DNA from: an uncultured Oceanospirillaceae bacterium
Lineage (GTDB): Bacteria > Pseudomonadota > Gammaproteobacteria > Pseudomonadales > Balneatricaceae
DNA: 64,000 bases
Assembly (NCBI GenBank): GCA_913057435.1
Contig: CAJXNY010000007.1
Location: 1-64,000, forward strand
Direction: 5' to 3'
In this document: piece by piece, positions 1 through 64,000 of the stretch
Position numbering within the stretch: the stretch's first letter is position 1
Layout of the letters: the number at the start of each line of letters is the position of its first letter
The notes under the pieces: model-generated
What the model was told of the DNA's origin: nothing
The model's input: only the letters and a program-made list of their open reading frames with translations
Databases searched by the model: none
Position numbers and translations under genes: made by a program

Positions 1-50
1 CTGTTACCGCCGTGAAAGGGCGGTGTCCTGGACCACTAGACGAATGGGAC
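1..50 (-). tRNA. tRNA-Glu (anticodon TTC), 3' part cut off by window edge
   Basis: Read on the minus strand, this begins GTCCCATTCGTCTAGTGG, followed by a D-arm, an anticodon stem-loop CCGCCCTTTCACGGCGG with the TTC anticodon, and the start of the variable region. This is the standard bacterial tRNA-Glu pattern. The T-arm, acceptor 3' strand and CCA lie beyond base 1. It decodes GAA/GAG; in these bacteria glutamyl-tRNA is also the precursor for haem through the C5 pathway. Confidence 0.93.
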
Positions 51-73
51 GCTGTAGCCGTTGCCGTAACAAC

Positions 74-109
74 GAGGCGTATAATAAGATCACACCTCAC
101 TGCCGTCAA
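74..109 (-). promoter_or_regulatory. sigma-70 promoter of the tRNA-Glu gene
   Basis: On the minus strand there is a -35 box TTGACG (109-104), a 17-nt spacer and a -10 box TATTAT (86-81), placing the start near base 74, about 24 nt before the tRNA 5' end. Spacing and both boxes fit a strong stable-RNA promoter. A T-rich stretch on the plus strand (A-rich on the minus strand) just upstream, near 112-122, could act as an UP element. Confidence 0.7.
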
Positions 110-152
110 CATTTTTTTTAATTATTTCCTAGAGAAATCAACTGGTTAAGTT

Positions 153-1241
153 TTAACCAGCCAGCTCTCCCCGAGACTCCACGGCTGTTTTTGACTGTGA
201 CATAGGCCAGGCATTGAGTATCGCCTTAATAAGGGTTGCCAGGGGTATCGCGAAGAACACACCCCAGAAGCCCCACAGCCCACCAAATACCAGCACAGCA
301 ATAATAATCGCCACCGGGTGCAGGTTGACCGCCTCCGAGAACAACAGCGGCACCAGTACATTGCCATCCAGCGCCTGGATAATCCCGTAGGCAATCATCA
401 GATACATAAACTCATTACTACCGCCCCACTGAATAAAGGCGATCAGCGCCACCGGCAACGTCACCAGCGCCGCGCCGATATAGGGCACCAGCACCGACAA
501 TCCAACCATGATGGCCAGCAGCTCAGCGTAGTTCAAACCAAAGAAGGCAAAGCACAGATAGCTGGCCACACCGACGATAACAATCTCAATTACTTTACCC
601 CGGATATAGTTGGCGATCTGATCATCCATTTCGGTCCAGACCTGGTCCATCATCTCGCGCCGTTCCGGTAGGAACTTGGTCCACCAGCGGGTCAGGCTCC
701 GGCCATCTTTGAGGAAGAAAAACACCAGAATGGGCACCAGCACCAGATAGATCATCAGCGTCACCAGCCCGGCAATCGAATTCACCGAGAAGGTCAGCAC
801 CAGCTGCCCGGCCTTCGACAGCTCACGGGTTGCGGCATCAATGATTTCAGTAACCTGAGCTTCAGATACCAGCTCCGGATACTGCTCTGGCAATAACAAC
901 AAGGTTGCCTGCAGTTTCGACGCCATCCCCGGCAGCTCATTAAACAGATTCACCAGCTGCTGCCACACCTGGGGCATCACAATCAGCAAAAATGCTGACA
1001 GCACACTGACAAATACCAGGAATACGGTCACCACGGCGACCATATGCGGTAATTTTTTCTGCTCCAGCCAATCCACCGCGCCCTGCATCAGAAACGCCAG
1101 AATGATGCCGGCAAACACCGGCGTCAGCGTCTGACCCATGGTCAGAATAACCGCCAGCGCACCGGCCAGTAGCAGAAACAGCACCAGTGCCTCTTCATCA
1201 GAAAAGTAGCGCTCAATCCATTTGCGGAAGATCTCTCTCAC
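153..1241 (-). CDS. AI-2E family transporter / PerM-like permease
   Basis: A 362-residue inner-membrane protein of the AI-2E exporter (PerM/YfgO/TqsA) family. It shows paired N-terminal hydrophobic segments, a soluble mid-region at about residues 95-160, and a C-terminal group of helices with the family-typical stretch VGLSVLVPYIGAAL and a conserved PLLFSEAVNLHP segment. The start is GTG, preceded by GGAG. The gene lies 20 nt downstream of a TusA-like gene on the same strand, and a BepA-like protease is divergent. E. coli perM also sits next to bepA, which supports a PerM-type assignment. The substrate cannot be told from sequence; family members are linked to autoinducer-2 export or Na+(Li+)/H+ antiport. 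Confidence 0.88.
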   Translation of the reverse strand: MREIFRKWIERYFSDEEALVLFLLLAGALAVILTMGQTLTPVFAGIILAFLMQGAVDWLEQKKLPHMVAVVTVFLVFVSVLSAFLLIVMPQVWQQLVNLFNELPGMASKLQATLLLLPEQYPELVSEAQVTEIIDAATRELSKAGQLVLTFSVNSIAGLVTLMIYLVLVPILVFFFLKDGRSLTRWWTKFLPERREMMDQVWTEMDDQIANYIRGKVIEIVIVGVASYLCFAFFGLNYAELLAIMVGLSVLVPYIGAALVTLPVALIAFIQWGGSNEFMYLMIAYGIIQALDGNVLVPLLFSEAVNLHPVAIIIAVLVFGGLWGFWGVFFAIPLATLIKAILNAWPMSQSKTAVESRGELAG

Positions 1242-1261
1242 TTCAGCTTGCTCCTGAGGCT

Positions 1262-1498
1262 TCAGCCACGCTGGATCACATAGATGTAGTGATCACCCTC
1301 TTCCCTGCTTTCCAGCAAGGTATGAGCGGCCTGGTCGGTATAGGCTTTGAAGTCACGCACCGAACCAATATCCGTGGCAATGACTTGCAGAAATTGCCCC
1401 TTTTCCAGCTTGTTCAGCGCCTGTTTGGCTTTCAACAGCGGTAATGGGCAACTCAATCCACTGGTATCTAACACTTGATCTATCGAATAACTATTCAT
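1262..1498 (-). CDS. TusA-like sulfurtransferase (PA1006 type)
   Basis: A 78-residue SirA/TusA-fold protein. The active-site motif GLSCPLPLLKAK near residue 16 carries the single persulfide-forming cysteine in a CPxP context. Such proteins relay sulfane sulfur from cysteine desulfurases. The position between a PerM-like gene and divergent bepA resembles the P. aeruginosa PA1005-PA1006 arrangement, where PA1006 affects molybdenum cofactor and nitrate respiration; that role is inferred here. It differs from the canonical TusA of this window at 6271-6507, which has CPEPVM. Length and start are normal for the family. Confidence 0.87.
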   Translation of the reverse strand: MNSYSIDQVLDTSGLSCPLPLLKAKQALNKLEKGQFLQVIATDIGSVRDFKAYTDQAAHTLLESREEGDHYIYVIQRG

Positions 1499-1593
1499 AC
1501 TGTGACCTGTAGTGAAGGCACTAAGCGTCCAGATAAGATAAGTCCAGCACTATATACCAATTTCTGCAGGCCAGCGACCAGCGAAGCGATCTT

Positions 1594-3039
1594 ATGCGAC
1601 CAGCCACTACTTTGATTTTTATGATGTTATTAGGCCTTCTAACGCAGGCACCCGCGCGGGCTGACCTGCCCGACCTGAACGAAGGCAGTTACGGCGGCAT
1701 GACACTGGATACCGAGTATCAGCTGGGCCGTAATTTTGTCCGCAGCCTGCGTCGGCAGGCCCCATTGATGCGTGACCCGGCCAGCAGCTGGTACCTGGAA
1801 CAACTGGTCTGGCAACTGGCCGGACACAGCCAGCTGGGCGATACCCGGCTGGAAATCATCGGCCTGGATAACCCGCAATTTAACGCCTTTGCCGTGCCGG
1901 GTGGCATTATCGGCCTCAATGGCGGGCTGTTGCTATCAGCTCACAATGAAGGCGAACTGGCCTCGGTGGTTGCCCACGAGCTGGCCCATCTCAGCCAGCG
2001 CCACTTTGCCGCCCAGGTGGAGCAGCAACGCCAGAGCAAACCGCTGATGCTGGCCGGCATGCTGGCTGGCATTCTGCTCTCAAGCGTCAGCGGCGACGCC
2101 GCCACTGCTACCATCACCTCGACCCTGGCCGCCAGCAGTAGCGCCCAGCTGGCCTTCAGCCGCCGTAATGAACAGGAAGCCGACCGCATAGGTATGCAGA
2201 CCCTGATCGACAGCGGTTATAACCCGCATGCCATGCCAAAGATGTTTGGCCGACTGCTGAACAACTACCGCTATGCCAGCCGACCACCGGAGTTCCTGTC
2301 AACTCACCCACTGTCCAAGAGCCGTATCGCCGACTCCGAAGGCCGTGCTGCCCAGCTGACCGGCAACGACAGCACACCGTTTAAAGACCCGCAGCTGTTC
2401 GGCCTGGTCAAAGCCCGTCTGACCGCCAGTTACGACAGCAACCCTGCCCGGCTCGCGCAAACTCTGGCGGGCCAACAACAGGCCGCCAGCGGCAAAAACC
2501 ACCGCCTGCTAGGCTACGCCCGCTATGCCGCCTGGGTGAAAGCAAGCCAGCAGGACAAAGCCAACGCCAGCTGGCAACAGCTGGACAAAAAACTGCAGCG
2601 CCACTGGCTGGTACAGCAGACCCGCGCTGAGCAACTGCTCGACGCCCAGCAGCCCGGCAAAGCGGTGCAACTACTCAAGACCCAGCTGGCCCTCTATCCT
2701 GGCAGCTTCCCACTGCAACAGCGCCTGGCCGAAGCTCTGCACCAGAACGGCCAGATCAAGGCATCACTCAAGCTGTATCGCAAACTGGCACTCAAGCGCC
2801 CCACCGATGTCCACCTCCACTACCAGCTGGCCGAACTATACGGCCTGGCAGGTGACAAGAGCGGCGTCCATAAAGCCCGCACCGAGTACTTTATGCTGGT
2901 CGGCAATATCGACAAAGCGATGCGCCAGATTAAATTCGCCCGCCGGGAGAAAGGCCTCAGCGAAGCCGACAAACAGCAATTCGACCAGCTGGAACACGAA
3001 GCCAAGGAGATCCGCGAGCAGATGAAACAGACATTCTGA
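1594..3039 (+). CDS. bepA: BepA-like periplasmic M48 zinc metalloprotease with TPR domain
   Basis: A 481-residue protein with an N-terminal signal peptide (cut near ARA-DLP), an M48 peptidase domain and a C-terminal TPR-rich half (about residues 310-460). The zinc motif HELAH is at residues 128-132 and the third ligand Glu lies in the NEQEAD segment (about residue 195). E. coli BepA (YfgC) works at the outer membrane, degrading stalled LptD and assisting BAM-dependent assembly. Length (E. coli 487) and domain order match. It is divergent from the tusA-like/perM pair with a 95-nt shared promoter region. Confidence 0.92.
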   Translation: MRPATTLIFMMLLGLLTQAPARADLPDLNEGSYGGMTLDTEYQLGRNFVRSLRRQAPLMRDPASSWYLEQLVWQLAGHSQLGDTRLEIIGLDNPQFNAFAVPGGIIGLNGGLLLSAHNEGELASVVAHELAHLSQRHFAAQVEQQRQSKPLMLAGMLAGILLSSVSGDAATATITSTLAASSSAQLAFSRRNEQEADRIGMQTLIDSGYNPHAMPKMFGRLLNNYRYASRPPEFLSTHPLSKSRIADSEGRAAQLTGNDSTPFKDPQLFGLVKARLTASYDSNPARLAQTLAGQQQAASGKNHRLLGYARYAAWVKASQQDKANASWQQLDKKLQRHWLVQQTRAEQLLDAQQPGKAVQLLKTQLALYPGSFPLQQRLAEALHQNGQIKASLKLYRKLALKRPTDVHLHYQLAELYGLAGDKSGVHKARTEYFMLVGNIDKAMRQIKFARREKGLSEADKQQFDQLEHEAKEIREQMKQTF

Positions 3040-3122
3040 GCCTTCTCGGAGCTTGTTCTTTGACGGCTTGTGCCTCGCGTTCAGGATGATTGCAGGTTAT
3101 GTCTATCGATGAACACTCTGTT

Positions 3123-3158
3123 CGCCCTGAGCCTGGTGCAAAGCCTGTACTCAGGGTG
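3123..3158. repeat. imperfect hairpin in the bepA-MATE intergenic region
   Basis: CGCCCTGAG and CTCAGGGTG form a 9-bp stem (one G-T pair) around an 18-nt loop. It lies in a 229-bp gap (3040-3268) that otherwise shows no gene. The arm TTCGCCCTGAGC resembles dispersed intergenic repeats of other proteobacteria, but I see no second copy in this window. It has no T-run, so it is not a clear terminator. Confidence 0.4.
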
Positions 3159-3268
3159 AGCAGAAAAACGCCCCCCCATCCATTGCACCCTCAACCTCTG
3201 CCCTTGTATGCTTGCCCGTCACCGGGCTCGCCCGTATCTGAATCACGCCAACTATAGAAGTACCGCCC

Positions 3269-4642
3269 GTGTTTAGTCGCCAACGCTTTAATGAAATCAA
3301 AATCCTGCTGCAGCTCGGAGGCCCTATTATGGTTGCCCAGTTAGCGCAGACGGCCATGGGGTTTGTAGATACTGTCATGGCGGGCCGGGCCAGCTCTCAG
3401 GATCTGGCGGCGGTGGCGCTGGGCGGCAGCATCTGGTTGCCGCTCTATCTGGCCTGTACTGGCGTGCTGATGGCCACCACGCCACTGGTTGCCAACCAGG
3501 TGGGCAGCAATCGCTGTGACTCCACTGGCCGGACCTTGCACAAAGGCTTTGCGGTGGCGGCAATTATGGCGGTGATCAGCACACTGGTGCTGCTCAAGAG
3601 CGATCTGATTCTGCGTTATATGGGGGTAGAGCCTGCACTGACGGAGAAAACGTTTGCTTACCTCAAAGCCATCAGCTGGGGCTTCCCTGCCTTTATGCTC
3701 TATCAGGTGATACGCAGCTATAGTGAGGGCTTTGGTAAAACACGGCCGGTAATGAAGATCGCCATCCTCGGCCTGCTGTGTAATATTCCGCTCAACTATA
3801 TCTTTATCTACGGTAAATTTGGCCTGCCCGCCATGGGGGCTGAAGGCTGCGGCTGGGCAACCGCACTGGTGATGTGGCTGATGCTGCTGATCGGCCTGGT
3901 CTATCTCAAGCACAACGCAACCTTCCGTGATCTGCAGCTGCTTAGTCGATTTCATCCACCACAGTTACAACCACTGATTGCCTTTCTCAAGCTGGGCCTG
4001 CCCATCGGCGTTGCACTGTTGATTGAAGCCAGTATGTTTTCAGTGATCGCCCTGCTACTGGCCGACCAGGGCGAACAGGTTATCGCCGCCCACCAGATCA
4101 CCCTGAGTTTTACTGGTCTGAGCTTTATGATCCCATTGAGTGTCGCCATGGCCATAACCATCCGGGTTGGCCAGCTACAGGGCGCTGGAGATGGCGAAGG
4201 TGCACACTTTGCAGCCTTTACCGGCATTGGCATGGCTCTGGGCTGCGCCATAGCCTCATCATCATTTATGCTGGTCATTCCTGAGTTCATAACCAGCTGG
4301 TATACCACTGACCCGGTACTGATTAAAGCCGCCGCCAGTCTGGTGATGATCGCGGCACTGTTTCAATTCTCTGATGCCATCCAGGTGGCCTGCGCTGGCG
4401 CGTTGCGCGGCTACAAAGACACCTTTGTGCCACTGATGCTGGTGTTTGTTGCTTTCTGGGTAGTGGGCCTGCCGATGGGCATCGTACTGGGGCGCAGTGA
4501 TCTGCTGGTACCGATGATGGGGGCGGCCGGGTTCTGGGCTGCACTGGTTATCGGCCTGACAATCGGCGCTATACTGCTGTTATACCGGTTACGGATAATT
4601 GCCAGGCGCCATCTATGCCACAACGATACCGCGACTCTCTAG
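3269..4642 (+). CDS. MATE family efflux transporter (NorM-like)
   Basis: A 457-residue multidrug and toxin extrusion protein with the usual twelve hydrophobic segments in two six-helix halves. Typical MATE stretches are visible, such as GGPIMVAQLAQTAMGFVDTV at the N-terminus and AGALRGYKDT in the second half. The family exports cationic drugs in exchange for Na+ or H+. The start is GTG with only a weak ribosome site. The 3' end overlaps the next gene by 28 nt, which implies translational coupling with the DUF3080 lipoprotein. Confidence 0.93.
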   Translation: MFSRQRFNEIKILLQLGGPIMVAQLAQTAMGFVDTVMAGRASSQDLAAVALGGSIWLPLYLACTGVLMATTPLVANQVGSNRCDSTGRTLHKGFAVAAIMAVISTLVLLKSDLILRYMGVEPALTEKTFAYLKAISWGFPAFMLYQVIRSYSEGFGKTRPVMKIAILGLLCNIPLNYIFIYGKFGLPAMGAEGCGWATALVMWLMLLIGLVYLKHNATFRDLQLLSRFHPPQLQPLIAFLKLGLPIGVALLIEASMFSVIALLLADQGEQVIAAHQITLSFTGLSFMIPLSVAMAITIRVGQLQGAGDGEGAHFAAFTGIGMALGCAIASSSFMLVIPEFITSWYTTDPVLIKAAASLVMIAALFQFSDAIQVACAGALRGYKDTFVPLMLVFVAFWVVGLPMGIVLGRSDLLVPMMGAAGFWAALVIGLTIGAILLLYRLRIIARRHLCHNDTATL

Positions 4643-5685
4643 CCTGGCTGCTGCTACTGGCCAGTCTGCTGACTGGCTGTAGCAAACCTGAAGGTCAGGC
4701 ACTGCTGGAAGACTACCTTTACCGGCTTGGCAACGCGACCAATACCGAGATCAACAGCAGCCTTGATCAACTACCAGCCATAGCCGCGTATCCACCGCGC
4801 CGGAAACGGCTGGTTGCCCTGCAGGAGGTACGTGAGGGAATGCTGGATACGCTCAATCTGCGGGCCTGCAATCTGCTGCCGTTAATCGCGCAGCGCAACA
4901 GTTCACTGGGCAGAGTCATGCCCGTCTCGCAGCAGCTGATCTACGAAGTCCGCTTTTACAGCCTGATACGCCAGTGCCGCACCCTGCCCCAGGTACGTAC
5001 CGACACATCGCTGTTGCGCCAGGTCAATGAGATTTATCGAGTAAAACAGCAGAACCTGCCCCGCGTATTGTGGAACGCTATCTATAACTCAACCGAAATC
5101 GAAGCGAACTTTGCACTCGGTGCGCCGCCACTGGTACCTGGTGAAACCGACAGCCTTGGCCCGGCGCTCAACAGCCTGCAGCACTTTGAGCAACTGATCA
5201 GGCTCAGCCAGCAAACAACCCCCTGGCAACTGCCTGCTTTTATCGAAAAACTGGAAGATGACTACGAAACCCTGTACCGCAACCCGTTCGGAGCGCACTG
5301 GCTAAGCAGCATCCGACTGATGACTGAAACCCTGTCCCGTGCGGCTAGCAGCCTTGAAACCCGACTCAGCCAGCGCCCGCTCTGCCCACAGGCACGACCT
5401 ACACCCAAAGCAAAAATCCTGCATAACGTGTTTCTCCGTTATTACGCTGCCAGGGTACAACCCTATATGGCACTGACCCACCGCAGCGGGCAGCGCTGGT
5501 TACAACAACATGAAACGTTACTGCAGGCACTGAAATATGGAGCACTATTAAACGATTACCGCAGCCAGGTGCTATCGGTACAGAGCACGCTATGGCAGGA
5601 CTATATCAAGGCCCGTGACCGCCATACCCATGCATGGCAGAAACAGCTGAGTCAGTGCGGGCTGATGCCCAGCAGCCAGATATAA
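4615..5685 (+). CDS. DUF3080 family lipoprotein
   Basis: A 356-residue protein starting with a lipoprotein signal: a hydrophobic stretch ending in the lipobox LLTGC (Cys near residue 22), so it should be lipid-anchored in the cell envelope. The rest is soluble and mostly helical, matching the DUF3080 family found in marine gammaproteobacteria and Pseudomonas. No catalytic motif is visible and the function is unknown. The start lies inside the MATE gene (28-nt overlap), and its stop codon is the first part of the following terminator stem. Confidence 0.8.
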   Translation: MPQRYRDSLAWLLLLASLLTGCSKPEGQALLEDYLYRLGNATNTEINSSLDQLPAIAAYPPRRKRLVALQEVREGMLDTLNLRACNLLPLIAQRNSSLGRVMPVSQQLIYEVRFYSLIRQCRTLPQVRTDTSLLRQVNEIYRVKQQNLPRVLWNAIYNSTEIEANFALGAPPLVPGETDSLGPALNSLQHFEQLIRLSQQTTPWQLPAFIEKLEDDYETLYRNPFGAHWLSSIRLMTETLSRAASSLETRLSQRPLCPQARPTPKAKILHNVFLRYYAARVQPYMALTHRSGQRWLQQHETLLQALKYGALLNDYRSQVLSVQSTLWQDYIKARDRHTHAWQKQLSQCGLMPSSQI

Positions 5686-5722
5686 CAAAGGCCCGACAGT
5701 TGCCTGACGGGCCTTTGTTATT
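5683..5722. terminator. bidirectional terminator between DUF3080 gene and proQ
   Basis: Arms TAACAAAGGCCCG and CGGGCCTTTGTTA pair perfectly (13 bp) around a 12-nt loop. The stem is GC-rich at the top and AT-rich at the base, with T-rich flanks in both directions. It starts at the DUF3080 stop codon and separates two convergent genes. Confidence 0.8.
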
Positions 5723-5736
5723 ACGAACAACTGTGT

Positions 5737-6264
5737 TTACTTACGGGTCATACTGACCAGTGCTTCCAGCTTGTTCGACATACGTTCTTCTGTTTCACGC
5801 TCAACCTGCTGCTCGCGGCGCTTTTTATTCAGATCACGCAATTTGTTTTTCGCGTGCAAGGCCTCATCAGCAGTGACCTTACCGGCAGGTTCACCTTTGA
5901 CATCAATACGGTCTACATCTGCGCGAATGGAGCGGATGTAGGCCAGAGAGCGCACATAGCTGGCCAGTGCGCGTTTAATCTTGTTTTTAGCCACCTTTTC
6001 GTCAGCGACCAGGTCTTCCTGAATGCCAATTTTCAACGGGCGAACATTGTCGCGGTTGAAGACTTCTGGGTATGCATCCATCAACAACTGCAGAGCAGCC
6101 ATGTTAGCTGCGCGGTTTTTTGACTTTGGCTTTGTAACGGTAGAAGTTTCGCTCACCTTAGGGGACCTTACGTGCTGGCGTCGCTCATGGTCAGACAACA
6201 TCGCATCCAGCTGATCAATCAGCTCAAATGTTGCATCTGTTGAACGTTCAATCGAAGAAGACAT
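5737..6264 (-). CDS. proQ: ProQ/FinO-domain RNA chaperone
   Basis: A 175-residue basic protein. The ProQ/FinO RNA-binding domain covers about residues 45-150, with recognisable stretches LLMDAYPEVF and VRPLKIGIQEDL followed by the conserved ALASYVRSLAYIRSI segment. These proteins bind structured 3' ends of small RNAs and mRNAs. It is shorter than E. coli ProQ (232 aa) and lacks the C-terminal Tudor-like domain, as do many minimal ProQ proteins; a charged, coiled-coil-like tail (KKRREQQVERETEER) follows. It lies 6 nt after tusA on the same strand, so the two are probably co-transcribed. Confidence 0.88.
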   Translation of the reverse strand: MSSSIERSTDATFELIDQLDAMLSDHERRQHVRSPKVSETSTVTKPKSKNRAANMAALQLLMDAYPEVFNRDNVRPLKIGIQEDLVADEKVAKNKIKRALASYVRSLAYIRSIRADVDRIDVKGEPAGKVTADEALHAKNKLRDLNKKRREQQVERETEERMSNKLEALVSMTRK

Positions 6265-6270
6265 CAGATG

Positions 6271-6507
6271 TCAGTTACCTTTACGGATAATGTATTCAAA
6301 CTGTTCACCAGCCACCTGTTGTGCAACCAGTTCATGCCCTAAAAAGGTACAGAACTTGGGAATGTCACGCTGGGTCGACGGGTCTGTTGCTACAATACGC
6401 AGCAGCTCACCGGCAGCCATATCACGTACTTTGTTATGCAACAGCATCACGGGCTCCGGACAATACAGCCCGCAAGCGTCCATCTGATGATCAATCTGAT
6501 AATCCAA
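6271..6507 (-). CDS. tusA: sulfurtransferase TusA
   Basis: A 78-residue TusA. The motif CGLYCPEPVM (catalytic Cys about residue 15) and the stretch ATDPSTQRDIPKFCTFLGHE match E. coli TusA closely. TusA takes persulfide sulfur from IscS and passes it to TusBCD/E for 2-thiolation of U34 in Lys, Glu and Gln tRNAs, and also feeds molybdenum cofactor synthesis. The nearby rlmM on the same strand recalls Pseudomonas gene order. This is the second TusA-family gene in the window. Confidence 0.93.
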   Translation of the reverse strand: MDYQIDHQMDACGLYCPEPVMLLHNKVRDMAAGELLRIVATDPSTQRDIPKFCTFLGHELVAQQVAGEQFEYIIRKGN

Positions 6508-6750
6508 GGTAAAACACCTGTTTTTGAAATCGGCGCTATTGTCGCAAATTCACTCCCTCAGCGGAAGCACTCCCGGTGCGATTAACGCCAACGAAGGTCG
6601 TATCAGACATTCAGATGCGCTCAGGCACACCCCGGCAGTCGCATTTACACTATAAATACGCGATGATGACGATAGCGTTGCCATCCAGCAATGCACGCTG
6701 ACTTTCACCCGGCAACGTTCAATGACAAGAAAAGATCAAGGTGAGCGCAT

Positions 6751-7032
6751 ATGATTCGAGTATTAATTGAGCGCCAGATCGCAGACGGACTGGCAGAGCA
6801 CTATGAACAGGCTGCCCGTAACACGCTGCAACAGGCAATGCAGGCCCATGGTTTTATCAGTGGTGAGGCGCTATACGACGCCAACAATCCGGACCACCGG
6901 GTAATCCTGGCAACGTTCCGTACGATTCAGGACTGGCAACGCTGGGCGCGCTCGCCCGAGCGTAAACAGATTATGGAAGCGCTGACGCCAATGCTGCAAA
7001 CGGATGAGAAAATCACCCTGCTCCAGCATTAA
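6751..7032 (+). CDS. antibiotic biosynthesis monooxygenase (ABM) family protein
   Basis: A 93-residue single-domain protein of the ABM/dimeric alpha-beta barrel fold: strand (MIRVLIERQI), helix, then GFISGEALYDANNPDHRVIL and the common FRTIQDWQRWARSPERKQI segment. Members include small quinol monooxygenases and haem-degrading enzymes, but many are uncharacterised and no specific substrate can be given. The start ATG is preceded by AAGGTGAG. It is a single gene with a 240-bp leader region in which I see no other gene, and is followed by a perfect palindrome. Confidence 0.72.
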   Translation: MIRVLIERQIADGLAEHYEQAARNTLQQAMQAHGFISGEALYDANNPDHRVILATFRTIQDWQRWARSPERKQIMEALTPMLQTDEKITLLQH

Positions 7033-7052
7033 TCCACCCTCCGTATCAAAGC

Positions 7053-7086
7053 GCCAGAGGGCCTGTCAGCTGACAGGCCCTCTGGC
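7053..7086. terminator. perfect 34-bp palindrome between convergent genes
   Basis: GCCAGAGGGCCTGTCAG is followed directly by its exact reverse complement (17-bp arms, no spacer). It lies between the ABM gene stop (7032) and the rlmM stop (7105). No T-run follows on either strand, so it is a likely but non-canonical bidirectional terminator or mRNA 3'-end stabiliser. Confidence 0.65.
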
Positions 7087-7104
7087 AGACAACGTGACCC
7101 CGCC

Positions 7105-8169
7105 TCAGAGCATCCGCAGATGACAGGTAATCTCTTCACGGTCATGGTAAAGCTGCTTGGCACGCAACTCCCAATGTAAGCCCTGCTTTTTCAGCTCGGT
7201 TTCAATGTGCTGCAAGCAACGCTCCGTCTCTTTATAACGCTGCTTCATCGGTAATTTCAGGTTGAATATCGCTTCCCGGCAATAGCCATTTACTGCCCAC
7301 TCGACCACCATGGCGGCTGTGCGAATCGGCTTATCGACCATATCACACACCATCCAGTTGACGATTTTTTCCGGCACAAACAGATAGCCGTCTTCTTTAC
7401 AGTGAGTCACCTGCCCACTATCCATCAGCTCTTCATCCATTGGGCCGTTATCGACTGCACTGACAAACATACCGCGCTGCACCAGCTGCCATGTCCAGCC
7501 GCCCGGCGCCGCACCCAGATCAACCGCACGCCCTCCGGTCAGGCGCGTATCCCACTCATCACGCGGCACAAACCAGTGCCAGGCCTCTTCCAGCTTGAGG
7601 GTTGAGCGGCTCGGTGCCTGTTTTGGAAATTTAAGCCGGGGAATCCCCTGAGGCCAGGGCGAGGCATTGCTTACTGGTGCGATACCCAACGCTATTTTCT
7701 CACCACTGAGTGCAAACAGCTGCAGACGCCAGCCTTTGTCGCCTTTTGCCGGACGCAGCCATTTATCCCGTTTCAACCGCTGCACCAGGGCGGAACCAAA
7801 CTTGCGACAGAACGTGGCCAGCTCGCGGCCGTCGGTTGTGTCCGGATATTCAACCCAGACCTCAGCACAGTCAGGCAGCCCATCCAGCCCAGCTCGAATC
7901 TGACCCACGCGATCTTCGCGATCCAGCGCCAGCCAGTCGGTTGCCAGTGTCCATTGGCGGATGTATATCAGCTTATTGAACGGCAGATTTTCTATCGCCT
8001 GATACAGTGCATCACCCTCTGCACCGAGAAAACTTACGTAGCCCTGGCCGTCAACCAGCTGGCAGTAACCATAAACACCCGCCTGCGACAGACAGGCGGT
8101 AATTTCAGCGGCGGCTTCTTTTTCGAATCCGGAACGACACTGCAGTATCAGCTGTTTGAACTTATCCAC
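7105..8169 (-). CDS. rlmM: 23S rRNA (cytidine-2498 2'-O)-methyltransferase RlmM
   Basis: A 354-residue RlmM (YgdE). The N-terminal THUMP-like part (about residues 1-150) is followed by a Rossmann methyltransferase domain with the SAM motif VDLGAAPGGWTWQL and the catalytic-region stretch VCDMVDKPIR. It 2'-O-methylates C2498 of 23S rRNA. The length is normal. The start ATG overlaps the end of the upstream hydrolase gene by 8 nt, so the two form an operon. Confidence 0.95.
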   Translation of the reverse strand: MDKFKQLILQCRSGFEKEAAAEITACLSQAGVYGYCQLVDGQGYVSFLGAEGDALYQAIENLPFNKLIYIRQWTLATDWLALDREDRVGQIRAGLDGLPDCAEVWVEYPDTTDGRELATFCRKFGSALVQRLKRDKWLRPAKGDKGWRLQLFALSGEKIALGIAPVSNASPWPQGIPRLKFPKQAPSRSTLKLEEAWHWFVPRDEWDTRLTGGRAVDLGAAPGGWTWQLVQRGMFVSAVDNGPMDEELMDSGQVTHCKEDGYLFVPEKIVNWMVCDMVDKPIRTAAMVVEWAVNGYCREAIFNLKLPMKQRYKETERCLQHIETELKKQGLHWELRAKQLYHDREEITCHLRML

Positions 8170-8767
8170 TCACTCTTTCCTTTAAGACTTCAATCACGGC
8201 ATCCAGGTGGCCCGACTGGGTATACCCGGAGCGCTGACGCGGCTTGAGGTCATGATCGCCATCCGCCAGCCAGTGCAAGTGTACATCAGCGCCCAGTGAA
8301 TAACCGCTTACCTCCGCCTCATTTCCCAGCGAGTCACGGGTCCCCTGGAACAGATGAATTTGCCCCTGCGGTGATTGCAGATGATCCACCCGTAACGTTT
8401 CCGGCTTTCCCCGAGGATGAAACGGGTAGCCAAAGGCCCAGGCTTCCTGCACGACGCCCTCTGCCGCCAGCATCGTAGCAACCCGGCCCCCCATTGATTT
8501 CCCTGCCAGCCACAACGGCGTACCATCATCCGGCAGCTGTTCAATCAAATTGACAAAAGACTCCAGCAAACGTGGCATACGATCAGGGGGACGTTTGGTG
8601 CCCGTGGCAACCCGCTGCATCATGTAGGGAAAATTAAAGCGCTGTACTTCCAGCCCCAATCCGGCCATCCGCTCGGCCATATCCTGCATAAACAGTGAAT
8701 CCATGCCCGCGCCCGCGCCATGCGCAAATAACACCCGCCCACGCTCAGGTTTTCCCGTAATAATCAC
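8162..8767 (-). CDS. alpha/beta hydrolase (KANL3/Tex30-like)
   Basis: A 201-residue alpha/beta hydrolase of the KANL3/Tex30-like family. The N-terminus VLFAHGAGAGMDS contains the HGxG oxyanion turn; the nucleophile elbow is GKSMGGR (Ser near residue 92); the C-terminal ADGDHDLKPR supplies Asp/His. The substrate is unknown. It is the first gene of an operon with rlmM, and its upstream region is shared with the divergent cco operon, so the Fnr/Anr site at 8822 could also affect it. Confidence 0.82.
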   Translation of the reverse strand: MIITGKPERGRVLFAHGAGAGMDSLFMQDMAERMAGLGLEVQRFNFPYMMQRVATGTKRPPDRMPRLLESFVNLIEQLPDDGTPLWLAGKSMGGRVATMLAAEGVVQEAWAFGYPFHPRGKPETLRVDHLQSPQGQIHLFQGTRDSLGNEAEVSGYSLGADVHLHWLADGDHDLKPRQRSGYTQSGHLDAVIEVLKERVSG

Positions 8768-9148
8768 TCAGTACCCCCTTCAAAAACGACTCTATGGCAA
8801 CGTTCGAGCATAAAAGCCAGTTTGATTTACATCAACGAATTGAACTTTACGCGTCATAATATCAGCCGACCAGGCTACGACCAAAGTTATAAGGCAGCAC
8901 AAACCGATTAAAAAACAAACAAATACAAAAATTATCCAAAAAAATAAAAGCCACTATTTTTCAACAAGTTAACTTATTTATACCTAAAAAACAGCCAGTG
9001 ATCTAAAGCACATAAAACCCTCGTATGCCCTGTGCGACATTTTGTCTCGTTGCTTTGCCCGATCACATTGAAAACAAAGGCCGTTTTCACGATAATGGCG
9101 CCCGAAACTCTACATTTCCGTAACTTAGCTTGTTGATGAGAGCCTGAC
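8768..9148. other. 381-bp regulatory region upstream of ccoN
   Basis: No coding region is seen. The part next to the hydrolase holds an Fnr/Anr site and a -10-like box. About 8890-8990 is strongly A/T-rich and looks like a leader or UP-type segment. An imperfect inverted repeat GCGACA-TTT-TGTCTC lies near 9034-9047, roughly 100 nt before ccoN, and could bind a further regulator. The ribosome site is in the last 15 nt before the ccoN ATG. Confidence 0.6.
8822..8835 (+). promoter_or_regulatory. Fnr/Anr box, perfect consensus, ccoN promoter
   Basis: TTGATTTACATCAA matches TTGAT-N4-ATCAA exactly. A -10 candidate TAATAT (8857-8862) would put transcription start near 8870, so the box centre (8828.5) is near -41.5, the class II activator position. 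This predicts low-oxygen induction of ccoNOQP with a leader of about 280 nt. Confidence 0.85.
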
Positions 9149-10579
9149 ATGAGCACAGCAACTGAACACCCCACCTACAATTATAAAGTGGTGCGCCAGT
9201 TCGCCATCATGACAGTGATCTGGGGTATCGTCGGTATGACCGTCGGTGTCCTGATTGCGTCACAGTTGGTCTGGCCGCAGCTCAATTTTGATATTCCCTG
9301 GCTGACTTTTGGTCGCCTGCGTCCGCTGCACACTAACGCAGTTATCTTTGCCTTCGGTGGTAGTGCACTGTTTGCAACATCCTATTACGTCGTTCAGCGT
9401 ACCTGTCAGGTACGACTGTTCTCCGATGCTCTGGCCTCCTTTACATTCTGGGGCTGGCAGGCAGTTATCCTGGCAGCAGCAATTACGCTGCCAATGGGTT
9501 TCACTTCCTCCAAAGAGTACGCAGAGCTGGAATGGCCAATCGATATCCTGATCACGATCGTGTGGGTTTGCTACGCCATTGTTTTCCTGGGTACTGTCAA
9601 GAACCGTAAGACATCTCACATTTATGTGGGTAACTGGTTCTACATGGCCTTTATCATCACCGTTGCGGTTCTGCACATTGTTAACAGTGCGGCAATCCCG
9701 GTATCTGCGTTCAAGTCGTACTCTGTTTACGCTGGCGCCGTCGATGCGATGGTTCAGTGGTGGTATGGCCATAACGCGGTAGGCTTCTTCCTGACGGCAG
9801 GCTTCCTGGGCATGATGTACTACTTCGTACCGAAGCAGTCTGAGCGTCCAATCTACTCCTACCGCCTGTCCATCGTGCACTTCTGGGCACTGATTGCGAC
9901 TTACATGTGGGCGGGTGGTCACCACCTGCACTACACAGCGCTGCCAGACTGGGCTCAGTCTGTTGCGATGGTAATGTCTCTGATCCTGCTGGCGCCTTCA
10001 TGGGGCGGTATGATCAACGGCATGATGACGCTGTCTGGTGCATGGCACAAACTGCGTACTGACCCTATCTTGCGTTTCCTGGTTGTTTCTCTGTCCTTCT
10101 ACGGTATGTCTACCTTCGAAGGCCCGATGATGGCAATCAAGACCGTAAACGCTCTGTCTCATTACACTGACTGGACTGTTGGCCACGTACACGCCGGCGC
10201 TCTGGGCTGGGTAGCGATGATCTCTATCGGTGCGACTTACCACATGATTCCACGTCTGTGGGGTAAGGCATCTATGGCATCGGTTGCTCTGATCAACACA
10301 CACTTCTGGCTGGCGACGATCGGTACCGTACTGTACATCTGTGCAATGTGGGTAAACGGTATTCTGCAGGGTCTGATGTGGCGTGCAGTAAACGAAGACG
10401 GCACTCTGACTTACAGCTTCGTAGAAGCACTGGAAGCATCCCACATGGGTTACTTCGTCCGTGCTCTGGGTGGCGTATTCTGGGTAACTGGTATGCTGCT
10501 GATGGCTTACAACGTATGGCAGACAGTTCGTAAGGACAGCTCTGCGCCCGTAGCGGATGCATCCGCTCAGGCTGCTTAA
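9149..10579 (+). CDS. ccoN: cbb3-type cytochrome c oxidase subunit I CcoN
   Basis: A 476-residue catalytic subunit with twelve hydrophobic segments. Haem/copper ligand regions are seen in [15 protein letters not shown] (low-spin haem His), [20 protein letters not shown] (CuB His) and [15 protein letters not shown] (paired CuB His), with [11 protein letters not shown] carrying the C-terminal haem His. It reduces O2 with high affinity in the inner membrane. It heads ccoNOQP behind a Fnr/Anr site. Codon choice (CGT, GTA, CTG, GAA) is noticeably more biased than in neighbours, suggesting high expression. Confidence 0.98.
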
Positions 10580-10598
10580 GAGGTCCAGGAGCAGAACA

Positions 10599-11219
10599 AT
10601 GATCAAACATGAAACGATAGAAAAGAACATTGGCCTGATGATACTGCTGATCATCCTTGTGATCAGCGGCGGCGGCCTGGCAGAAATCGTACCTCTGATG
10701 TTCCAGAGCGCTACGACCAAGCCAATCGATGGCCTGCGTACGTATACTGCGCTGGAACTCGAAGGCCGTGACATCTACATCCGTGAAGGTTGTAACGTAT
10801 GTCATTCTCAGATGATCCGTCCTTTCCGTGCGGAAACTGAGCGTTACGGTCAGTACAACACGGCTAACGAAGGCGTATGGGAGCATCCGTTCCTGTGGGG
10901 CTCCAAGCGTACCGGTCCAGACCTGGCACGTGTAGGCGAGCGCTACTCCGACGACTGGCACCGTGCTCACCTGTACAACCCGCGTGACGTAGTACCTGAG
11001 TCCAAAATGCCATCTTACCCTTGGTTGTTTACTGACAAACTGTCCGGTAAAAACACCGCCAAGAAAATGGAAGTCCTGAAATCCATGGGGGTTCCGTTCA
11101 GTGCTGAACAGATCGCCGGTGCTCAGGATGCTGTTGCAGGTAAGAACGAGATTGATGCGGTAGTTGCCTACCTGCAGTCTCTGGGCAAACTGCACGACAA
11201 CTACAACAGCAAGCGGTAA
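10599..11219 (+). CDS. ccoO: cbb3-type cytochrome c oxidase subunit II CcoO
   Basis: A 206-residue membrane-anchored mono-haem cytochrome c. One N-terminal membrane helix (about residues 10-32) precedes the haem motif CNVCH (Cys65, Cys68, His69); a distal Met ligand lies in [10 protein letters not shown]. It passes electrons from CcoP to CcoN. The ORF track starts at 10557 inside ccoN; the real start is ATG 10599, 7 nt after an AGGAG ribosome site and matching the family N-terminus [15 protein letters not shown] stop follows directly at the ccoQ start region. Confidence 0.97.
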
Positions 11220-11225
11220 TTGACC

Positions 11226-11414
11226 GTGAGTTACGATGTTTATGGACCATTTATGCCGGTGATTATGCTGATCACCTTCGTGGCGCTGTTTGCCTGGGTC
11301 TTGCACCCAAAAAATCAGAAGAGCTACGACGATGCAGCGAACATGCCATTCAATGAAGACGATGGCGATATCACCAGTACCGAAATGTCTAAAGACGGGA
11401 GAGGCAATAAATGA
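11226..11414 (+). CDS. ccoQ: cbb3 oxidase small subunit CcoQ (FixQ)
   Basis: A small membrane protein of about 62-64 residues: one hydrophobic helix (FMPVIMLITFVALFAWVL) followed by the CcoQ signature HPKNQKSYDDAA and an acidic tail. CcoQ stabilises the CcoN-CcoO-CcoP complex, notably in oxygen. The start is uncertain: TTG at 11220, directly after the ccoO stop, or GTG at 11226, chosen here because it gives a usual CcoQ N-terminus. Neither has a strong ribosome site, so translation may be coupled to ccoO. The end overlaps ccoP by 4 nt. Confidence 0.9.
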   Translation: MSYDVYGPFMPVIMLITFVALFAWVLHPKNQKSYDDAANMPFNEDDGDITSTEMSKDGRGNK

Positions 11415-12304
11415 GTACGTTTTGGAGCGTGTGGATCTCTGTCATTACCCTGGCAGTCATCTTCGGTTGTACGTGGCTGCTTCTGGCAACCCGTAAGGGC
11501 CAACCACACCAGGAAACTACGGAAGAGACCCTCGGTCACGCCTTCGATGGCATCGAGGAATACGATAACCCACTGCCAAAATGGTGGTTCCAGATGTTTA
11601 TGGGGACCGTTATTTTTGGTGTGCTTTACCTGATCGCCTATCCAGGACTGGGTTCATTCCCAGGTCTGTTAGGCTGGACTCAGGAAGGCCAGTGGGAAAC
11701 CGAAATGGCTCACGCAGAAGAAAACTATGCACCCGTGTTTGCAAAATATGCATCACTGAGCATTGAAGAAATGCAGAGCGAAGAAAATGCTTCGGGCCTG
11801 AAAATGGGCCAGCGCATGTTCGCCAACAACTGTTCTGTGTGTCACGGCACCAGTGCAACTGGCGCACATGGCTTCCCGAATCTGACGGATACTGACTGGT
11901 TGTACGGCGGCAAACCTGCCACCATCAAGCACAGTATTACTGAAGGCCGTATGGGTGGTATGCCACCTTGGGGCGCAGTACTGGGCGAAGATGGCGTTCG
12001 TGATATGACGAGCTACGTACTGTCTCTGAGCGGTAAAGAAGCTGACGCAGACGCGGTTGCCCGTGCCAAGCCTCAGTTCCAGGCACTGTGTACTGCATGT
12101 CACACAGCTAATGGTACGGGTATGCACGCACTGGGCGCACCTAACCTGACTGATGACATCTGGCTGTACGGCGGCTCTTTCGAGAAAGTAGCCCATACTA
12201 TCCGTACCGGTCGTAACGGTGTTATGCCTGCTCACAAAAACATCCTGAGTGAAGATAAGATCCACCTGATCTCAGCATACGTTTACAGCCTGTCTAACAA
12301 ATAA
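11411..12304 (+). CDS. ccoP: cbb3-type cytochrome c oxidase subunit III CcoP
   Basis: A 297-residue di-haem cytochrome c. It has an N-terminal helix (about residues 5-25), the conserved DGIEEYDNPLPKWW segment, a second helix (about 60-78), then two cytochrome c domains with motifs CSVCH (141-145) and CTACH (227-231) and Met ligands in GGMPPWG and GVMPAH. It accepts electrons from periplasmic cytochrome c. The two-helix N-terminus matches the longer CcoP form. ATGA overlap with ccoQ shows coupling. Confidence 0.97.
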   Translation: MSTFWSVWISVITLAVIFGCTWLLLATRKGQPHQETTEETLGHAFDGIEEYDNPLPKWWFQMFMGTVIFGVLYLIAYPGLGSFPGLLGWTQEGQWETEMAHAEENYAPVFAKYASLSIEEMQSEENASGLKMGQRMFANNCSVCHGTSATGAHGFPNLTDTDWLYGGKPATIKHSITEGRMGGMPPWGAVLGEDGVRDMTSYVLSLSGKEADADAVARAKPQFQALCTACHTANGTGMHALGAPNLTDDIWLYGGSFEKVAHTIRTGRNGVMPAHKNILSEDKIHLISAYVYSLSNK

Positions 12305-12325
12305 CAGACCGTAAGCGACACAATC

Positions 12326-12362
12326 AAAGGCGATATGATGCAAGTCATATCGCCTTTTTTTA
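12326..12362 (+). terminator. intrinsic terminator after ccoNOQP
   Basis: AAAGGCGATATGA pairs with TCATATCGCCTTT (13 bp) around a 6-nt loop and runs into a T-tract. It ends the ccoNOQP transcript, so ccoG onward needs its own promoter. Confidence 0.9.
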
Positions 12363-12373
12363 TAGAAATATAT

Positions 12374-12414
12374 TATAATATGCGAAATTGCTAATAGAAC
12401 CTGTCAGGTCTATT
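12374..12414 (+). promoter_or_regulatory. probable ccoG promoter with downstream palindrome
   Basis: A perfect -10 box TATAAT lies at 12374-12379 with no good -35 box upstream (that position falls in the ccoP terminator). At 12393-12414 the near-palindrome AATAGAACCTG / CAGGTCTATT (one bulged A) sits at about +7 to +28, where an operator or leader hairpin could act. No Fnr-type box is seen here. Confidence 0.4.
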
Positions 12415-12454
12415 CAGCGTTACGATCCTTCAATTTTGAGTAGTGAGCAGTGGT

Positions 12455-13873
12455 ATGAACCAGATACCTGTTCAGGATGTGACCCCCGACAAGAAAAAAC
12501 CAGGCGAATCACAAAGCCTGTATGCAGAGCGGGAACACATTTACGTTAAAGACGCACGCGGTATTTTTAAAAAGCTGCGATCCCTGTCCAGCGCCATCAT
12601 GCTAATCATGTTTTACACCTTTTCCTGGCTACAGTGGAATGGTCGTCAAGCGGTACTGTTTGACCTCCCTGAACGCCAGTTCCATGTCTTTAGCTACACC
12701 TTCTGGCCGCAGGATTTTATGCTGCTGTCATGGCTGTTAATCATCCTGGCTTTCACCCTGTTTTTTGTTACCGTATTTGCTGGCCGCCTGTGGTGTGGCT
12801 ATTCCTGCCCTCAGTTCGTCTGGACCTGGCTGTTTATCTATGCTGAGAAGTGGACCGAAGGCGATCGCAACAAACGTATACGGCTGGACAAATCACCATG
12901 GAATAAGAATAAAATTCTGCGTAAAACCGCCAAACACACACTCTGGCTGTTTATCGCCATAACCTCTGCTGTCGCCTTTATGGGCTACTTCTCCCCTATT
13001 CGCGAACTGGTGCCTGACGTACTGAGCTGGAACCTGGGCCCGTGGGAAACCTGGTGGATCGGCTTTATCAGTGTTGCTACCTATGCCAATGCGGGCTGGC
13101 TACGTGAGCAGGTCTGTATTTACATGTGTCCATATGCACGCTTCCAGAGCGTGATGTTTGACCAGGACACCCTGATCATCTCCTACGACGAGGTTCGAGG
13201 CGAGAACCGCGGTAAGCGGAAAAGAGGACTGGATTACAAGGCCATGGGGCTGGGTGACTGCATCGACTGCAAAAACTGCGTTCACGTCTGCCCGGTCGGT
13301 ATCGATATTCGTGATGGCCTGCAGTACGAATGCGTTGCCTGTGGTGCCTGTATCGATGCCTGTGACGATATTATGGAACGTACTGGCTATGAAAAAGGCC
13401 TGATCAGATACACCACCGAGCACTCGCTCAACGGTAAGAAAACCCATCTGATGCGGCCACGCCTGATTGGTTATTTCACCGCCCTGGTACTGATGTCACT
13501 CGCTTTTATGTATACCATCTACAGCCGCATACCGGTCGAACTCGACATTCTGCGTGACCGTGGCCAACTGTTCGTGGAAGCCTCTAATGGCAATATCGAA
13601 AACAGCTATATGCTGAAGATCGCCAACAAGAGCCAGAAAGACCAGATCTATCAGCTGTCCATTGAGGGGCTTGAGGGCATCAAACTGATTGGCAACCCTG
13701 TCATCAAGGTTGAAATGGGTGCACTGGAAGATTACCCGATCCGCCTTCAGATCGACCCCCGTTACCTGGACAAAGCAAATAACACACTGGAGTTTAAACT
13801 TCAGTCCATAAGTGACGAGAACATTACAATTATTCAGGACAATCGATTTATCGGCCCAGCACCACGCCGCTAG
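12455..13873 (+). CDS. ccoG: cytochrome c oxidase accessory protein CcoG (FixG/RdxA)
   Basis: A ferredoxin-like membrane protein of 472 residues (476 if GTG 12443 is used). It has several membrane helices, an NapH-type motif GRLWCGYSCPQFVW, a CIYMCPYARFQ segment, two 4Fe-4S clusters (CIDCKNCVHVCPVGI and CVACGACIDACDDIM), and a C-terminal Ig-like periplasmic domain. CcoG reduces Cu2+ to Cu+ for cbb3 oxidase assembly. ATG 12455 is preferred because GTGAG lies about 7 nt before it. It is the first gene of ccoGHIS. Confidence 0.95.
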   Translation: MNQIPVQDVTPDKKKPGESQSLYAEREHIYVKDARGIFKKLRSLSSAIMLIMFYTFSWLQWNGRQAVLFDLPERQFHVFSYTFWPQDFMLLSWLLIILAFTLFFVTVFAGRLWCGYSCPQFVWTWLFIYAEKWTEGDRNKRIRLDKSPWNKNKILRKTAKHTLWLFIAITSAVAFMGYFSPIRELVPDVLSWNLGPWETWWIGFISVATYANAGWLREQVCIYMCPYARFQSVMFDQDTLIISYDEVRGENRGKRKRGLDYKAMGLGDCIDCKNCVHVCPVGIDIRDGLQYECVACGACIDACDDIMERTGYEKGLIRYTTEHSLNGKKTHLMRPRLIGYFTALVLMSLAFMYTIYSRIPVELDILRDRGQLFVEASNGNIENSYMLKIANKSQKDQIYQLSIEGLEGIKLIGNPVIKVEMGALEDYPIRLQIDPRYLDKANNTLEFKLQSISDENITIIQDNRFIGPAPRR

Positions 13874-13897
13874 TCGCACCTGAGCTGTTAAACAAGT

Positions 13898-13935
13898 AAA
13901 ATAGCTGCTTTGCTCCGGCAAGCAGCTATTTTTTT
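13898..13935 (+). terminator. intrinsic terminator inside the ccoGHIS cluster
   Basis: AATAGCTGCTT and AAGCAGCTATT pair perfectly (11 bp) around a 9-nt loop, followed by a T7 run. It lies between ccoG and ccoH, only about 14 nt before the ccoH start. It should stop or attenuate transcription from ccoG. Confidence 0.82.
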
Positions 13936-13948
13936 GTATAGGCGTATT

Positions 13949-14467
13949 ATGAGTAACAGTAACGAAGCAATTGCTCCATGGTACAAGCAGCCCTGGCTGT
14001 GGTTTATCCTGTCACCACTGATTGCCGTGTTTATCTACGGCACTTCCTACCTGACTCTGTCGATCGTCACCCACGACGGCGTTGTCAAAGAAGACCACTA
14101 CAAAGTTGCCCGAGGCTACTACAAAGACTCCACCCGTTTTGAGCAGGCCAAGCAACAGGGCATCTCTGCCAGCCTTATGGTCGACAATCTGACCGGCGAT
14201 CTGGTTCTCAAACTCAGCGGCGAAACAGAGAAAAAGTATGACACTCTGACCCTTGAGCTGATCCACCCGACGCACCAGAAATATGACAAATCGATCACCC
14301 TGCAATCGATTGCTGACACTCCGGTTTACCGTGGCAATCTGCCCGGCCCGATCAAAGGCAAACGCTATGCAATGCTGTCGGCAGGTGAAAATGGCTGGCA
14401 GATTCAGGCAGAGATCAACCCACCCTACGACCAGACCCAATACACGCTGGACGCTGAAGGTAACTGA
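13949..14467 (+). CDS. ccoH: FixH/CcoH family protein
   Basis: A 172-residue membrane protein. It has one N-terminal helix (about 13-34) and a periplasmic domain with the FixH feature VKEDHYKVARGYYKDS. CcoH is a single-helix assembly factor that stays with the cbb3 oxidase. The ORF track extends upstream, but the ATG at 13949 matches the family start. The leader contains a terminator hairpin. It ends 6 nt before ccoI. Confidence 0.9.
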   Translation: MSNSNEAIAPWYKQPWLWFILSPLIAVFIYGTSYLTLSIVTHDGVVKEDHYKVARGYYKDSTRFEQAKQQGISASLMVDNLTGDLVLKLSGETEKKYDTLTLELIHPTHQKYDKSITLQSIADTPVYRGNLPGPIKGKRYAMLSAGENGWQIQAEINPPYDQTQYTLDAEGN

Positions 14468-14473
14468 TCCGCC

Positions 14474-16933
14474 ATGGCAGTAGACACACAGGTAAACGGA
14501 GGCTGCTTTCACTGCGGCCTTCCGGTTCCAGCGGGCAGTGATTTCAGCACCGTGATAGAAGGCGAGCCCAGGCAGATGTGCTGCCCGGGCTGTCAGGCTG
14601 TTGCACAAACCATTGTGGGTAGCGGGCTTGATACCTATTACCGACACCGGACTGAAAACGCCAGCGCACCAGAAATCACCGGGCGCCAGCTACCCACAAA
14701 CCTTGCGCAGGAACTGGCACTCTATGATCAGCCTTCCGTACAACGCGGCTTTGTCAGCGCCCAGCAAGGCTTCCTCGAAGCCAGCTTGGTAATAGAGGGC
14801 ATCACCTGTGCGGCCTGTGTCTGGCTGCTGGAACACCACCTCCAGCGACTTGACGGTATTGAAAAAGCCTCAGTCAATCTGACCAGCCACCGGGCCCGAA
14901 TTCAATGGGACCCAGCCAGGGTGGCACTGAGTACCATCCTGACTGAGATCTATCGTATCGGCTACCAGGCTCACCCCTGGCATCCGAATAAAGAAGAAGA
15001 GCTGCTGGCCGCCGAACAGAAGCGCGCTATTCGTCGGCTGGGCATTGCTGGCATCGGCATGATGCAGGTCATGATGATGGCAACCGCGCTTTACGCTGGT
15101 GCCATGCAGGGGCTGGAAATCGAGTATCAGGCGTTCATCCGCTGGACTAGCTGGCTAATCGCCACCCCGGTCGTATTCTATTCAGCCCGCCCCTTCTTTA
15201 CGGCAGCACTGCGCGATATCCGCAGCCGCCAACTGAGCATGGATGCCCCGGTTTCTCTGGCCATTGGTGGTGCCTACCTGGCCAGCATCTGGGCCACCGT
15301 CACCAACACCGGCGAGATCTATTACGACTCGGTCACCATGTTCACCTTTTTCCTGCTGATTGGCCGCTTCCTGGAGATGAAAGCGCGCCACCGCAGCGGT
15401 CGGGCAGGCAATTCCATGCTCAACCTGCTTCCCACCAGCGCCCTGCGCCTGACCGATGGCGTTGAGCAACTGGTGCCCGCCAACGAGCTTAATGCTGGTG
15501 ATCTGGTCCGGGTACGCCCAGGCCAGACTATCCCGGCGGATGGCATCATCGAACAGGGCCACGGCTCCATCGACGAATCCGCACTGACCGGTGAATACCT
15601 GCCTATTCAGAAACATGAAGGTGATGCCATTGTCGGCGGTACAATTAACGTCGAAAACCCGATCCTGATTCGGGTCAGCGAAGTGGGCGCAGAATCTCGA
15701 CTGTCTGCCATCGTTCGCCTGCTTGACCGCGCCGCTGAAGAAAAACCTCAGGTTGCCCGGCTGGCTGACCGGGTATCCAGCTACTTCGTTGCTGCTGTAC
15801 TGATTACTGCTACCGTCGTTGGCGGCAGCTGGTACCTGCTGGAACCGGCCAATGCACTATGGATTACCCTTTCCGTACTGGTTGTGACCTGCCCTTGCGC
15901 CTTATCACTGGCCACCCCCACCGCGCTGACAGCCGCCACAGGCACACTGCGTCAGCATGGTTTTCTGATCACCCGCGGCCATGTACTGGAAAGCCTGGCC
16001 CGCGCCACCCATATCATTTTTGATAAAACCGGCACCCTGACGGAAGGCAACCTCAGCCTCCAGTCGACCCAGGCGGTTTCAGATCTCAGTGAAGCACGCT
16101 GCCTGCAGCTGGCAGCCGCGCTGGAGACACATTCCGAGCACCCGATCGCCAAGGCGTTCCATCCCTACGCCAGCGAACTGAGCGCCGAGCAGATCAACGT
16201 TACCGTTGGCCAGGGGATTGAAGGCATGGTGAGCAATCAGCGCTATCGCATTGGTACCCCCGAGTTTGCTATCCAGCTGTGTGCTGGTAGCGAGGCAGAA
16301 CAGCCCGCCCTGGAAGGTAAATGGCTACTGCTGTGCAACGAACAGCACCCTCTTGCCTGGTTCCGCATTAATGACCAGCTACGCCACGAAGCGCGGGACA
16401 CCATCACTCAGCTCAAAGCCGCTGGCCTGCAGTGCGAAATGCTGACCGGGGATAACTCTCATGCGGTAGACGAAACCGCTGAGCAACTAGGCATTGAAAC
16501 CATTACCCGCGGGGTTTCACCTGAACAGAAACTGGCCCACGTGGCCCAGCTTCAAGCCAGTGGTGCCGAGGTGATTATGGTCGGCGATGGCATTAACGAC
16601 ATCCCGGTTCTGGCCGGTGCGCAAACATCCATTGCCATGGGTAGCGCCACCGACCTGGCCAAAACCAATGCCGATGCCGTACTGATCAGTAGCGATCTGC
16701 AACGGCTGGTCGATGCTATTCACCTGTCCCGTCGCAGCCGTCAGATCATCCGTCAGAACCTGAGCTGGGCGCTAGGCTACAACCTGCTCGCCCTGCCACT
16801 GGCAGCCTTCGGTTTTATTGCCCCCTGGATGGCCGCTATCGGCATGTCGGCCAGCTCTCTGGTGGTAGTCGGCAACGCCTTGCGCCTGTCACGATTACGC
16901 CGCCGAGCAACCCAACGCGTCACGCACCCATAA
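14474..16933 (+). CDS. ccoI: copper-translocating P-type ATPase CcoI (FixI)
   Basis: An 819-residue P1B-ATPase. The N-terminal cysteine-rich segment (CFHCG and CCPGC, about residues 13-40) and a heavy-metal domain with ITCAACVWLLE (about 112) precede the membrane helices. Later come the actuator loop DESALTGEY, the ion channel motif CPCALSL, phosphorylation site DKTGTLTEG and hinge MVGDGINDIPVL. CcoI exports Cu(I) slowly for insertion into CcoN. The CcoI-type N-terminus and the gene context separate it from detoxifying CopA. Confidence 0.96.
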   Translation: MAVDTQVNGGCFHCGLPVPAGSDFSTVIEGEPRQMCCPGCQAVAQTIVGSGLDTYYRHRTENASAPEITGRQLPTNLAQELALYDQPSVQRGFVSAQQGFLEASLVIEGITCAACVWLLEHHLQRLDGIEKASVNLTSHRARIQWDPARVALSTILTEIYRIGYQAHPWHPNKEEELLAAEQKRAIRRLGIAGIGMMQVMMMATALYAGAMQGLEIEYQAFIRWTSWLIATPVVFYSARPFFTAALRDIRSRQLSMDAPVSLAIGGAYLASIWATVTNTGEIYYDSVTMFTFFLLIGRFLEMKARHRSGRAGNSMLNLLPTSALRLTDGVEQLVPANELNAGDLVRVRPGQTIPADGIIEQGHGSIDESALTGEYLPIQKHEGDAIVGGTINVENPILIRVSEVGAESRLSAIVRLLDRAAEEKPQVARLADRVSSYFVAAVLITATVVGGSWYLLEPANALWITLSVLVVTCPCALSLATPTALTAATGTLRQHGFLITRGHVLESLARATHIIFDKTGTLTEGNLSLQSTQAVSDLSEARCLQLAAALETHSEHPIAKAFHPYASELSAEQINVTVGQGIEGMVSNQRYRIGTPEFAIQLCAGSEAEQPALEGKWLLLCNEQHPLAWFRINDQLRHEARDTITQLKAAGLQCEMLTGDNSHAVDETAEQLGIETITRGVSPEQKLAHVAQLQASGAEVIMVGDGINDIPVLAGAQTSIAMGSATDLAKTNADAVLISSDLQRLVDAIHLSRRSRQIIRQNLSWALGYNLLALPLAAFGFIAPWMAAIGMSASSLVVVGNALRLSRLRRRATQRVTHP

Positions 16934-16943
16934 GGACCACACC

Positions 16944-17129
16944 ATGGATATTATTTACCTGCTGATCCCGATTGCGATCATCCTGGTATCCTTCGCCACC
17001 TGGGCGTTCTTCTGGAGCGTCAACAGCGGCCAGTTTGATGATCTGGAAAGCCCAGCTCACAGCATTCTTTACGATGATGATGAGCAGTTAATTCCTGAAG
17101 AAGCCCGCAAGAAAAAAGATGAACACTGA
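16944..17129 (+). CDS. ccoS: cbb3-type oxidase assembly protein CcoS
   Basis: A 61-residue protein with one N-terminal helix (IIYLLIPIAIILVSFATWAFFW) followed by the CcoS signature SGQFDDLESPAHSIL and a charged tail. CcoS is needed for haem and copper insertion into the cbb3 oxidase. It lies 10 nt after ccoI, and its 3' end overlaps the next gene by 11 nt. Confidence 0.95.
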   Translation: MDIIYLLIPIAIILVSFATWAFFWSVNSGQFDDLESPAHSILYDDDEQLIPEEARKKKDEH

Positions 17130-17784
17130 GGCTCTCTCCCTCACCACAGCCCTGATACTGGGGCTGCTCGGCGGCAGCCACTGCATCGGTATGTGCGGTG
17201 GCATCGCCGCCACCATCGGCATGGGTAGCAACGGCCAACAACGGCCTCTGCTACTCTTAGGCTACAATCTGGGCCGAATCCTCAGCTACGCGGCTGCGGG
17301 CGCTCTGGTGGGCAGCCTTAGCTGGCTGTTACGAGATCAGCCCATCATGCTGGCTTTGCGTACCGGTGCCGGACTAATGCTGGTTGCCATGGGCCTGTAC
17401 GTTGCCCAATGGTGGTCTGGCGTCACCCGCCTGGAAGTCGGCGGTAAATTGCTCTGGCGCTTTATCCAGCCGCTGGCCGGGCGCTTTATTCCCGCCCGTA
17501 ATCTACCCCAGGCTTTTGCCCTGGGTACGCTCTGGGGCTGGCTGCCTTGCGGCCTGGTCTACAGCACTCTGATCTGGGCCTCGGCTGCGGCCAGCTGGCA
17601 ACAAAGCGCACTACTCATGGCCGGCTTTGGGCTAGGCACCCTGCCCACACTGTTACTGACCGGTTTACTGGCCCAGCAATTTAAAAATCTGCTGCAAAAA
17701 CAGTTCACTAAAGGATTATTTGGCAGCCTGATTATTCTGTTCGGCCTGTACACAATTCCCTGGGGCGGTTTGCTGAGTCCTTGA
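17119..17784 (+). CDS. TauE/SafE-like membrane protein of the cco cluster
   Basis: A 221-residue polytopic membrane protein with about six hydrophobic segments. It begins LSLTTALILGLLGGSHCIGMCGGIAATIG, with the HCxxMC motif seen in the sulfite exporter TauE/SafE family members that sit beside ccoS in many proteobacteria. That His/Cys motif fits a copper- or thiol-related role in oxidase maturation, but this is inference; sulfite export is not shown. It overlaps ccoS by 11 nt. Its stop codon falls inside the Fnr/Anr box before hemN. Confidence 0.85.
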   Translation: MNTEALSLTTALILGLLGGSHCIGMCGGIAATIGMGSNGQQRPLLLLGYNLGRILSYAAAGALVGSLSWLLRDQPIMLALRTGAGLMLVAMGLYVAQWWSGVTRLEVGGKLLWRFIQPLAGRFIPARNLPQAFALGTLWGWLPCGLVYSTLIWASAAASWQQSALLMAGFGLGTLPTLLLTGLLAQQFKNLLQKQFTKGLFGSLIILFGLYTIPWGGLLSP

Positions 17785-17794
17785 CCCGCGTCAA
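17781..17794 (+). promoter_or_regulatory. Fnr/Anr-type box upstream of hemN
   Basis: TTGACCCGCGTCAA is a perfect palindrome of the form TTGAC-N4-GTCAA, one base per half-site from the Fnr consensus TTGAT-N4-ATCAA. It lies 58 nt before the hemN start and overlaps the stop codon of the preceding gene. Low-oxygen control of hemN by Anr is known in Pseudomonas. Confidence 0.75.
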
Positions 17795-17851
17795 GGCCGA
17801 CCAATCGTCCGGCCCCTACACTTGCCAGGCAACCCAACCTGAGGTATTCGT

Positions 17852-19243
17852 GTGGACAACAACAATCTGATCCAGTGGGATCTTGACCTTATCAAACGCT
17901 ACGACCTGGCCGGCCCTCGCTACACATCCTACCCAACGGCCCTGCAGTTCGATCCTGAACTGACCGCGCAGCAGCTGGTCGAGACCGGCCAGACCAGCAC
18001 TGACACCGATGCACCGCTGTCGCTCTACGTCCACATACCGTTCTGTGCTCACGTTTGCTACTACTGCGCCTGCAACAAAGTCATCACCCGTAACCGTAAA
18101 CGCGCCCAGCCATATCTGGATCAGGTGTACCGCGAAATGGCCCAGCTGAGCCAGTGGTACAGCAAAGACCGTATCGTCAACCAGTTGCACTGGGGCGGCG
18201 GCACGCCAACCTTTATCAGCGATGATCAGATGCGCGAGCTGATGATGCACATGGGTAAACACTTCAATCTGAAGTCCGACGACACCGGCGACTACTCTAT
18301 CGAAATCGACCCACGCGAAGCCAGCATGGATACCCTCTCGGTATTACGCGAAATCGGCTTCAACCGTATCAGTCTGGGTGTGCAGGATGTAAACCACAAA
18401 GTTCAGGAAGCGGTTAACCGGGTACAGAGTACCGAACAGACCCGCGCGATTCTGGAGAAAGCCCGCAGTGAAGGCTTCCGGTCACTGAACATGGACCTGA
18501 TCTACGGCCTGCCTTTCCAGACACTGGAAAGCTTCAGCGAAACGCTGGATGTGGTGATTGAGATGTCACCTGACCGGCTATCGGTATTCAACTATGCCCA
18601 TATGCCAGACCGTTTCCGCTCACAGAAGCACATCGATGCCGACACCCTGCCGTCTGCCGAAACCAAACTGGCCATTCTGCAGCACACGATTCAGAAGCTG
18701 ATTAACGCAGGCTATGTTTACATCGGCATGGACCACTTTGCCAAGCCGGATGACGAACTGGCAATCGCTCAACGTAACGGCCAGCTACATCGAAATTTTC
18801 AGGGCTACACGACCCATTCAGACTGTGATCTGGTTGCCATGGGCGTCTCAGCAATCAGCCAGATTGGCGACGTCTACTACCAGAATGAACATGATATGGC
18901 CGCCTATGGCAAAGCCGTAGATGACCACAGTACTGCGATCCGCCGCGGCGTCTGCCTGAACGCCGATGACCGGATTCGCCGTCATGTAATCACCCAGCTG
19001 ATCTGCCATTTCGAGCTGGATTACGCGCCAATTGAGCAACGTTTTGGGCTGGAATTCAAACAGTACTTTGCTGCAGAGCAGGCTGAACTGGCTCACTTCG
19101 CTGACGATGGGCTGATCACACTGAGCGATACAGGTATACAGGTCACCAACCGAGGCCGCTTGCTGATTCGCCGTATCTGTATGGCATTTGACAGTTATAT
19201 ACCAAAGCAGCAACCGACCAAGGGCTTCTCCCGCATCATTTAA
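17852..19243 (+). CDS. hemN: oxygen-independent coproporphyrinogen III oxidase HemN
   Basis: A 463-residue radical-SAM enzyme. The cluster motif CAHVCYYC (Cys65, Cys69, Cys72) follows the conserved YTSYPTALQF and SLYVHIPF segments. The glycine-rich SAM motif is WGGGTPTF. It converts coproporphyrinogen III to protoporphyrinogen IX without O2. The length is that of true HemN rather than HemW. The start is GTG, with GAGG upstream. It has its own Fnr/Anr box and is followed by a strong hairpin. Confidence 0.96.
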   Translation: MDNNNLIQWDLDLIKRYDLAGPRYTSYPTALQFDPELTAQQLVETGQTSTDTDAPLSLYVHIPFCAHVCYYCACNKVITRNRKRAQPYLDQVYREMAQLSQWYSKDRIVNQLHWGGGTPTFISDDQMRELMMHMGKHFNLKSDDTGDYSIEIDPREASMDTLSVLREIGFNRISLGVQDVNHKVQEAVNRVQSTEQTRAILEKARSEGFRSLNMDLIYGLPFQTLESFSETLDVVIEMSPDRLSVFNYAHMPDRFRSQKHIDADTLPSAETKLAILQHTIQKLINAGYVYIGMDHFAKPDDELAIAQRNGQLHRNFQGYTTHSDCDLVAMGVSAISQIGDVYYQNEHDMAAYGKAVDDHSTAIRRGVCLNADDRIRRHVITQLICHFELDYAPIEQRFGLEFKQYFAAEQAELAHFADDGLITLSDTGIQVTNRGRLLIRRICMAFDSYIPKQQPTKGFSRII

Positions 19244-19262
19244 ACAGGCAGCCCCTTCCCGG

Positions 19263-19295
19263 CTACGCGGAAATGATTCATAATCATCCGCGTAG
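19263..19295. terminator. hairpin after hemN
   Basis: CTACGCGG pairs with CCGCGTAG and the inner ATGATT with AATCAT, giving a 33-nt stem-loop starting 20 nt after the hemN stop. No T-run follows, so it may be a weak terminator or a 3'-end stabiliser ahead of the anr promoter. Confidence 0.55.
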
Positions 19296-19342
19296 CGACT
19301 CAATTTGTGTAAAACAAAACATAATAAAGCAGGGCCTGTCCA

Positions 19343-20146
19343 ATGAGTGACATTAAAGCGACAGAAGGGAAGCTGCGTAGCCTGCAACAGGCGCATTGCA
19401 GCACCTGTAGCCTCAGTTCCTTATGCTTACCGGTTTCATTAAACATGACCGAAATGGAACGACTCGATAACATTATCGAAAAAAGTCGTCCGCTGAAAAA
19501 AGGTGAGCACCTGTTCCATCAGGGGGAACCCTTCTCATCCGTCTATGCTGTGCGTGCTGGTACAATCAAAAGCTATACCATCACAAACGAGGGTGAAGAA
19601 CAGATAACCGGCTTCTACTTCCCGGGTGAACTATTGGGATTGAGCGGCTTCGATGAAGCAACTTACCCAGTGTCCGCCAAAGTACTGGAAACAACGACTG
19701 TCTGTGAAATTCCGTTTGAGCGTCTTGACGACCTCTCCGGGCAAATGCCAGAGCTGCGTCGGCAGATTCTGCGCACCATGAGCAAGGAGATTCGTGACGA
19801 ACAGCAGATGATGTTACTGCTGTCGAAGAAAAACGCAGAGGAGCGCGTAGCCACTTTCCTGGTCAAGCTATCTAACCGTTTCAAAATGCGGGGCTATTCT
19901 GCGGCGGCCTTCCGCCTATCAATGTCCCGCAATGAAATTGGTAACTACCTGGGGCTTGCCGTTGAAACGGTCAGTCGCATTTTTACCCGCTTCCAGAAAA
20001 ACGGCCTGATCCGAGTTGATGGCAAAGAAGTTGAAATATTGCTTCAGGATGAGCTGTACGAAGTATCCGGCGAGTGTCCAAGAGACAGCGAGAGCGAAAA
20101 GTCATTGATCAAACCAGCCTGCGCTGATCAGATCCAGACTGGCTGA
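19343..20146 (+). CDS. anr: Fnr/Anr oxygen-sensing transcription regulator
   Basis: A 267-residue CRP/FNR regulator. The N-terminal [10 protein letters not shown] motif gives Cys19, Cys22 and Cys28, and a fourth Cys is at 121 (TVCEIPF); these four match the 4Fe-4S ligands of E. coli FNR. The C-terminal helix-turn-helix reads [15 protein letters not shown], with the E..SR residues that read TTGAT half-sites. It should dimerise and activate genes at low O2. Position between hemN and apt is as in Pseudomonas anr. Candidate targets in this window are ccoN, hemN and apt. It has an unusual C-terminal tail of about 20 residues. Confidence 0.96.
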
Positions 20147-20167
20147 GCGCCTTAGCCGCCTGTTGTA

Positions 20168-20203
20168 ATAAAAAAACGCCCGCAGCCTTGCTGTGGGCGT
20201 TAA
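20168..20203 (-). terminator. terminator-like hairpin oriented to the minus strand
   Basis: ACGCCCGCAG and CTGTGGGCGT pair (one G-T) around a 7-nt loop about 28 nt after anr. The T-run follows the hairpin only when read on the minus strand (seven A on the plus strand, before the stem). On the plus strand it has only GTTAAT after it, so it would be a weak anr terminator. Confidence 0.55.
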
Positions 20204-20278
20204 TCGTTGCACAATGAAGTAGCCTTCTCAATGTGTAACCCAACACAGACATTAGACCCTTTCGCGTTATCGCAAACA

Positions 20279-20292
20279 TTGAGCCACATCAA
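20279..20292 (+). promoter_or_regulatory. Fnr/Anr-type box upstream of apt
   Basis: TTGAGCCACATCAA differs from TTGAT-N4-ATCAA at one base. It lies 36 nt before the apt start, with TATATATAACG following, so it could overlap the -35 region and either activate or repress. Confidence 0.6.
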
Positions 20293-20327
20293 TTATATAT
20301 AACGACCTATATTTTGAGGAAAACTGC

Positions 20328-20870
20328 ATGTCTTACGACGAGTGCTATGTAAAGTCAGTCGTACGTACCATCCATGACTGGCCTGAACCAGGCATCGCTT
20401 TTCGTGACGTCACCCCGATCTTCAAAGACCCGAAAGCCCTGCGCATGGTATCTGATGCCCTGACAACCCGTTATATCGACTCAGGCATCACCCATATCGC
20501 CTGCATCGACGCCCGTGGTTTTCTGCTTGGCTCTATCATGGCCTATGCACTCAATCTGCCGCTGGTACTGGTGCGTAAGAAAGGCAAACTGCCAGGTGAA
20601 ACCATCTGCCAGGATTACACCCTCGAATACGGCACTTCAACCGTAGAGATGCAGATTGATGCTGTCAGCGAAGGCGATAACGTTCTCATCTTTGATGACC
20701 TGATCGCCACCGGTGGTACTGTACTGGCCGCCGCAACATTGATTCGTAAACTGGGTGCCCAGATATACGAAGCGGCTGCACTGATCGACCTGCCTGATCT
20801 GAACGGCTCTACACGCATATCAGAAGCCGATATCCCCGTCTTTACCCTGCTGGCCTACGAAGGCCTGTAA
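20328..20870 (+). CDS. apt: adenine phosphoribosyltransferase
   Basis: A 180-residue type I phosphoribosyltransferase. The PRPP-binding motif VLIFDDLIATGGT (about residues 121-133) and the N-terminal WPEPGIAFRDVTPIFKD segment are diagnostic of Apt. It makes AMP from adenine and PRPP in the cytoplasm. The ribosome site is TGAGGA about 9 nt upstream. It follows anr as in Pseudomonas, with its own Fnr-like box. Confidence 0.96.
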   Translation: MSYDECYVKSVVRTIHDWPEPGIAFRDVTPIFKDPKALRMVSDALTTRYIDSGITHIACIDARGFLLGSIMAYALNLPLVLVRKKGKLPGETICQDYTLEYGTSTVEMQIDAVSEGDNVLIFDDLIATGGTVLAAATLIRKLGAQIYEAAALIDLPDLNGSTRISEADIPVFTLLAYEGL

Positions 20871-20888
20871 GACAGCAAAACAAAGCGT

Positions 20889-20912
20889 CAGGGCACGGCA
20901 AGCCGTGCCCCT
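20889..20912. terminator. hairpin between apt and trhO
   Basis: GGGCACGGC and GCCGTGCCC pair perfectly around AA (9-bp stem). It lies between two convergent stops (20870 and 20921). There is no clear T-run. Confidence 0.55.
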
Positions 20913-20920
20913 GTTGCGAC

Positions 20921-21913
20921 TTACTCCTGGCTCTCATTCAACTGCTGCTGTTGCTGACGACGCTCCACCTTTTCATTACGGCGCTTATTGATCGTCTCAA
21001 TCGCATCCGCACCCATGTGTGCATCGCCCCGCTGTTTTGCCAGCTCCATCTGCTTCTGCCGTTGCACAAAGCGCTCACGCTGGGCTTCATCAAACTTATC
21101 GTGACAATGGTGACAGCTCACACCCTGCACATAATGCGCATGCGCCTTTTCAGCCTCCGTAATCGGCATCCGGCAGGCATGGCACTGATCATACTGACCT
21201 TTTTCCAGCTGATGGTTAACCGTCACCCGGTTATCAAAGACGAAGCACTCACCTTCCCACAATGTTTCGTCCTGCGGCACCTCTTCCAGATACTTCAGAA
21301 TCCCGCCTTCCAGGTGATAAACCTCATCGAAACCCTGCTCTTTCATATAGGCGGTGGACTTCTCACAACGAATACCACCGGTACAGAACATGGCCACTTT
21401 CTTCTGCCTGGCCGGGTCCATGTTCTCTTTTACATAGGCCGGGAACTCACGGAAGGTATCCGTTACCGGGTTGACGGCACCCTTGAACGTACCTACCTGA
21501 ACCTCATAATCGTTGCGGGTATCGACCAGCACAACATCCGGATCCAAAATCAGCGCATTCCAGTCAGCAGGCTTAACATAGGTACCCACCACCTTCTTCG
21601 GATCAATCCCTTCAACACCCATAGTGACAATCTCTTTCTTGAGCTTCACCTTGGTGCGGTAGAACGGATTGTGATCATCACAGGATTCTTTATAGACAAG
21701 ACCCGCCAGCCGCTCATCCGCCTGCAGCCAGGCCAGCAGTGTATCAATCGCCTCACGCGTACCCGCCACCGTGCCGTTCACACCTTCCTGCGCCAGCAGC
21801 AAAGTGCCACGCACACCATTGTCCTCCATCACCTGTCGCAGCGGCTCGCGCAGCGCTGCGTAATTATCCAGGGTGACAAACTTGTACAGGGCACAGACTA
21901 CAATCTGGGACAT
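20921..21913 (-). CDS. trhO: tRNA uridine-34 hydroxylase TrhO (YceA, rhodanese-like)
   Basis: A 330-residue protein with an N-terminal acylphosphatase-like part ([13 protein letters not shown]), a rhodanese domain with active-site loop [11 protein letters not shown], and a C-terminal cysteine-rich zinc-type region ([15 protein letters not shown]). TrhO hydroxylates U34 of some tRNAs to ho5U using O2. Length and domain order match YceA. The start ATG has a GGAGAA site. A Q-rich tail ([13 protein letters not shown]) ends the protein. Confidence 0.94.
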
Positions 21914-22095
21914 CGTTTCTCCTTAGCGAACCGGAACGTAAAACCGGAGCTTATATTCAAAAATGGACCGGCGATTATACGGTGCCCGCCCCAGAATTAA
22001 GACAGACTAAACGTAGGTGATTAGCTCTCAGCTGTACCTCCTCGTCGGCGAGCCCTACAATAGCGGTCATCCATGACCCCAACGCCAGCAAACGG

Positions 22096-22605
22096 ATGAC
22101 CATGCCTCACCTGACCTACCTCAACGGCTACCCCGAGACGATCAAACAGCAGGTCCAGCAGCTGATTAACACCCAGAAACTGGCCAGTTACCTGCAGCAA
22201 AAATACCCGCAGCCGCACAACATTCGCAGTGAGAAGGCGCTATATGACTACTGCATGATGCTAAAAAACCAGTACATGCGTAAGTCACCGCCATTAAGCA
22301 AAGTCATCTGGGACCGCAAGATCAACGCCGTCAAAGACGCCCTTGGACTGCACACCTTTATCAGCCGGGTACAGGGCGGCAAACTCAAAGCCAAACACGA
22401 AATCCGGGTGGACGCGATATTCAAAGAAGGCCCCGAGGCGCTGTTACGCATGATCCTCGTCCACGAGCTCGCCCACTTTAAAGAGAAAGAACACAACAAA
22501 GCCTTCTATCAGCTGTGTTGCCATATGGAACCGGATTACCACCAGCTGGAACTGGACCTGCGGCTCTATCTGATTCAACTGGAGACAGCAGGCCCGCTTT
22601 ACTGA
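22096..22605 (+). CDS. YgjP-like (DUF45) metallopeptidase
   Basis: A 169-residue protein of the YgjP/WLM-like zinc peptidase family. The motif HELAHFKEKEHNKAF supplies the HExxH zinc site and the downstream His. A conserved CHMEPDYH segment follows near residue 138. Substrate and role are unknown. Two in-frame ATGs (22096 and 22102) are possible starts. It is a single gene, divergent from trhO, with about 180 bp between them. Confidence 0.83.
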   Translation: MTMPHLTYLNGYPETIKQQVQQLINTQKLASYLQQKYPQPHNIRSEKALYDYCMMLKNQYMRKSPPLSKVIWDRKINAVKDALGLHTFISRVQGGKLKAKHEIRVDAIFKEGPEALLRMILVHELAHFKEKEHNKAFYQLCCHMEPDYHQLELDLRLYLIQLETAGPLY

Positions 22606-22718
22606 GTCGGTACTCATCCATCTGCCAAACAGAACCCGCCGTTCGCTAATAACTATTCTACAGCGCAGCCCTGGAACGCTATGCTGACCGCCTGTGAAAT
22701 AAGCAACGGATACCACTT

Positions 22719-23762
22719 ATGACCCCTGCCAATCTCTGCCAGTTACTGGCCATTAAACACCCTGTTATCAAAGCCCCGATGGCTGGCGGTGCCGACAGCC
22801 CGGCACTGGTCGCCGCCGCAAGCGAAGCGGGTGGAATGGGTTTTATCGGTGGTGCCTATCTCAGCCCACAGCAGCTGGCTACCGATTGCGCAGCGATACG
22901 CAACCTGACCGACAAACCCTTTGGCGTTAATTTGTTTGTCCCCGAAACAACCCCCGCGTATCCAAGCAACAGCCCCCGTGCCATTGCCGCCCTGACCCCG
23001 CTTTGTCAGACACTGTCAATTCCCGCCCCGGTCCTGAGTCATGACCAGGGACAGAGCTTCGACCAGCAACTGGCTGTCGTACTGAGCAGCGGCGCAAGCG
23101 CCCTGAGCTTCACTTTTGGTCTGCTACCTGAATCAGCCATGCTGGCAGCACGCCAGGCGGGCATCACACTGATTGGCACCGCCACGTCTACCGAAGAAGC
23201 CTGTCTGCTGGAGCAGAGCGGAGTCGATGTCATTATTGCGCAAGGCAGCGAAGCGGGGGGCCATCGCGGCGGGTTCAGTAACAGCAACCCGATGATCGGC
23301 ACACTGGCACTGGTGCCACAGATCAGCGCCGCGGTCAGCCTGCCAGTTATTGCGACGGGGGGGATTATGAATGGCCAGGGGATTCGCGCGGCAATACAGC
23401 TCGGTGCCAGCGCCGCTCAGCTGGGCACGGCCTTTCTGACCTGCCCAGAGGCGAATATTCCCGCCAGTTACAAACAGGCAATCTTCAGCAGTAAAGCCGA
23501 ACAGACCCGCCTGACCCGTGCGTTTTCCGGCCGCTATGCCCGTGGCATCATCAATCCGATGATGGAGGCGCTGGATGCACAGCCCGATGCGATTCTGCCC
23601 TTCCCCTGGCAAAACAGCCTGACCCGACCTTTGCGTAGCGCCGCAGCCCAGGCAGACAACGCAGACTATCTGTCACTCTGGGCAGGACAAGGGCTGGAGC
23701 TGGCACGGCAACTAAGCGCAGCACAGCTGATGGCGGCCTTAATCGAAGAATTGAACGCTTAG
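22719..23762 (+). CDS. nitronate monooxygenase (2-nitropropane dioxygenase family)
   Basis: A 347-residue FMN-dependent TIM-barrel protein. Typical segments are PVIKAPMAGGADSP at the N-terminus, AQGSEAGGHRGGF (His and FMN contact) and ATGGIMNGQGIRAAI with QLGTAFL (phosphate binding). It oxidises nitronates such as propionate 3-nitronate, or may act on other substrates. It is a single gene, 113 nt after the YgjP-like gene. Confidence 0.9.
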   Translation: MTPANLCQLLAIKHPVIKAPMAGGADSPALVAAASEAGGMGFIGGAYLSPQQLATDCAAIRNLTDKPFGVNLFVPETTPAYPSNSPRAIAALTPLCQTLSIPAPVLSHDQGQSFDQQLAVVLSSGASALSFTFGLLPESAMLAARQAGITLIGTATSTEEACLLEQSGVDVIIAQGSEAGGHRGGFSNSNPMIGTLALVPQISAAVSLPVIATGGIMNGQGIRAAIQLGASAAQLGTAFLTCPEANIPASYKQAIFSSKAEQTRLTRAFSGRYARGIINPMMEALDAQPDAILPFPWQNSLTRPLRSAAAQADNADYLSLWAGQGLELARQLSAAQLMAALIEELNA

Positions 23763-23786
23763 CAGAATAGAGGAAGGTATACATAC

Positions 23787-23819
23787 GCTGTCGCCAGGAG
23801 CCCTGCCCCTGGCGACAGC
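23787..23819. terminator. hairpin between convergent genes
   Basis: GCTGTCGCCAGG and CCTGGCGACAGC are perfect 12-bp arms around a 9-nt loop, between the stops of the monooxygenase (23762) and trmA (23838). No T-run follows. Confidence 0.6.
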
Positions 23820-23837
23820 CAGCACGTGGAGCAGTGC

Positions 23838-24923
23838 TTAACGACGCGTCAGAAAAACACCGCATTCCATATGGTGGGTGTAGGGAAACTGATCAAACAA
23901 CGCAAAGCGCTCAACTTTGTAGTTTTTACAGATCGCTTTGAGGTTCTCTTTCAGCGTTACCGGATTACAGGATACGTACAGGATATTATCGTACTGCTGT
24001 ACCTGCTCCACCGTATCATCATCCAGCCCGGCCCGTGGCGGGTCCACCAGCACCGTAGTGAAGTTGCACGCGTCCAGATTCAAACCGTCCACCCGGCGGG
24101 TTTTCAGCTTGCCCTGCAGCACCAGAGAGAAATCCTCCGCACTGATGCGCACCACATCCACATTGGTAATACCGTTGAGTTCGATATTGTCTTTCGCCGC
24201 ATGCACCGACACTTTTGCCAGCTCAGTGGCCACCACCCGACGGAAGTTCTGCGCCAGCGGAATGGTAAAGGTGCCAGCACCACAATAGTACTCAACCAGA
24301 TCACCGCCGGTATTCGCGGTAGCATCCAGCCCCCACTGAATCATCTGCTCGCAAACATGACCATTGGGCTGGCTGAAGCTATTCTCAACCTGCTTGATTT
24401 TGAACGCCGTGTCGTTGATGTTCAGCGTTTCGATCACATAGTCGCGATCCAGCAGAAGCTTGGTTTTACGAGAACGTCCAATGATGTCGATGTTGAAGCG
24501 CTCACGCAGCTGGCGCGCCTCTTCAGCCCATTGCTCATCAATCTTACGATGATAAAGCAGAGTCACGGTCAGCTCGCCGGTCAGGGTACTGAGGAAATCT
24601 ACCTGGAACAGGCGACGACGCAGCTGCTCGTTCGGGCGGATCACGTCCAGCAGCTCAAACATCATGTCATGAATGCGCCTGGACACCATCGGGCAGTTAT
24701 CAATACGCACCGGTGTGTGTTTATCACCATCGAACATCACATAATAAAGATCATCACCTTCATGCCAGATCCGAAACTCGGCGCGCAACCGGTAATGACT
24801 GGGCTCAGATTCGAACACCTCAACCTGTGGCAGGTCGAACTCGGCAAACTCTGTTGTTACCCAATCCAGTTTTTCATTCAGCAGCGCTTGATAGCGCTCA
24901 GGTTGCACGTTCGGCAGGCCCAT
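23838..24923 (-). CDS. trmA: tRNA (uracil-54-C5)-methyltransferase TrmA
   Basis: A 361-residue TrmA. The SAM site is EYYCGAGTFTIPLA, the catalytic cysteine is in LYVSCNPVTL, and the acidic motif is VLVDPPRAGLD; the C-terminus HHMECGVFLTRR is typical. It forms ribothymidine at position 54 of tRNAs (and methylates tmRNA). It lacks the cysteine cluster and TRAM domain of RlmD, so TrmA is the right call. A 437-residue ORF on the opposite strand is a shadow. Confidence 0.96.
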   Translation of the reverse strand: MGLPNVQPERYQALLNEKLDWVTTEFAEFDLPQVEVFESEPSHYRLRAEFRIWHEGDDLYYVMFDGDKHTPVRIDNCPMVSRRIHDMMFELLDVIRPNEQLRRRLFQVDFLSTLTGELTVTLLYHRKIDEQWAEEARQLRERFNIDIIGRSRKTKLLLDRDYVIETLNINDTAFKIKQVENSFSQPNGHVCEQMIQWGLDATANTGGDLVEYYCGAGTFTIPLAQNFRRVVATELAKVSVHAAKDNIELNGITNVDVVRISAEDFSLVLQGKLKTRRVDGLNLDACNFTTVLVDPPRAGLDDDTVEQVQQYDNILYVSCNPVTLKENLKAICKNYKVERFALFDQFPYTHHMECGVFLTRR

Positions 24924-25241
24924 CGACGGTCAGCTCCAGACTTTAGCAAGGAAGAAAATACAGCACGTAAAAATAAGCGCGCAATTCTATCAGTCTCGTC
25001 CGGCAAAAGCACCGCAGCCACCCTGACAGGTGCGCAATCAACGAACAATCAAAATTCAGTTTTGATTTCAGTCGCGTTCAAATCCCGAACAACAGTTGAT
25101 CGCCCCCACTTTTGCCTCCAGGCTACAGCCCTTGCCTAGGCTCAGATCCAACTTTATTTATGGTTATTAGCCCAAAAAGTTTCCATTTAGCGAACAATCA
25201 ATATTAGATATTGATTGTTCATTGATCACCATTCTCACTCC
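24924..25241. other. 318-bp non-coding stretch between trmA and the DUF1127 gene
   Basis: No gene is seen. It holds the trmA promoter region, an 8-bp hairpin AATCAAAA-TTCAG-TTTTGATT (25047-25067) and a perfect AT-rich palindrome (25192-25220). Both hairpins begin with the same CGAACAATCA decamer (25042 and 25191). Confidence 0.6.
25192..25220. repeat. perfect AT-rich palindrome after the DUF1127 gene
   Basis: GAACAATCAATAT and ATATTGATTGTTC are exact 13-bp arms around a 3-nt loop, 21 nt downstream of the DUF1127 stop on the minus strand. The run TTTTT comes only some 14 nt beyond the hairpin, so this is a poor standard terminator; an operator or mRNA-end structure is possible. Confidence 0.65.
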
Positions 25242-25475
25242 TCAGTCTCGCCAGAATGGCTTAGCAATTTCATGCTTCCACTCGCTCTGGCTCAACCCGA
25301 CATCCTTACGCAGATGATCGTCCATCTGCGCCATCATCTGCCGGTTATGACTACACCGCTCCCAATGATCAATCTGCTGGGCACAACGCTTCAACAGGTG
25401 CAGGGACGCCTGTTTTAACCGAAAAACCAATGTCTGTTTCACCTGTAATGATTTAACACAGCTAATATTGTTCAT
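25242..25475 (-). CDS. DUF1127 domain-containing small protein
   Basis: A 77-residue protein. The DUF1127 motif is clear at the C-terminus: MDDHLRKDVGLSQSEWKHEIAKPFWRD. Small DUF1127 proteins in alphaproteobacteria bind RNA or influence phosphate and carbon metabolism; the role here is unknown. The start ATG has a GGAG site 6 nt upstream. It is divergent from a LysR regulator 117 nt away, a pairing seen in other gammaproteobacteria, which suggests that the LysR protein controls it. Confidence 0.82.
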   Translation of the reverse strand: MNNISCVKSLQVKQTLVFRLKQASLHLLKRCAQQIDHWERCSHNRQMMAQMDDHLRKDVGLSQSEWKHEIAKPFWRD

Positions 25476-25592
25476 CTTCGATCTCCGTCTGAATAACCAT
25501 TCACACTGCTATTTTTCAGCGAATGGGGTAGACCTGACAAACGAGATAAATCAACATCAGTTAACTTTTTCTTATGTGGTGAGCCCGCCCAG

Positions 25593-26558
25593 ATGAATAG
25601 ATCCGTGCCATTGAATGCTTTACGGGTGTTTCGGGTCGCCGCCGAAACAGGCAGCTTCAAGGCTGCCGCTGGCCAGTTGTTTGTCAGTCAGGCAGCCGTA
25701 AGCCAGCAGATAAAAACCCTGGAGCAATATGTTGGCCAGCCACTATTTCTGCGCCTTAACCGTGAAGTGGTGTTAACCGACGCTGGCAGACAGCTCCTTG
25801 GGTTCGTTCAGCAGGGCCTGGATACACTCACCCAGGGGTTGAACAGCCTCCATGCTGATCCGCACCCAAATCAGCTGACCATCAGCGCACTACCCTCATT
25901 TTCTGCGCGCTGGCTGGTTCCGCGGCTGGGCCTTTTTCATCAGGAAGAACCCAGCTTCAGCGTTAACCTGTCACCCACTAACGCACTGGTTAAGTTTGGT
26001 GACGGCCAGACTGATCTGGCACTACGTTTTGGCCGGGGTGGCTACGAGGGGTATAACGAACAACCACTAGGCGCTGACTACCTAGTACCACTGTGCAGCC
26101 CTCATTTGCTGGACCCAGACCAGGCGCTGATCCCGCAACTGGCGCAGATGCCCATTCTTGAAGATGACTCACCGGACCTGCCAGGTATCTACCAGGCATT
26201 TCGCCAACGCGCCGGACTGGATGCCGAACCCGTTCCAGCCACACCCAGGCTCCGGCTCACCGATTCCAACATGCTGGTCGAGGCTGTGCTGGCCGGGCAG
26301 GGCTACAGCCTGCTCCGCTTTAGTCTGGTATATGAACTGATTGAGCGTGGTCTGCTGGTGTGTCCACTGCCCTGCTACCTGGAATCGCCCCTGAGCTATT
26401 ACCTGGTCACACCCCACAACCATAAAAACAGGCCCAAGGTGGTCGCCTTCAGCCGCTGGCTTCATCAGGAATTCAGACAAATGCACGCGAGCTGGCAGCA
26501 CTTTCATCAGCAAACGCTCAACAGCTGTCAGCCGCTAAAACCTGTTACAGAGGGCTGA
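25593..26558 (+). CDS. LysR family regulator (GcvA-like)
   Basis: A 321-residue LysR protein. The N-terminal helix-turn-helix reads NALRVFRVAAETGSFKAAAGQLFVSQAAVSQQIKTLE, close to the GcvA/AmpR subgroup, and an effector-binding domain follows (about 90-300). The probable target is the divergent DUF1127 gene. The ligand is unknown. Confidence 0.9.
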   Translation: MNRSVPLNALRVFRVAAETGSFKAAAGQLFVSQAAVSQQIKTLEQYVGQPLFLRLNREVVLTDAGRQLLGFVQQGLDTLTQGLNSLHADPHPNQLTISALPSFSARWLVPRLGLFHQEEPSFSVNLSPTNALVKFGDGQTDLALRFGRGGYEGYNEQPLGADYLVPLCSPHLLDPDQALIPQLAQMPILEDDSPDLPGIYQAFRQRAGLDAEPVPATPRLRLTDSNMLVEAVLAGQGYSLLRFSLVYELIERGLLVCPLPCYLESPLSYYLVTPHNHKNRPKVVAFSRWLHQEFRQMHASWQHFHQQTLNSCQPLKPVTEG

Positions 26559-26755
26559 CCCAAAAGCCGCTAAACAGGATAAAGGGACGAGCCGCTGAGT
26601 AACGGCTGATCGATTCTGAATTCAAACATCAGATTCAGGTCAGTTTAAGCCGATTGTGCTTTGCGAAATCTGCCCGTGTGCGGTTTAATGCTTAGCCGTA
26701 ACATATAGCCCCAGCGGCTTTATCTTCCAGCCAGTACCCGTGTAAGGATGACTCC

Positions 26756-27478
26756 ATGAACGATGCCTGCTTCCAGCTAAAAGGTAGCGCGGTCAGCATT
26801 ATTGTGCTTGAGCTTTATCAGTTTTCAGATGCCTCTTTTACTGAGCAGCTGCGTGATAAAGTTCAGCAGGCACCTCAGTTCTTCCAGCAGTCTCCCGTCG
26901 TCATCAGCCTTGAAAAAATGCCGACTGACCATAGCCCGGATTTTGCGGCCATGCTGGAGATCTGCCGCACCTTTCACCTGCAGCCTCTGGCATTACGAGC
27001 CGTGCCGGCCCACTTGCTGGACGCCGCACGCGAAACCGGTCTGGCAATTATCCCGGCGACCGGTCGTAACAGCACTCCACTGGAAACCGAGCGTGATGCC
27101 CCTCAGGCTGAAGTAATCGTTAAGAAAGTGGTGGAAGAAAAGCAGGTGCGCAAGCCCAGCAAAGTGATTACCCGGCCCGTACGTTCAGGCCAGCAGGTCT
27201 ATGCAGAAGGCGGCGACCTCATTGTACTGTCCCAGGTCAGTGAAGGCGCTGAGGTTTTAGCCGATGGTGATATCCATATTTACGGCACGCTGCGCGGCCG
27301 GGCACTGGCAGGTGTAAAAGGAGATACTGATGCAAATATCTTCTGCCATACCCTCTCCGCTGAACTGGTTGCCATTGCTGGCAACTTCATTCTCAGCGAT
27401 GCGCTGCGCAAGCAGCGTTGGCAGCAGTCTGCCCATATTCACCTAGACGGCGACAACTTGCATGTCGCTGAGCTTTAA
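26756..27478 (+). CDS. minC: septum site-determining protein MinC
   Basis: A 240-residue MinC. The N-terminal domain (residues 1-105) resembles E. coli MinC_N; a linker with many Lys/Val residues follows; the C-terminal beta-helix domain shows [35 protein letters not shown] and [10 protein letters not shown]. It inhibits FtsZ polymerisation at the poles together with MinD. It is the first gene of minCDE. A 197-bp upstream gap has a small AGCCG/CGGCT hairpin but no clear promoter. Confidence 0.95.
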
Positions 27479-27532
27479 TAAATACTCGCCGCAGTTAAAC
27501 GATCGATTGAAACAGGCAACCAGGAGCGGAAA

Positions 27533-28345
27533 TTGGCCAAAATTATTGTCGTGACATCCGGAAAAGGCGGTGTCGGAAAAACCACAACCAGCGCAGCGAT
27601 AGGTACAGGTCTTGCGCTGAGCGGCTTCAAAACCGTCGTCATCGACTTTGATGTAGGCCTGCGAAACCTTGATCTGATCATGGGTTGTGAACGTCGTGTG
27701 GTTTACGACTTTGTCAACGTTATCAAACAGGAAGCCACCCTGAACCAGGCCCTGATCAAAGATAAACGCACCGACAACCTGTTTATCCTGCCAGCCTCTC
27801 AGACCCGTGACAAAGACGCGCTGACCCAGGAAGGTGTTGGTACTGTGCTAGACGAACTAGCCGAAACCTTTGATTACATCATCTGTGACTCCCCCGCCGG
27901 TATCGAAAAAGGCGCACAGATGGCGCTGTACTTTGCTGATGTTGCGATTGTCACCACTAACCCGGAAGTCTCCTCTGTGCGTGACTCAGATCGTATTCTG
28001 GGTATTTTGCAGAGCAAGTCACGCCGGGCTGAAAAAGCCGATGAACCGGTGCAGGAACACCTGCTGCTAACCCGCTATAACCCTGCCCGGGTTGATGCTG
28101 GTGAGATGCTCAGCGTATCCGATGTTGAAGATATCCTGGCGATTCCACTGCTGGGTGTTATTCCAGAATCTGAGGCCGTACTCAAAGCCTCGAACTCGGG
28201 TACACCGGTGATTCTGGACAGTGCTTCAGATGCGGGCCAGGCCTACGATGATGCCGTACAGCGATTGCTGGGCAAAGAGCTGGAACATCGCTTCCTTCAC
28301 GCACCGAAGAAAGGATTCTTCCAGCGGTTCCTGGGAGGTAAATAA
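27533..28345 (+). CDS. minD: septum site-determining ATPase MinD
   Basis: A 270-residue deviant Walker A ATPase: GKGGVGKTT at about residues 10-18, [10 protein letters not shown], and the C-terminal amphipathic membrane-targeting helix [12 protein letters not shown]. It recruits MinC to the membrane and oscillates with MinE. The start is TTG, fixed by the conserved [14 protein letters not shown]-terminus and an AGGAGCGG site. The last base of its stop codon is the first base of minE. Confidence 0.97.
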
Positions 28346-28596
28346 TGAGTTTCTTCGACTACTTCCGAAGCAAGGCGCAACCAACCTCCGCGGAACTGGC
28401 CAAAGAGCGGCTGCAGATCATCGTCGCCCATGAGCGCGGCGCACGGGCAAACCCGGATTACCTGCCCCAGATGCAGCAAGAGATCATCGCGGTGATCAAG
28501 AAATACATTGCCATTGATCAGGATCAGGTCAGCGTGCAGCTGGACAGCAACGATGACTGCTCCGTACTCGAGGTTAACGTTACCCTCCCCGATTGA
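28345..28596 (+). CDS. minE: cell division topological specificity factor MinE
   Basis: An 83-residue MinE. The N-terminal membrane and MinD-binding helix begins [10 protein letters not shown] and [13 protein letters not shown]; the C-terminal dimerisation domain carries the [18 protein letters not shown] region. It stimulates MinD ATPase and confines MinCD to the poles. It overlaps minD by one base (TAATG). A weak hairpin TGCCCGCTG/CAGCGGGCA follows at 28616-28643. Confidence 0.96.
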
Positions 28597-28707
28597 TCAG
28601 AGCAGCGATAACAAGTGCCCGCTGTGATGCTGTTCAGCGGGCATATTCCGACAACAGACTTCCCCAGCCCAGCGGTGGCAGTCCCCCTGTTCAACGGATG
28701 AATCCCC

Positions 28708-29376
28708 ATGCAAAGCAACGGCATCGGTGCCTACAGCAATAACCTCCCCACCCAGCCACGGAGCACTGGCACGGCTGCCGCCACTGGCGCAGCGGCCACA
28801 ACAGCCGTCCAGAACAAAGCCGAGGACAACTCGGACAAATCCGTCACAACCCGCTTTTCATCCCGCGCGGCCCGGCTTGCCAGGCTAAACCAGGAATTTG
28901 ATCTGGCCGACCCCGAGTTTCATATTAGCGAGAGCTTTCTCACTCGCATGACCCAGCTGGCGCTATTACGCCATGATGAAGCCCAGGTGCTGATTACCCG
29001 CCTGCCACAACCTGTCGATGCAGAGCCCCGGACTGAATCACTGTCGATCATGGAAGCTTTTCTGGAACAGCTGGCCAACGTTCTGAGCACACAACCCGAG
29101 CGAGCACCACTGGTTAACGTTCTGCGCGATACCCGCATCATCCTTGATCATATGGAAGTCTCCCAGTCCCGCGCCCATGATGCCGAAATCGGCACTACGC
29201 TGGCAGCACTGGGGCTGCATTTCAGCGCCGAAAACGCGCCCGTCATCCCTGCGCACCATCATCAGACCCTGGAAGATATACGCACCGCCATGGTCGTGGC
29301 ATACAAGCTGAACCCGGTCAGCCACAACAACGATCAGCTGAACGCCTATGCCCGTGTTTCCGGCAACCATATATAA
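28708..29376 (+). CDS. uncharacterised protein, first of two tandem paralogues
   Basis: A 222-residue protein I do not recognise. Residues 1-50 are low-complexity (Ala, Thr, Ser, Asn) with no signal peptide. The rest is helical and aligns with the next gene: FSSRAARLARLNQEFD here against FSTRAEKLAALNSEFD there, then a helix with RM.QL.L, a mid-region with NVLRDTRIILDHMEVSQS, and the C-terminal block VAYKLNPVSHNNDQLNAYARVSG. There are no cysteines, membrane helices or catalytic motifs. The Shine-Dalgarno region is weak. It lies 111 nt after minE. The flexible polar N-terminus recalls proteins exported by flagellar or type III routes, which is only a guess. Confidence 0.7.
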   Translation: MQSNGIGAYSNNLPTQPRSTGTAAATGAAATTAVQNKAEDNSDKSVTTRFSSRAARLARLNQEFDLADPEFHISESFLTRMTQLALLRHDEAQVLITRLPQPVDAEPRTESLSIMEAFLEQLANVLSTQPERAPLVNVLRDTRIILDHMEVSQSRAHDAEIGTTLAALGLHFSAENAPVIPAHHHQTLEDIRTAMVVAYKLNPVSHNNDQLNAYARVSGNHI

Positions 29377-29446
29377 GCACTGGCTATAAGCGGCAAACCT
29401 TTGCCTGATAGATCCGCTTTTCAGCGCCACAGAGCAGAATACAGCA

Positions 29447-29463
29447 AGGCACGGAAATTGCTT
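29447..29463 (+). promoter_or_regulatory. sigma-54 (RpoN) promoter upstream of the second paralogue
   Basis: AGGCACGGAAATTGCTT fits the -24/-12 consensus TGGCACG-N4-TTGCW at all positions but the first, with GG (29448-29449) and GC (29460-29461) exactly 10 nt apart. Transcription would start near 29473, 35 nt before the ATG at 29508. An enhancer-binding activator would be required. Confidence 0.75.
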
Positions 29464-29507
29464 ATTCCGGAACAAACAAACGTTTACCGTTTACAGGGAA
29501 GCCGTAG

Positions 29508-30161
29508 ATGAACACGATCAGCAGTTATACAGCGCCAGCCAATGCCGCCGCTACCACCAGCAACGCGGCTGTCACGGACGCCACCACAACCGCAGCCACA
29601 ACTGACGAGAGCAGCGAGCAGAAACCCGCCGCACAGTTCTCCACCCGCGCAGAGAAGCTGGCTGCACTGAACAGTGAATTTGATATCGTCAGCCCAAGCT
29701 TCAAACTGAGTCAGCAATTTGTTAACCGTATGGCTGAACTGGACCTTATTTCAGCCAGTGATGCTGAAGGCCTCAATACAGACTTACCCCTGACAGCCAG
29801 CAGCGGTACAGACGAAGCCGATACGGTAGGTGAGCTGACCACGTTTATCGACTCTTTCAGCGCCAAACTGGAGAAGCAGGAAGACGCACCCAGCGGGCTG
29901 CTGGAGATCCTGCAGAATTCAAAATCCATTCTGCAAAACCTGGATGGTTCCAAATCAAAAACGTTTGAAGCTGACATCCCTGAAACTGCGGCTGCGCTGG
30001 CCGATTATTTGCGCAGCAGTGATGCCAGCAGCCTGTCGGACAGTGAAACAAAGTCACTGAACGACCTGCATACCGCCCTGACTGTCGCGGACAAACTGAA
30101 CCCGACCAGCCGCACATCTGACAACATCAACGCCTATATGCGTGTGATGGGCGACCTCTAG
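29508..30161 (+). CDS. uncharacterised protein, second of two tandem paralogues
   Basis: A 217-residue protein paralogous to the preceding one. The N-terminal ~45 residues are very rich in Ala and Thr (SNAAVTDATTTAATT). Shared blocks are FSTRAEKLAALNSEFDIVSPSF, the RMAELDLIS helix, LEILQNSKSILQNLDGSKS and VADKLNPTSRTSDNINAYMRVMGDL. It has no cysteine, signal peptide or membrane segment. AGGGAAG lies about 8 nt before the ATG, a good ribosome site. A strong sigma-54 promoter match upstream suggests co-expression with a sigma-54 regulon, in marine gammaproteobacteria often motility. Function unknown. Confidence 0.75.
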   Translation: MNTISSYTAPANAAATTSNAAVTDATTTAATTDESSEQKPAAQFSTRAEKLAALNSEFDIVSPSFKLSQQFVNRMAELDLISASDAEGLNTDLPLTASSGTDEADTVGELTTFIDSFSAKLEKQEDAPSGLLEILQNSKSILQNLDGSKSKTFEADIPETAAALADYLRSSDASSLSDSETKSLNDLHTALTVADKLNPTSRTSDNINAYMRVMGDL

Positions 30162-30187
30162 CACACCGATTGTAGCAACAGCGCAGG

Positions 30188-31096
30188 CTATGAATTTAGC
30201 CCAAACTGTTGCTGCAGTTTCTCACTGAGTAACTGTCCGGCCCGGCCCACTGGCTGATCAAGCCGCCGCACCAGCATCGGGGTATAGCGGTGACGTGAAC
30301 CGCCCAGGTAATCCAGCTCCACCAGCGTTCCCGCCTGCAGCTCATCTTCCACCTGGTCCAGTGGCATCCAGCCGTAGCCCAGTGCCATCATTAATGCTTC
30401 TTTCTTAGCCCTGAAATCACTGAGGTAGAATACTCGCTCCCCGCCAAAGGTCTGGGTGCCGCCATGGGCTTTACTGTAACTGGAATCATGCACGGTCAGC
30501 TCAACATGCTGTTGCAACACCGCCAGCTCAGCCCCTTTGGCCAGTGCTAGTGGGTGCTCCGGCGCAACCACCAATACGGTTTCAAGATCAGCCAGTGCCT
30601 GCACGGATAAACGAGTATCCGAGAGTGGTACCAGGGTCAGCATCAGCTCAGCCCCGGCCTGTTCAAAGCGTTGGCTTACGCCTCCCAGAAACTCTACCCG
30701 CAACTGGATATGGGTCGGAATATTCAAGTCAGCCATCTCTTTAAGCACTGCCAGCAAGCGCGCACTGGGCAACATGCCATCAACCACCAGCTCCAGCCGC
30801 GGCTCCCAGCCCTCTGAAAACTGCTCCACCAGGCTGGAAACATACTGCGCCTGGTCCAGCAACCGCTGTCCTTCCACCAGAATTCGCTCCCCCACCGGGG
30901 TCAGTTCGGCCCGATAAGCTGAACGGTCAAACACCGCCGTACCCAGCTGTTGCTCTAACTTGTGTACCTGATAACTCACCGCCGACTGGGTTTTATTCAG
31001 TGCGAGTGCTGCCCGGGCAAAACTGCCTTCGCGCACCACGGTACTGAGCACCCGCAGACCCTCCAGATCAACCGTCATCGTCGCTGTAAACTCCAT
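30188..31096 (-). CDS. LysR family transcriptional regulator divergent from hppd
   Basis: About 302 residues. The helix-turn-helix reads GLRVLSTVVREGSFARAALALNKTQSAVSYQVHKLE, followed by a LysR substrate-binding domain. ATG 31096 is used; TTG 31099 and ATG 31078 (protein starting MTVDLEGL) are alternatives. It is divergent from 4-hydroxyphenylpyruvate dioxygenase with about 165 bp between them, including AATTATCTGATCAAGTTAAG near 31109, a possible LysR-type site. Control of tyrosine breakdown is inferred from position only. Confidence 0.88.
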   Translation of the reverse strand: MEFTATMTVDLEGLRVLSTVVREGSFARAALALNKTQSAVSYQVHKLEQQLGTAVFDRSAYRAELTPVGERILVEGQRLLDQAQYVSSLVEQFSEGWEPRLELVVDGMLPSARLLAVLKEMADLNIPTHIQLRVEFLGGVSQRFEQAGAELMLTLVPLSDTRLSVQALADLETVLVVAPEHPLALAKGAELAVLQQHVELTVHDSSYSKAHGGTQTFGGERVFYLSDFRAKKEALMMALGYGWMPLDQVEDELQAGTLVELDYLGGSRHRYTPMLVRRLDQPVGRAGQLLSEKLQQQFGLNS

Positions 31097-31263
31097 CAAA
31101 TTATCTGATCAAGTTAAGCATAATATTCCGCTTTTTTCTGATCATCAAAGTTTCTATATTTGAATCACCCCCAGACGCAGCCAGAGCACCCACTCACACC
31201 GCCGACTAAGCGCGGTAATGGCCGGTCTACCGAATTGATAAAAATAAATGTCAGGAGCGACTC

Positions 31264-32298
31264 ATGAGCAATAATCCACTGAATCTGCGCGGTATCGAGT
31301 TCACCGAATTTGCCAGCCCGGATACGGATTTCATGCATGATGTGTTCACGGCGTTCGGCTTCTCTAAACTCAAACGTCACGCCGAACGCAATATCAGCTA
31401 TTACAATCAGAACGGCATCCACTTCCTGCTCAACCATGAGCGTGAAGGTTTCTCCGCGGGCTTCGCCAAATCCCACGGCCCGGCAATCTGCTCCATGGGC
31501 TGGCGGGTAGACGATGCCGCCCAGTCCCAGGCCGAAGCCGTGAAGCGTGGCGCCCGCGCCGTCGCTGATGCAGACAAGGATCTGCCATACCCAGCCATTT
31601 ACGGCATTGGCAACAGCCTGATCTACCTGATCGACACCTTCGGTGATAAAGGCTCCATCTACGACGCAGATTTTGTAGCGCTGGATGACGCCGTGATCGT
31701 GCCAGATCTGGGCTTTATTGAAATCGACCACCTGACCAACAACGTCTTTAAAGGCACCATGCATCAGTGGGCCGATTTCTATAAGGATGTATTTGGCTTT
31801 GAAGAGGTGCGTTACTTCGATATCAAAGGCCAGAAAACTGCCCTGATCTCCTATGCCCTGCGCTCACCGGACGGCAGCTTCTGCATTCCGATCAACGAAG
31901 GCAAGGACGATAACAACAACCAGATTGATGAATACCTGAACCAGTACAATGGCCCAGGCGTACAACACATCGCCTTTCGCAGTGATGATCTGCTGGCCTC
32001 ACTGGATAAACTCGATCGTGCCGTTATCGATACCCTGGATATCCACGACAACTACTATCAGGAAGTGTTTGATCGGGTGCCTAATGTCACTGAAGATCCG
32101 CAACGGATTCAGGATCACCAGGTACTGGTCGATGGCGACGACAACGGCTACCTGCTACAGATCTTTACCAAAAACCTGTTTGGCCCAATTTTTATCGAGC
32201 TGATTCAGCGTAAAGAAAACCTCGGCTTTGGCGAAGGCAACTTCCAGGCCCTGTTCGAGTCTATCGAACGTGACCAGGAACGCCGCGGCGTCATCTGA
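31264..32298 (+). CDS. hppD: 4-hydroxyphenylpyruvate dioxygenase
   Basis: A 344-residue HPPD with two vicinal-oxygen-chelate halves. The Fe(II) ligands are recognisable: His in EIDHLTNNV, His in GPGVQHIAF and Glu in GPIFIELIQR. The C-terminal gate helix GEGNFQALFESIERDQERRG is typical. It turns 4-hydroxyphenylpyruvate into homogentisate in tyrosine catabolism. The length matches Pseudomonas-type enzymes (about 350). The ribosome site is CAGGAG. It stands alone here, without hmgA or fahA. Confidence 0.95.
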   Translation: MSNNPLNLRGIEFTEFASPDTDFMHDVFTAFGFSKLKRHAERNISYYNQNGIHFLLNHEREGFSAGFAKSHGPAICSMGWRVDDAAQSQAEAVKRGARAVADADKDLPYPAIYGIGNSLIYLIDTFGDKGSIYDADFVALDDAVIVPDLGFIEIDHLTNNVFKGTMHQWADFYKDVFGFEEVRYFDIKGQKTALISYALRSPDGSFCIPINEGKDDNNNQIDEYLNQYNGPGVQHIAFRSDDLLASLDKLDRAVIDTLDIHDNYYQEVFDRVPNVTEDPQRIQDHQVLVDGDDNGYLLQIFTKNLFGPIFIELIQRKENLGFGEGNFQALFESIERDQERRGVI

Positions 32299-32330
32299 TC
32301 CACAGGCAGGGTTTCTCCCTGAAAAGGTTC

Positions 32331-32359
32331 GGGCGACGCATTGCAGTCGCCCTTTTTTT
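32331..32359 (+). terminator. intrinsic terminator after hppD
   Basis: GGGCGAC and GTCGCCC pair around an 8-nt loop and are followed by T7. It lies 32 nt after the hppD stop and close to the convergent GFA gene. Confidence 0.85.
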
Positions 32360-32376
32360 GGCTGTTAGCCAGTGAC

Positions 32377-32841
32377 TCAGGAGTCCTTGATACGGCGCTG
32401 GTTTAACACCTCAAGTAAAGCGCTCAACTCAGGAATATCTGCATACTGTCTCGCGGTACCGCCAATGACATCCCAGCGCGCCCGCGAGTCAACATGCAGA
32501 TGCGCCGCCACTTCAGCACCGCCATCACTTTCCAGCGCGCCCGCTGGCACCCAGTACCCGCCTCCGCCGCGAAATACATTCGGCATAACACTGCCGCAGC
32601 AACGACAAAAGCTGGCGTTGTAACCACTGTCTTTTACGTAATGGGTCAGCTCTGGCTCGCCACCTAACCAGCGAAAATTCTTATCAGCAACAAACAAACC
32701 AGCATTTGAAGCTGACCCGGTCACCTTGCGGCACTGCGAACAGTGACACTGGTAGAAATCAGCCAGTGCACCACTGAGCTCAAACTCAACCGCTCCACAT
32801 AAACAGCGCCCCAGTACCGTCTCGTTACCCATCTCAGTCAT
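32377..32841 (-). CDS. GFA / CENP-V family zinc-binding protein
   Basis: A 154-residue protein with the zinc-cysteine pattern of the glutathione-dependent formaldehyde-activating (Gfa/CENP-V) fold: CLCGAVEFEL near the N-terminus, CHCSQCRKVTGSA, and CRCCGSVMPNV. Members are mostly uncharacterised carbon-sulfur lyase-like proteins, so actual formaldehyde chemistry is not implied. The start at 32841 is preferred over 32853 because GGAGG lies 5 nt before it. Confidence 0.85.
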   Translation of the reverse strand: MTEMGNETVLGRCLCGAVEFELSGALADFYQCHCSQCRKVTGSASNAGLFVADKNFRWLGGEPELTHYVKDSGYNASFCRCCGSVMPNVFRGGGGYWVPAGALESDGGAEVAAHLHVDSRARWDVIGGTARQYADIPELSALLEVLNQRRIKDS

Positions 32842-33064
32842 CGGAACCTCCATTTATACGCCTCACCCTACAACGGCTGATAATTTCCAGCCGCAGATTA
32901 TACCCACCACGGCAATAAACTCCCCATGCAGTAAAACTCGCGCTGATCAGAAACCAATCAAACCTAGCAATGTATCGATTTCTGCACCAAAGAATCGCAT
33001 TTTTACCGACTTATCGCCCTCCTCTTTGCGCATTACACTGCGCCGATATTTTCAGGAGATCACC

Positions 33065-34228
33065 ATGCGCCCACATACCCCTTTGTTTATCGTATTACTA
33101 CTCGGCTCATTGGTATTAAGCGGCTGCCAGCAGGATACGCCAGAACAAACGGCGGCAGCACCCACTCCACAGCCCATTGATGTTGCCACCATCGTCAGTG
33201 CCAACGTGGTTGACTGGAATCAGTTCACCACCCGACTGGAAGCGACTGAGCAGGTCGAACTGCGCCCCCGCGTCAGTGGCGTGATCGATTCCATTGAATT
33301 CACCGAAGGCTCAGAGGTAAAGAAAGGAGACCTGCTGGTACGGCTTGACGCCCGTCCCTTTGCTGCGGATGTCGCCCGACTGGAAGCCCAGCGTGTCGCC
33401 GCCCAGGCCGCATTACACCAGGCACAGACAGAAGCCGACCGTGCTAACCGCCTGAAGGCACGTAAGGCGATCTCCACCGAACAGGCAGAAGCACGTACTT
33501 TTCTGTCTGCTCAGCGTCGCGCCGAGCTGGCCGCCGTGGACGCCCAGCTGGTGTCCGCCCGGCTAAACCTTGAATTCACCCAGGTCCGCGCACCCATCAG
33601 CGGCCGGGTGTCCCGCGCCTTTATTACCGCCGGCAACAATGTCACTGCTGGTGAAACGGTGCTGACCTCACTCGTTTCCACTGACTACGTTCATGCTTAC
33701 TTTGATATCGACGAGCGCAGCTGGAACCAGAAATTTGCCAATGTCCGCGCCAACAGCGCTATTGCTGCCTACCTGCAACTGACAGGCGCTGATACATTTA
33801 GCCAGGTCGGGGTGCTGGATTTTATTGATAACCAGGTCAACCCGCGTACCGGCACCCTGCGTGTACGGGCAACGTTTGCTGCCGAGCAGACCCGCTTACG
33901 TCCGGGCTCCTTTGCCCGTATTCGTATCGCCGCCAACCAGGCGCAAGCCAGCATACTGGTACCTGAACGCGCCATCGGTACCGATCTGAAAACCCGCTTT
34001 GTCCTCAGTGTTAACGCACAAAATACCCTCGAATACCGCCCGGTGACCCTGGGTAACCGGATGGGTGAGCTGCGCGTTATCACCACCGGCCTGCAAGCTG
34101 GCGACCGTATTGCCGTCAATGGCCCGGCCCGGGTTGGCCCTGGCATGGTAATCAGTCCCCGTTCGGTCGATATCAACACCGCCGATCTGGGCACTGCACA
34201 GCCAGAACCTCACGTACCTGCTGCCTGA
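33065..34228 (+). CDS. RND efflux periplasmic adaptor (membrane fusion lipoprotein)
   Basis: A 387-residue MexE/AcrA-type adaptor. The N-terminus is a lipoprotein signal with lipobox VLSGC; then come the first barrel strand, a lipoyl half (VELRPRVSGVIDSIEFTEGSEVKKGDLLVRLD), an alpha-hairpin (about 95-155), the second lipoyl half (VRAPISGRVSRA) and the beta-barrel/membrane-proximal domains. ATG 33065 is chosen because it starts the signal and has AGGAG upstream. It lies 18 nt before the pump gene. It bridges the inner-membrane pump to an outer-membrane channel. Confidence 0.93.
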   Translation: MRPHTPLFIVLLLGSLVLSGCQQDTPEQTAAAPTPQPIDVATIVSANVVDWNQFTTRLEATEQVELRPRVSGVIDSIEFTEGSEVKKGDLLVRLDARPFAADVARLEAQRVAAQAALHQAQTEADRANRLKARKAISTEQAEARTFLSAQRRAELAAVDAQLVSARLNLEFTQVRAPISGRVSRAFITAGNNVTAGETVLTSLVSTDYVHAYFDIDERSWNQKFANVRANSAIAAYLQLTGADTFSQVGVLDFIDNQVNPRTGTLRVRATFAAEQTRLRPGSFARIRIAANQAQASILVPERAIGTDLKTRFVLSVNAQNTLEYRPVTLGNRMGELRVITTGLQAGDRIAVNGPARVGPGMVISPRSVDINTADLGTAQPEPHVPAA

Positions 34229-34246
34229 TAACCGGATTTAGTAACC

Positions 34247-37200
34247 ATGAATTTCAGTCACTTTTTTATTCAGCGGCCTATCTTCGCCGCAGTACTATCA
34301 CTGTTGATCCTGATCGGTGGCAGTATTTCACTGTTTCAGCTACCGATCAGCGAGTACCCCGAGGTGGTTCCACCCACCGTGGTGGTTACTGCTAACTACC
34401 CCGGTGCCAATCCGAAAGTGATCGGTGAGACCGTCGCCGCTCCGCTGGAACAGGAACTCAACGGACTGGAGAACATGATCTACATGTTCTCCCAGGCCAC
34501 CAGCGATGGCCGAATGACCCTGACGACCACCTTCGCACTGGGTACCGATCTGGACCGTGCTCAGGTACAGGTACAGAACCGGGTAAACAGTGCCCTGCCT
34601 CGTCTACCGCAAGAAGTACAGCGATTGGGGGTTGTGGCAGAAAAAGCCTCCCCCAACCTGACCATGGTGGTACACCTGTACTCGCCTGAAGGCAGCCGTG
34701 ATATCAGCTACCTGGCCAACTACGCCGACATCTATGTACAGGACCCTCTGGCACGCCTGCCAGGCGTTGGCGATGTAAAGATGTTTGGCGGTGGCAAATA
34801 CGCTATGCGTCTGTGGCTGCAGCCGGACGAGCTGGCTGAGCGCAGCCTGACCGCTAACGACGTCGTCCAGGCCGTACGCGAACAAAACCGTCAGGTGGCA
34901 GCGGGCTCACTGGGGGCGCAGCCCACGGTGCGAGAAAATCAGTTTCAGGTACTGCTTAACGTACAAGGCCGGTTATCCAGCCCGGAAGAGTTCGGTGAAA
35001 TCGTGATTCGGGTCGATGATAACGGTGCCATCACCCGGCTTAAAGACGTCGCCCGGGTCGAACTCGGTGCGGACGCCTATTCCCTGCGCGCGCTGCTCGA
35101 TGGCAACACCGCTGTCGCCATTCCAATTTTCCAGCGGCCAGGCTCTAACGCCATTGAACTGTCAGATCAGGTACGGGCCACCATGGCCGAGCTTTCTTCA
35201 CGCTTCCCACAGGATGTCGCTTACGAAATTGTGTACGACCCGACCGTGTTTGTCCGGGGATCGATTGAAGCCGTAATCAGCACCCTGCTGGAAGCCATTG
35301 CACTGGTTGTGCTGGTTGTTATTTTATTTCTGCAAACCTGGCGCGCCTCAATCATCCCACTGATCGCTGTACCGGTTTCACTGATCGGCACCTTCGCTGT
35401 GATGCAGTGGCTTGGCGTATCCATTAACACGCTGTCATTGTTCGGGCTGGTACTGGCAATCGGCATTGTGGTCGATGATGCCATCGTGGTAGTCGAGAAC
35501 GTGGAACGAAACATTCATCGTGGTCTGTCTTCCGTCGAGGCAACTCGCCAGGCAATGCGTGAAGTCACCGGGCCGATTATCGCCATCGCACTGGTGCTCT
35601 GCGCGGTGTTTATCCCAACCGCTTTTATCGAGGGCCTGTCGGGCCAGTTCTATAAACAGTTTGCGCTGACCATCACAATCTCAACACTGATTTCGGCCTT
35701 CAACTCGCTGACGCTGTCACCGGCATTGTGTGCACTGCTGCTCAAATCCCATGATGCTAAACCGGACCGCCTGACCCGGTTAATGGACTTATTGTTCGGC
35801 CGCTGGTTATTCAAGCCGTTTAATGCCGTATTTGAGCGCAGCGCCAATTTGTACCAGAACGGCGTCAAACGGCTGATTCGTTTTGGCGCGATTGTTGGTC
35901 TGGTGTATATCGGCCTGCTGGGAATGACCGGCAAGCTGTTTAACGAGGTACCCGGTGGCTTTATTCCCGCCCAGGATAAACAGTATCTGGTCGCCATTGC
36001 TCAGCTGCCAGATGCCGCCAGCCTGGACCGTACCGAAGCGGTGATCCGGGAGATGGAAAAGATCGCCCTGCAAACCCCGGGAGTCGAACATACCGTTGCC
36101 TTCCCTGGCCTGTCAGTAAACGGATTTACCAACAGCCCTAACAGCGGCATTGTATTTGTCACCCTGGCCGATTTTGAGGCCCGTACAGACCCTGCCCTGC
36201 ACGCCAATGCCATCGCCGGTGCGCTGAACGGTAAATTCACCACAATTGATGAAGCTTTTGTCGCGGTATTCCCACCACCACCGATCCTGGGCCTGGGCAC
36301 CACAGGCGGCTTTAAATTGCAGCTCGAAGACCGTGCAAATCTGGGATTTGAGTCACTGTTTAACGCGCTGCAGGGCATTATCGCCGAAGGTCGTAAAGAC
36401 CCGGCGCTGGTCGGCCTCTACTCCAGTTTCCGTATCCAGGTGCCGCAAATGGATATTATCGTCGACCGGGAGCAGGCACTGGTACAGGGCGTACCCCTAA
36501 GTGAAGTATTCGACGCATTGCAGATCTATCTGGGTTCACTGTACGTCAACGACTTCAACCTGTTTGGCCGCACCTATCAGGTGAATGCCCAGGCCGATGC
36601 CCGCTACCGCCTCAACCCGGATCAGATCTTGCGGCTGGAGGTGCGCAACAGTCGCGGTGATATGGTGCCTCTGGGCTCCGTACTGACGGTGAAGCCCACC
36701 ACCGGCCCTGATCGGGTTATGCACTATAACGGCTACCCCAGCGCTGAGCTCAACGGCAGCCCGGCACCCGGCTATAGCTCGGACCAGGCCCGTGATGCCA
36801 TCGAGCGAGTGTTACAGCGTGCGCTACCTGAAGGTATTGCTTACGAATGGACCGAAGTGACCTACCAGCAGATCCTGGCCGGTAACACCATGGCCTATAT
36901 TTTCCCACTGGTGGTGGTGCTGGTATTCCTGGTGCTGGCAGCCCAGTACGAAAGCCTGACCCTGCCACTGGCTATCATCCTGATCGTACCGATGACGATT
37001 CTGTCAGCGCTGGCCGGGGTGATGTATATGGGCGGGGATAACAATATTTTCACCCGTATCGCGCTCATTGTACTGGTGGCGCTGGCCTGTAAAAATGCCA
37101 TCCTGATGGTTGAATTTGCCCGCGACCGCCAGCACAGCGGCCAATCCAGGCGAGCAGCTATTCTTGAGGCTTGCCGCCTGCGTCTGCGCCCGATCCTGAT

Positions 37201-37408
37201 GACCTCCATTGCCTTTACTGCCGGTGTGGTACCGCTGGTAATGGCCACCGGTGCCGGGGCTGAAATGCGCCAGGCGATGGGTATCGCCGTCTTCGCCGGC
37301 ATGCTGGGCGTTACATTCTTTGGCCTGCTGTTCACCCCGGTGTTCTATATGGCCATGACAGCACTGGGGCGTCGTTGTAAATCCGCTGAAACACTCAACC
37401 AGGACTAA
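34247..37408 (+). CDS. RND multidrug efflux transporter (HAE1 family, MexF-like)
   Basis: A 1053-residue inner-membrane proton-driven pump. It begins MNFSHFFIQRPIFAAVLSLL, has two large periplasmic loops and twelve membrane helices, and carries the proton-relay Asp pair in GIVVDDAIVVVENVER and the C-terminal IVLVALACKNAILMVEFA segment. The family exports drugs, solvents and biocides. Sequence flavour is closer to MexF than to AcrB. No outer-membrane factor gene or dedicated repressor lies beside it, so it must use a TolC-like channel encoded elsewhere. Confidence 0.95.
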   Translation: MNFSHFFIQRPIFAAVLSLLILIGGSISLFQLPISEYPEVVPPTVVVTANYPGANPKVIGETVAAPLEQELNGLENMIYMFSQATSDGRMTLTTTFALGTDLDRAQVQVQNRVNSALPRLPQEVQRLGVVAEKASPNLTMVVHLYSPEGSRDISYLANYADIYVQDPLARLPGVGDVKMFGGGKYAMRLWLQPDELAERSLTANDVVQAVREQNRQVAAGSLGAQPTVRENQFQVLLNVQGRLSSPEEFGEIVIRVDDNGAITRLKDVARVELGADAYSLRALLDGNTAVAIPIFQRPGSNAIELSDQVRATMAELSSRFPQDVAYEIVYDPTVFVRGSIEAVISTLLEAIALVVLVVILFLQTWRASIIPLIAVPVSLIGTFAVMQWLGVSINTLSLFGLVLAIGIVVDDAIVVVENVERNIHRGLSSVEATRQAMREVTGPIIAIALVLCAVFIPTAFIEGLSGQFYKQFALTITISTLISAFNSLTLSPALCALLLKSHDAKPDRLTRLMDLLFGRWLFKPFNAVFERSANLYQNGVKRLIRFGAIVGLVYIGLLGMTGKLFNEVPGGFIPAQDKQYLVAIAQLPDAASLDRTEAVIREMEKIALQTPGVEHTVAFPGLSVNGFTNSPNSGIVFVTLADFEARTDPALHANAIAGALNGKFTTIDEAFVAVFPPPPILGLGTTGGFKLQLEDRANLGFESLFNALQGIIAEGRKDPALVGLYSSFRIQVPQMDIIVDREQALVQGVPLSEVFDALQIYLGSLYVNDFNLFGRTYQVNAQADARYRLNPDQILRLEVRNSRGDMVPLGSVLTVKPTTGPDRVMHYNGYPSAELNGSPAPGYSSDQARDAIERVLQRALPEGIAYEWTEVTYQQILAGNTMAYIFPLVVVLVFLVLAAQYESLTLPLAIILIVPMTILSALAGVMYMGGDNNIFTRIALIVLVALACKNAILMVEFARDRQHSGQSRRAAILEACRLRLRPILMTSIAFTAGVVPLVMATGAGAEMRQAMGIAVFAGMLGVTFFGLLFTPVFYMAMTALGRRCKSAETLNQD

Positions 37409-37419
37409 TCTGAACGACC

Positions 37420-37453
37420 ACAAAAAAGCCGGCGCATCTGCGCCGGCTTTTTC
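37420..37453. terminator. bidirectional terminator after the RND operon
   Basis: AAAAAGCCGGCGCA and TGCGCCGGCTTTTT are perfect 14-bp arms around TC, with A- and T-tracts on the two sides. It serves the RND operon and probably convergent rlmJ. Confidence 0.92.
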
Positions 37454-37503
37454 GTTTACGCAGCAAGATCCACACAAACAATCCGGATCTGCACCGCAGC
37501 AGA

Positions 37504-38343
37504 CTACTCTGCAACCAGTACATCCGCTTTGTAAAACGCTTCATCGCTCTCGCCCAGCACGTCAACCAGCTTAGGTAACACCGCCGACATCTTATCCATC
37601 AATCCCCAGGGCGGGTTAATGACGATCATCCCGGTTGCGGTCATGCCATGCCCATGGCTATCCGCAGCCAAACCCAGCTCGAAACGCTGAATATCTCTGA
37701 TTCCACTATGGACAAAGTTGCGTTCCAGATCATCAATCTGCTGACGGTTTACCATGGGGTACCAGATGGCATAGGTTCCGGTGGAGAATTTTTTGTAAGC
37801 TGTGTTCACCACTTTGAACACCTGGTCATAGTCAGCCTTGATCTCATAAGAGGGATCAATCAGTACCAGACCACGGCGTGCCGGGGGTGGCACCAGGCCT
37901 AACAGACCCTGAAAGCCATCTTCATGCTTCACCTGCACTCGACGATCATGACCAATATTATGCTTCAGCCGCTGAAAATCCTCCGGGTGTAATTCATACA
38001 GCCAGGCCTTATCCAGCCCGCGCAGGAAATCCTGAGCAATCAGCGGTGAACCCGGGTAATAGGCACCGGCCGCGTTGCCATCGTTATGCTCTTCAATCAC
38101 CTCAAAATAGCGCGCCAGTTCGGGCCAGTCTTGCGCCTCCAGCTTGCTGATACCACCCGCATACTCTTCCAGCTTACGCGCATGTTCAGAGTTCAGATTG
38201 AACAGCCCAGCCCCGGAATGCGTGTCGATATAGGTAAACGGCTTATCTTTTTTAGTCAGGTGCTCGAGGATCTCAACCTGCACAATGTGCTTGATGATGT
38301 CGGCAAAATTTCCAGCATGAAACGAGTGTCGGTAACTGAGCAA
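37504..38343 (-). CDS. rlmJ: 23S rRNA (adenine-2030-N6)-methyltransferase RlmJ
   Basis: A 279-residue RlmJ (YhiR). It begins LLSYRHSFHAGNFADIIKH, as family members do, and has the catalytic N6-methyltransferase motif as LIDPSYE (DPPY in E. coli) and YYPGSPLIAQ. It methylates A2030 of 23S rRNA. The ORF track runs to 38445, but TTG at 38343 is the likely start because it aligns with the family N-terminus and has AGGAG 6 nt upstream. The 277-bp upstream gap shows no gene. Confidence 0.93.
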   Translation of the reverse strand: MLSYRHSFHAGNFADIIKHIVQVEILEHLTKKDKPFTYIDTHSGAGLFNLNSEHARKLEEYAGGISKLEAQDWPELARYFEVIEEHNDGNAAGAYYPGSPLIAQDFLRGLDKAWLYELHPEDFQRLKHNIGHDRRVQVKHEDGFQGLLGLVPPPARRGLVLIDPSYEIKADYDQVFKVVNTAYKKFSTGTYAIWYPMVNRQQIDDLERNFVHSGIRDIQRFELGLAADSHGHGMTATGMIVINPPWGLMDKMSAVLPKLVDVLGESDEAFYKADVLVAE

Positions 38344-38620
38344 AATACTCTCCTGATTAAAATACACGGCCGCTACCCTGTATCGAATAACATCTACACA
38401 CAGGCATAAGGACGATACAGGTACGAAGTTGACGCTATATAACACAAAACAATCAGACAGGAAAGGAAATCACACAAAGACAGATTATAGCAAGCGCCAG
38501 CGCACCCGGAATCATAGCCACAGATGAATAGAATACTGATAGGAATGAAAAGGCTATATCATCACGGATTTCCCACTCACCCAGTAGCTTTAGTACGCTG
38601 CTTCAAACTAAGGATGCGTC

Positions 38621-39637
38621 ATGTCTAAATTACGTATTGGTATTATCGGCTCAGGAATGATTGCCGCCGTAGTAACAAACGCTATTAAGAGCAGTAATAA
38701 CGCAGAAGTAGTTGCAGTCGCCAGTCGCACCCCCGCGAATGCGCGCGCCTTTGCAGCAGAACACGACATCAGCACGGTATTCGACACCTGGCAACAGCTG
38801 ATCAGCTCAGATATGGCTGATGCCATTTACATCGCTACACCGACCAGCGCACGCGAAGAGATCGCGCTGGGTGCAGCACAAGCCAAAAAACATATTCTGG
38901 CCGAGAAGCCCTTTGCCAGCTACGAATCACTGCAGCGTATTACCCAGGCGGCCAAAGACAATGGCGTGGCGTTTATGGATGCCACCCACTTTGCTCACCA
39001 TCCACGTACTCAACAGATTCAGCAAACCCAGGCCGAGCAGATTGGTGAAAGCCAGGCGGTACGTTCCACCTTCTTCTTCCCACTGATGGAACGTGACAAC
39101 ATCCGCTTCGATACCGACAAAGAACCCACCGGCGCTGTCGGTGATATGGCCTGGTACTGCATGCGTGCCATCACCGAGTTTTTACAGCCGAACATGGACC
39201 TGTGTAATGTCGGGGGTTCCATCGTCCGGGATGAGGAAACTAACGCGGTTATTCGCGGCACCGGGGTAATGGCCTTTCAGGATGGCAAAACCTCGACCTT
39301 TGATTTTGGCTATAACGCCGGTGTCTGCCTGATGGACCTGGATATCCTGGCGGAGCGCGGCATGTTTCGCATGGACGACTTTGTGCTGGACTGGCAGCAG
39401 GGCTTTGCCTTTAACGACCCTGAGCACAAGGTGGGCTACACCCAGCGCAGCGAAATGCAGACCCCGGCACAGTTCGAGTTCATCGAAGCACCAAGCGAAC
39501 GGGCACAGGAAGTACAGATGGTGAATGCCTTCACCCTGCTGAGCCAGAACCCTGCCGGTGACCAGGCACAGGCCAGCATGCTGATCAGTGAACAGACCCA
39601 GTACCTGCTGGATATGTACTGGAACAAAGTCAGCTAA
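38621..39637 (+). CDS. Gfo/Idh/MocA family NAD(P)-dependent oxidoreductase
   Basis: A 338-residue dehydrogenase. The Rossmann N-terminus reads LRIGIIGSGMIAAVVTNAI, and the family motif HILAEKPFA (Lys of the EKP triad near residue 94) is followed by MDATHFAHHPR. The C-terminal alpha/beta domain is normal in length. Substrates in this family are sugars, inositols, biliverdin or dihydrodiols; none can be named from context. It stands alone. Confidence 0.88.
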   Translation: MSKLRIGIIGSGMIAAVVTNAIKSSNNAEVVAVASRTPANARAFAAEHDISTVFDTWQQLISSDMADAIYIATPTSAREEIALGAAQAKKHILAEKPFASYESLQRITQAAKDNGVAFMDATHFAHHPRTQQIQQTQAEQIGESQAVRSTFFFPLMERDNIRFDTDKEPTGAVGDMAWYCMRAITEFLQPNMDLCNVGGSIVRDEETNAVIRGTGVMAFQDGKTSTFDFGYNAGVCLMDLDILAERGMFRMDDFVLDWQQGFAFNDPEHKVGYTQRSEMQTPAQFEFIEAPSERAQEVQMVNAFTLLSQNPAGDQAQASMLISEQTQYLLDMYWNKVS

Positions 39638-39749
39638 TGACCCGCTTCACGCTATAACAGCCCGCTCCGCGGGTATCAGGTTTCGACAACTGATATCCGT
39701 GGTTTTCATAACGAGGCAGCTTTACCCTTCAGGCAATATAAATACAGCC

Positions 39750-40100
39750 CTACTTACACACAGTATTTTCCAGCCTGGATAACACCATAATCTTAAGTGA
39801 CTGCATACGAACCTCAGTCAATATAATTAATATAAAAGAATAAATAACGACTGATATTGCTATAGAAGCAAAACCATAAGACTGCGATACAAACGACGAA
39901 ACAGAAGAGAGAACCCCTACGAATAAAACAACCATTTGCGCCAGAAGATTATAACCAAACGTGCATTGCTTCGTTGCATAATCATAATGGATGTTTATCG
40001 GAAGCATAAAACCCAGTTTAATGGTTAGTTTATCAGTGCTCTGTTGATAAGGCTGTTGAATCTCATCCAGAATATCAGCCAGTTCTTTCAATTTTCCCAT
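39750..40100 (-). CDS. uncharacterised small membrane protein
   Basis: A 116-residue protein I do not recognise. The first 50 residues are soluble (start MGKLKELADILDEIQQPY), followed by two hydrophobic segments (about 52-72 and 80-100) and a short tail. It fits a two-helix membrane protein with a cytoplasmic N-terminus. CAGGGA lies about 7 nt before the ATG. Base composition is clearly more A/T-rich than the neighbours, hinting at acquisition or low expression. Confidence 0.55.
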   Translation of the reverse strand: MGKLKELADILDEIQQPYQQSTDKLTIKLGFMLPINIHYDYATKQCTFGYNLLAQMVVLFVGVLSSVSSFVSQSYGFASIAISVVIYSFILIILTEVRMQSLKIMVLSRLENTVCK

Positions 40101-40148
40101 AACACGTTCCCTGCGTTATATGCTCATTAAACCTTAGATTCCCATAAC

Positions 40149-40176
40149 AACCCTGTTTCGGTTGCGAAACAGGGTG
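40149..40176. terminator. hairpin downstream of the 40198-41240 genes
   Basis: ACCCTGTTTCG and CGAAACAGGGT are perfect 11-bp arms around a 4-nt loop. On the minus strand it lies 22 nt after the stop of the 40198 gene and is followed by TTGTTAT, so it may end that operon. Confidence 0.65.
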
Positions 40177-40197
40177 CGTCACACATCAGACCGACGG

Positions 40198-40647
40198 CTA
40201 GAGCAGCTCAACCCGCTCTCGTGTCCCACGACAGAACCCAGCCACCAGCGAATACTGCAAAAATGCACAGCTGGTTGTCAGGTAATTAGAAACCCAGTAT
40301 TTCACATCCTCGGCATAGTCATCTGTTTTCGTATTTTCAGCCTGCGCCAGCACTGGAAACTTACAGATGACAATCTGCGAGGAATCATTTTTCCTTGCTG
40401 CATCAGTCACACAGATGGTCAGCGTTGCCAGCGCTGCATTCCAGTTAAAGAGCAGATACATAGAATCATCCTGGATGTTTTTCCGCTGCATGGCCGCCGC
40501 CTTTTCAGCACCCTGGTTAATAGCGCTCTGCACCTGTGCATCATCAGTCACCTCAGACTCTGCGACATATACGATGTAGTCACCCTCAACACCACACACA
40601 CCCTCAGGTGGCGCGCCTGCTTTGCTTTCATTCCAGTTCAACTGCAT
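40198..40647 (-). CDS. uncharacterised protein downstream of an NTF2-like gene
   Basis: A protein of 149 residues (160 if ATG 40680 is used) with no family I recognise. It starts MQLNWNESKAGAPPEG and continues with GDYIVYVAESEVTDDAQVQS, LLFNWNAALATLTICVTDA and a C-terminal part with two cysteines. No signal peptide or membrane helix is clear. ATG 40647 is preferred because AGGA stands 6 nt before it. It follows the NTF2-like gene by some 45 nt and is likely co-transcribed with it. Confidence 0.6.
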   Translation of the reverse strand: MQLNWNESKAGAPPEGVCGVEGDYIVYVAESEVTDDAQVQSAINQGAEKAAAMQRKNIQDDSMYLLFNWNAALATLTICVTDAARKNDSSQIVICKFPVLAQAENTKTDDYAEDVKYWVSNYLTTSCAFLQYSLVAGFCRGTRERVELL

Positions 40648-40691
40648 TTCAATTCCTGTGGTGGCTAACCGTTTAGTCATAATAGTGTTTA

Positions 40692-41240
40692 TCAATATTG
40701 CTGGTACGCATCGTACCATTGCACTACACCCTGTAACCCATCAAGCCGAGGCATGGTTTCGTGTAACGCCGCAGACGCGACCCACGGATAATCCTGGTTA
40801 TCTAACCAGGACAACACAATGGCCGCTTCGCCCGACTCCAGGACAACCATATCATCGATAACGATAGTCAATTGCTCCACTTGCGGGCACACATCAGCAC
40901 TGAAACGCCAGTGATACTCACCAAAACCAACCCGGCACTGACCCGTAATTTTGTCAGTCATACCCACCAGCCACCGGCAATCAAGTGCTTGCATACCAAC
41001 GTTGACACTATCGATAAGACAGAGAGTGTATATATTGTTCCACTTCTGATTGAAATCTCTCACCAGGGTATCAGTAATTTTATCAACACCACTGACTGCA
41101 GCAGGGAAGCTGATCGCATCAGTCTGAACCTGCATGCTGAGGGTCGCATTGTTACTAAAAACCCGCGCCATCAGGTGAGGGCGGCTCTGGTCTTTCGCTT
41201 TAATATACTGGCTGATCAGATACTGGTAATGAGCTCTCAT
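40692..41240 (-). CDS. SnoaL/NTF2-like protein, uncharacterised
   Basis: A 182-residue protein with features of the SnoaL/NTF2 fold: an N-terminal helix ending in KDQSRPHLMARVFSNNATLSMQV, a helix GVDKITDTLVRDFNQKWNN, then beta-strands (ALDCRWLVGM, CRVGFGEYHWRF, QLTIVIDDMVVL). Such folds serve as small enzymes or ligand-binding domains; no active site can be named. ATG 41240 follows AAGGAAG by 6 nt. It starts about 33 nt after the YihY-like stop, so it is probably the second gene of a yihY-led operon. Confidence 0.6.
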   Translation of the reverse strand: MRAHYQYLISQYIKAKDQSRPHLMARVFSNNATLSMQVQTDAISFPAAVSGVDKITDTLVRDFNQKWNNIYTLCLIDSVNVGMQALDCRWLVGMTDKITGQCRVGFGEYHWRFSADVCPQVEQLTIVIDDMVVLESGEAAIVLSWLDNQDYPWVASAALHETMPRLDGLQGVVQWYDAYQQY

Positions 41241-41273
41241 CAATCGCTTCCTTGGTGATTATCAGGCAATAAC

Positions 41274-42533
41274 TCAGGCTTCTTGCTGCTGTTTCAGCTG
41301 ACCACTTTGTACTGCTGGAAACCCTTCTTCAAAAAGCCCCAGCAAACTAAGCGCCATCTGCTGCTTGCGCTGGCCTTCAACCGCTTGCAGACACTCATCC
41401 AGCCGGCGTTGCCAGCCTTTCAGCGCGGTGACATCACTCCCTGCAGGCAACGGCCAGGGCAACAACTGACAAAAGTCAGCCAGGCTGAGCTGACTCAGAT
41501 CACAACACAGCAGGTAATCACCCTGGTCACTGCGGCGGATCAGCCGGGCACTCATCAACAATTGCACATACTGATCCCAGCGGCCCTGATCCAGCCCATC
41601 CACTTCTTGCAGCAACGTACTATCGGCCACCGTTTCACTGTTGCGCTGGCCCTGCCAGAGTCGATGTAACACACCGAGGACGATCTGCAGATCCTCACCC
41701 GACTGCTCCATATTATTATGCTGGAACACCGTCAGCGCCCGGGTCAGTTCAGCCCCCAGCAGAATGATCACCCAGCTGATGAAAATCCACAGCAGAAATA
41801 ACGGCACAGCGGCAAAGGCGCCGTAGATCAACTCATAGGAAGGGAACTGGGTAACAAACATGGCAAAGCTGCGTTTGGCGGTTTCGAACATCAGCGCCAC
41901 CACCAGCCCGCCAATCACGGCACTGCGGAACGGCACCCGACAGTTAGGCACGGCCATATACAGCAAACTGAACGCCAGCGCCGACAGCACCATGGGTAAT
42001 AACGCCAGCACCCGGGTTTTGCCCACCAGCTCGGTAGCACTGCTGACCAGCGACAAAGAGGCAATATAGGAGGTCAGGCCCAGCCCGATACCGATCAGAA
42101 TCGGCCCCAGACTCAGAATTGCCCAGTAAATCAGAAAACTGGACAGCCCTTTACGCGCTTCGCTAACCCGCCAGATACGGTTAAACGCCGACTCGATATT
42201 GCGCATCATCATGATCGAAGTAATCACCAGAAACACGATACCCACCACCGTCAAACTACGCGCCTGACCGGCAAAATCCGCCAGGTAGTTCTGCACCACT
42301 TCACCGGTTGCCGGAACAAAGTTGGTGAAAATCCAGTGCTGCAACTCCTCACCCACCCCGGAAAAGTTGGGGATCGCGGCCAGCATCGCATAACTCACGG
42401 TCATTAGCGGCACAACGGCAAACAGTGTCGTATAGGTCAGTGCAGAGGCATTGAGAATGCCCTGATTAGCGACAAACTGGCGCATCAGGTACAGCATAAA
42501 CTGCACAGGCTGACTGGAAAGCACAGGCGGCAT
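41274..42533 (-). CDS. YihY/BrkB family membrane protein
   Basis: A 419-residue inner-membrane protein of the YihY (UPF0761, formerly misnamed RNase BN) family. About six membrane helices occupy residues 30-270, with the conserved stretches ALTYTTLFAVVPLMTV, FNRIWRV and YELIYGAFAAVPLFLLWIFISW. The C-terminal ~140 residues are cytoplasmic and winged-helix-like, an extension also found in Pseudomonas homologues but absent from E. coli YihY. Function is unknown. It is divergent from arsC-wrbA, as in P. aeruginosa PA0949-PA0951. Confidence 0.87.
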   Translation of the reverse strand: MPPVLSSQPVQFMLYLMRQFVANQGILNASALTYTTLFAVVPLMTVSYAMLAAIPNFSGVGEELQHWIFTNFVPATGEVVQNYLADFAGQARSLTVVGIVFLVITSIMMMRNIESAFNRIWRVSEARKGLSSFLIYWAILSLGPILIGIGLGLTSYIASLSLVSSATELVGKTRVLALLPMVLSALAFSLLYMAVPNCRVPFRSAVIGGLVVALMFETAKRSFAMFVTQFPSYELIYGAFAAVPLFLLWIFISWVIILLGAELTRALTVFQHNNMEQSGEDLQIVLGVLHRLWQGQRNSETVADSTLLQEVDGLDQGRWDQYVQLLMSARLIRRSDQGDYLLCCDLSQLSLADFCQLLPWPLPAGSDVTALKGWQRRLDECLQAVEGQRKQQMALSLLGLFEEGFPAVQSGQLKQQQEA

Positions 42534-42691
42534 AACATGATCCCTTCAATGAATATGAATGGCTATTTTGAAGCACTGGCGGGGGGGTATACAATAGCGC
42601 CCCTAAAACAGAATGATAAAGGTGCCGGGCATGCCTGCCGCGCCAGCGCAGCCAGCACCGGACACCGGCTAACCCAACGGGGAAACACACC

Positions 42692-43648
<957 letters not shown>

Positions 43649-43649
<1 letters not shown>

Positions 43650-44023
43650 TGACCCTCGAAACCAAAGTTCGTCTGACCCGCACGGTGTCCCTGCTGAGTT
43701 ATATCGGCCTGCTGGTCCTGTTCGTGGCCTGGTACCTGGTACTGAATCCAGTACTGGGCGCTAACCCCTGGGTGATTATCGGCGCACAAAGCTCACTGTT
43801 GCTGGCGTTTATACCCACCATGATCTCCGGCCGTCCCCGTGGCCATGCCTGGTTGTGTTTCGTTATCCTGCTGTACTTTTCCCATGCCGTACTGGTTGCC
43901 GCCAACCCGGCCACACAGCTGATCGGCCTGACCTACAGCATCCTCACCGGCACGCTGTTTGCCTCCGCCATGTATTACACCCGCTGGCGCGCGCGCCTGA
44001 ACAAGGCACTGGCAGGTCAGTAA
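43649..44023 (+). CDS. DUF2069 small membrane protein
   Basis: A 124-residue protein with four hydrophobic segments and a short loop (MISGRPRGHAWLCF) between helices two and three, which is the DUF2069 pattern. It follows wrbA with a one-base overlap, as in other gammaproteobacteria. Function unknown. Its stop (TAATG) overlaps the start of the SufS-SufE fusion. Confidence 0.85.
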
Positions 44024-45711
44024 TGCTGGACGTTAACCGCCTGCGGGCGGAATTCCCTTTACTGTCACGACGGGTCAACGGTGAACCGCTGATCTATCTG
44101 GATAACGCTGCCACCGCCCAGAAGCCCCGGGCCGTGATCGAAGCAGTCAACCGCTACTATCGCCAGCAGAACGCTAATGTCCACCGCGGCTCGCACCAGC
44201 TGAGCAATGATGCCACCGGGCTGTTTGAGCAGGCGCGCCAGAGCGCCGCCCGCTTCATCAATGCCCCGGGCAGCCGCGAACTGATCTGGACCCGAGGCAC
44301 CACCGAAGCAATCAACCTGGTGGCGCAAAGTTACGGTCGCAGCGTGCTGCAACCCGGCGATGAAATCCTGCTGACCACCCTGGAACACCACGCCAATATC
44401 GTGCCCTGGCAGCTGCTGGCGCAGCAGACCGGCGCGGTGATCCGGGTAGCCGGTATTCAGCCCGATGGCAGCCTGGACTGCGACCAGTTTTATAACCTGC
44501 TCAATGAACGTACAAAACTGGTCGCACTGAGCCACGCCTCCAACGCCCTTGGCACGATCAATCCAGTACAGGCGCTCACCACCGCCGCTAAAGCTGCCGG
44601 TGCAGTGGTACTGATCGACGGTGCCCAGAGCACGCCACACCTGAGTGTAGATGTGCAGGCCATCGGTTGTGACTTCTATGCATTCTCCGGCCATAAGGTA
44701 TTCGGCCCCACCGGCATCGGCGCACTCTGGGGGCGGCGGGCGCTGCTGGATGCAATGCCACCCTGGCAAGCGGGCGGCGAGATGATCGAGCGGGTCAGCT
44801 TCTCCGGCACCACCTTTAACCAGCTGCCGTTCAAATTCGAAGCCGGTACGCCTAATATCGCGGGTGCGATCGGCCTGGCCGCCGCACTGGAATGGCTGAT
44901 GGCGCAGGACCGCGCCGCACTGGAAGCTCACGAAGCCAGCCTGCTGCAACACACGCTGGATTGCTGTCGCGCCATTAAAGGCTTCCAGCCGATCGGCACT
45001 GCGGCTCATAAAGTCAGCCTGGTGTCGTTTTTACTGGCAGACCAGGCTAACCAGGATGTGGGACTGTTGCTGGATCAACAGGGCATCGCCATCCGCACAG
45101 GCCACCACTGCGCGATGCCATTGATGGAGCAGCTGGGGCTGGGCGGTACTTTGCGCGCCTCGTTTGCTTTTTATAACACTCACGACGAAGTCGAGCGGTT
45201 CGCCCAGGCACTGGACCAGATCAGCCTCAGCGAACAACACCCCGTCACGGTCGACACCAGCACCGCACAAGACCCCTTCGAGGCCCTGCCCCATGGCCGC
45301 AGCCTGAGCCATGAACAGGTAAGTGAGAAGCTGCTGGCTCTGCGCGACTGGAACAGCCGTTATCGACAGATCATGTTACTGGGCCGTGACCTGCCAGTTC
45401 TGCCCGACGCATTAAAAACAGAGCAGCACCGCCTGCATGGCTGTGAAAGCCAGGCCTGGCTGCTGCATCGCCAGAATCCCAATGGCAGTCTGGCGTTTAT
45501 CGCCGACGCCGATGCGCGTATCATCCGCGGCCTGATTGCCATTGTACTGGCAGCCCTGAACCATAAAAGTGCCGAACAGATCTGTCAGTTTGATATCCAC
45601 GCTTACTTCACCGCGCTGGATCTCGAACGTCATCTGAGCCCCTCGCGAGGCAATGGCCTGCGGGCGATTGTTGAACGTATTCAACAAATCGCCCGGCACG
45701 ATAACACCTAA
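44023..45711 (+). CDS. cysteine desulfurase SufS/CsdA fused to SufE/CsdE domain
   Basis: A 562-residue natural fusion. Residues 1-405 are a group II cysteine desulfurase: IYLDNAATAQKP, PLP-lysine in FSGHKVFGPTG (Lys225) and active Cys in RTGHHCAMPL (Cys363). After a linker (about 405-425) comes a SufE domain with SLSHEQVSEKLLALRDWNSRY and the sulfur-accepting cysteine in LHGCESQAWL (Cys474). The enzyme takes sulfur from cysteine as a persulfide and passes it to SufE, here in cis. No other suf genes adjoin, which favours a CsdA/CsdE-type role. ATG 44023 overlaps the DUF2069 stop; the upstream 55 codons of the track ORF are not coding. Confidence 0.93.
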   Translation: MLDVNRLRAEFPLLSRRVNGEPLIYLDNAATAQKPRAVIEAVNRYYRQQNANVHRGSHQLSNDATGLFEQARQSAARFINAPGSRELIWTRGTTEAINLVAQSYGRSVLQPGDEILLTTLEHHANIVPWQLLAQQTGAVIRVAGIQPDGSLDCDQFYNLLNERTKLVALSHASNALGTINPVQALTTAAKAAGAVVLIDGAQSTPHLSVDVQAIGCDFYAFSGHKVFGPTGIGALWGRRALLDAMPPWQAGGEMIERVSFSGTTFNQLPFKFEAGTPNIAGAIGLAAALEWLMAQDRAALEAHEASLLQHTLDCCRAIKGFQPIGTAAHKVSLVSFLLADQANQDVGLLLDQQGIAIRTGHHCAMPLMEQLGLGGTLRASFAFYNTHDEVERFAQALDQISLSEQHPVTVDTSTAQDPFEALPHGRSLSHEQVSEKLLALRDWNSRYRQIMLLGRDLPVLPDALKTEQHRLHGCESQAWLLHRQNPNGSLAFIADADARIIRGLIAIVLAALNHKSAEQICQFDIHAYFTALDLERHLSPSRGNGLRAIVERIQQIARHDNT

Positions 45712-45744
45712 CCCCAGACCACAAGAAACAGGACCCACCGGCCC

Positions 45745-46215
45745 ATGAGCAATTTTACCGACGTAGCCCTGCTGAACACCGTTTTTGGCAACCTCAAAGG
45801 CGATCTGAACAGCCCGCAATGGCAGAAAGCTGCCAAACAGCTACAGCTGATCCAGGAAGAGATGGCAGAACTGGTCGAAGGGATAGAAACAAAGAATACC
45901 GCCGAAGTGCGCGACGCCATTGCTGATGTACTGGTGACCACCTACGGTATGGCGCATATTCTGGGCATTGATGCCGATGCCGATATGGCAGCAGTGCAGG
46001 CCAGCAATATGTCCAAGCTGTGTAAAACCGAAGCCGAAATCGAAGCAACGCTGGCGTTTTACCGTGATGAGAAAGGCCTGGATGTATATGCCGGTGGCGA
46101 ACTGCCACAGGGCTGGGTTAAATCCAGTAAGGATCAGACCGGTAGCGATAACAAGTTCTACCCAGCCAATAAATTTCTCAAGAACACCAACTGGTTTGAG
46201 CCAGAACTGAACTGA
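45745..46215 (+). CDS. MazG-like nucleotide pyrophosphohydrolase
   Basis: A 156-residue all-alpha NTP pyrophosphatase-like protein. The metal-binding pattern is visible in LIQEEMAELVEGIE and VRDAIADVLVTTYGMAHILG (EExxE...D). The C-terminal half includes ASNMSKLCKTEAEIEATLAFYRDEKG, common in phage-like and bacterial MazG relatives. It hydrolyses NTPs or dNTPs to monophosphates. It begins 33 nt after the sufSE gene and may be part of the operon. Confidence 0.83.
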   Translation: MSNFTDVALLNTVFGNLKGDLNSPQWQKAAKQLQLIQEEMAELVEGIETKNTAEVRDAIADVLVTTYGMAHILGIDADADMAAVQASNMSKLCKTEAEIEATLAFYRDEKGLDVYAGGELPQGWVKSSKDQTGSDNKFYPANKFLKNTNWFEPELN

Positions 46216-46230
46216 TATCCCCTCTCTATT

Positions 46231-46252
46231 CGCAGCGCTCAGCGAGCGCTGC
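46231..46252. repeat. hairpin after the MazG-like gene
   Basis: GCAGCGCT and AGCGCTGC pair around CAGCG. It lies about 17 nt after the stop, without a T-run; weak terminator at best. Confidence 0.4.
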
Positions 46253-46383
46253 CATCGTGACGCCCTTCGCCCCGTACACTACCAGGGTCTTAGCTATATA
46301 GGGTAAACCCTTTGCAATTTATCCCTGCGCTAAGTACTGTCATTAGTTAATAATAATAATACGCTGGGCATGCTTCCTTTACC

Positions 46384-46410
46384 GAAAGTACTACTATGCT
46401 CTGCTGATAT
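46384..46410 (+). promoter_or_regulatory. candidate sigma-28 (FliA) promoter of the chemoreceptor gene
   Basis: GAAA-N15-GCTGATAT resembles the flagellar sigma consensus TAAA-N15-GCCGATAA, with exact spacing and 9 of 12 fixed bases. It ends 29 nt before the ATG of the methyl-accepting chemotaxis gene, a typical FliA target. Confidence 0.5.
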
Positions 46411-46438
46411 TTTACGGATCGAAATTCGGAGTCATGTA

Positions 46439-48586
46439 ATGGATAGCTATTCTAAACCTGCAAAGGGCCTGAGCCTGCGCAGTAAAATTGGCCTGCTTTC
46501 TGCTTTTTGCATTGTATTAATCAGCACCGCGCTGATTATCCTGAATACCATTCAGAGTCAGCGTTCTGCCGACAAGGTTCAAGCCCGAACCGGTACAATT
46601 CTTACCTCTGCAGTCGAACAGCAGCTGGGGAGTATCGCCCATGCTGAAGCCCTCAAAATAAATGCTTTTCTTGAATTTGCACAGGCCAGTGCTAATACCC
46701 TGGCACTGACTCAGGAATCTGATATTCAGACCCGCGGTGGTATTCTGCTCAGCGGCCAGGAGCGAGAAATAACGCTCTCCATTCTGAGTAACATACTGGA
46801 ACATAACCACGACCTGCTCGGCGTTTACGTCGCCTATGAAGCAGACCAGTACGATCAGAGTGATGAGATGTACAAAGGCAAGGCTGACATGGGCAGCGAT
46901 GCCACTGGCCGGTTTATTCCTTATCTCTCCCGCGACAGCGCTGGAAAAGGGTCACTTGATGTACTGGTTGGCATGGACGATACCAGCAAAGATGTTAACG
47001 GTATTCGAGCAGGCGAGTACTACCTGTGCCCGAAAGATAGCAAAAAGAGCTGCGTAACCGATCCCTATATCTACCCGGTGAACGGTAAAGATACCTTGCT
47101 AGTCAGCGTGACTGCGCCGGTGGTTCAGTACAACCAGTTTATCGGTATTGCCGGGGTTGATGTTGCCCTGGACTTCGTACAGCAGGGCATCGTCCGCTCC
47201 AATAGCGAACTCTATAACGGCAGTGGCCAGATGGCCGTTATCAGTCCGAAAGGCATTATTGCGGCAGCCAGCATGGACAGCGGTCTGCTGGGTAAAAACT
47301 ACCGTAATACACCACTCAATAACTGGCAGCCCCTGATTCAAAACGCCGGCGCCAGACTCACCATCGTCCAACAGGATGGCCGCCTGTCTGCCGTTGCCCC
47401 ACTGGAACTGCATGGTGTCGATACCGGCTGGCGGATTCTGATCCAGTTACCAGCCAGCGCCGTCACCAGCCAGCTCGACACCCTGGCGCATATCTTTGAT
47501 GAAGTCAGCAGCGAGTCCACCCTGATCGGTCTGCTGCTCAGTGCCGTGGTGGGCGGGCTGGGCATCATTCTGATGTTTACTATGGTTGCCATGTTACTCA
47601 AGCCAGTAGACCAGCTGGTCCATATGCTGAAAGATATCGCCCAGGGCGAGGGTGACCTCACCCGTCGCCTGACAATCAAAAGCCATGATGAACTGGGCGA
47701 GCTGGCGAGCTGGTTTAACCTGTTCCTGGATAATCTGCATAAATTGATCGAGCAGGTCGCTCAAACCAGTCAGCAAATAGGCCAGGCGGCCGACACTTCT
47801 GCCCAGATTGCCAGCTCCAGCCGTCAGCGACTTGAGCACCAGCGTGAACAGATATCCATGGCCGCCACCGCCGTGCATCAGATGAGCGCCAGTTCCGGTG
47901 AAGTTGCCAGTAGCGCTGGCAATGCGGCCGAAGCAACAGCCCGCACCCGTCAGGTTGCTGATGATAGCCAGCGAGTAGTTGAAAGCACCGTAAGCAGTAT
48001 TGCGGCGCTCTCTGACGAAGTCGCACGCGGCACGGAAGTGATTCAGGAGCTGGAAGGTCATAGCAATAAAATCAGTGATATTCTGGTCACCATCGGTGGC
48101 GTTGCCGACCAGACTAACCTGCTCGCCCTGAACGCTGCGATCGAAGCTGCCCGTGCTGGCGACCATGGCCGAGGTTTTGCCGTGGTTGCCGACGAGGTAC
48201 GCGGCCTGGCCCAGAGCACCCAGAATGCCACGGCTGAGATCCAGGCGATGATCGAAAACCTGCAAAAAGGTACCGGCACTGCGGTAACCGTAATGAATAA
48301 CAGCCGTGAGCAAGCCGAACAGAGCGTCAACCAGGTCAACCTTTCCAGCGAAGCACTGGAACAGATCGGTCAGCACGTTATCGAAATCAGCGATATGAAC
48401 AGCCAGATCGCCGCCTCAGCGGAAGAGCAAAGCTCAGTATCGGAGGACATCAACCGCAATGTGGTGGCCATGGACGAAGCCGCCAAAGAGGTTGCAGGTC
48501 AGGCAGATGAAAATGCCCGAGCAGCTGAACAGCTACAGCAGCTATCCAGTGACCTACGTAATCTGGTCGGGCGATTTAAACTCTAA
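46439..48586 (+). CDS. methyl-accepting chemotaxis protein with dCache sensor
   Basis: A 715-residue chemoreceptor. The order is: first membrane helix (about 17-38), periplasmic dCache-type domain (about 40-350, with [14 protein letters not shown] and [20 protein letters not shown]), second helix (about 360-390), HAMP, and a long coiled-coil signalling domain whose tip is [21 protein letters not shown]. It lacks a C-terminal CheR-docking pentapeptide. dCache receptors often bind amino acids or amines. ATG 46439 with GGAG upstream is chosen over the track start at 46370. Confidence 0.94.
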
Positions 48587-48599
48587 GGTCTTTAAACGG

Positions 48600-48642
48600 T
48601 TAATACAACAACGCCGGGCTCTGCCCGGCGTTGTTGTATTAA
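48600..48642. terminator. strong bidirectional terminator after the chemoreceptor gene
   Basis: Perfect 20-bp arms (TTAATACAACAACGCCGGGC and its complement) enclose TCT. The upper stem is GC-rich and the outer part AT-rich. It separates the receptor from the convergent PA2817-like gene. Confidence 0.88.
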
Positions 48643-48655
48643 CAATACCAGCCCC

Positions 48656-49054
48656 TCAGTGATAGCCCAGTATCAGCGCGCGCTCTTTCTCGTAATTGAA
48701 TTCAGTGCCTGCGGCTTCTGCGGCATAACGCATCTCTTCCAGGCGCTGAAACTTCTCGATCTCTTCATCTGGCATATGATGCAGGCAGTCACCGCCGACA
48801 TACCAGAGCAGGTCACGGGCAACCAGTGGCATCAGGTCAGGGTAGTTACGCACCAGGGTGCACAACAGGTTCTGGCCCTGCTCAAAAAATTCCGGCGCAC
48901 CCGACAGGCCAAGATCGATCAGGGTGTCCATACCCTGCAGGAACTCTTCATCCTGTGTTGACATATCAGCCAGATTGAATGGCGCATTCTGCAACAGATT
49001 GTTGTAGGTGTGGGATAACAGATTCAGGTGAAAGCTGCGATAATCCAGGCTCAT
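48656..49054 (-). CDS. PA2817 family protein (uncharacterised)
   Basis: A 132-residue soluble, acidic, mostly helical protein: MSLDYRSFHLNLLSHTYNNLL, then LARDLLWYVGGDCLHHMPDEEIEKFQRLEE. It resembles the conserved Pseudomonas family named after PA2817, which has no known function. ATG 49054, following GTGAG by 7 nt, is preferred to the upstream GTG 49066. It is divergent from the ABC transporter, with about 155 bp between them. Confidence 0.7.
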   Translation of the reverse strand: MSLDYRSFHLNLLSHTYNNLLQNAPFNLADMSTQDEEFLQGMDTLIDLGLSGAPEFFEQGQNLLCTLVRNYPDLMPLVARDLLWYVGGDCLHHMPDEEIEKFQRLEEMRYAAEAAGTEFNYEKERALILGYH

Positions 49055-49210
49055 ATTTTTTCTCACTTCTGGTAACGGGTATCAACGGCACAGCCGTGGC
49101 CTGTTGGCAAAACAGGCGGCGGCAAGTTTATCGTAAACCTGCCGACCTCGCTTGAAGTTTACCTCGCAAGGCCTCAATAAGAAGGGCCAACTGATCAACG
49201 GGACGTTTTA

Positions 49211-50146
49211 ATGACCACAGCGCTTTCCATCCGCGACCTGCGCAAAGTCTACGACAATGGCTTCGAGGCTCTGAAAGGGGTCAGTTTTGATGTACAACCG
49301 GGCGATTTTATGGCCCTGCTGGGCCCCAACGGTGCCGGTAAATCCACCACGCTGGGGATTGTCTCCTCGCTGGTGAATAAAAGTAGCGGTACTGTCACTG
49401 TATTTGGCCATGATCTGGACAGCGACCCGATGAAGGTGAAAACCTGTCTGGGCGTGGTGCCGCAGGAGTTTAACTTCAATATGTTCGAGAAGGTCGAGCA
49501 TATCCTGATCACCCAGGCCGGTTATTATGGCATTGGTGCCAAAGACGCCAGGCAGCGTGCCGAGTTTTATCTGCGCAAGCTGGGCCTGTGGGAGAAGCGG
49601 GATGTTACCGCCCGGATGCTGTCCGGCGGGATGAAACGCCGGCTGATGATCGCCCGTGCACTGATGCATGAGCCTCGCCTGCTAATTCTGGATGAGCCGA
49701 CCGCCGGGGTGGATATCGAACTGCGCCGTTCCATGTGGGCCTTTTTGCAGGAGCTCAATGACGCTGGCACCACCATCATTCTGACCACCCACTACCTGGA
49801 AGAAGCGGAAAGCCTGTGTCGCAATATTGCCATTATCGACCACGGTAATATTGTCCATAACACCAGCACCCGTGAGCTGCTGGCACAGCTGAACACCGAA
49901 ACCTTTCTGCTCGACATCCAGCCTGGCCTCAGCCAGCTGCCTGCGCTCAGCGGCTATACCGTGCGGCTGGAAAACGAGCACCTGCTGGAAGTAGAGGTCG
50001 AGAAAGGCCAGGGCCTGAATGACCTGTTCGCACAGTTGCAACAGCAACAGATCAGCGTCAGCAGTATGCGTAATAAAGCCAACCGGCTGGAGGAGCTGTT
50101 TGTCTCCCTGGTGGAAAAAAATCTGGCCGAGAAGGAGTCAGCATGA
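49211..50146 (+). CDS. ABC transporter ATP-binding protein (YadG-like)
   Basis: A 311-residue ABC-2 type ATPase. Walker A is LGPNGAGKSTT, the signature is LSGGMKRRLMIARAL, Walker B LLILDEPTAGVD, followed by TTHYLEEAE. Length and sequence flavour resemble E. coli YadG (308 aa). It drives an exporter with the following permease, sharing an ATGA overlap. The substrate is unknown. Confidence 0.93.
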   Translation: MTTALSIRDLRKVYDNGFEALKGVSFDVQPGDFMALLGPNGAGKSTTLGIVSSLVNKSSGTVTVFGHDLDSDPMKVKTCLGVVPQEFNFNMFEKVEHILITQAGYYGIGAKDARQRAEFYLRKLGLWEKRDVTARMLSGGMKRRLMIARALMHEPRLLILDEPTAGVDIELRRSMWAFLQELNDAGTTIILTTHYLEEAESLCRNIAIIDHGNIVHNTSTRELLAQLNTETFLLDIQPGLSQLPALSGYTVRLENEHLLEVEVEKGQGLNDLFAQLQQQQISVSSMRNKANRLEELFVSLVEKNLAEKESA

Positions 50147-50916
50147 AGCCGCAACAATTATGGGTCGCGTTCTGGACCATTTTATACCGTGAAGTTCGCC
50201 GTTTTACCCGGATCTGGGCACAAACGCTGCTGCCACCGGTCATCACTATCACCCTGTATTACATTATTTTTGGCAACCTGATCGGCAGCCGGATCGGTGA
50301 GATGGGTGGTTTTGGCTATATGGAATACATTGTGCCGGGCCTGATCATGATGTCGGTAATCACCAACAGCTATTCCAATGTGGTGTCGTCATTCTATTCA
50401 AGCAAGTTCCAGCATAACGTGGAAGAACTGCTGGTATCCCCAGTGCCCAACTGGATCATCCTCTGGGGCTATGTCTTTGGCGGTGTCGCTCGCGGCCTGA
50501 TCGTAGGTGTGATGGTGACCCTGCTGTCGCTGTTTTTCACCGATCTGCAGGTCCATCATCTGGGCATTACCGTACTGGTGGTCATTCTGACCGCGATGCT
50601 GTTTGCGCTGGGCGGCTTCCTGAATGCCATCTTTGCGCAGTCGTTTGACGATGTTTCCATTGTGCCCACTTTTGTCCTGACTCCCCTGACCTACCTGGGC
50701 GGCGTGTTCTATTCGATTAACCTGCTCCCCGAGTTCTGGCAGAATGTGTCGCTGCTGAACCCGATTCTGTACATGGTGAACACCTTCCGTTACGGCATCC
50801 TGGGCGTTAGCGATATCAACATAGGCTTTGCCCTGACGGCGGTTGTGGTCTTTATCGGCCTGTTAACCAGCTGGGCACTGCACCTTCTGAAAACCGGCAA
50901 AGGTCTGCGTAGCTAA
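50143..50916 (+). CDS. ABC-2 type transporter permease (YadH-like)
   Basis: A 257-residue permease with six hydrophobic segments and the ABC-2 stretches EYIVPGLIMMSVITNSYSNVVSSFYSSKF and VPTFVLTPLTYLGGVFYSINLLPEFWQ. The length equals E. coli YadH (256). It pairs with the ATPase just upstream (4-nt overlap). Its stop lies 19 nt before queF, so queF may be co-transcribed. Confidence 0.93.
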   Translation: MKPQQLWVAFWTILYREVRRFTRIWAQTLLPPVITITLYYIIFGNLIGSRIGEMGGFGYMEYIVPGLIMMSVITNSYSNVVSSFYSSKFQHNVEELLVSPVPNWIILWGYVFGGVARGLIVGVMVTLLSLFFTDLQVHHLGITVLVVILTAMLFALGGFLNAIFAQSFDDVSIVPTFVLTPLTYLGGVFYSINLLPEFWQNVSLLNPILYMVNTFRYGILGVSDINIGFALTAVVVFIGLLTSWALHLLKTGKGLRS

Positions 50917-50935
50917 TAATGCAGGAACAGAGTTA

Positions 50936-51760
50936 ATGCGTGAGCAAGAAGTAAAAGAGCTGTCGCCGCTGGGTCAGGACACTCAGTATGTCAATCAGTA
51001 TGACCCTGCACAGCTGTACCCGATCAGCCGCCAGTTAAACTGGGCCGAACGGGGCATCGCGCGGGACAGCCTGCCCTTTTTCGGCATGGATATCTGGAAT
51101 GCCTTCGAGATATCCTGGCTGAACCTTAAAGGCAAGCCCGTGGCCCGGCTGGCGGAGTTTTATATTCCCGCCGGTAGCGTCAGTATTATCGAGTCCAAGT
51201 CGTTCAAGCTGTATCTGAACTCCTACAACCTGAGCCGCTTTGCCGATGAAGCAACGGTTCAGGCGCAGATGGAGCAGGACCTCAGCGCAGCAGCCGGTGG
51301 CACGGTAAAGGTGGTGTTGCGCCACCCGGATAGCGCCCCGGCACTGGGTGCCTTTGCGGGCCAGTGCATTGATGAGCTGGATATCGAAGTTGATCAATAC
51401 TCGCCGGAACCAACGCTGCTGCGCGCCAGCGGTGCGACCGTCAGTGAGCAGCTGTATAGCCACCTGCTGAAATCCAACTGCCCGGTAACCGGTCAACCTG
51501 ACTGGGCCAGCATTCAGATCAGCTACACCGGCCCGCAGCTCGATCACGAAGGCCTGTTGCGCTATCTGATTTCCTACCGTGAACACGGCGACTTTCATGA
51601 GCAGTGCGTGGAAAATATCTTTATGGATATCTGGCAACAGTGCCAGCCAGAACAGCTGACGGTGTACGCCCGCTATGTGCGCCGCGGCGGACTGGATATT
51701 AACCCTTATCGCAGCTCCGAAGATCAGCCACTAAACAACCTGCGCCTGAGCCGTCAGTAG
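50936..51760 (+). CDS. queF: NADPH-dependent 7-cyano-7-deazaguanine reductase QueF
   Basis: A 274-residue long-form (YqcD) QueF. It shows the N-terminal half with DIWNAFEISWLN and ESKSFKLYLNSYN, catalytic Cys in LKSNCPVTGQPDW, and the C-terminal YREHGDFHEQCVENIF. It reduces preQ0 to preQ1 for queuosine in tRNA. The length matches E. coli (282). Confidence 0.96.
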   Translation: MREQEVKELSPLGQDTQYVNQYDPAQLYPISRQLNWAERGIARDSLPFFGMDIWNAFEISWLNLKGKPVARLAEFYIPAGSVSIIESKSFKLYLNSYNLSRFADEATVQAQMEQDLSAAAGGTVKVVLRHPDSAPALGAFAGQCIDELDIEVDQYSPEPTLLRASGATVSEQLYSHLLKSNCPVTGQPDWASIQISYTGPQLDHEGLLRYLISYREHGDFHEQCVENIFMDIWQQCQPEQLTVYARYVRRGGLDINPYRSSEDQPLNNLRLSRQ

Positions 51761-51795
51761 TACTCCTTGCTGTCTCAAGAGCTAAAGCAATAAAT

Positions 51796-51818
51796 AAAAA
51801 AGGGGACCATAGGTCCCC
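51796..51818 (-). terminator. intrinsic terminator after the BCCT gene
   Basis: GGGGACC and GGTCCCC pair around ATA. Read on the minus strand it is followed by T6, 33 nt after the BCCT stop. On the plus strand it may also slow queF transcription. Confidence 0.8.
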
Positions 51819-51850
51819 GAGTGGCGTACGAAGCAAGTATCAGATTACCG

Positions 51851-53467
51851 TTAAACCGAGTCTGCTAACGCCACCCTATCTTGCCCTTTCTGTTGTTGAT
51901 GCGCGTTCTCACGGCCGATCTCTTCATCAATGTCAGCCCGATGTTCTTTCTCATACTCTGTTTTCAGAGACTTGAGCAACGACCAGACCATAAAACCGAT
52001 ACCCACTGCGAATGGACTACCGGCTACAATCGACGCCGTTTGTACAGCCTTCAGTCCCCCACTGAGCAGTAACACAATCGCTAACAACCCGGTAAAAATC
52101 CCCCAGGTTACTTTCATACCAAAAGTGGGCTCATAGGCACCTTTGGACATCTGCATAGCGACGAAGAAACAGGCAGAATCAGCCGAAGTAATCAGGAAGA
52201 TGATCATGCTGCAGAACACCACCACACTCAGCAACCCACTGAACGGAAAGCTTTCCAGCAGAATATAGATACCCGACCCCAGGTTAGCCTGTACTGCTTC
52301 AAATATTTTCACTTCCCCAGCAGCTTCAATACCAATGGCAGAACCGCCGATAATAGAAAACCAGAGCATAGAGCACAGGGTCGGCAGTAATACTGCGAAC
52401 AGAATAAACTCACGCAACGTACGACCACGGGAGATACGTGCCACAAAACCACCGACGAACGGAGACCAGGAGATGACAATCAACCAGTAAAATATTGTCC
52501 ACCAGTTTATCCAGCCAGTTTTCTGTAGCGGATCAGCCCAGAATGTCATCGGCAACAGGTTACCCAGATAGTTGCCAATCCCGGTCACAAAGTAGCGCAG
52601 AATTACGTTGGTCTCCCCCGTCAGTAAAATAAAAATACCAAAGGCGATCACAATACAGACATTCAGAGTGCTGAGATAAGCCACCCCGCGTTTCAGGCCA
52701 GAAACGGCCGATAGACTGTACATGATGGCCAGCAAGGCAATGATTACAATTTTACCCGTACTGCCGGTTTCGATTCCAAAGATATGATTAACGCCATAAT
52801 CGATAGAAATCACTCCCAGTCCCAGCACCGTGGCAATACCACCAATCGTTGCCACGGCACCAACCAGATCCAGCAGGCGTGCCCATACGCTGGTTTCGGT
52901 GCGTTCACCCAGCAGCCCATACAAAGCAATACCGATATTCATCGGTTTACCATAACGAAATGCAGGAAAGGCAATACAGAGCCCAACGATGCAATAGCCC
53001 ATCCAGGTATGCAGCCCCCAGTGTAATGACGTGATCTGCAGCGCTACCGGGATTGCATCCGAGGTTCCTGGTTCTGCCATATAGGGCGTTTGCATGTAGT
53101 GATACAGCGGCTCAGCAACACCCCAGAGCAGAAAGCCAACCCCAATACCGCAACTGAATAGCATAGAAATCCAGGTGAAGGTGGAAAACTCTGGCGTATC
53201 TTCAGCTTTACCCAGTTTCAGATCACCATATCGACTGAAACCGATCCATAGCCCAATACCAACATAGGTCGTTAGAGCCAGAATATAAGCCCAGCCAAAT
53301 TGATTGCTAAGAAAGCCCTGAGCACTACTGGCTGCTGTTTTCAAAGTATCAGGGCTGATCGCACCCAGGGCCACAATCAGCAAGGTTACTATTGCCGTCG
53401 ACCAGAACAGCGGTTTATCGTAATCGCCAAGGAAACTCCTGCGACGAGATTCTGTTACTTTATCCAT
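51851..53467 (-). CDS. BCCT family betaine/carnitine/choline-type transporter
   Basis: A 538-residue secondary transporter with twelve helices. BCCT signatures are visible: HWGLHTWMGYCIVGL (substrate-cage tryptophans) and WSPFVGGFVARISRGRTLREF. These carriers take up trimethylammonium compounds such as glycine betaine, choline or carnitine, driven by Na+ or H+. The C-terminal tail is short. ATG 53467 follows GGAG by 7 nt. It lies 56 nt after an amidohydrolase gene on the same strand, which suggests that the pair imports and cleaves one substrate. Confidence 0.93.
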   Translation of the reverse strand: MDKVTESRRRSFLGDYDKPLFWSTAIVTLLIVALGAISPDTLKTAASSAQGFLSNQFGWAYILALTTYVGIGLWIGFSRYGDLKLGKAEDTPEFSTFTWISMLFSCGIGVGFLLWGVAEPLYHYMQTPYMAEPGTSDAIPVALQITSLHWGLHTWMGYCIVGLCIAFPAFRYGKPMNIGIALYGLLGERTETSVWARLLDLVGAVATIGGIATVLGLGVISIDYGVNHIFGIETGSTGKIVIIALLAIMYSLSAVSGLKRGVAYLSTLNVCIVIAFGIFILLTGETNVILRYFVTGIGNYLGNLLPMTFWADPLQKTGWINWWTIFYWLIVISWSPFVGGFVARISRGRTLREFILFAVLLPTLCSMLWFSIIGGSAIGIEAAGEVKIFEAVQANLGSGIYILLESFPFSGLLSVVVFCSMIIFLITSADSACFFVAMQMSKGAYEPTFGMKVTWGIFTGLLAIVLLLSGGLKAVQTASIVAGSPFAVGIGFMVWSLLKSLKTEYEKEHRADIDEEIGRENAHQQQKGQDRVALADSV

Positions 53468-53523
53468 CACAATTCTCCAACTTGTTTTTATTTTCAGAGT
53501 GTTGATGTAAGTGCGCTGACGGG

Positions 53524-55173
53524 TTAAGGCTTCTGGTAAACAATATCTCCGTTAGAGAGCGTCATCAAAACCTCCTGGCTGGCAATATCTTCGGCAGGTA
53601 CCGACAGCAAAGTACCATCAACAACCACCAGATCTGCCAGCTTTCCAGCTTCGATAGAGCCCTTTCGTTGTTCGTGGTAAACCGAGTAGGCGGCACTCCA
53701 TGTGTAGGCGCGTACAGCCTCCAGGACACTGATGCGTTGCGCCTGGCCCATGCTTTTTCCGGTCAGGCTGATACGATTCACTGCCGCGCTAATGGCGTCG
53801 AAAGGCTTATAGGACTGGACAAAAGCATCAGTACTGACGACTGCAGGAATACCTTCATCAAGCATATCTCGCAATGGGCAAAACCGCTTTGCACGGCGTT
53901 TGCCGTAGATTTCTGTCAGGTCATCACCTGTTTCGTGGACCTGCCCAGGCTGAGTGACAGGGATAACACCCAGCTGCTTGATACGTGCTACCTGTTCACG
54001 ACTGGGCCCATGACAGTGCTCTATACGATGGCGGGTATCATCACGTGGATAACGACGGTGAGCCTCCTCAATTGCGTCCAGCACAATGTCCATCGCCATA
54101 TCACCCTGGGTATGTACACCAAACTGCATACCTCGGCGATGGGTATCGATCAACGCTTCCTTGAAGGCATCGATATCAGGCCAATAGGTATAGCCTCGTC
54201 CGGCACTCTTGTTACACTTGCAACCGTGGTCACCTTGAGGCTCATCCGCATAGAACAGCGCAGTGCCGCCAATCAGTGCACCATCGCAGTAGTATTTCAT
54301 CGGCCCGATGGAGAGCAGGTCATTACCAATATGATCGGTAATCCCTAATTCATTGATGGCATCCTGGTGATTAGACAGGTACATGCAGGTGGTTTTTACA
54401 GTCAGCTTGCCCTGCTTGCGTGCGGCCATATAACCGGGCATTTCACGGGTCGTTACCTGGGGATCAACGACAGAGGTAATACCAACTTTCAAATACGCTT
54501 TGCAAGCGCGCTCGATATCATCGACCAGTTCATCCAGTGGCAGGTCATAGCCGATATCCGGACCATGGTGACCCACATCCACACTGGTGGGGATCACCAG
54601 TTGCTGGGCAGCATCGTAGGCATAACCGGTAATACGGCCCTGCTCATCACGCACAAACTTACCACCAGCAGGATCTGCAGTACTGTCATCAACACCGGCC
54701 ATCGTCAGCGCAAGGCTGTTAACCAGGACGTTATGACCACTGACATGGACAATGCAGACCGGATGATCAGGACATAGATCATCCAGGTCCCAGCGAGTTG
54801 GGATCCGGCCATCACTGAATTTTTCGTAGTTCAGTCCCCAGCCCCGAATCCACTGACCGGGCGCTGAATTTTCGGCAGCATGACCAACTGCATCACGCAG
54901 GTCACTGATCGATGCAACGGCGGGGTAACCAAAATCGACAGTGTTAAAGGCTGCCCCCTGATGCGTCAGATGGTTATGAGCATCGATAAAGCCCGGCATC
55001 AATGTGCGCCCATTGAGATCAATCACTTCGGTCTGACTGCCAACCTGAGCGAGAACATCCTGATTGCAGCCCACCATGGTGATCTGACTGCCCTCAACCA
55101 GCACCGCTTCACAGATACGGTTGTCAGCATCAACGGTAATCACCTCACCGTTAATAAATGCATACTTTGCCAT
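53524..55173 (-). CDS. YtcJ-like amidohydrolase
   Basis: A 549-residue metal-dependent hydrolase of the amidohydrolase superfamily. The metal motif is MPGFIDAHNHLTH; further metal ligands are suggested by the GVHTQGDMAMD and HRIEHCHGPS segments, with a late VSTDAFVQS Asp. The YtcJ group acts on amides or N-acyl compounds; the substrate is unknown. ATG 55173 is chosen because GAGG lies 5 nt before it. It heads the amidohydrolase-BCCT pair and is divergent from a LysR gene. Confidence 0.9.
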   Translation of the reverse strand: MAKYAFINGEVITVDADNRICEAVLVEGSQITMVGCNQDVLAQVGSQTEVIDLNGRTLMPGFIDAHNHLTHQGAAFNTVDFGYPAVASISDLRDAVGHAAENSAPGQWIRGWGLNYEKFSDGRIPTRWDLDDLCPDHPVCIVHVSGHNVLVNSLALTMAGVDDSTADPAGGKFVRDEQGRITGYAYDAAQQLVIPTSVDVGHHGPDIGYDLPLDELVDDIERACKAYLKVGITSVVDPQVTTREMPGYMAARKQGKLTVKTTCMYLSNHQDAINELGITDHIGNDLLSIGPMKYYCDGALIGGTALFYADEPQGDHGCKCNKSAGRGYTYWPDIDAFKEALIDTHRRGMQFGVHTQGDMAMDIVLDAIEEAHRRYPRDDTRHRIEHCHGPSREQVARIKQLGVIPVTQPGQVHETGDDLTEIYGKRRAKRFCPLRDMLDEGIPAVVSTDAFVQSYKPFDAISAAVNRISLTGKSMGQAQRISVLEAVRAYTWSAAYSVYHEQRKGSIEAGKLADLVVVDGTLLSVPAEDIASQEVLMTLSNGDIVYQKP

Positions 55174-55606
55174 AGCTACCTCATTGTTTTTATTAGGGGC
55201 CATTAGTGGCTATTTCATTTTTAAAACGACAGGCAGAAAAAGATGGGGCCCCAGGAAAGCGCCTGAACACAGCACACTGACGACCCCAAAAACCAGAAAT
55301 TACTCAACCGAGTCTAAAGAGCGTATTTGCCGGGTAGAATCATGTTTTACAGAATTTAACTTTATAAATTCACGAAGTTTAATCGAGCGGACAGCCGTAT
55401 AATTGCACGACATATAGCCAGAACAGCGGTTTCAGGGGGTAGGATTGACACCGATTGATCACTTACTCGACAAATCCGGTATATCCATTCCCACAAAGAT
55501 TGTTTAACCTGAAAGTAATCAGAGCCTGTATCTTTTGCTGGCACAATAAAAAGCGCTGACGTCCTTCACCGGCTGAACAGCCCAATAGACAGGAAGCGAT
55601 TGCGCC
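55174..55606. other. 433-bp intergenic region, amidohydrolase / LysR
   Basis: No gene of good quality is seen; a 93-residue ORF at 55121-55402 starts inside the amidohydrolase gene on the other strand and looks like chance. The region is AT-rich around 55180-55400 and must hold both divergent promoters. I could not pick a clear regulator site. Confidence 0.5.
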
Positions 55607-56554
55607 ATGCCGTTACACCATAAAACCGATTACTCCATAGGCAAGGCCAGCAACGTCGACCTCCGGCTACTAAATGTTTTTATCGCAGTCGTAGCGCACG
55701 GCGGTTTCACCCAGGCGCAGGAACCCCTGAACCTTGCGCTGTCCAGTATCAGCACCTACATCCATGATCTGGAAACACGCCTGGGGCTTAAACTGTGCAA
55801 TCGAGGAAGGGGTGGTTTTTCACTGACAGAGAATGGACGCGAGGTTTATAACGAAGCCCTTAACCTGTTCACTGCGATGGATCAGTTCAATGCCAATGTG
55901 GCCAGCCTGAAAGGAAAGCTGACCGGTGAGTTAAAGATCGGAATTCTGGATAACTCCACCATGTCCCCCAGCACCCGCCTGCCAGAAGTGATACACCGCT
56001 TTTCAGAGCAACATCCAGATGTACACATCAGCATAAAGGTTCTGTCCTCCGACGAAATAGAGGACGAACTGATGACCGGAACTCTGCATCTGGGGATAGG
56101 GCTCTACCCCGATGCTCATCAGGCATTACGTTCGCTGGTCAGCTTTCCAGTGGCCATTGACCTTTACTGCGGCAGTGAAAGCCCGCTTTTTCGTAAAACC
56201 AGAATCAGCACGCACGACATTAAACAGACTCCCTATGCTAAAGGCTGTTATTCACCTGACCATAAAAGCTCACTTGCCTCACTACTACCAACGCCCACCG
56301 CATCATCCTATCTATCAGAAGGGCTGGCGTTTCTGATCATGTCAGGCCGTTACGTGGGCTACCTGCCACGACGCTATTCAGCTAACTGGGTCAGTAACGG
56401 TGAAATGAGGGCCTTGCCTCAAGAGCAATTCAGCCACGAGCTGGAGCTTTCTCTGGTCATGCGTCGCAGTGAAAAAGCGGGGCCGATCATGCGTACCTTT
56501 CTGAAAAGCTTCGAAGCCTTTAACGATGGTGAAACACCTCAGACCAAGCGTTAA
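55607..56554 (+). CDS. LysR family regulator divergent from the amidohydrolase-BCCT genes
   Basis: A 315-residue LysR protein. The helix-turn-helix region reads DLRLLNVFIAVVAHGGFTQAQEPLNLALSSISTYIHDLETRLG, followed by the effector domain. Position suggests control of the divergent amidohydrolase and transporter by their substrate; this is inference. Confidence 0.88.
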   Translation: MPLHHKTDYSIGKASNVDLRLLNVFIAVVAHGGFTQAQEPLNLALSSISTYIHDLETRLGLKLCNRGRGGFSLTENGREVYNEALNLFTAMDQFNANVASLKGKLTGELKIGILDNSTMSPSTRLPEVIHRFSEQHPDVHISIKVLSSDEIEDELMTGTLHLGIGLYPDAHQALRSLVSFPVAIDLYCGSESPLFRKTRISTHDIKQTPYAKGCYSPDHKSSLASLLPTPTASSYLSEGLAFLIMSGRYVGYLPRRYSANWVSNGEMRALPQEQFSHELELSLVMRRSEKAGPIMRTFLKSFEAFNDGETPQTKR

Positions 56555-56687
56555 AGTTCACCCGGCCACATACCCCTCAGAAGTCACCACTCGTAACGGA
56601 AACACCTGCCCTCCTGCTGTAAACAGAGTAGAATCTCTCGCCGAGACCTGACCTTGAGCGTCCCTTAATCACGAGGATTTAGACACG

Positions 56688-57248
56688 ATGGATGCACTTG
56701 ATGCGTTGTTAAACCGGGCTTCTATGCCATTGCTAGACGCACCCGGCCCCAGCCCGGCACAACTTGATATTATGTTCAAAGCTGCGCTGCGCGCCCCGGA
56801 TCATGGTGCCCTGCGCCCCTGGCGCTTTCTTATTATCGAAGGTGACGCCCGCCAGCAACTGGGCCAGCTGTTTCTGCAGGCAGCCCTGCAGGATGACCCG
56901 GAACTGAGCGATACACGCCAGAACAAAACCCTGAATATGCCACTGCGCGCACCAATGCTGGTACTGGTGATTGCCAGCACCACAGCGGAACACAAAGTAC
57001 CGGTGATCGAGCAGCAGATCTCCGCAGGTTGCGCCGCGCAGAATATTCTCCACGCCGCCCACGCTCAGGGGCTGGGCGCCATGTGGCGCACCGGTGCGAT
57101 GTCCTATCACCCCCATGTACTGGAAGGCCTGGGGCTGACAGAGAACGAACAGCTGATCGGCTATCTCTACCTGGGTACCCCAACCCGTGAACGCACAGCA
57201 CCTGAACTGCCAGTGGAGCGCTTTGTCAGCCACTGGGGTGCTCTATAA
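56688..57248 (+). CDS. nitroreductase family protein (YdjA-like)
   Basis: A 186-residue FMN oxidoreductase of the compact YdjA type. RAPDHGALRPWRFLII is the FMN contact region, and AAQNILHAAHAQGLGAMWRTG matches the family. These reduce nitro compounds or flavin-type substrates; the natural substrate is unknown. It lies 18 nt before the thioesterase-like gene, so the two form an operon. Confidence 0.9.
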   Translation: MDALDALLNRASMPLLDAPGPSPAQLDIMFKAALRAPDHGALRPWRFLIIEGDARQQLGQLFLQAALQDDPELSDTRQNKTLNMPLRAPMLVLVIASTTAEHKVPVIEQQISAGCAAQNILHAAHAQGLGAMWRTGAMSYHPHVLEGLGLTENEQLIGYLYLGTPTRERTAPELPVERFVSHWGAL

Positions 57249-57266
57249 CCTCAAGGATGATGTTCT

Positions 57267-57728
57267 ATGGATTACCAGACAACTGCGGATGAGTTTCTCG
57301 CCTGGCTACGTACTCAGATTCCACTGATCAACCACATGGGCTTCAAGCCACTACAATACGATGGTTGTTCTTTGGTGATGGCGGCGGAGCTGGAGCCGAA
57401 CATCAATGATAAAGGCACCGGTTTCGGCGGCTCACTGGCCACTGTCGCCACCCTGTGTGGCTGGAGTATGGTTACCCTGTATCGCCGTGAACAGGGCTTT
57501 GATAATGATGTAGTGATCCACACCAGCGAGCTGGAGTACCTGAGCCCGGTTACTGGGGACTTTGCCGCCTACGTCAGCCTGCCAGATGCCGAAGCACTGG
57601 CGCAGTTTGATGCGAAAATGGCGGAGCGGGGAAAAGGCCGGCTGGCACTGGAGATCGAAATTCGTCAGCAGGATACGGTCGCCCTGCGACTCAAGGGCAA
57701 TTACGTAGCGATGGAAAAGAAACGCTGA
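57267..57728 (+). CDS. YiiD C-terminal-type thioesterase (hotdog fold)
   Basis: A 153-residue hotdog-fold protein. INHMGFKPLQYDGCSLVMAAELEPNINDKGTGFGGSLATVATLCGW is the pattern of the YiiD C-terminal domain (thioesterase-like), with the helix following the NxxxGTxFGG loop. The function is not established. It is coupled to the nitroreductase gene and is followed by a REP-like element. Confidence 0.82.
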   Translation: MDYQTTADEFLAWLRTQIPLINHMGFKPLQYDGCSLVMAAELEPNINDKGTGFGGSLATVATLCGWSMVTLYRREQGFDNDVVIHTSELEYLSPVTGDFAAYVSLPDAEALAQFDAKMAERGKGRLALEIEIRQQDTVALRLKGNYVAMEKKR

Positions 57729-57760
57729 ATGGCAAGGTGAAACGTCACTGTCATTGAACA

Positions 57761-57821
57761 ATCGCCAGCAAGCTGACTCCTACTCATCAGACCCTCTCGT
57801 AGGAGCCAGCTTGCTGGCGAT
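57761..57821. repeat. REP-like hairpin (Pseudomonas-type palindromic element)
   Basis: ATCGCCAGCAAGCTG-A-CTCCTA pairs with TAGGAG-C-CAGCTTGCTGGCGAT (21 bp plus one mismatch) around a 17-nt loop. The GTAGGAGCCAGCTTGCTGGCGA strand is very similar to REP sequences of Pseudomonas. It lies between the convergent thioesterase-like gene and hisC. I saw no second copy in this window. Confidence 0.75.
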
Positions 57822-57839
57822 CAGACAGATCAGCCAGGA

Positions 57840-58901
57840 TTACAGATCCGGGTGGTTACGCAGAGTTTCCACCAGCGCTTCCATCTCCTGCTGAGTACCG
57901 ATGGTGATACGCAGGTAGTTATCAATACCGGGTTTGCTGAAATGACGCACCAGAATATTGTTACCGCGCAGATAACCCATCAGCTCAGCACCTTCGAGGA
58001 ACTTGTGCTGAGTGAACAGGAAGTTGGTGCACGATGGCAGGCTGTCAAAACCCAGCTGGGTCAGCTGCTGCGCCGTCCATTCCCGGCTGTCGATGATCTT
58101 CTGGTTGGTCTGCTGGAAATAGTCTTCATCCTGCAACGATGCCGTGGCACCGGCGATGGCCAGCATATCCAGCGGGTAGGAGTTGAAGCTGTTTTTCACC
58201 CGCTCCAGTCCATCAATCAGGTTTTTATGACCGATGGCGTAACCCACTCGCAAGCCTGCCAGTGAGCGAGATTTGGAAAAGGTCTGAATCACCAGCACGT
58301 TGTCATAGCGGTGAGTCAGGTCGATGGCACTGTCCGCGCCGAAGTCGACATAGGCTTCATCCACAATCACCAGTGACTCGGTGTTACGCTGCAGCAGCGC
58401 TTCAATCTCACTCAGAGGTAAGGCACAGCCTGTCGGCGCATTGGGGTTGGCAAAGATAATGCCACCATTGGGCCGATCATAGTCAGCCAGATCAATGCCG
58501 AATTCAGCCGTCAGCGGAATCTGCTGGTATTTGATGTCATACAGGTGGCAGTACACATCATAAAAACTGTAGGTCGTTTCCGGTAACAGCAGTGGCTGTG
58601 GCTGGCGGAAAAATGCCATAAACGCCAGTGCCAGCACTTCATCAGAACCATTGCCCACAAATACCGAATGTCGCTCAACGCCATGGTAAGCCGCCAGCCC
58701 CTCTTTCAATGCACTGCAATCCGGGTCGGAGTACAGGCGCAAACGGTCCTTATCAAAGCTGTTCAGCGCTTCGATGGCGGCCGGTGCCGGTGGGTAAGGG
58801 TTTTCATTGGTATTCAGTTTGATCAGGTTATCCACTTTCGGCTGTTCACCCGGGGTATAGGGGGTGAGATCCTTGATGGCATCGCTCCAGTACTTGCTCA
58901 T
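57840..58901 (-). CDS. hisC: histidinol-phosphate aminotransferase
   Basis: A 353-residue fold-type I aminotransferase. LDxNENPYPP is represented by KLNTNENPYPPAP, the PLP-lysine lies in VIQTFSKSRSLAGLRVGYA, and PNAPTGC and RITIGTQQEM are typical of HisC. It makes histidinol phosphate in histidine synthesis. The track ORF starts at 59066; ATG 58901 (MSKYWSDAIKDL) fits the family. It stands outside any his operon, so a HisC2/aromatic aminotransferase role is also possible. Confidence 0.93.
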   Translation of the reverse strand: MSKYWSDAIKDLTPYTPGEQPKVDNLIKLNTNENPYPPAPAAIEALNSFDKDRLRLYSDPDCSALKEGLAAYHGVERHSVFVGNGSDEVLALAFMAFFRQPQPLLLPETTYSFYDVYCHLYDIKYQQIPLTAEFGIDLADYDRPNGGIIFANPNAPTGCALPLSEIEALLQRNTESLVIVDEAYVDFGADSAIDLTHRYDNVLVIQTFSKSRSLAGLRVGYAIGHKNLIDGLERVKNSFNSYPLDMLAIAGATASLQDEDYFQQTNQKIIDSREWTAQQLTQLGFDSLPSCTNFLFTQHKFLEGAELMGYLRGNNILVRHFSKPGIDNYLRITIGTQQEMEALVETLRNHPDL

Positions 58902-58962
58902 GTTCTGCTTCTTCTGTCCGGTTAGTGCAAGCGCTCCAGCATAGCAGAGCAGGCCCCGGGCG

Positions 58963-59865
58963 TCAGTGGGTGTTGACCCAGGAGTGGTCCCGTAAGGTTT
59001 CCAGCATATGGTCGATAAACAACCGGACTCTGGGGTTAAGATGGCGACGACTGGGGTACAGTACATTGATGTCCAGCGGTGGTATCTGGTAATCGGCTAA
59101 CACCGGTTGCAACGCCCCGGCCTCAACCAGCCCGGCACAAAACTGATGAGGCAGACGGACAATACCCAGATCCTGTAAAGCCATCTCTCGCAAAAAGGTA
59201 ATACTATTCGCCCGCAAACGCCCTTCAAGCGGCACCGGCGCGCCCGCCTGCCAATTATTGAATGTCCAGCTGTTGTTATTACGCCGCATCCCCAGGCAAC
59301 TATGTCCGGCCAGGTCAGCCGGTGTAGAAAGCACGCACGCCTGGCTTAAGTACCCCGGCGATGCGTATAACCCTAACTCCATATCCGCCAACCGCCGTGA
59401 GATAAGTGTCGAATCATTCAGCGAACCAACCCGCACTGCCAGGTCAATCCCCTCTTCTATCAGGCTTACCAGGCGGGTGCTTAGCTCAACATCAACTTCA
59501 ATCAGCGGGAAGCGCTGCATAAAGCTGGCGACCACACCATTCATGATAAAAGCGCCCAGCTCGGGCGGCATGGTCAGGCGCAAGAGCCCACGGGGCTCAG
59601 TGTTTAACGCCGATACCTGGTCTCGAGTCTGCTCCAGCTCATCAATAAGTGGACGACAACGCTCGAACAGCGCTCGCCCTTCATCAGTCAGTTGCAGCTT
59701 TCGAGTTGAGCGCTGCAACAGGCGCACCCCCATTTCATCTTCGAGCTGGGCAATACGGCGGCTGATGGTGGATTTTTGCACGCGCAGGCTCTCACCGGCA
59801 GCGGTAAAGCTGCCTGTTTCTACTACACGAATAAAAAGACGAAGGTCATTCAGATTCATAGTCAT
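58963..59865 (-). CDS. LysR family transcriptional regulator (CrgA/DhcR-like)
   Basis: A 300-residue LysR protein. The N-terminus MNLNDLRLFIRVVETGSFTAAGESLRVQKSTISRRIAQLE is close to the subgroup with RSTRKLQLTDEG, and the rest is a normal effector domain. It lies 61 nt upstream of the hisC start on the same strand and is divergent from the secreted hydratase-like gene. The target is unknown. Confidence 0.9.
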   Translation of the reverse strand: MTMNLNDLRLFIRVVETGSFTAAGESLRVQKSTISRRIAQLEDEMGVRLLQRSTRKLQLTDEGRALFERCRPLIDELEQTRDQVSALNTEPRGLLRLTMPPELGAFIMNGVVASFMQRFPLIEVDVELSTRLVSLIEEGIDLAVRVGSLNDSTLISRRLADMELGLYASPGYLSQACVLSTPADLAGHSCLGMRRNNNSWTFNNWQAGAPVPLEGRLRANSITFLREMALQDLGIVRLPHQFCAGLVEAGALQPVLADYQIPPLDINVLYPSRRHLNPRVRLFIDHMLETLRDHSWVNTH

Positions 59866-60039
59866 CCGCTTAAATTCGATGTCACAACAGGACTATCAGC
59901 AAGTCCAGACTGCAGCAAACTCTAGCACAATCGTCATAATCGGTTTTATTTTCAAGCAGTAAGCACTCCATCCAGGCACCATAGCGTAGAATAAGGTAGA
60001 CTTGAACGTGCTACAAATACACAGCAGGAATGGACACCT

Positions 60040-60852
60040 ATGTATCGCTTTATTGCCTGGGCGACTTTTGGTTGCCTGATTAGCAGCACGGCGGGTGCAA
60101 TCAGCACCCCCTCTGTCGATCTGTATGTCGACCAGTATTTTACCCAAACACCGGTGGAAGTTTTCACTGACTTTGTTGACGCCGATGGCGCTTATGCCTT
60201 TCAACAACGGATTAACAATGCCTTTAAAGCACGCGGCCACAAAACCATAGGCTACAAGCTGGCACTGACCGGTAAGCCCAGACTGTTCGGTGCACCCGAC
60301 CCTCTACACGGGCACCTGTTCGATTTTATGCTGCGAAAAAACCATGCCAGCCTTTCGGCAAAGAGCTTTGTTAAACCACTGCTGGAACTCGAGCTGGCCT
60401 ATCAATTCAAAGCAGACTTTCTGCCACCCTTTACCACGCAGAAACTGGCATCTGCCATCAGTTCCGTAGCACCCGCAATCGAACTGGCCGACCTGGTCTT
60501 CAAACACCCCAAGCAGCTCAGCTGGCAGCAGGTTGCCGCCAGCGGTACAGGCGCACGACGGCTAATCATTGGTGAAGCTCGCCCCTTTACCTCATTGAAT
60601 CTGAATAACCAGCAAGCCGAAGCGCGCTGGAATGGCGAACCCTACACCCGCGGCTATAGCCGCAACGTAATGGGCGACCAGCAGCAGGCGTTAATTTTTC
60701 TGGCGCAAAGCCTGCATCGACAAGGCCAGAAAATCAAAGCAGGTGACTGGGTCATAACCGGCGCCATGAACAAAATGCTACCCGCTCGCCCCGGCAACTA
60801 CCGGGTTAATTTCGGTGCCCTGGGCGAGCTGGAATTCAGCCTGACACCCTGA
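60040..60852 (+). CDS. 2-keto-4-pentenoate hydratase-like protein with signal peptide
   Basis: A 270-residue protein of the MhpD/fumarylacetoacetate hydrolase-like fold. The N-terminus MYRFIAWATFGCLISSTAGA is a secretion signal (cut near AGA-IS), which is unusual for this cytoplasmic enzyme family. The MhpD pattern remains: KTIGYKLALTGKP, LELELAYQF (the E-x-E metal pair), PAIELADLVF (third acid), GTGARRLIIGE, and KAGDWVITGAM near the end. It may act on a periplasmic substrate or bind one. It is divergent from a LysR gene about 175 bp away. Confidence 0.8.
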   Translation: MYRFIAWATFGCLISSTAGAISTPSVDLYVDQYFTQTPVEVFTDFVDADGAYAFQQRINNAFKARGHKTIGYKLALTGKPRLFGAPDPLHGHLFDFMLRKNHASLSAKSFVKPLLELELAYQFKADFLPPFTTQKLASAISSVAPAIELADLVFKHPKQLSWQQVAASGTGARRLIIGEARPFTSLNLNNQQAEARWNGEPYTRGYSRNVMGDQQQALIFLAQSLHRQGQKIKAGDWVITGAMNKMLPARPGNYRVNFGALGELEFSLTP

Positions 60853-60880
60853 GCCACAAACACACCACAAGTCCTGATCG

Positions 60881-60919
60881 AAAAAGCCCGAGTGCAGCGA
60901 ACTGCACTCGGGCTTTTTA
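60881..60919. terminator. bidirectional terminator
   Basis: AAAAAGCCCGAGTGCAG and CTGCACTCGGGCTTTTT are perfect 17-bp arms around CGAA, between two convergent stops (60852 and 60941). It carries A- and T-tracts on the two sides. Confidence 0.93.
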
Positions 60920-60940
60920 GTGGTACCTGGTTTGGCTGGT

Positions 60941-62695
60941 TTAGCTATACCAGGACGATGCCAGCTGCTCGTCAGACATCGCCAGGATATCTTCAGCGCC
61001 ATTGAGTACCATTGCGGCGTAACCCTGACAGCGCGGCAGGATCTGCGCCATGTAGAAACGTGCGGTCAGCACTTTCGCCTGCAGGAAGGTTGCATCACCT
61101 TCATCCGTTTGCGCTGCCACCACCGCAGATCGCGCCAGCTGCCAGCCACCGGCCAGCGTGCCCATCAGCATCAGGTAGTTAAACGCAACAGCACCTGGCC
61201 ACTGACGATCTTTAGCCCCTTCTTCAAGCAGCATTGCATTGGCCTCTTTAGCCAGCGCCAGTGCCGCTGCAAAGCGTTCAGCTTCTTTAGCAAAATCACC
61301 CTGCCCTTGCAGCGCAATCAGCGCTTCTTCCATCTCAGCAAACAGTGCCTGCGCCGCAACACCTTTATCGAACAATGTCTTACGGCCCACCAGATCCAGC
61401 GCCTGGATACCATTAGTCCCTTCATAGATCGGCAGAATGCGGGCATCGCGGTAATGCTGGGCAGCACCGGTTTCTTCAATGAAGCCCATCCCACCATGGA
61501 TCTGCACACCCAGCGATGTTACTTCCTGCGCCAGCTCGGTACACCAGCCTTTAACAATCGGCGTCAGCAGCGCTGCACGGGTATTTTCTTCGGCGCTATC
61601 CGTTGCATGGGCAAAGTCCAGACTGGCGCAGGCATCATAGGCCAGGGCACGGCCCGCCTCTGTCAGAGCCTTCATGGTCAGTAACATACGGCGTACATCA
61701 GCATGCTTGAGGATAACCCCCATCTGCTCGCGCTCACCGGCATAGTCCAGTGCATGCTGATACGCACGTTCACTGATCGCCACGCCCTGCAGGCCCACCG
61801 CCAGACGTGCGTTATTCATCATGGTGAACATGCAGGCCAGACCTTTGTTCTCTTCACCCACCAGATACCCGATAGCACCGTCATTATCACCGAAAGCCAT
61901 CACCGCGGTTGGACTGGCATGGATACCCAGCTTATGTTCAAGCGATACACAACGGGCATCGTTGCGCTCACCCAGGCTGCCATCGGCATTGACCATAAAC
62001 TTCGGTACCACAAACAGAGAAATACCCTTCACCCCGGCAGGCGCATCCGGCAGGCGCGCCAGCACCAGGTGGACGATATTATCCGTCATATCGTGTTCAC
62101 CCCAGGTAATAAAGATCTTCTGACCGCTAATCCGGTAGTGATCGCCATCGCGCTCCGCTTTACAGCGGATCGCCGCCAGGTCAGAGCCCGCGCCCGGCTC
62201 GGTCAGATTCATGGTGCCCGTCCATTCACCGCTGATCAGCTGTGGCAGATACGTGGCTTTGAGGGCATCACTACCGTTAACCGAGATTGCCTCAATCGCT
62301 CCCTGACTCAGCAGTGGACACAGACCCCAGGCCATATTGGCGGACTGCCACATCTCCATCACAGGAATCGACAGACTGTAGGGCAGGCCCTGACCACCAT
62401 ATTCAGGATCAAATTGCAGCGAGCCCCAACCGCCTTCAGCAAACTGCTGGTAAGCTTCAGAGAAGCCAGCCGGTGTAGGCACTTCATCACCCACCAGTTT
62501 GACGCCGGTCTCATCACCCACAACGTTTAGTGGTGACAGAACACCACCGGCCAGCTTGGCTGCTTCTTCAAGAATGGCAGAGACCATATCATCACTGGCG
62601 TCTTCGAACTGAGGCAGCTCAGCCAGTTGCGGCAGACGCGCATTATGACGCAGGGCAAACTGCATATCTTTGAGGGGAGCTTTATAATCAGCCAT
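60941..62695 (-). CDS. acyl-CoA dehydrogenase with C-terminal extension (DmdC/FadE5-like)
   Basis: A 584-residue flavoprotein. It has the FAD-binding stretches NLTEPGAGSDLAAI and ITWGEHDM, the segment YEGTNGIQALDLVGRKTL and a C-terminal helical extension found in the ~590-residue class that includes DmdC (methylmercaptopropionyl-CoA dehydrogenase). A glutamate in the YEGTNGIQ segment is the probable catalytic base region. It oxidises an acyl-CoA to a 2-enoyl-CoA. DmdC is only one possibility; long-chain or branched substrates are equally likely. Confidence 0.9.
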   Translation of the reverse strand: MADYKAPLKDMQFALRHNARLPQLAELPQFEDASDDMVSAILEEAAKLAGGVLSPLNVVGDETGVKLVGDEVPTPAGFSEAYQQFAEGGWGSLQFDPEYGGQGLPYSLSIPVMEMWQSANMAWGLCPLLSQGAIEAISVNGSDALKATYLPQLISGEWTGTMNLTEPGAGSDLAAIRCKAERDGDHYRISGQKIFITWGEHDMTDNIVHLVLARLPDAPAGVKGISLFVVPKFMVNADGSLGERNDARCVSLEHKLGIHASPTAVMAFGDNDGAIGYLVGEENKGLACMFTMMNNARLAVGLQGVAISERAYQHALDYAGEREQMGVILKHADVRRMLLTMKALTEAGRALAYDACASLDFAHATDSAEENTRAALLTPIVKGWCTELAQEVTSLGVQIHGGMGFIEETGAAQHYRDARILPIYEGTNGIQALDLVGRKTLFDKGVAAQALFAEMEEALIALQGQGDFAKEAERFAAALALAKEANAMLLEEGAKDRQWPGAVAFNYLMLMGTLAGGWQLARSAVVAAQTDEGDATFLQAKVLTARFYMAQILPRCQGYAAMVLNGAEDILAMSDEQLASSWYS

Positions 62696-63167
62696 GGTTT
62701 TAAGATCCTGTCAGGTTAACTGGCCGGGCCGCAACACTGCCAGCTTACATCTGACAAGACCCAGCCCTCTAGATAAGGGATTACCCCTATCCTACCAGAA
62801 AGCGAACCGGTGTTAAGCGTCAATTAGTCGCGACAGAGCGCGATTTCAGCAGCTAACTGGCTTCTGATCAACCGGCGGTAAACTGCCTTCACCCCACAAT
62901 TCGCACACCGCTGCCGTAAATGCACCCGGATCACAGTAAAACCCTGCCAGAGAACAGGCATCATTCAGCCACCGGCCAGCTTTCTCTTTAGCATTTATAC
63001 ACAGCAATTCAAGGTATATTAATCTGAATGCAGATCCAATCACGGGAACTCTCTCTGTTTTTTATAATATAACGGTAAATTTTACTGATTGAGCAGCTAT
63101 AAAATCACTCCGTCAACAATAAGTCTAATAAGCGTGTTTTAGCACGCAGTTTCCGGAGGACCCTCCC
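62696..63167. other. 472-bp intergenic region before the alanine symporter
   Basis: It contains only a doubtful 65-codon ORF (listed separately), a small hairpin GCGTG-TTTTAG-CACGC (63132-63147) and an AT-rich segment near 63056-63105 likely to be the symporter promoter. No RNA gene was recognised. Confidence 0.5.
62846..63043 (-). CDS. doubtful small ORF
   Basis: A 65-codon ORF with a GTG start and GAGAG some 7 nt upstream. The product (MIGSAFRLIYLELLCINAKE...) has four cysteines and no recognised family. It fills most of a 472-bp gap. The composition looks somewhat protein-like, but there is no independent support. Confidence 0.3.
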   Translation of the reverse strand: MIGSAFRLIYLELLCINAKEKAGRWLNDACSLAGFYCDPGAFTAAVCELWGEGSLPPVDQKPVSC

Positions 63168-64000
63168 TTGCAAGCATTTGTCGATTTTATGAACGGCATC
63201 ATCTGGAGCCCTGCACTGATTTATCTGTGCCTGGGCGCTGGCCTGTTTTACTCCATCATCACCCGCTTCGTACAAGTACGCATGTTTGGTGAAATGTGGA
63301 AGCTCCTGCTCTCTGGCAAAGCCTCAGAACAGGGTATTTCATCTTTCCAGGCACTCGCTGTCTCTCTATCCGGGCGCGTAGGCACCGGTAACATTGCTGG
63401 CGTAGCCGCCGCCATCGGTTTTGGCGGCCCGGGTGCGGTTTTCTGGATGTGGGTTGTCGCCTTCCTGGGCGCCGCAACAGCATACGCAGAATCAACCCTG
63501 GCGCAAATCTATAAAGAAGAACAGGACGGTCAGTACCGGGGCGGCCCTGCTTACTACCTCGAAAAAGCGATGGGCGCCAAGTGGTATGCCTGGATTTTTG
63601 CGATTTCGACCATTCTGGCCTGTGGCCTGTTCCTGCCAGGCGTACAGTCAAACAGTATTGGTAACGCAGCCCAGGCCGCTTTCGGCTCTGGCGCGATGAT
63701 CGATACTGCGATTGGCACCCTGAGTTTCGCCAAAATCATGACCGGTACCATCGTGGTACTGATCCTGGGCTTCATCATCTTCGGTGGCGTTAAGCGTATT
63801 GCTAACTTTACCCAGATTGTGGTGCCATTTATGGCGCTGGCCTACATCATTATCGCTGGCGTTATTGTGCTGCTGAACATCGATATGGTGCCAGGCATCA
63901 TCGGCCAGATTCTTGGCGATGCATTTACCCCGATGGCAGGCATGGGTGCCGCGATTGGCTGGGGCGTAAAACGTGGCGTTTACTCCAACGAAGCCGGTCA
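63168..64000 (+). CDS. sodium:alanine symporter family protein, 3' part beyond the window
   Basis: The first 277 codons of an AGCS (AlsT/DagA) transporter. It is missing from the ORF track because no stop lies inside the window. The product starts LQAFVDFMNGIIWSPALIYLC, with family blocks GRVGTGNIAGVAAAIGFGGPGAVFWMW, RGGPAYYLEKAMG and WGVKRGVYSNEAG at the cut. It imports alanine or glycine with Na+. TTG 63168 is taken as start because GGAGGA lies 7 nt before it; ATG 63189 is the alternative. Confidence 0.93.
   Translation, partial: MQAFVDFMNGIIWSPALIYLCLGAGLFYSIITRFVQVRMFGEMWKLLLSGKASEQGISSFQALAVSLSGRVGTGNIAGVAAAIGFGGPGAVFWMWVVAFLGAATAYAESTLAQIYKEEQDGQYRGGPAYYLEKAMGAKWYAWIFAISTILACGLFLPGVQSNSIGNAAQAAFGSGAMIDTAIGTLSFAKIMTGTIVVLILGFIIFGGVKRIANFTQIVVPFMALAYIIIAGVIVLLNIDMVPGIIGQILGDAFTPMAGMGAAIGWGVKRGVYSNEAG

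Follow-up and report, generated by a model that had tools for sequence, protein, structure and literature searches.

A tandem gene pair downstream of minCDE probably represents a FlgM-like family, so far undescribed, in the flagellar sigma-54 regulon

The anti-sigma-28 factor FlgM times the assembly of the flagellum, and the flagellar export chaperones, which serve the same organelle, are built without a long disordered N-terminus. With regard to transcription, the promoters of flgBCDE and flgFGHIJKL are reported to be recognised by FleR of P. aeruginosa (PMC8335546). Here we describe two neighbouring genes in a 64,000-nucleotide stretch of DNA from an uncultured Oceanospirillaceae bacterium (hereafter the window), which probably belong to a protein family not described before, FlgM-like and part of the flagellar sigma-54 regulon, with an export-coupled substrate or regulator as its product.

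The two open reading frames reported in the initial annotation were confirmed on the plus strand, 3' of minC, minD and minE: gene A (28708..29376) encodes 222 aa and gene B (29508..30161) 217 aa. Their paralogy was borne out by BLASTP (34% identity over 184 aa, E 6e-32), the helical blocks that had been quoted for them (FS[ST]RA..LA.LN.EFD and KLNP.S....D..NAY.RV.G) are conserved, and each gene evolves under purifying selection, with a dN/dS of ~0.115 against the nearest relative (G003). As had been read from the translations, there is no cysteine and no membrane helix in either protein; Cys and Trp both count zero in A and in B, and the maximal 19-residue hydropathy mean (0.87 in A, 0.36 in B) is below transmembrane strength. 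The low-complexity, polar N-termini took the form of an enrichment in S/T/A/N/Q, with 26/41 residues in A and 30/41 in B. An Rfam search over 28000-30600 gave no match. In the interval between minE and A, a hairpin read by eye, TGCCCGCTG...CAGCGGGCA (28616..28643, plus strand), has no T-run and is possibly the end of the min transcript. Beyond B, the window has one 4-hydroxyphenylpyruvate dioxygenase-like gene (31264-32298), where genome G001 (L013, 10125-12639) has two closely similar ones in tandem.

The sigma-54 promoter first noticed on the second gene is real: the -24/-12 site AGGCACGGAAATTGCT (29447..29462, plus strand), 61 nt upstream of the B start codon, is the sole one-mismatch match in the window, and no such site was found before A. 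Scanning 55 members of the family for TGGCACG-N4-TTGCW (GG/GC intact, at most three mismatches, within 130 nt of the start codon), we found a site in 46 of them, B included and A not, compared with 21/460 neighbouring genes (p 4e-40, a value which, like that for the palindrome below, overstates independence since related sequences are counted separately, the effect being large nevertheless). The median distance from site to start codon is 52 nt, and B is the copy that keeps this flagellar-type promoter of the family. A dyad count over the 200 nt upstream of the 46 sites, with no motif supplied, returned AGCGGCAA in 22/46, against a maximum of 5 in shuffles. This is one half of the palindrome AGCGGCAA-N4-TTGCCGCT, which is present at 12/16 or better in 29/55 members and in 14/430 controls (p 3e-21, with the same overstated independence). 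The copy before B, AGCGGCAAACCTTTGCCTGA (29389..29408, plus strand), matches it at 13/16 and stands as an enhancer candidate 58 nt upstream of the sigma-54 site. Across members the spacing between the two elements clusters at 58-60, 69-72, 81-84, 90-93 and 102-104 nt and keeps to the helical phase (Rayleigh p 3e-5, several periods tried, best 10.5-11), which is what a real enhancer predicts. NtrC-type enhancers were considered and showed no enrichment upstream of the family; a FleQ-like site was mildly enriched (11 vs 3.9), the palindrome far more strongly.

The same arrangement of palindrome and sigma-54 site precedes flagellar genes, the ORFs that we call flgB, flgE, flgF, fliK, glnA, groEL and hemN being taken as such from recognition of their sequences. 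Palindromes were seen before flgB and flgF at L177, L186 and L188. Of the five genomes examined, three (this genome, G324 and G014) have the pair of elements before flgB, and one of them, G324, has it before flgF as well; it was not found before flgB of G170 and G551, and flgF and fliK of this genome are preceded by a weak palindrome or by none. Overall, the 400 kb that surround the flagellar clusters of five genomes contain six such pairs, compared with none in 20 simulations. At the non-flagellar gene glnA of this genome, the promoter has a sigma-54 site but the palindrome is missing. Since the flgBCDE and flgFGHIJKL promoters are reported targets of FleR in P. aeruginosa, we infer that an activator of the FlrC/FleR type is the likely reader of the palindrome, which we propose as a candidate site for such a protein; our literature search found no published FlrC/FleR palindrome. 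Separately, two flgE-like hook genes lie in tandem in this genome (L177, 13233 and 16061), each with a sigma-54 site.

Co-occurrence points in the same direction. With FlhA and FlgM identified by curated models, FlhA is found in 28/28 clear carriers of the family within the order and in 293/392 genomes overall (p 2e-4, uncorrected for phylogeny). In f39, the best-sampled taxonomic family, where a profile search found the gene in 40/45 genomes, both genomes that lack FlhA are among the five without the gene; the assemblies of the remaining three are incomplete or fragmented. Membership of the family in the flagellar sigma-54 regulon is thus a conclusion we hold with considerable confidence. A surface or stress protein under sigma-54 control and of non-flagellar function, for which co-occurrence and palindrome would be coincidental to another activator, would suit genes that are solitary, outside flagellar operons, and a palindrome that is imperfect at some flagellar promoters of this genome. 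We regard it as improbable, since palindrome and sigma-54 site together mark flgB and flgF and not glnA, the gene is lost along with FlhA in f39, and FlgM is the top match of the family in two libraries.

Within the genus the family is present in 4/4 genomes: A and B lie 3' of minE in G000, G001 and G003, and in G002 a single B-type gene directly follows minE. This association of the pair with minE is true of this genus only. Outside it there is mostly a single gene at unrelated positions, for example convergent with groEL (G014) or adjoining hemN (G041), with no min genes near the homologues, no conserved gene neighbours across families that hint at partners, and no member, among those found, inside a flagellar operon. 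An accessory role in the Min division system, to which the position directly after minE in the genus would point, was therefore rejected as very improbable, B moreover having a sigma-54 promoter of its own; the context after minCDE is incidental. Profile searches recovered clear members in 28/392 genomes of the order, spread over several of its families, and in two further families of the class outside the order, so that the family is conserved in related genomes; a tblastn search of plasmids gave no match. Many flagellated relatives are without it, and we consider it accessory for this reason.

The gene duplication proposed in the initial annotation is correct, and A arose inside the genus, given the single B-type gene after minE in G002 and the single genes in other genera. 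In the tree the A/B duplication likewise falls inside the genus; the branch leading to A is long, and support for the fork is moderate. Gene A, a divergent tandem paralogue, is on balance best explained as a genus-specific duplicate that lost its promoter and diverged quickly; it may be expressed by read-through from the min operon, or have a promoter that we did not recognise. The earlier suggestion of exported or structural partners, made with the sigma-54 promoter in mind, fits the flagellar evidence; its other part, a pair generally retained for a joint role, is not supported, since relatives mostly have one gene and A lacks a sigma-54 site. An exported structural or filament-associated flagellar component, of which A and B formed partner subunits in the genus, would be compatible with a duplicate maintained by purifying selection, with the Cys- and Trp-poor sequence and polar N-terminus, and with a sigma-54 timing like that of flgB and flgF. 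We find it unlikely, because A has no sigma-54 promoter, relatives carry either a lone gene or unlike paralogues, most flagellated relatives are without the family, and a mean column identity as low as that reported below is unusual for a lattice subunit.

At the protein level, the N-terminal 40 residues of the family are 60% S/T/A/N/Q compared with 31% in controls, and Cys is absent from 31/32 full-length members, where ~9% would be expected to lack it. Conservation is very low, with a mean column identity of 18% over 51 members. AlphaFold models built on a four-sequence alignment (pLDDT 50-56) have a disordered N-terminus and helices, and Foldseek against the PDB with these low-confidence models found no match. 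The view that A and B belong to no recognised family was upheld: no curated family passes its cut-off, single-protein searches of Pfam, NCBIfam, PHROGs and PDB sequences gave nothing above threshold, and our literature search found no description of the family. When the 51 members were scanned singly, FlgM was the model matched most often, TIGR03824 of NCBIfam by eight members (best 9.5e-4) and Pfam PF04316 by four (best 0.0039), the curated cut-off not being reached (best 19.9 bits vs 40.75). When 25 genomes were searched with PF04316, the best match below threshold was a family member. Conversely, of the 12 genome hits that scored lowest with the family profile, 10 (small ORFs, fetched) read as FlgM; one fetched long-ORF weak hit was not FlgM.

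What the family shares with FlgM is a helix-1 motif, D/E.V.LS..A..L, following a disordered N-terminus, features of a kind that may be analogous and not homologous. In controls with decoys, column shuffles and reversed sequences, the FlgM signal was real against decoys and confined to the N-terminal region plus ~17 helix-1 residues; whole-domain homology was not upheld beyond that helix. The C-terminal, sigma-28-binding part (AI.NG.Y..D...A..L; FlgM positions 18-60) gave no signal above decoys worth naming, and the hhalign probability of the family against FlgM was 8-21%. Furthermore, a true FlgM is encoded separately in 24/25 genomes searched, this one included, the exception being the 71%-complete G003. 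Since the signal stops at helix 1 and FlgM is present in its own right, that the family works like FlgM makes a fair working hypothesis, and that it is FlgM does not. Taken together, flagellum-type gene control and this faint resemblance suggest that A and B are probably flagellar parts or regulators, not cell-division genes.

We hypothesise that A and B belong to a fast-evolving family, so far undescribed, within the class III, FlrC/FleR-type regulon of marine Pseudomonadales, B being transcribed from its -24/-12 promoter under the upstream palindromic enhancer. Since the same promoter arrangement also stands before flgB and flgF, B would be produced while the hook and basal body are being built. 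Its product would comprise, in order, a disordered, S/T/A/N/Q-rich and Cys-free N-terminus like that of export substrates, a helix 1 with the FlgM motif, and a helical C-terminal domain of its own. The protein would stay intracellular up to the switch of the export apparatus, and would then exit or swap partner and so report the assembly stage, acting in the manner of FlgM though not being FlgM. Composition and motif lead us to favour, by a modest degree, export-coupled action of this kind, and we incline likewise to the explanation as a whole; the export, the partner and the checkpoint role are inferred parts of it. More tentatively, the family could be a second, FlgM-derived checkpoint, in which the export leader and helix 1 of FlgM were kept and the sigma-28-binding part was swapped for a new helical domain. 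The aiming of that domain at another partner would be an equally tentative part of this, as would repeated duplication, with A and B here and full-length, N-type and C-type genes in f39.

These f39 genes are diverged paralogues, of which the N-type are ~150 aa and the C-type ~145 aa long. The full-length and C-type genes occupy a common position, the preceding gene carrying a conserved 'SLYEELHNRPSP' motif; C-type members (L102, L104, L105, L109 and others) consist of the C-terminal half only, at the same locus and with the sigma-54 site mostly kept, and seem to have lost the FlgM-like N-terminal part. N-type members (L057, L103, L174) lie 29-60 nt before a gene whose product, possibly an outer-membrane protein, shows 'NIEE(K)R' following its N-terminus; the two genes apparently form a conserved unit. 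The retention of the C-terminal half alone in C-type members would also suit a non-exported member of the regulon, a cytosolic protein that acts as adaptor or regulator and binds for instance FliA, FlhF/FlhG, a chaperone or an MCP array protein. Evidence from promoter, enhancer and co-occurrence is equally shared by such a protein, the FlgM-like part does not include the helical C-terminal domain, and some relatives' members adjoin chemoreceptor-like genes. The Cys-free sequence of 31/32 full-length members and the FlgM-like N-terminus point instead to export, and no conserved neighbour gene names a partner. We see the cytosolic adaptor as a possibility of the second rank, and within it service of the disordered N-terminus in partner binding, not in export, as no more probable.

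Flagellar gene lists for polar flagellates come mainly from Pseudomonas and Vibrio; in other marine Gammaproteobacteria, the present results add an unnamed family to the flagellar regulon. Here promoter architecture identifies a family where protein similarity fails, and AGCGGCAA-N4-TTGCCGCT with its helical phasing offers a candidate activator-site motif for annotating flagellar promoters. The family may also serve as a test case for the diversification of FlgM-type export checkpoints. Among known systems, the FlrC/FleR-dependent class III genes (flgB and flgF operons) have a sigma-54 site with the palindrome 60-105 nt upstream, as here, but those operons are large and encode conserved rod and hook parts, whereas this family is variable and mostly stands alone. 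The export chaperones FlgN, FliT and FliS are likewise small helical proteins with a flagellar association; a weak FlgN match was seen for one member (E 0.034), and similarity to the chaperones is not consistent. FlgM (PF04316, TIGR03824) is likest in its disordered polar N-terminus, helix-1 motif and flagellated hosts, but it is ~100 aa long compared with ~220 aa for this family, which, unlike FlgM, has its own helical C-terminal domain and does not adjoin flgA/flgN.

Follow-up and report, generated by a model that had tools for sequence, protein, structure and literature searches.

The gene at positions 60040–60852 of the window (the whole 64,000-nucleotide stretch of DNA analysed here) is predicted to be monocistronic and to encode an exported, metal-dependent enzyme of the FAH fold. 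This enzyme would act in the periplasm or attached to the envelope, its substrate probably being a keto-enol acid of the 2-oxo or beta-keto type. We assign this reading, which derives from comparative sequence analysis, a probability of roughly 0.62. FAH-superfamily enzymes in the papers cited here act inside cells or organelles (PMC10825186, PMC7115867). The original prediction had treated the protein as a one-off; our comparisons instead place it as one member of a broad clade of predicted exported FAH-fold proteins in Gammaproteobacteria, 33 sequences in our tree, most of them apparently exported.

60040–60852, plus strand: gene for the predicted exported MhpD-like (FAH-superfamily) protein of 270 amino acids, identified from the ORF list, NCBIfam, PDB and profile matches, an orthologue and codon differences.
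60881–60919, no strand assigned: strong hairpin flanked by A and T tracts, a probable bidirectional terminator (-31.1 kcal/mol, z -7.5).
58963–59865, minus strand: divergent gene for a LysR regulator (YafC-like group), not conserved beside the gene in the 57% identical orthologue L004.

The open reading frame begins with ATG and comprises 270 codons. A homologue, L001 from a Neptuniibacter MAG, is 95% identical. Of the codons that differ between the two genes, 36 are synonymous and 14 nonsynonymous; over codons 51–270, dN is 0.022 and dS 0.24. The synonymous excess and the lower dN establish that this is a real gene under purifying selection, to which the strong terminator at its end adds support. 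The hairpin stands between the gene and a convergent acyl-CoA dehydrogenase gene, and from this downstream terminator and the divergent LysR gene upstream we infer that the gene is a transcription unit of its own.

The NCBIfam models for DmpH, DmpE, MhpD and HpaH match the window protein at 62–83 bits, far below their cut-offs of 350–409. The best of these is DmpH (83 bits, cut-off 350.55), while the MhpD and DmpE equivalog models score 64 and 73 bits. Likewise, the protein scores 15.9 bits against Pfam PF01557 (FAA_hydrolase), under the cut-off of 23.9 that is passed by its relatives L032 (27.3) and L034 (24.7), which indicates that the miss reflects divergence. Searched as a single sequence against the PDB, the protein matches NahK (E 5e-17) and MhpD (E 1.5e-13), and a profile of clade relatives finds MhpD at E 4e-43. 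Homology to solved members thus extends over the domain, and the metal triad and active-site lysine that define the MhpD-type branch of the FAH superfamily are present, indicating a divergent but real FAH/MhpD-type domain. An AlphaFold2 prediction from two sequences had a pLDDT of 35. Among plasmid records all matches fell below 60% identity, and those with annotation seen carry canonical names; PHROGs gave no match to the window protein.

To gather relatives, genomes were scanned at the level of class, order and phylum. Sequences were recovered that outscore the canonical enzymes, and a signal peptide or lipobox opens most of them. An IQ-TREE analysis (LG+C20) of 94 sequences places the window protein within the 33-sequence clade (support 98/95), whose Gln at the position of Pro204 it shares, with MhpD, DmpE and DmpH in another part of the tree. 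The high-scoring members in the samples searched are gammaproteobacterial, as is the window's genome; of the 399 genomes sampled across the phylum, none but G142 and that of the window itself exceeded the canonical level.

60256–60258, plus strand: Lys73, equivalent to MhpD Lys60 by alignment.
60385–60393, plus strand: metal-ligand motif E116-L-E118 (MhpD E105/E107, record numbering) by alignment.
60481–60483, plus strand: third metal ligand E148 (MhpD E138) by alignment.
60541–60555, plus strand: S168-G-T-G-A172, aligned in place of the canonical D-N-A-S motif.
60673–60684, plus strand: G212-D-Q-Q215, a clade motif (GDQW-type) aligned in place of the canonical G-H/N-P.

With residue roles transferred by alignment at 21–30% identity, the earlier proposal that the MhpD-type fold and its E-x-E...E metal pattern are kept was borne out by the PDB and profile matches and by the metal-ligand comparison with MhpD. 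E116, E118, E148 and K73 align with E105, E107, E138 and K60, and we take the three glutamates to be the metal-binding residues of the family. Lys60 is conserved in 31/33 clade members, E105 in 32/33, E107 in 33/33 and E138 in 31/33, and the complete triad is found in 31. Other canonical positions have been replaced: Arg143 (60/61 non-clade sequences) and Asp157 (61/61) are lost in the clade, as is the Ser160 equivalent; Pro204 (61/61) gives way to Gln in 31 of the 33 members; and the hydratase Asp78, present in 38/61 non-clade sequences, occurs in none of the 33. The window protein has Leu, Val and S-G-T-G at the positions of Asp78 (PDxG), Arg143 and the DNAS motif, respectively. Asn158 is kept in 31/33 clade members and is Gly in the window's own genus.

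Two known enzymes provide the closest comparisons. MhpD, the 2-hydroxypentadienoate hydratase of E. coli (b0350; PDB 1SV6, 2WQT), has in common with the window protein the FAH-type domain, Lys60 and the three metal glutamates at 21% overall identity; however, it lacks a signal peptide, is located in the mhp aromatic operon, and possesses Asp78, Arg143, the DNAS motif and Pro204, all four of which are absent here. DmpH/NahK, the 2-oxo-3-hexenedioate (4-oxalocrotonate) decarboxylase (PDB 5D2F–5D2K), is both the best single-sequence PDB match and the best NCBIfam model, and also lacks Asp78, but it retains the Arg143, Asp157 and Pro204 that the window protein has lost, has no signal peptide and is encoded in meta-cleavage operons.

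In the FAH superfamily the metal holds the 2-oxo acid while a lysine and associated residues shift protons to give an enolate, as described for FAHD1 (PMC7115867). FAHD proteins interconvert the keto and enol forms of oxaloacetate, and tautomerisation has been proposed by the authors as the ancestral activity of the fold (PMC10825186). FAHD1/YcgM/YisK-type proteins (oxaloacetate tautomerase and decarboxylase), compared here by published description, share the superfamily chemistry of a metal-bound 2-oxo acid and a lysine proton relay with the window protein, but are described as mitochondrial or intracellular and belong to a different subfamily (PMC10825186). We propose that Sec would export the window protein, which would then work in the periplasm or, like its lipoprotein relatives, attached to the envelope. 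A divalent metal held by the three glutamates would chelate a 2-oxo-carboxylate, and proton transfer by the lysine would generate an enolate intermediate, as for other superfamily members. Retention of the triad and lysine is consistent with this core chemistry, and the lost residues argue against both the MhpD and the DmpH reactions. With the hydratase Asp, the Arg and the DN(A/S)S motif absent, hydration of 2-hydroxypentadienoate is probably not the net reaction; keto-enol tautomerisation, decarboxylation or C-C bond hydrolysis of an extracytoplasmic 2-oxo or beta-keto acid is more likely.

The original prediction had offered a new substrate or a ligand-binding role. Its first half is supported, a non-standard substrate being likely, whereas pure ligand binding is not favored with the lysine and glutamates conserved in about 31/33 members. 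Specifically, the protein could be a periplasmic binder or sensor that keeps the FAH fold and metal site to hold a 2-oxo acid with no turnover, perhaps linked to the LysR regulator. Loss of the Asp78, Arg143, Asp157 and Ser160 equivalents, the lack of pathway neighbors and a relative that has lost metal ligands (L058) all lend it some weight, but we regard it as unlikely: the lysine and all three glutamates persist across nearly the whole clade, conservation of the LysR gene does not extend even across the genus, and since LysR proteins are cytoplasmic, a periplasmic binder would need a transporter. The relative in question (L201/L058, G268:C28), itself an exported clade member, retains only one metal glutamate of the three and lacks the lysine; it is a candidate pseudo-enzyme. 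Given this loss and the Gly that replaces Asn158 in the window's genus, activity in every clade member is not certain.

The suggestion that the divergent LysR may respond to the protein fared poorly. Outside the window, the regulator gene adjoins the FAH gene only in the near-identical L001 and is missing beside the 57% identical orthologue L004 (G001), where the gene faces hisC directly. The link is therefore unsupported, a LysR-linked operon was rejected, and the regulator is probably not a functional part of the system. A search for genes co-occurring with homologues, the check originally recommended, found no recurring operon partner among the loci of 39 relatives. A DUF2244 membrane-protein gene lies tail-to-tail with the exported FAH gene in 18/39 loci; many same-order relatives show this arrangement, with SIMPL, YbaK-like, RimO-like and RsmE-like genes nearby (DUF2244 and SIMPL assigned by Pfam, the others by sight). 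We rejected these neighbors as operon partners, as the arrangement looks like inherited position. MAPEG-family neighbors occur in only 2/39 loci; in these two distant relatives (L163:9981-10361 and L147:9598-10005) the gene for the MAPEG-family membrane protein both adjoins and overlaps the exported FAH gene.

A hisC-type aminotransferase gene is the nearest or second-nearest neighbor of the exported FAH gene in three places, the window (57840–59066), L166 of the same genus and the distant L147 (10047-11177), probably by chance. As listed, the window hisC frame extends well upstream, overlapping the last part of the LysR frame (58963–59865). Its homologue in L004 begins about 55 codons later (MSRYWSDA), so the true hisC start is probably an internal ATG.

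As originally noted, no aromatic pathway lies beside the gene. The same genome does encode a canonical catechol meta-cleavage operon on another contig (C52, L202), comprising catechol 2,3-dioxygenase, hydroxymuconic semialdehyde dehydrogenase, DmpE, acetaldehyde dehydrogenase, aldolase and DmpH. Its cytoplasmic DmpE and DmpH score 457 bits (cut-off 408.8) and 480 bits (cut-off 350.55), and since the pathway thus encodes its own canonical enzymes, we rejected the exported protein as its missing enzyme. The operon, together with the common fold and metal triad, would nevertheless accommodate an exported protein that still carries out the MhpD, DmpE or DmpH reaction on leaked aromatic-breakdown intermediates. 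This is improbable, somewhat more so than ligand binding, because the hydratase Asp78 is missing, as are Arg143, Asp157 and Pro204, which are common to hydratases and decarboxylases, and the loci examined have no link to aromatic genes.

An extracytoplasmic keto-enol enzyme, the reading we prefer, requires export, and the N-terminus fits a Sec/SPI signal peptide, as had been proposed.

60040–60099, plus strand: predicted Sec signal peptide, residues 1–20 (MYRFIAWATFGCLISSTAGA), with cleavage expected before I21, based on a fixed rule, an MYRF start and AxA-type site conserved in L004, and the alternative starts.

The N-terminus reads MYRFIAWATFGCLISSTAGA|ISTPS: a positive M-Y-R is followed by a hydrophobic segment free of charge and then by an A-G-A|I site. 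In the L004 orthologue, from a second species of the same genus, the MYRF start is retained and the N-terminus is MYRFSGCVVISALLFSAAAMA|APA; the positively charged n-region, hydrophobic core and AxA cleavage site are conserved in both L001 and L004. The signal peptide of the window protein is predicted from our own fixed rule and from conservation among relatives; 16% of 556 neighboring genes pass this rule, membrane proteins included. By this rule 20/33 clade members have a signal peptide compared with 1/58 other sequences (Fisher p 1.5e-10, which overstates independence as the rows are related). Inspection added four exported members (L113, L158, L175 and L179), giving a total of about 24/33. 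The seven members without a signal all belong to family f219 (including L170, L169 and L172), and L006 and L096 were placed in neither group. Export requires two changes on the tree, which fit one gain and one loss, the latter in the single family f219.

A downstream start yielding a cytoplasmic enzyme, named at the outset as the outcome that would overturn the prediction, is not favored. ATG 60040 is the earliest in-frame start codon past the upstream stop, and just two others precede the metal ligands, a GTG (codon 39) and an ATG (codon 97). That the protein is a normal cytoplasmic hydratase or decarboxylase, with an N-terminus that merely resembles a signal peptide or a start at the in-frame GTG, is very improbable even with signal-less relatives inside the clade, because an exported-type N-terminus is conserved at 57% identity, signal peptides or lipoboxes mark most of the clade and about none of the canonical group, and codon 39 has no Shine-Dalgarno sequence by eye, aligns with Ile in L004 and lies in an N-terminal helix region that a start there would remove.

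The exported branch is old enough to have reached many gammaproteobacterial families with its metal site kept and its diagnostic residues swapped. It points to as yet unnamed keto-acid chemistry outside the cytoplasm, and automatic names such as "2-keto-4-pentenoate hydratase" are probably wrong for it. We found no account of exported MhpD-like proteins in the open-access literature (subscription journals not covered). We tentatively suggest, at somewhat less than even odds, a widespread and previously undescribed subfamily of exported FAH-fold metalloenzymes in Gammaproteobacteria with a new extracytoplasmic 2-oxo or beta-keto acid reaction, which might, for example, be the periplasmic repair or removal of enol-oxaloacetate-like compounds.

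Several further relatives were observed. L198 and L199 (G642:C12 and G536:C23) come from genomes that also hold a clade member; they represent a second FAH-fold paralogue, of greater divergence, whose N-terminus (LFVLVAC) resembles that of a lipoprotein. The first ATG of L006 (G042:C267) is immediately preceded, in frame, by a hydrophobic stretch that has no conventional start codon before it, possibly reflecting an unusual start or an assembly error. Finally, L189–L195, from order-level genomes and outside the tree, are shorter relatives (frames of 237–254 amino acids) that lack a signal peptide and carry a KAGMT/GGPxxALxWML pattern.
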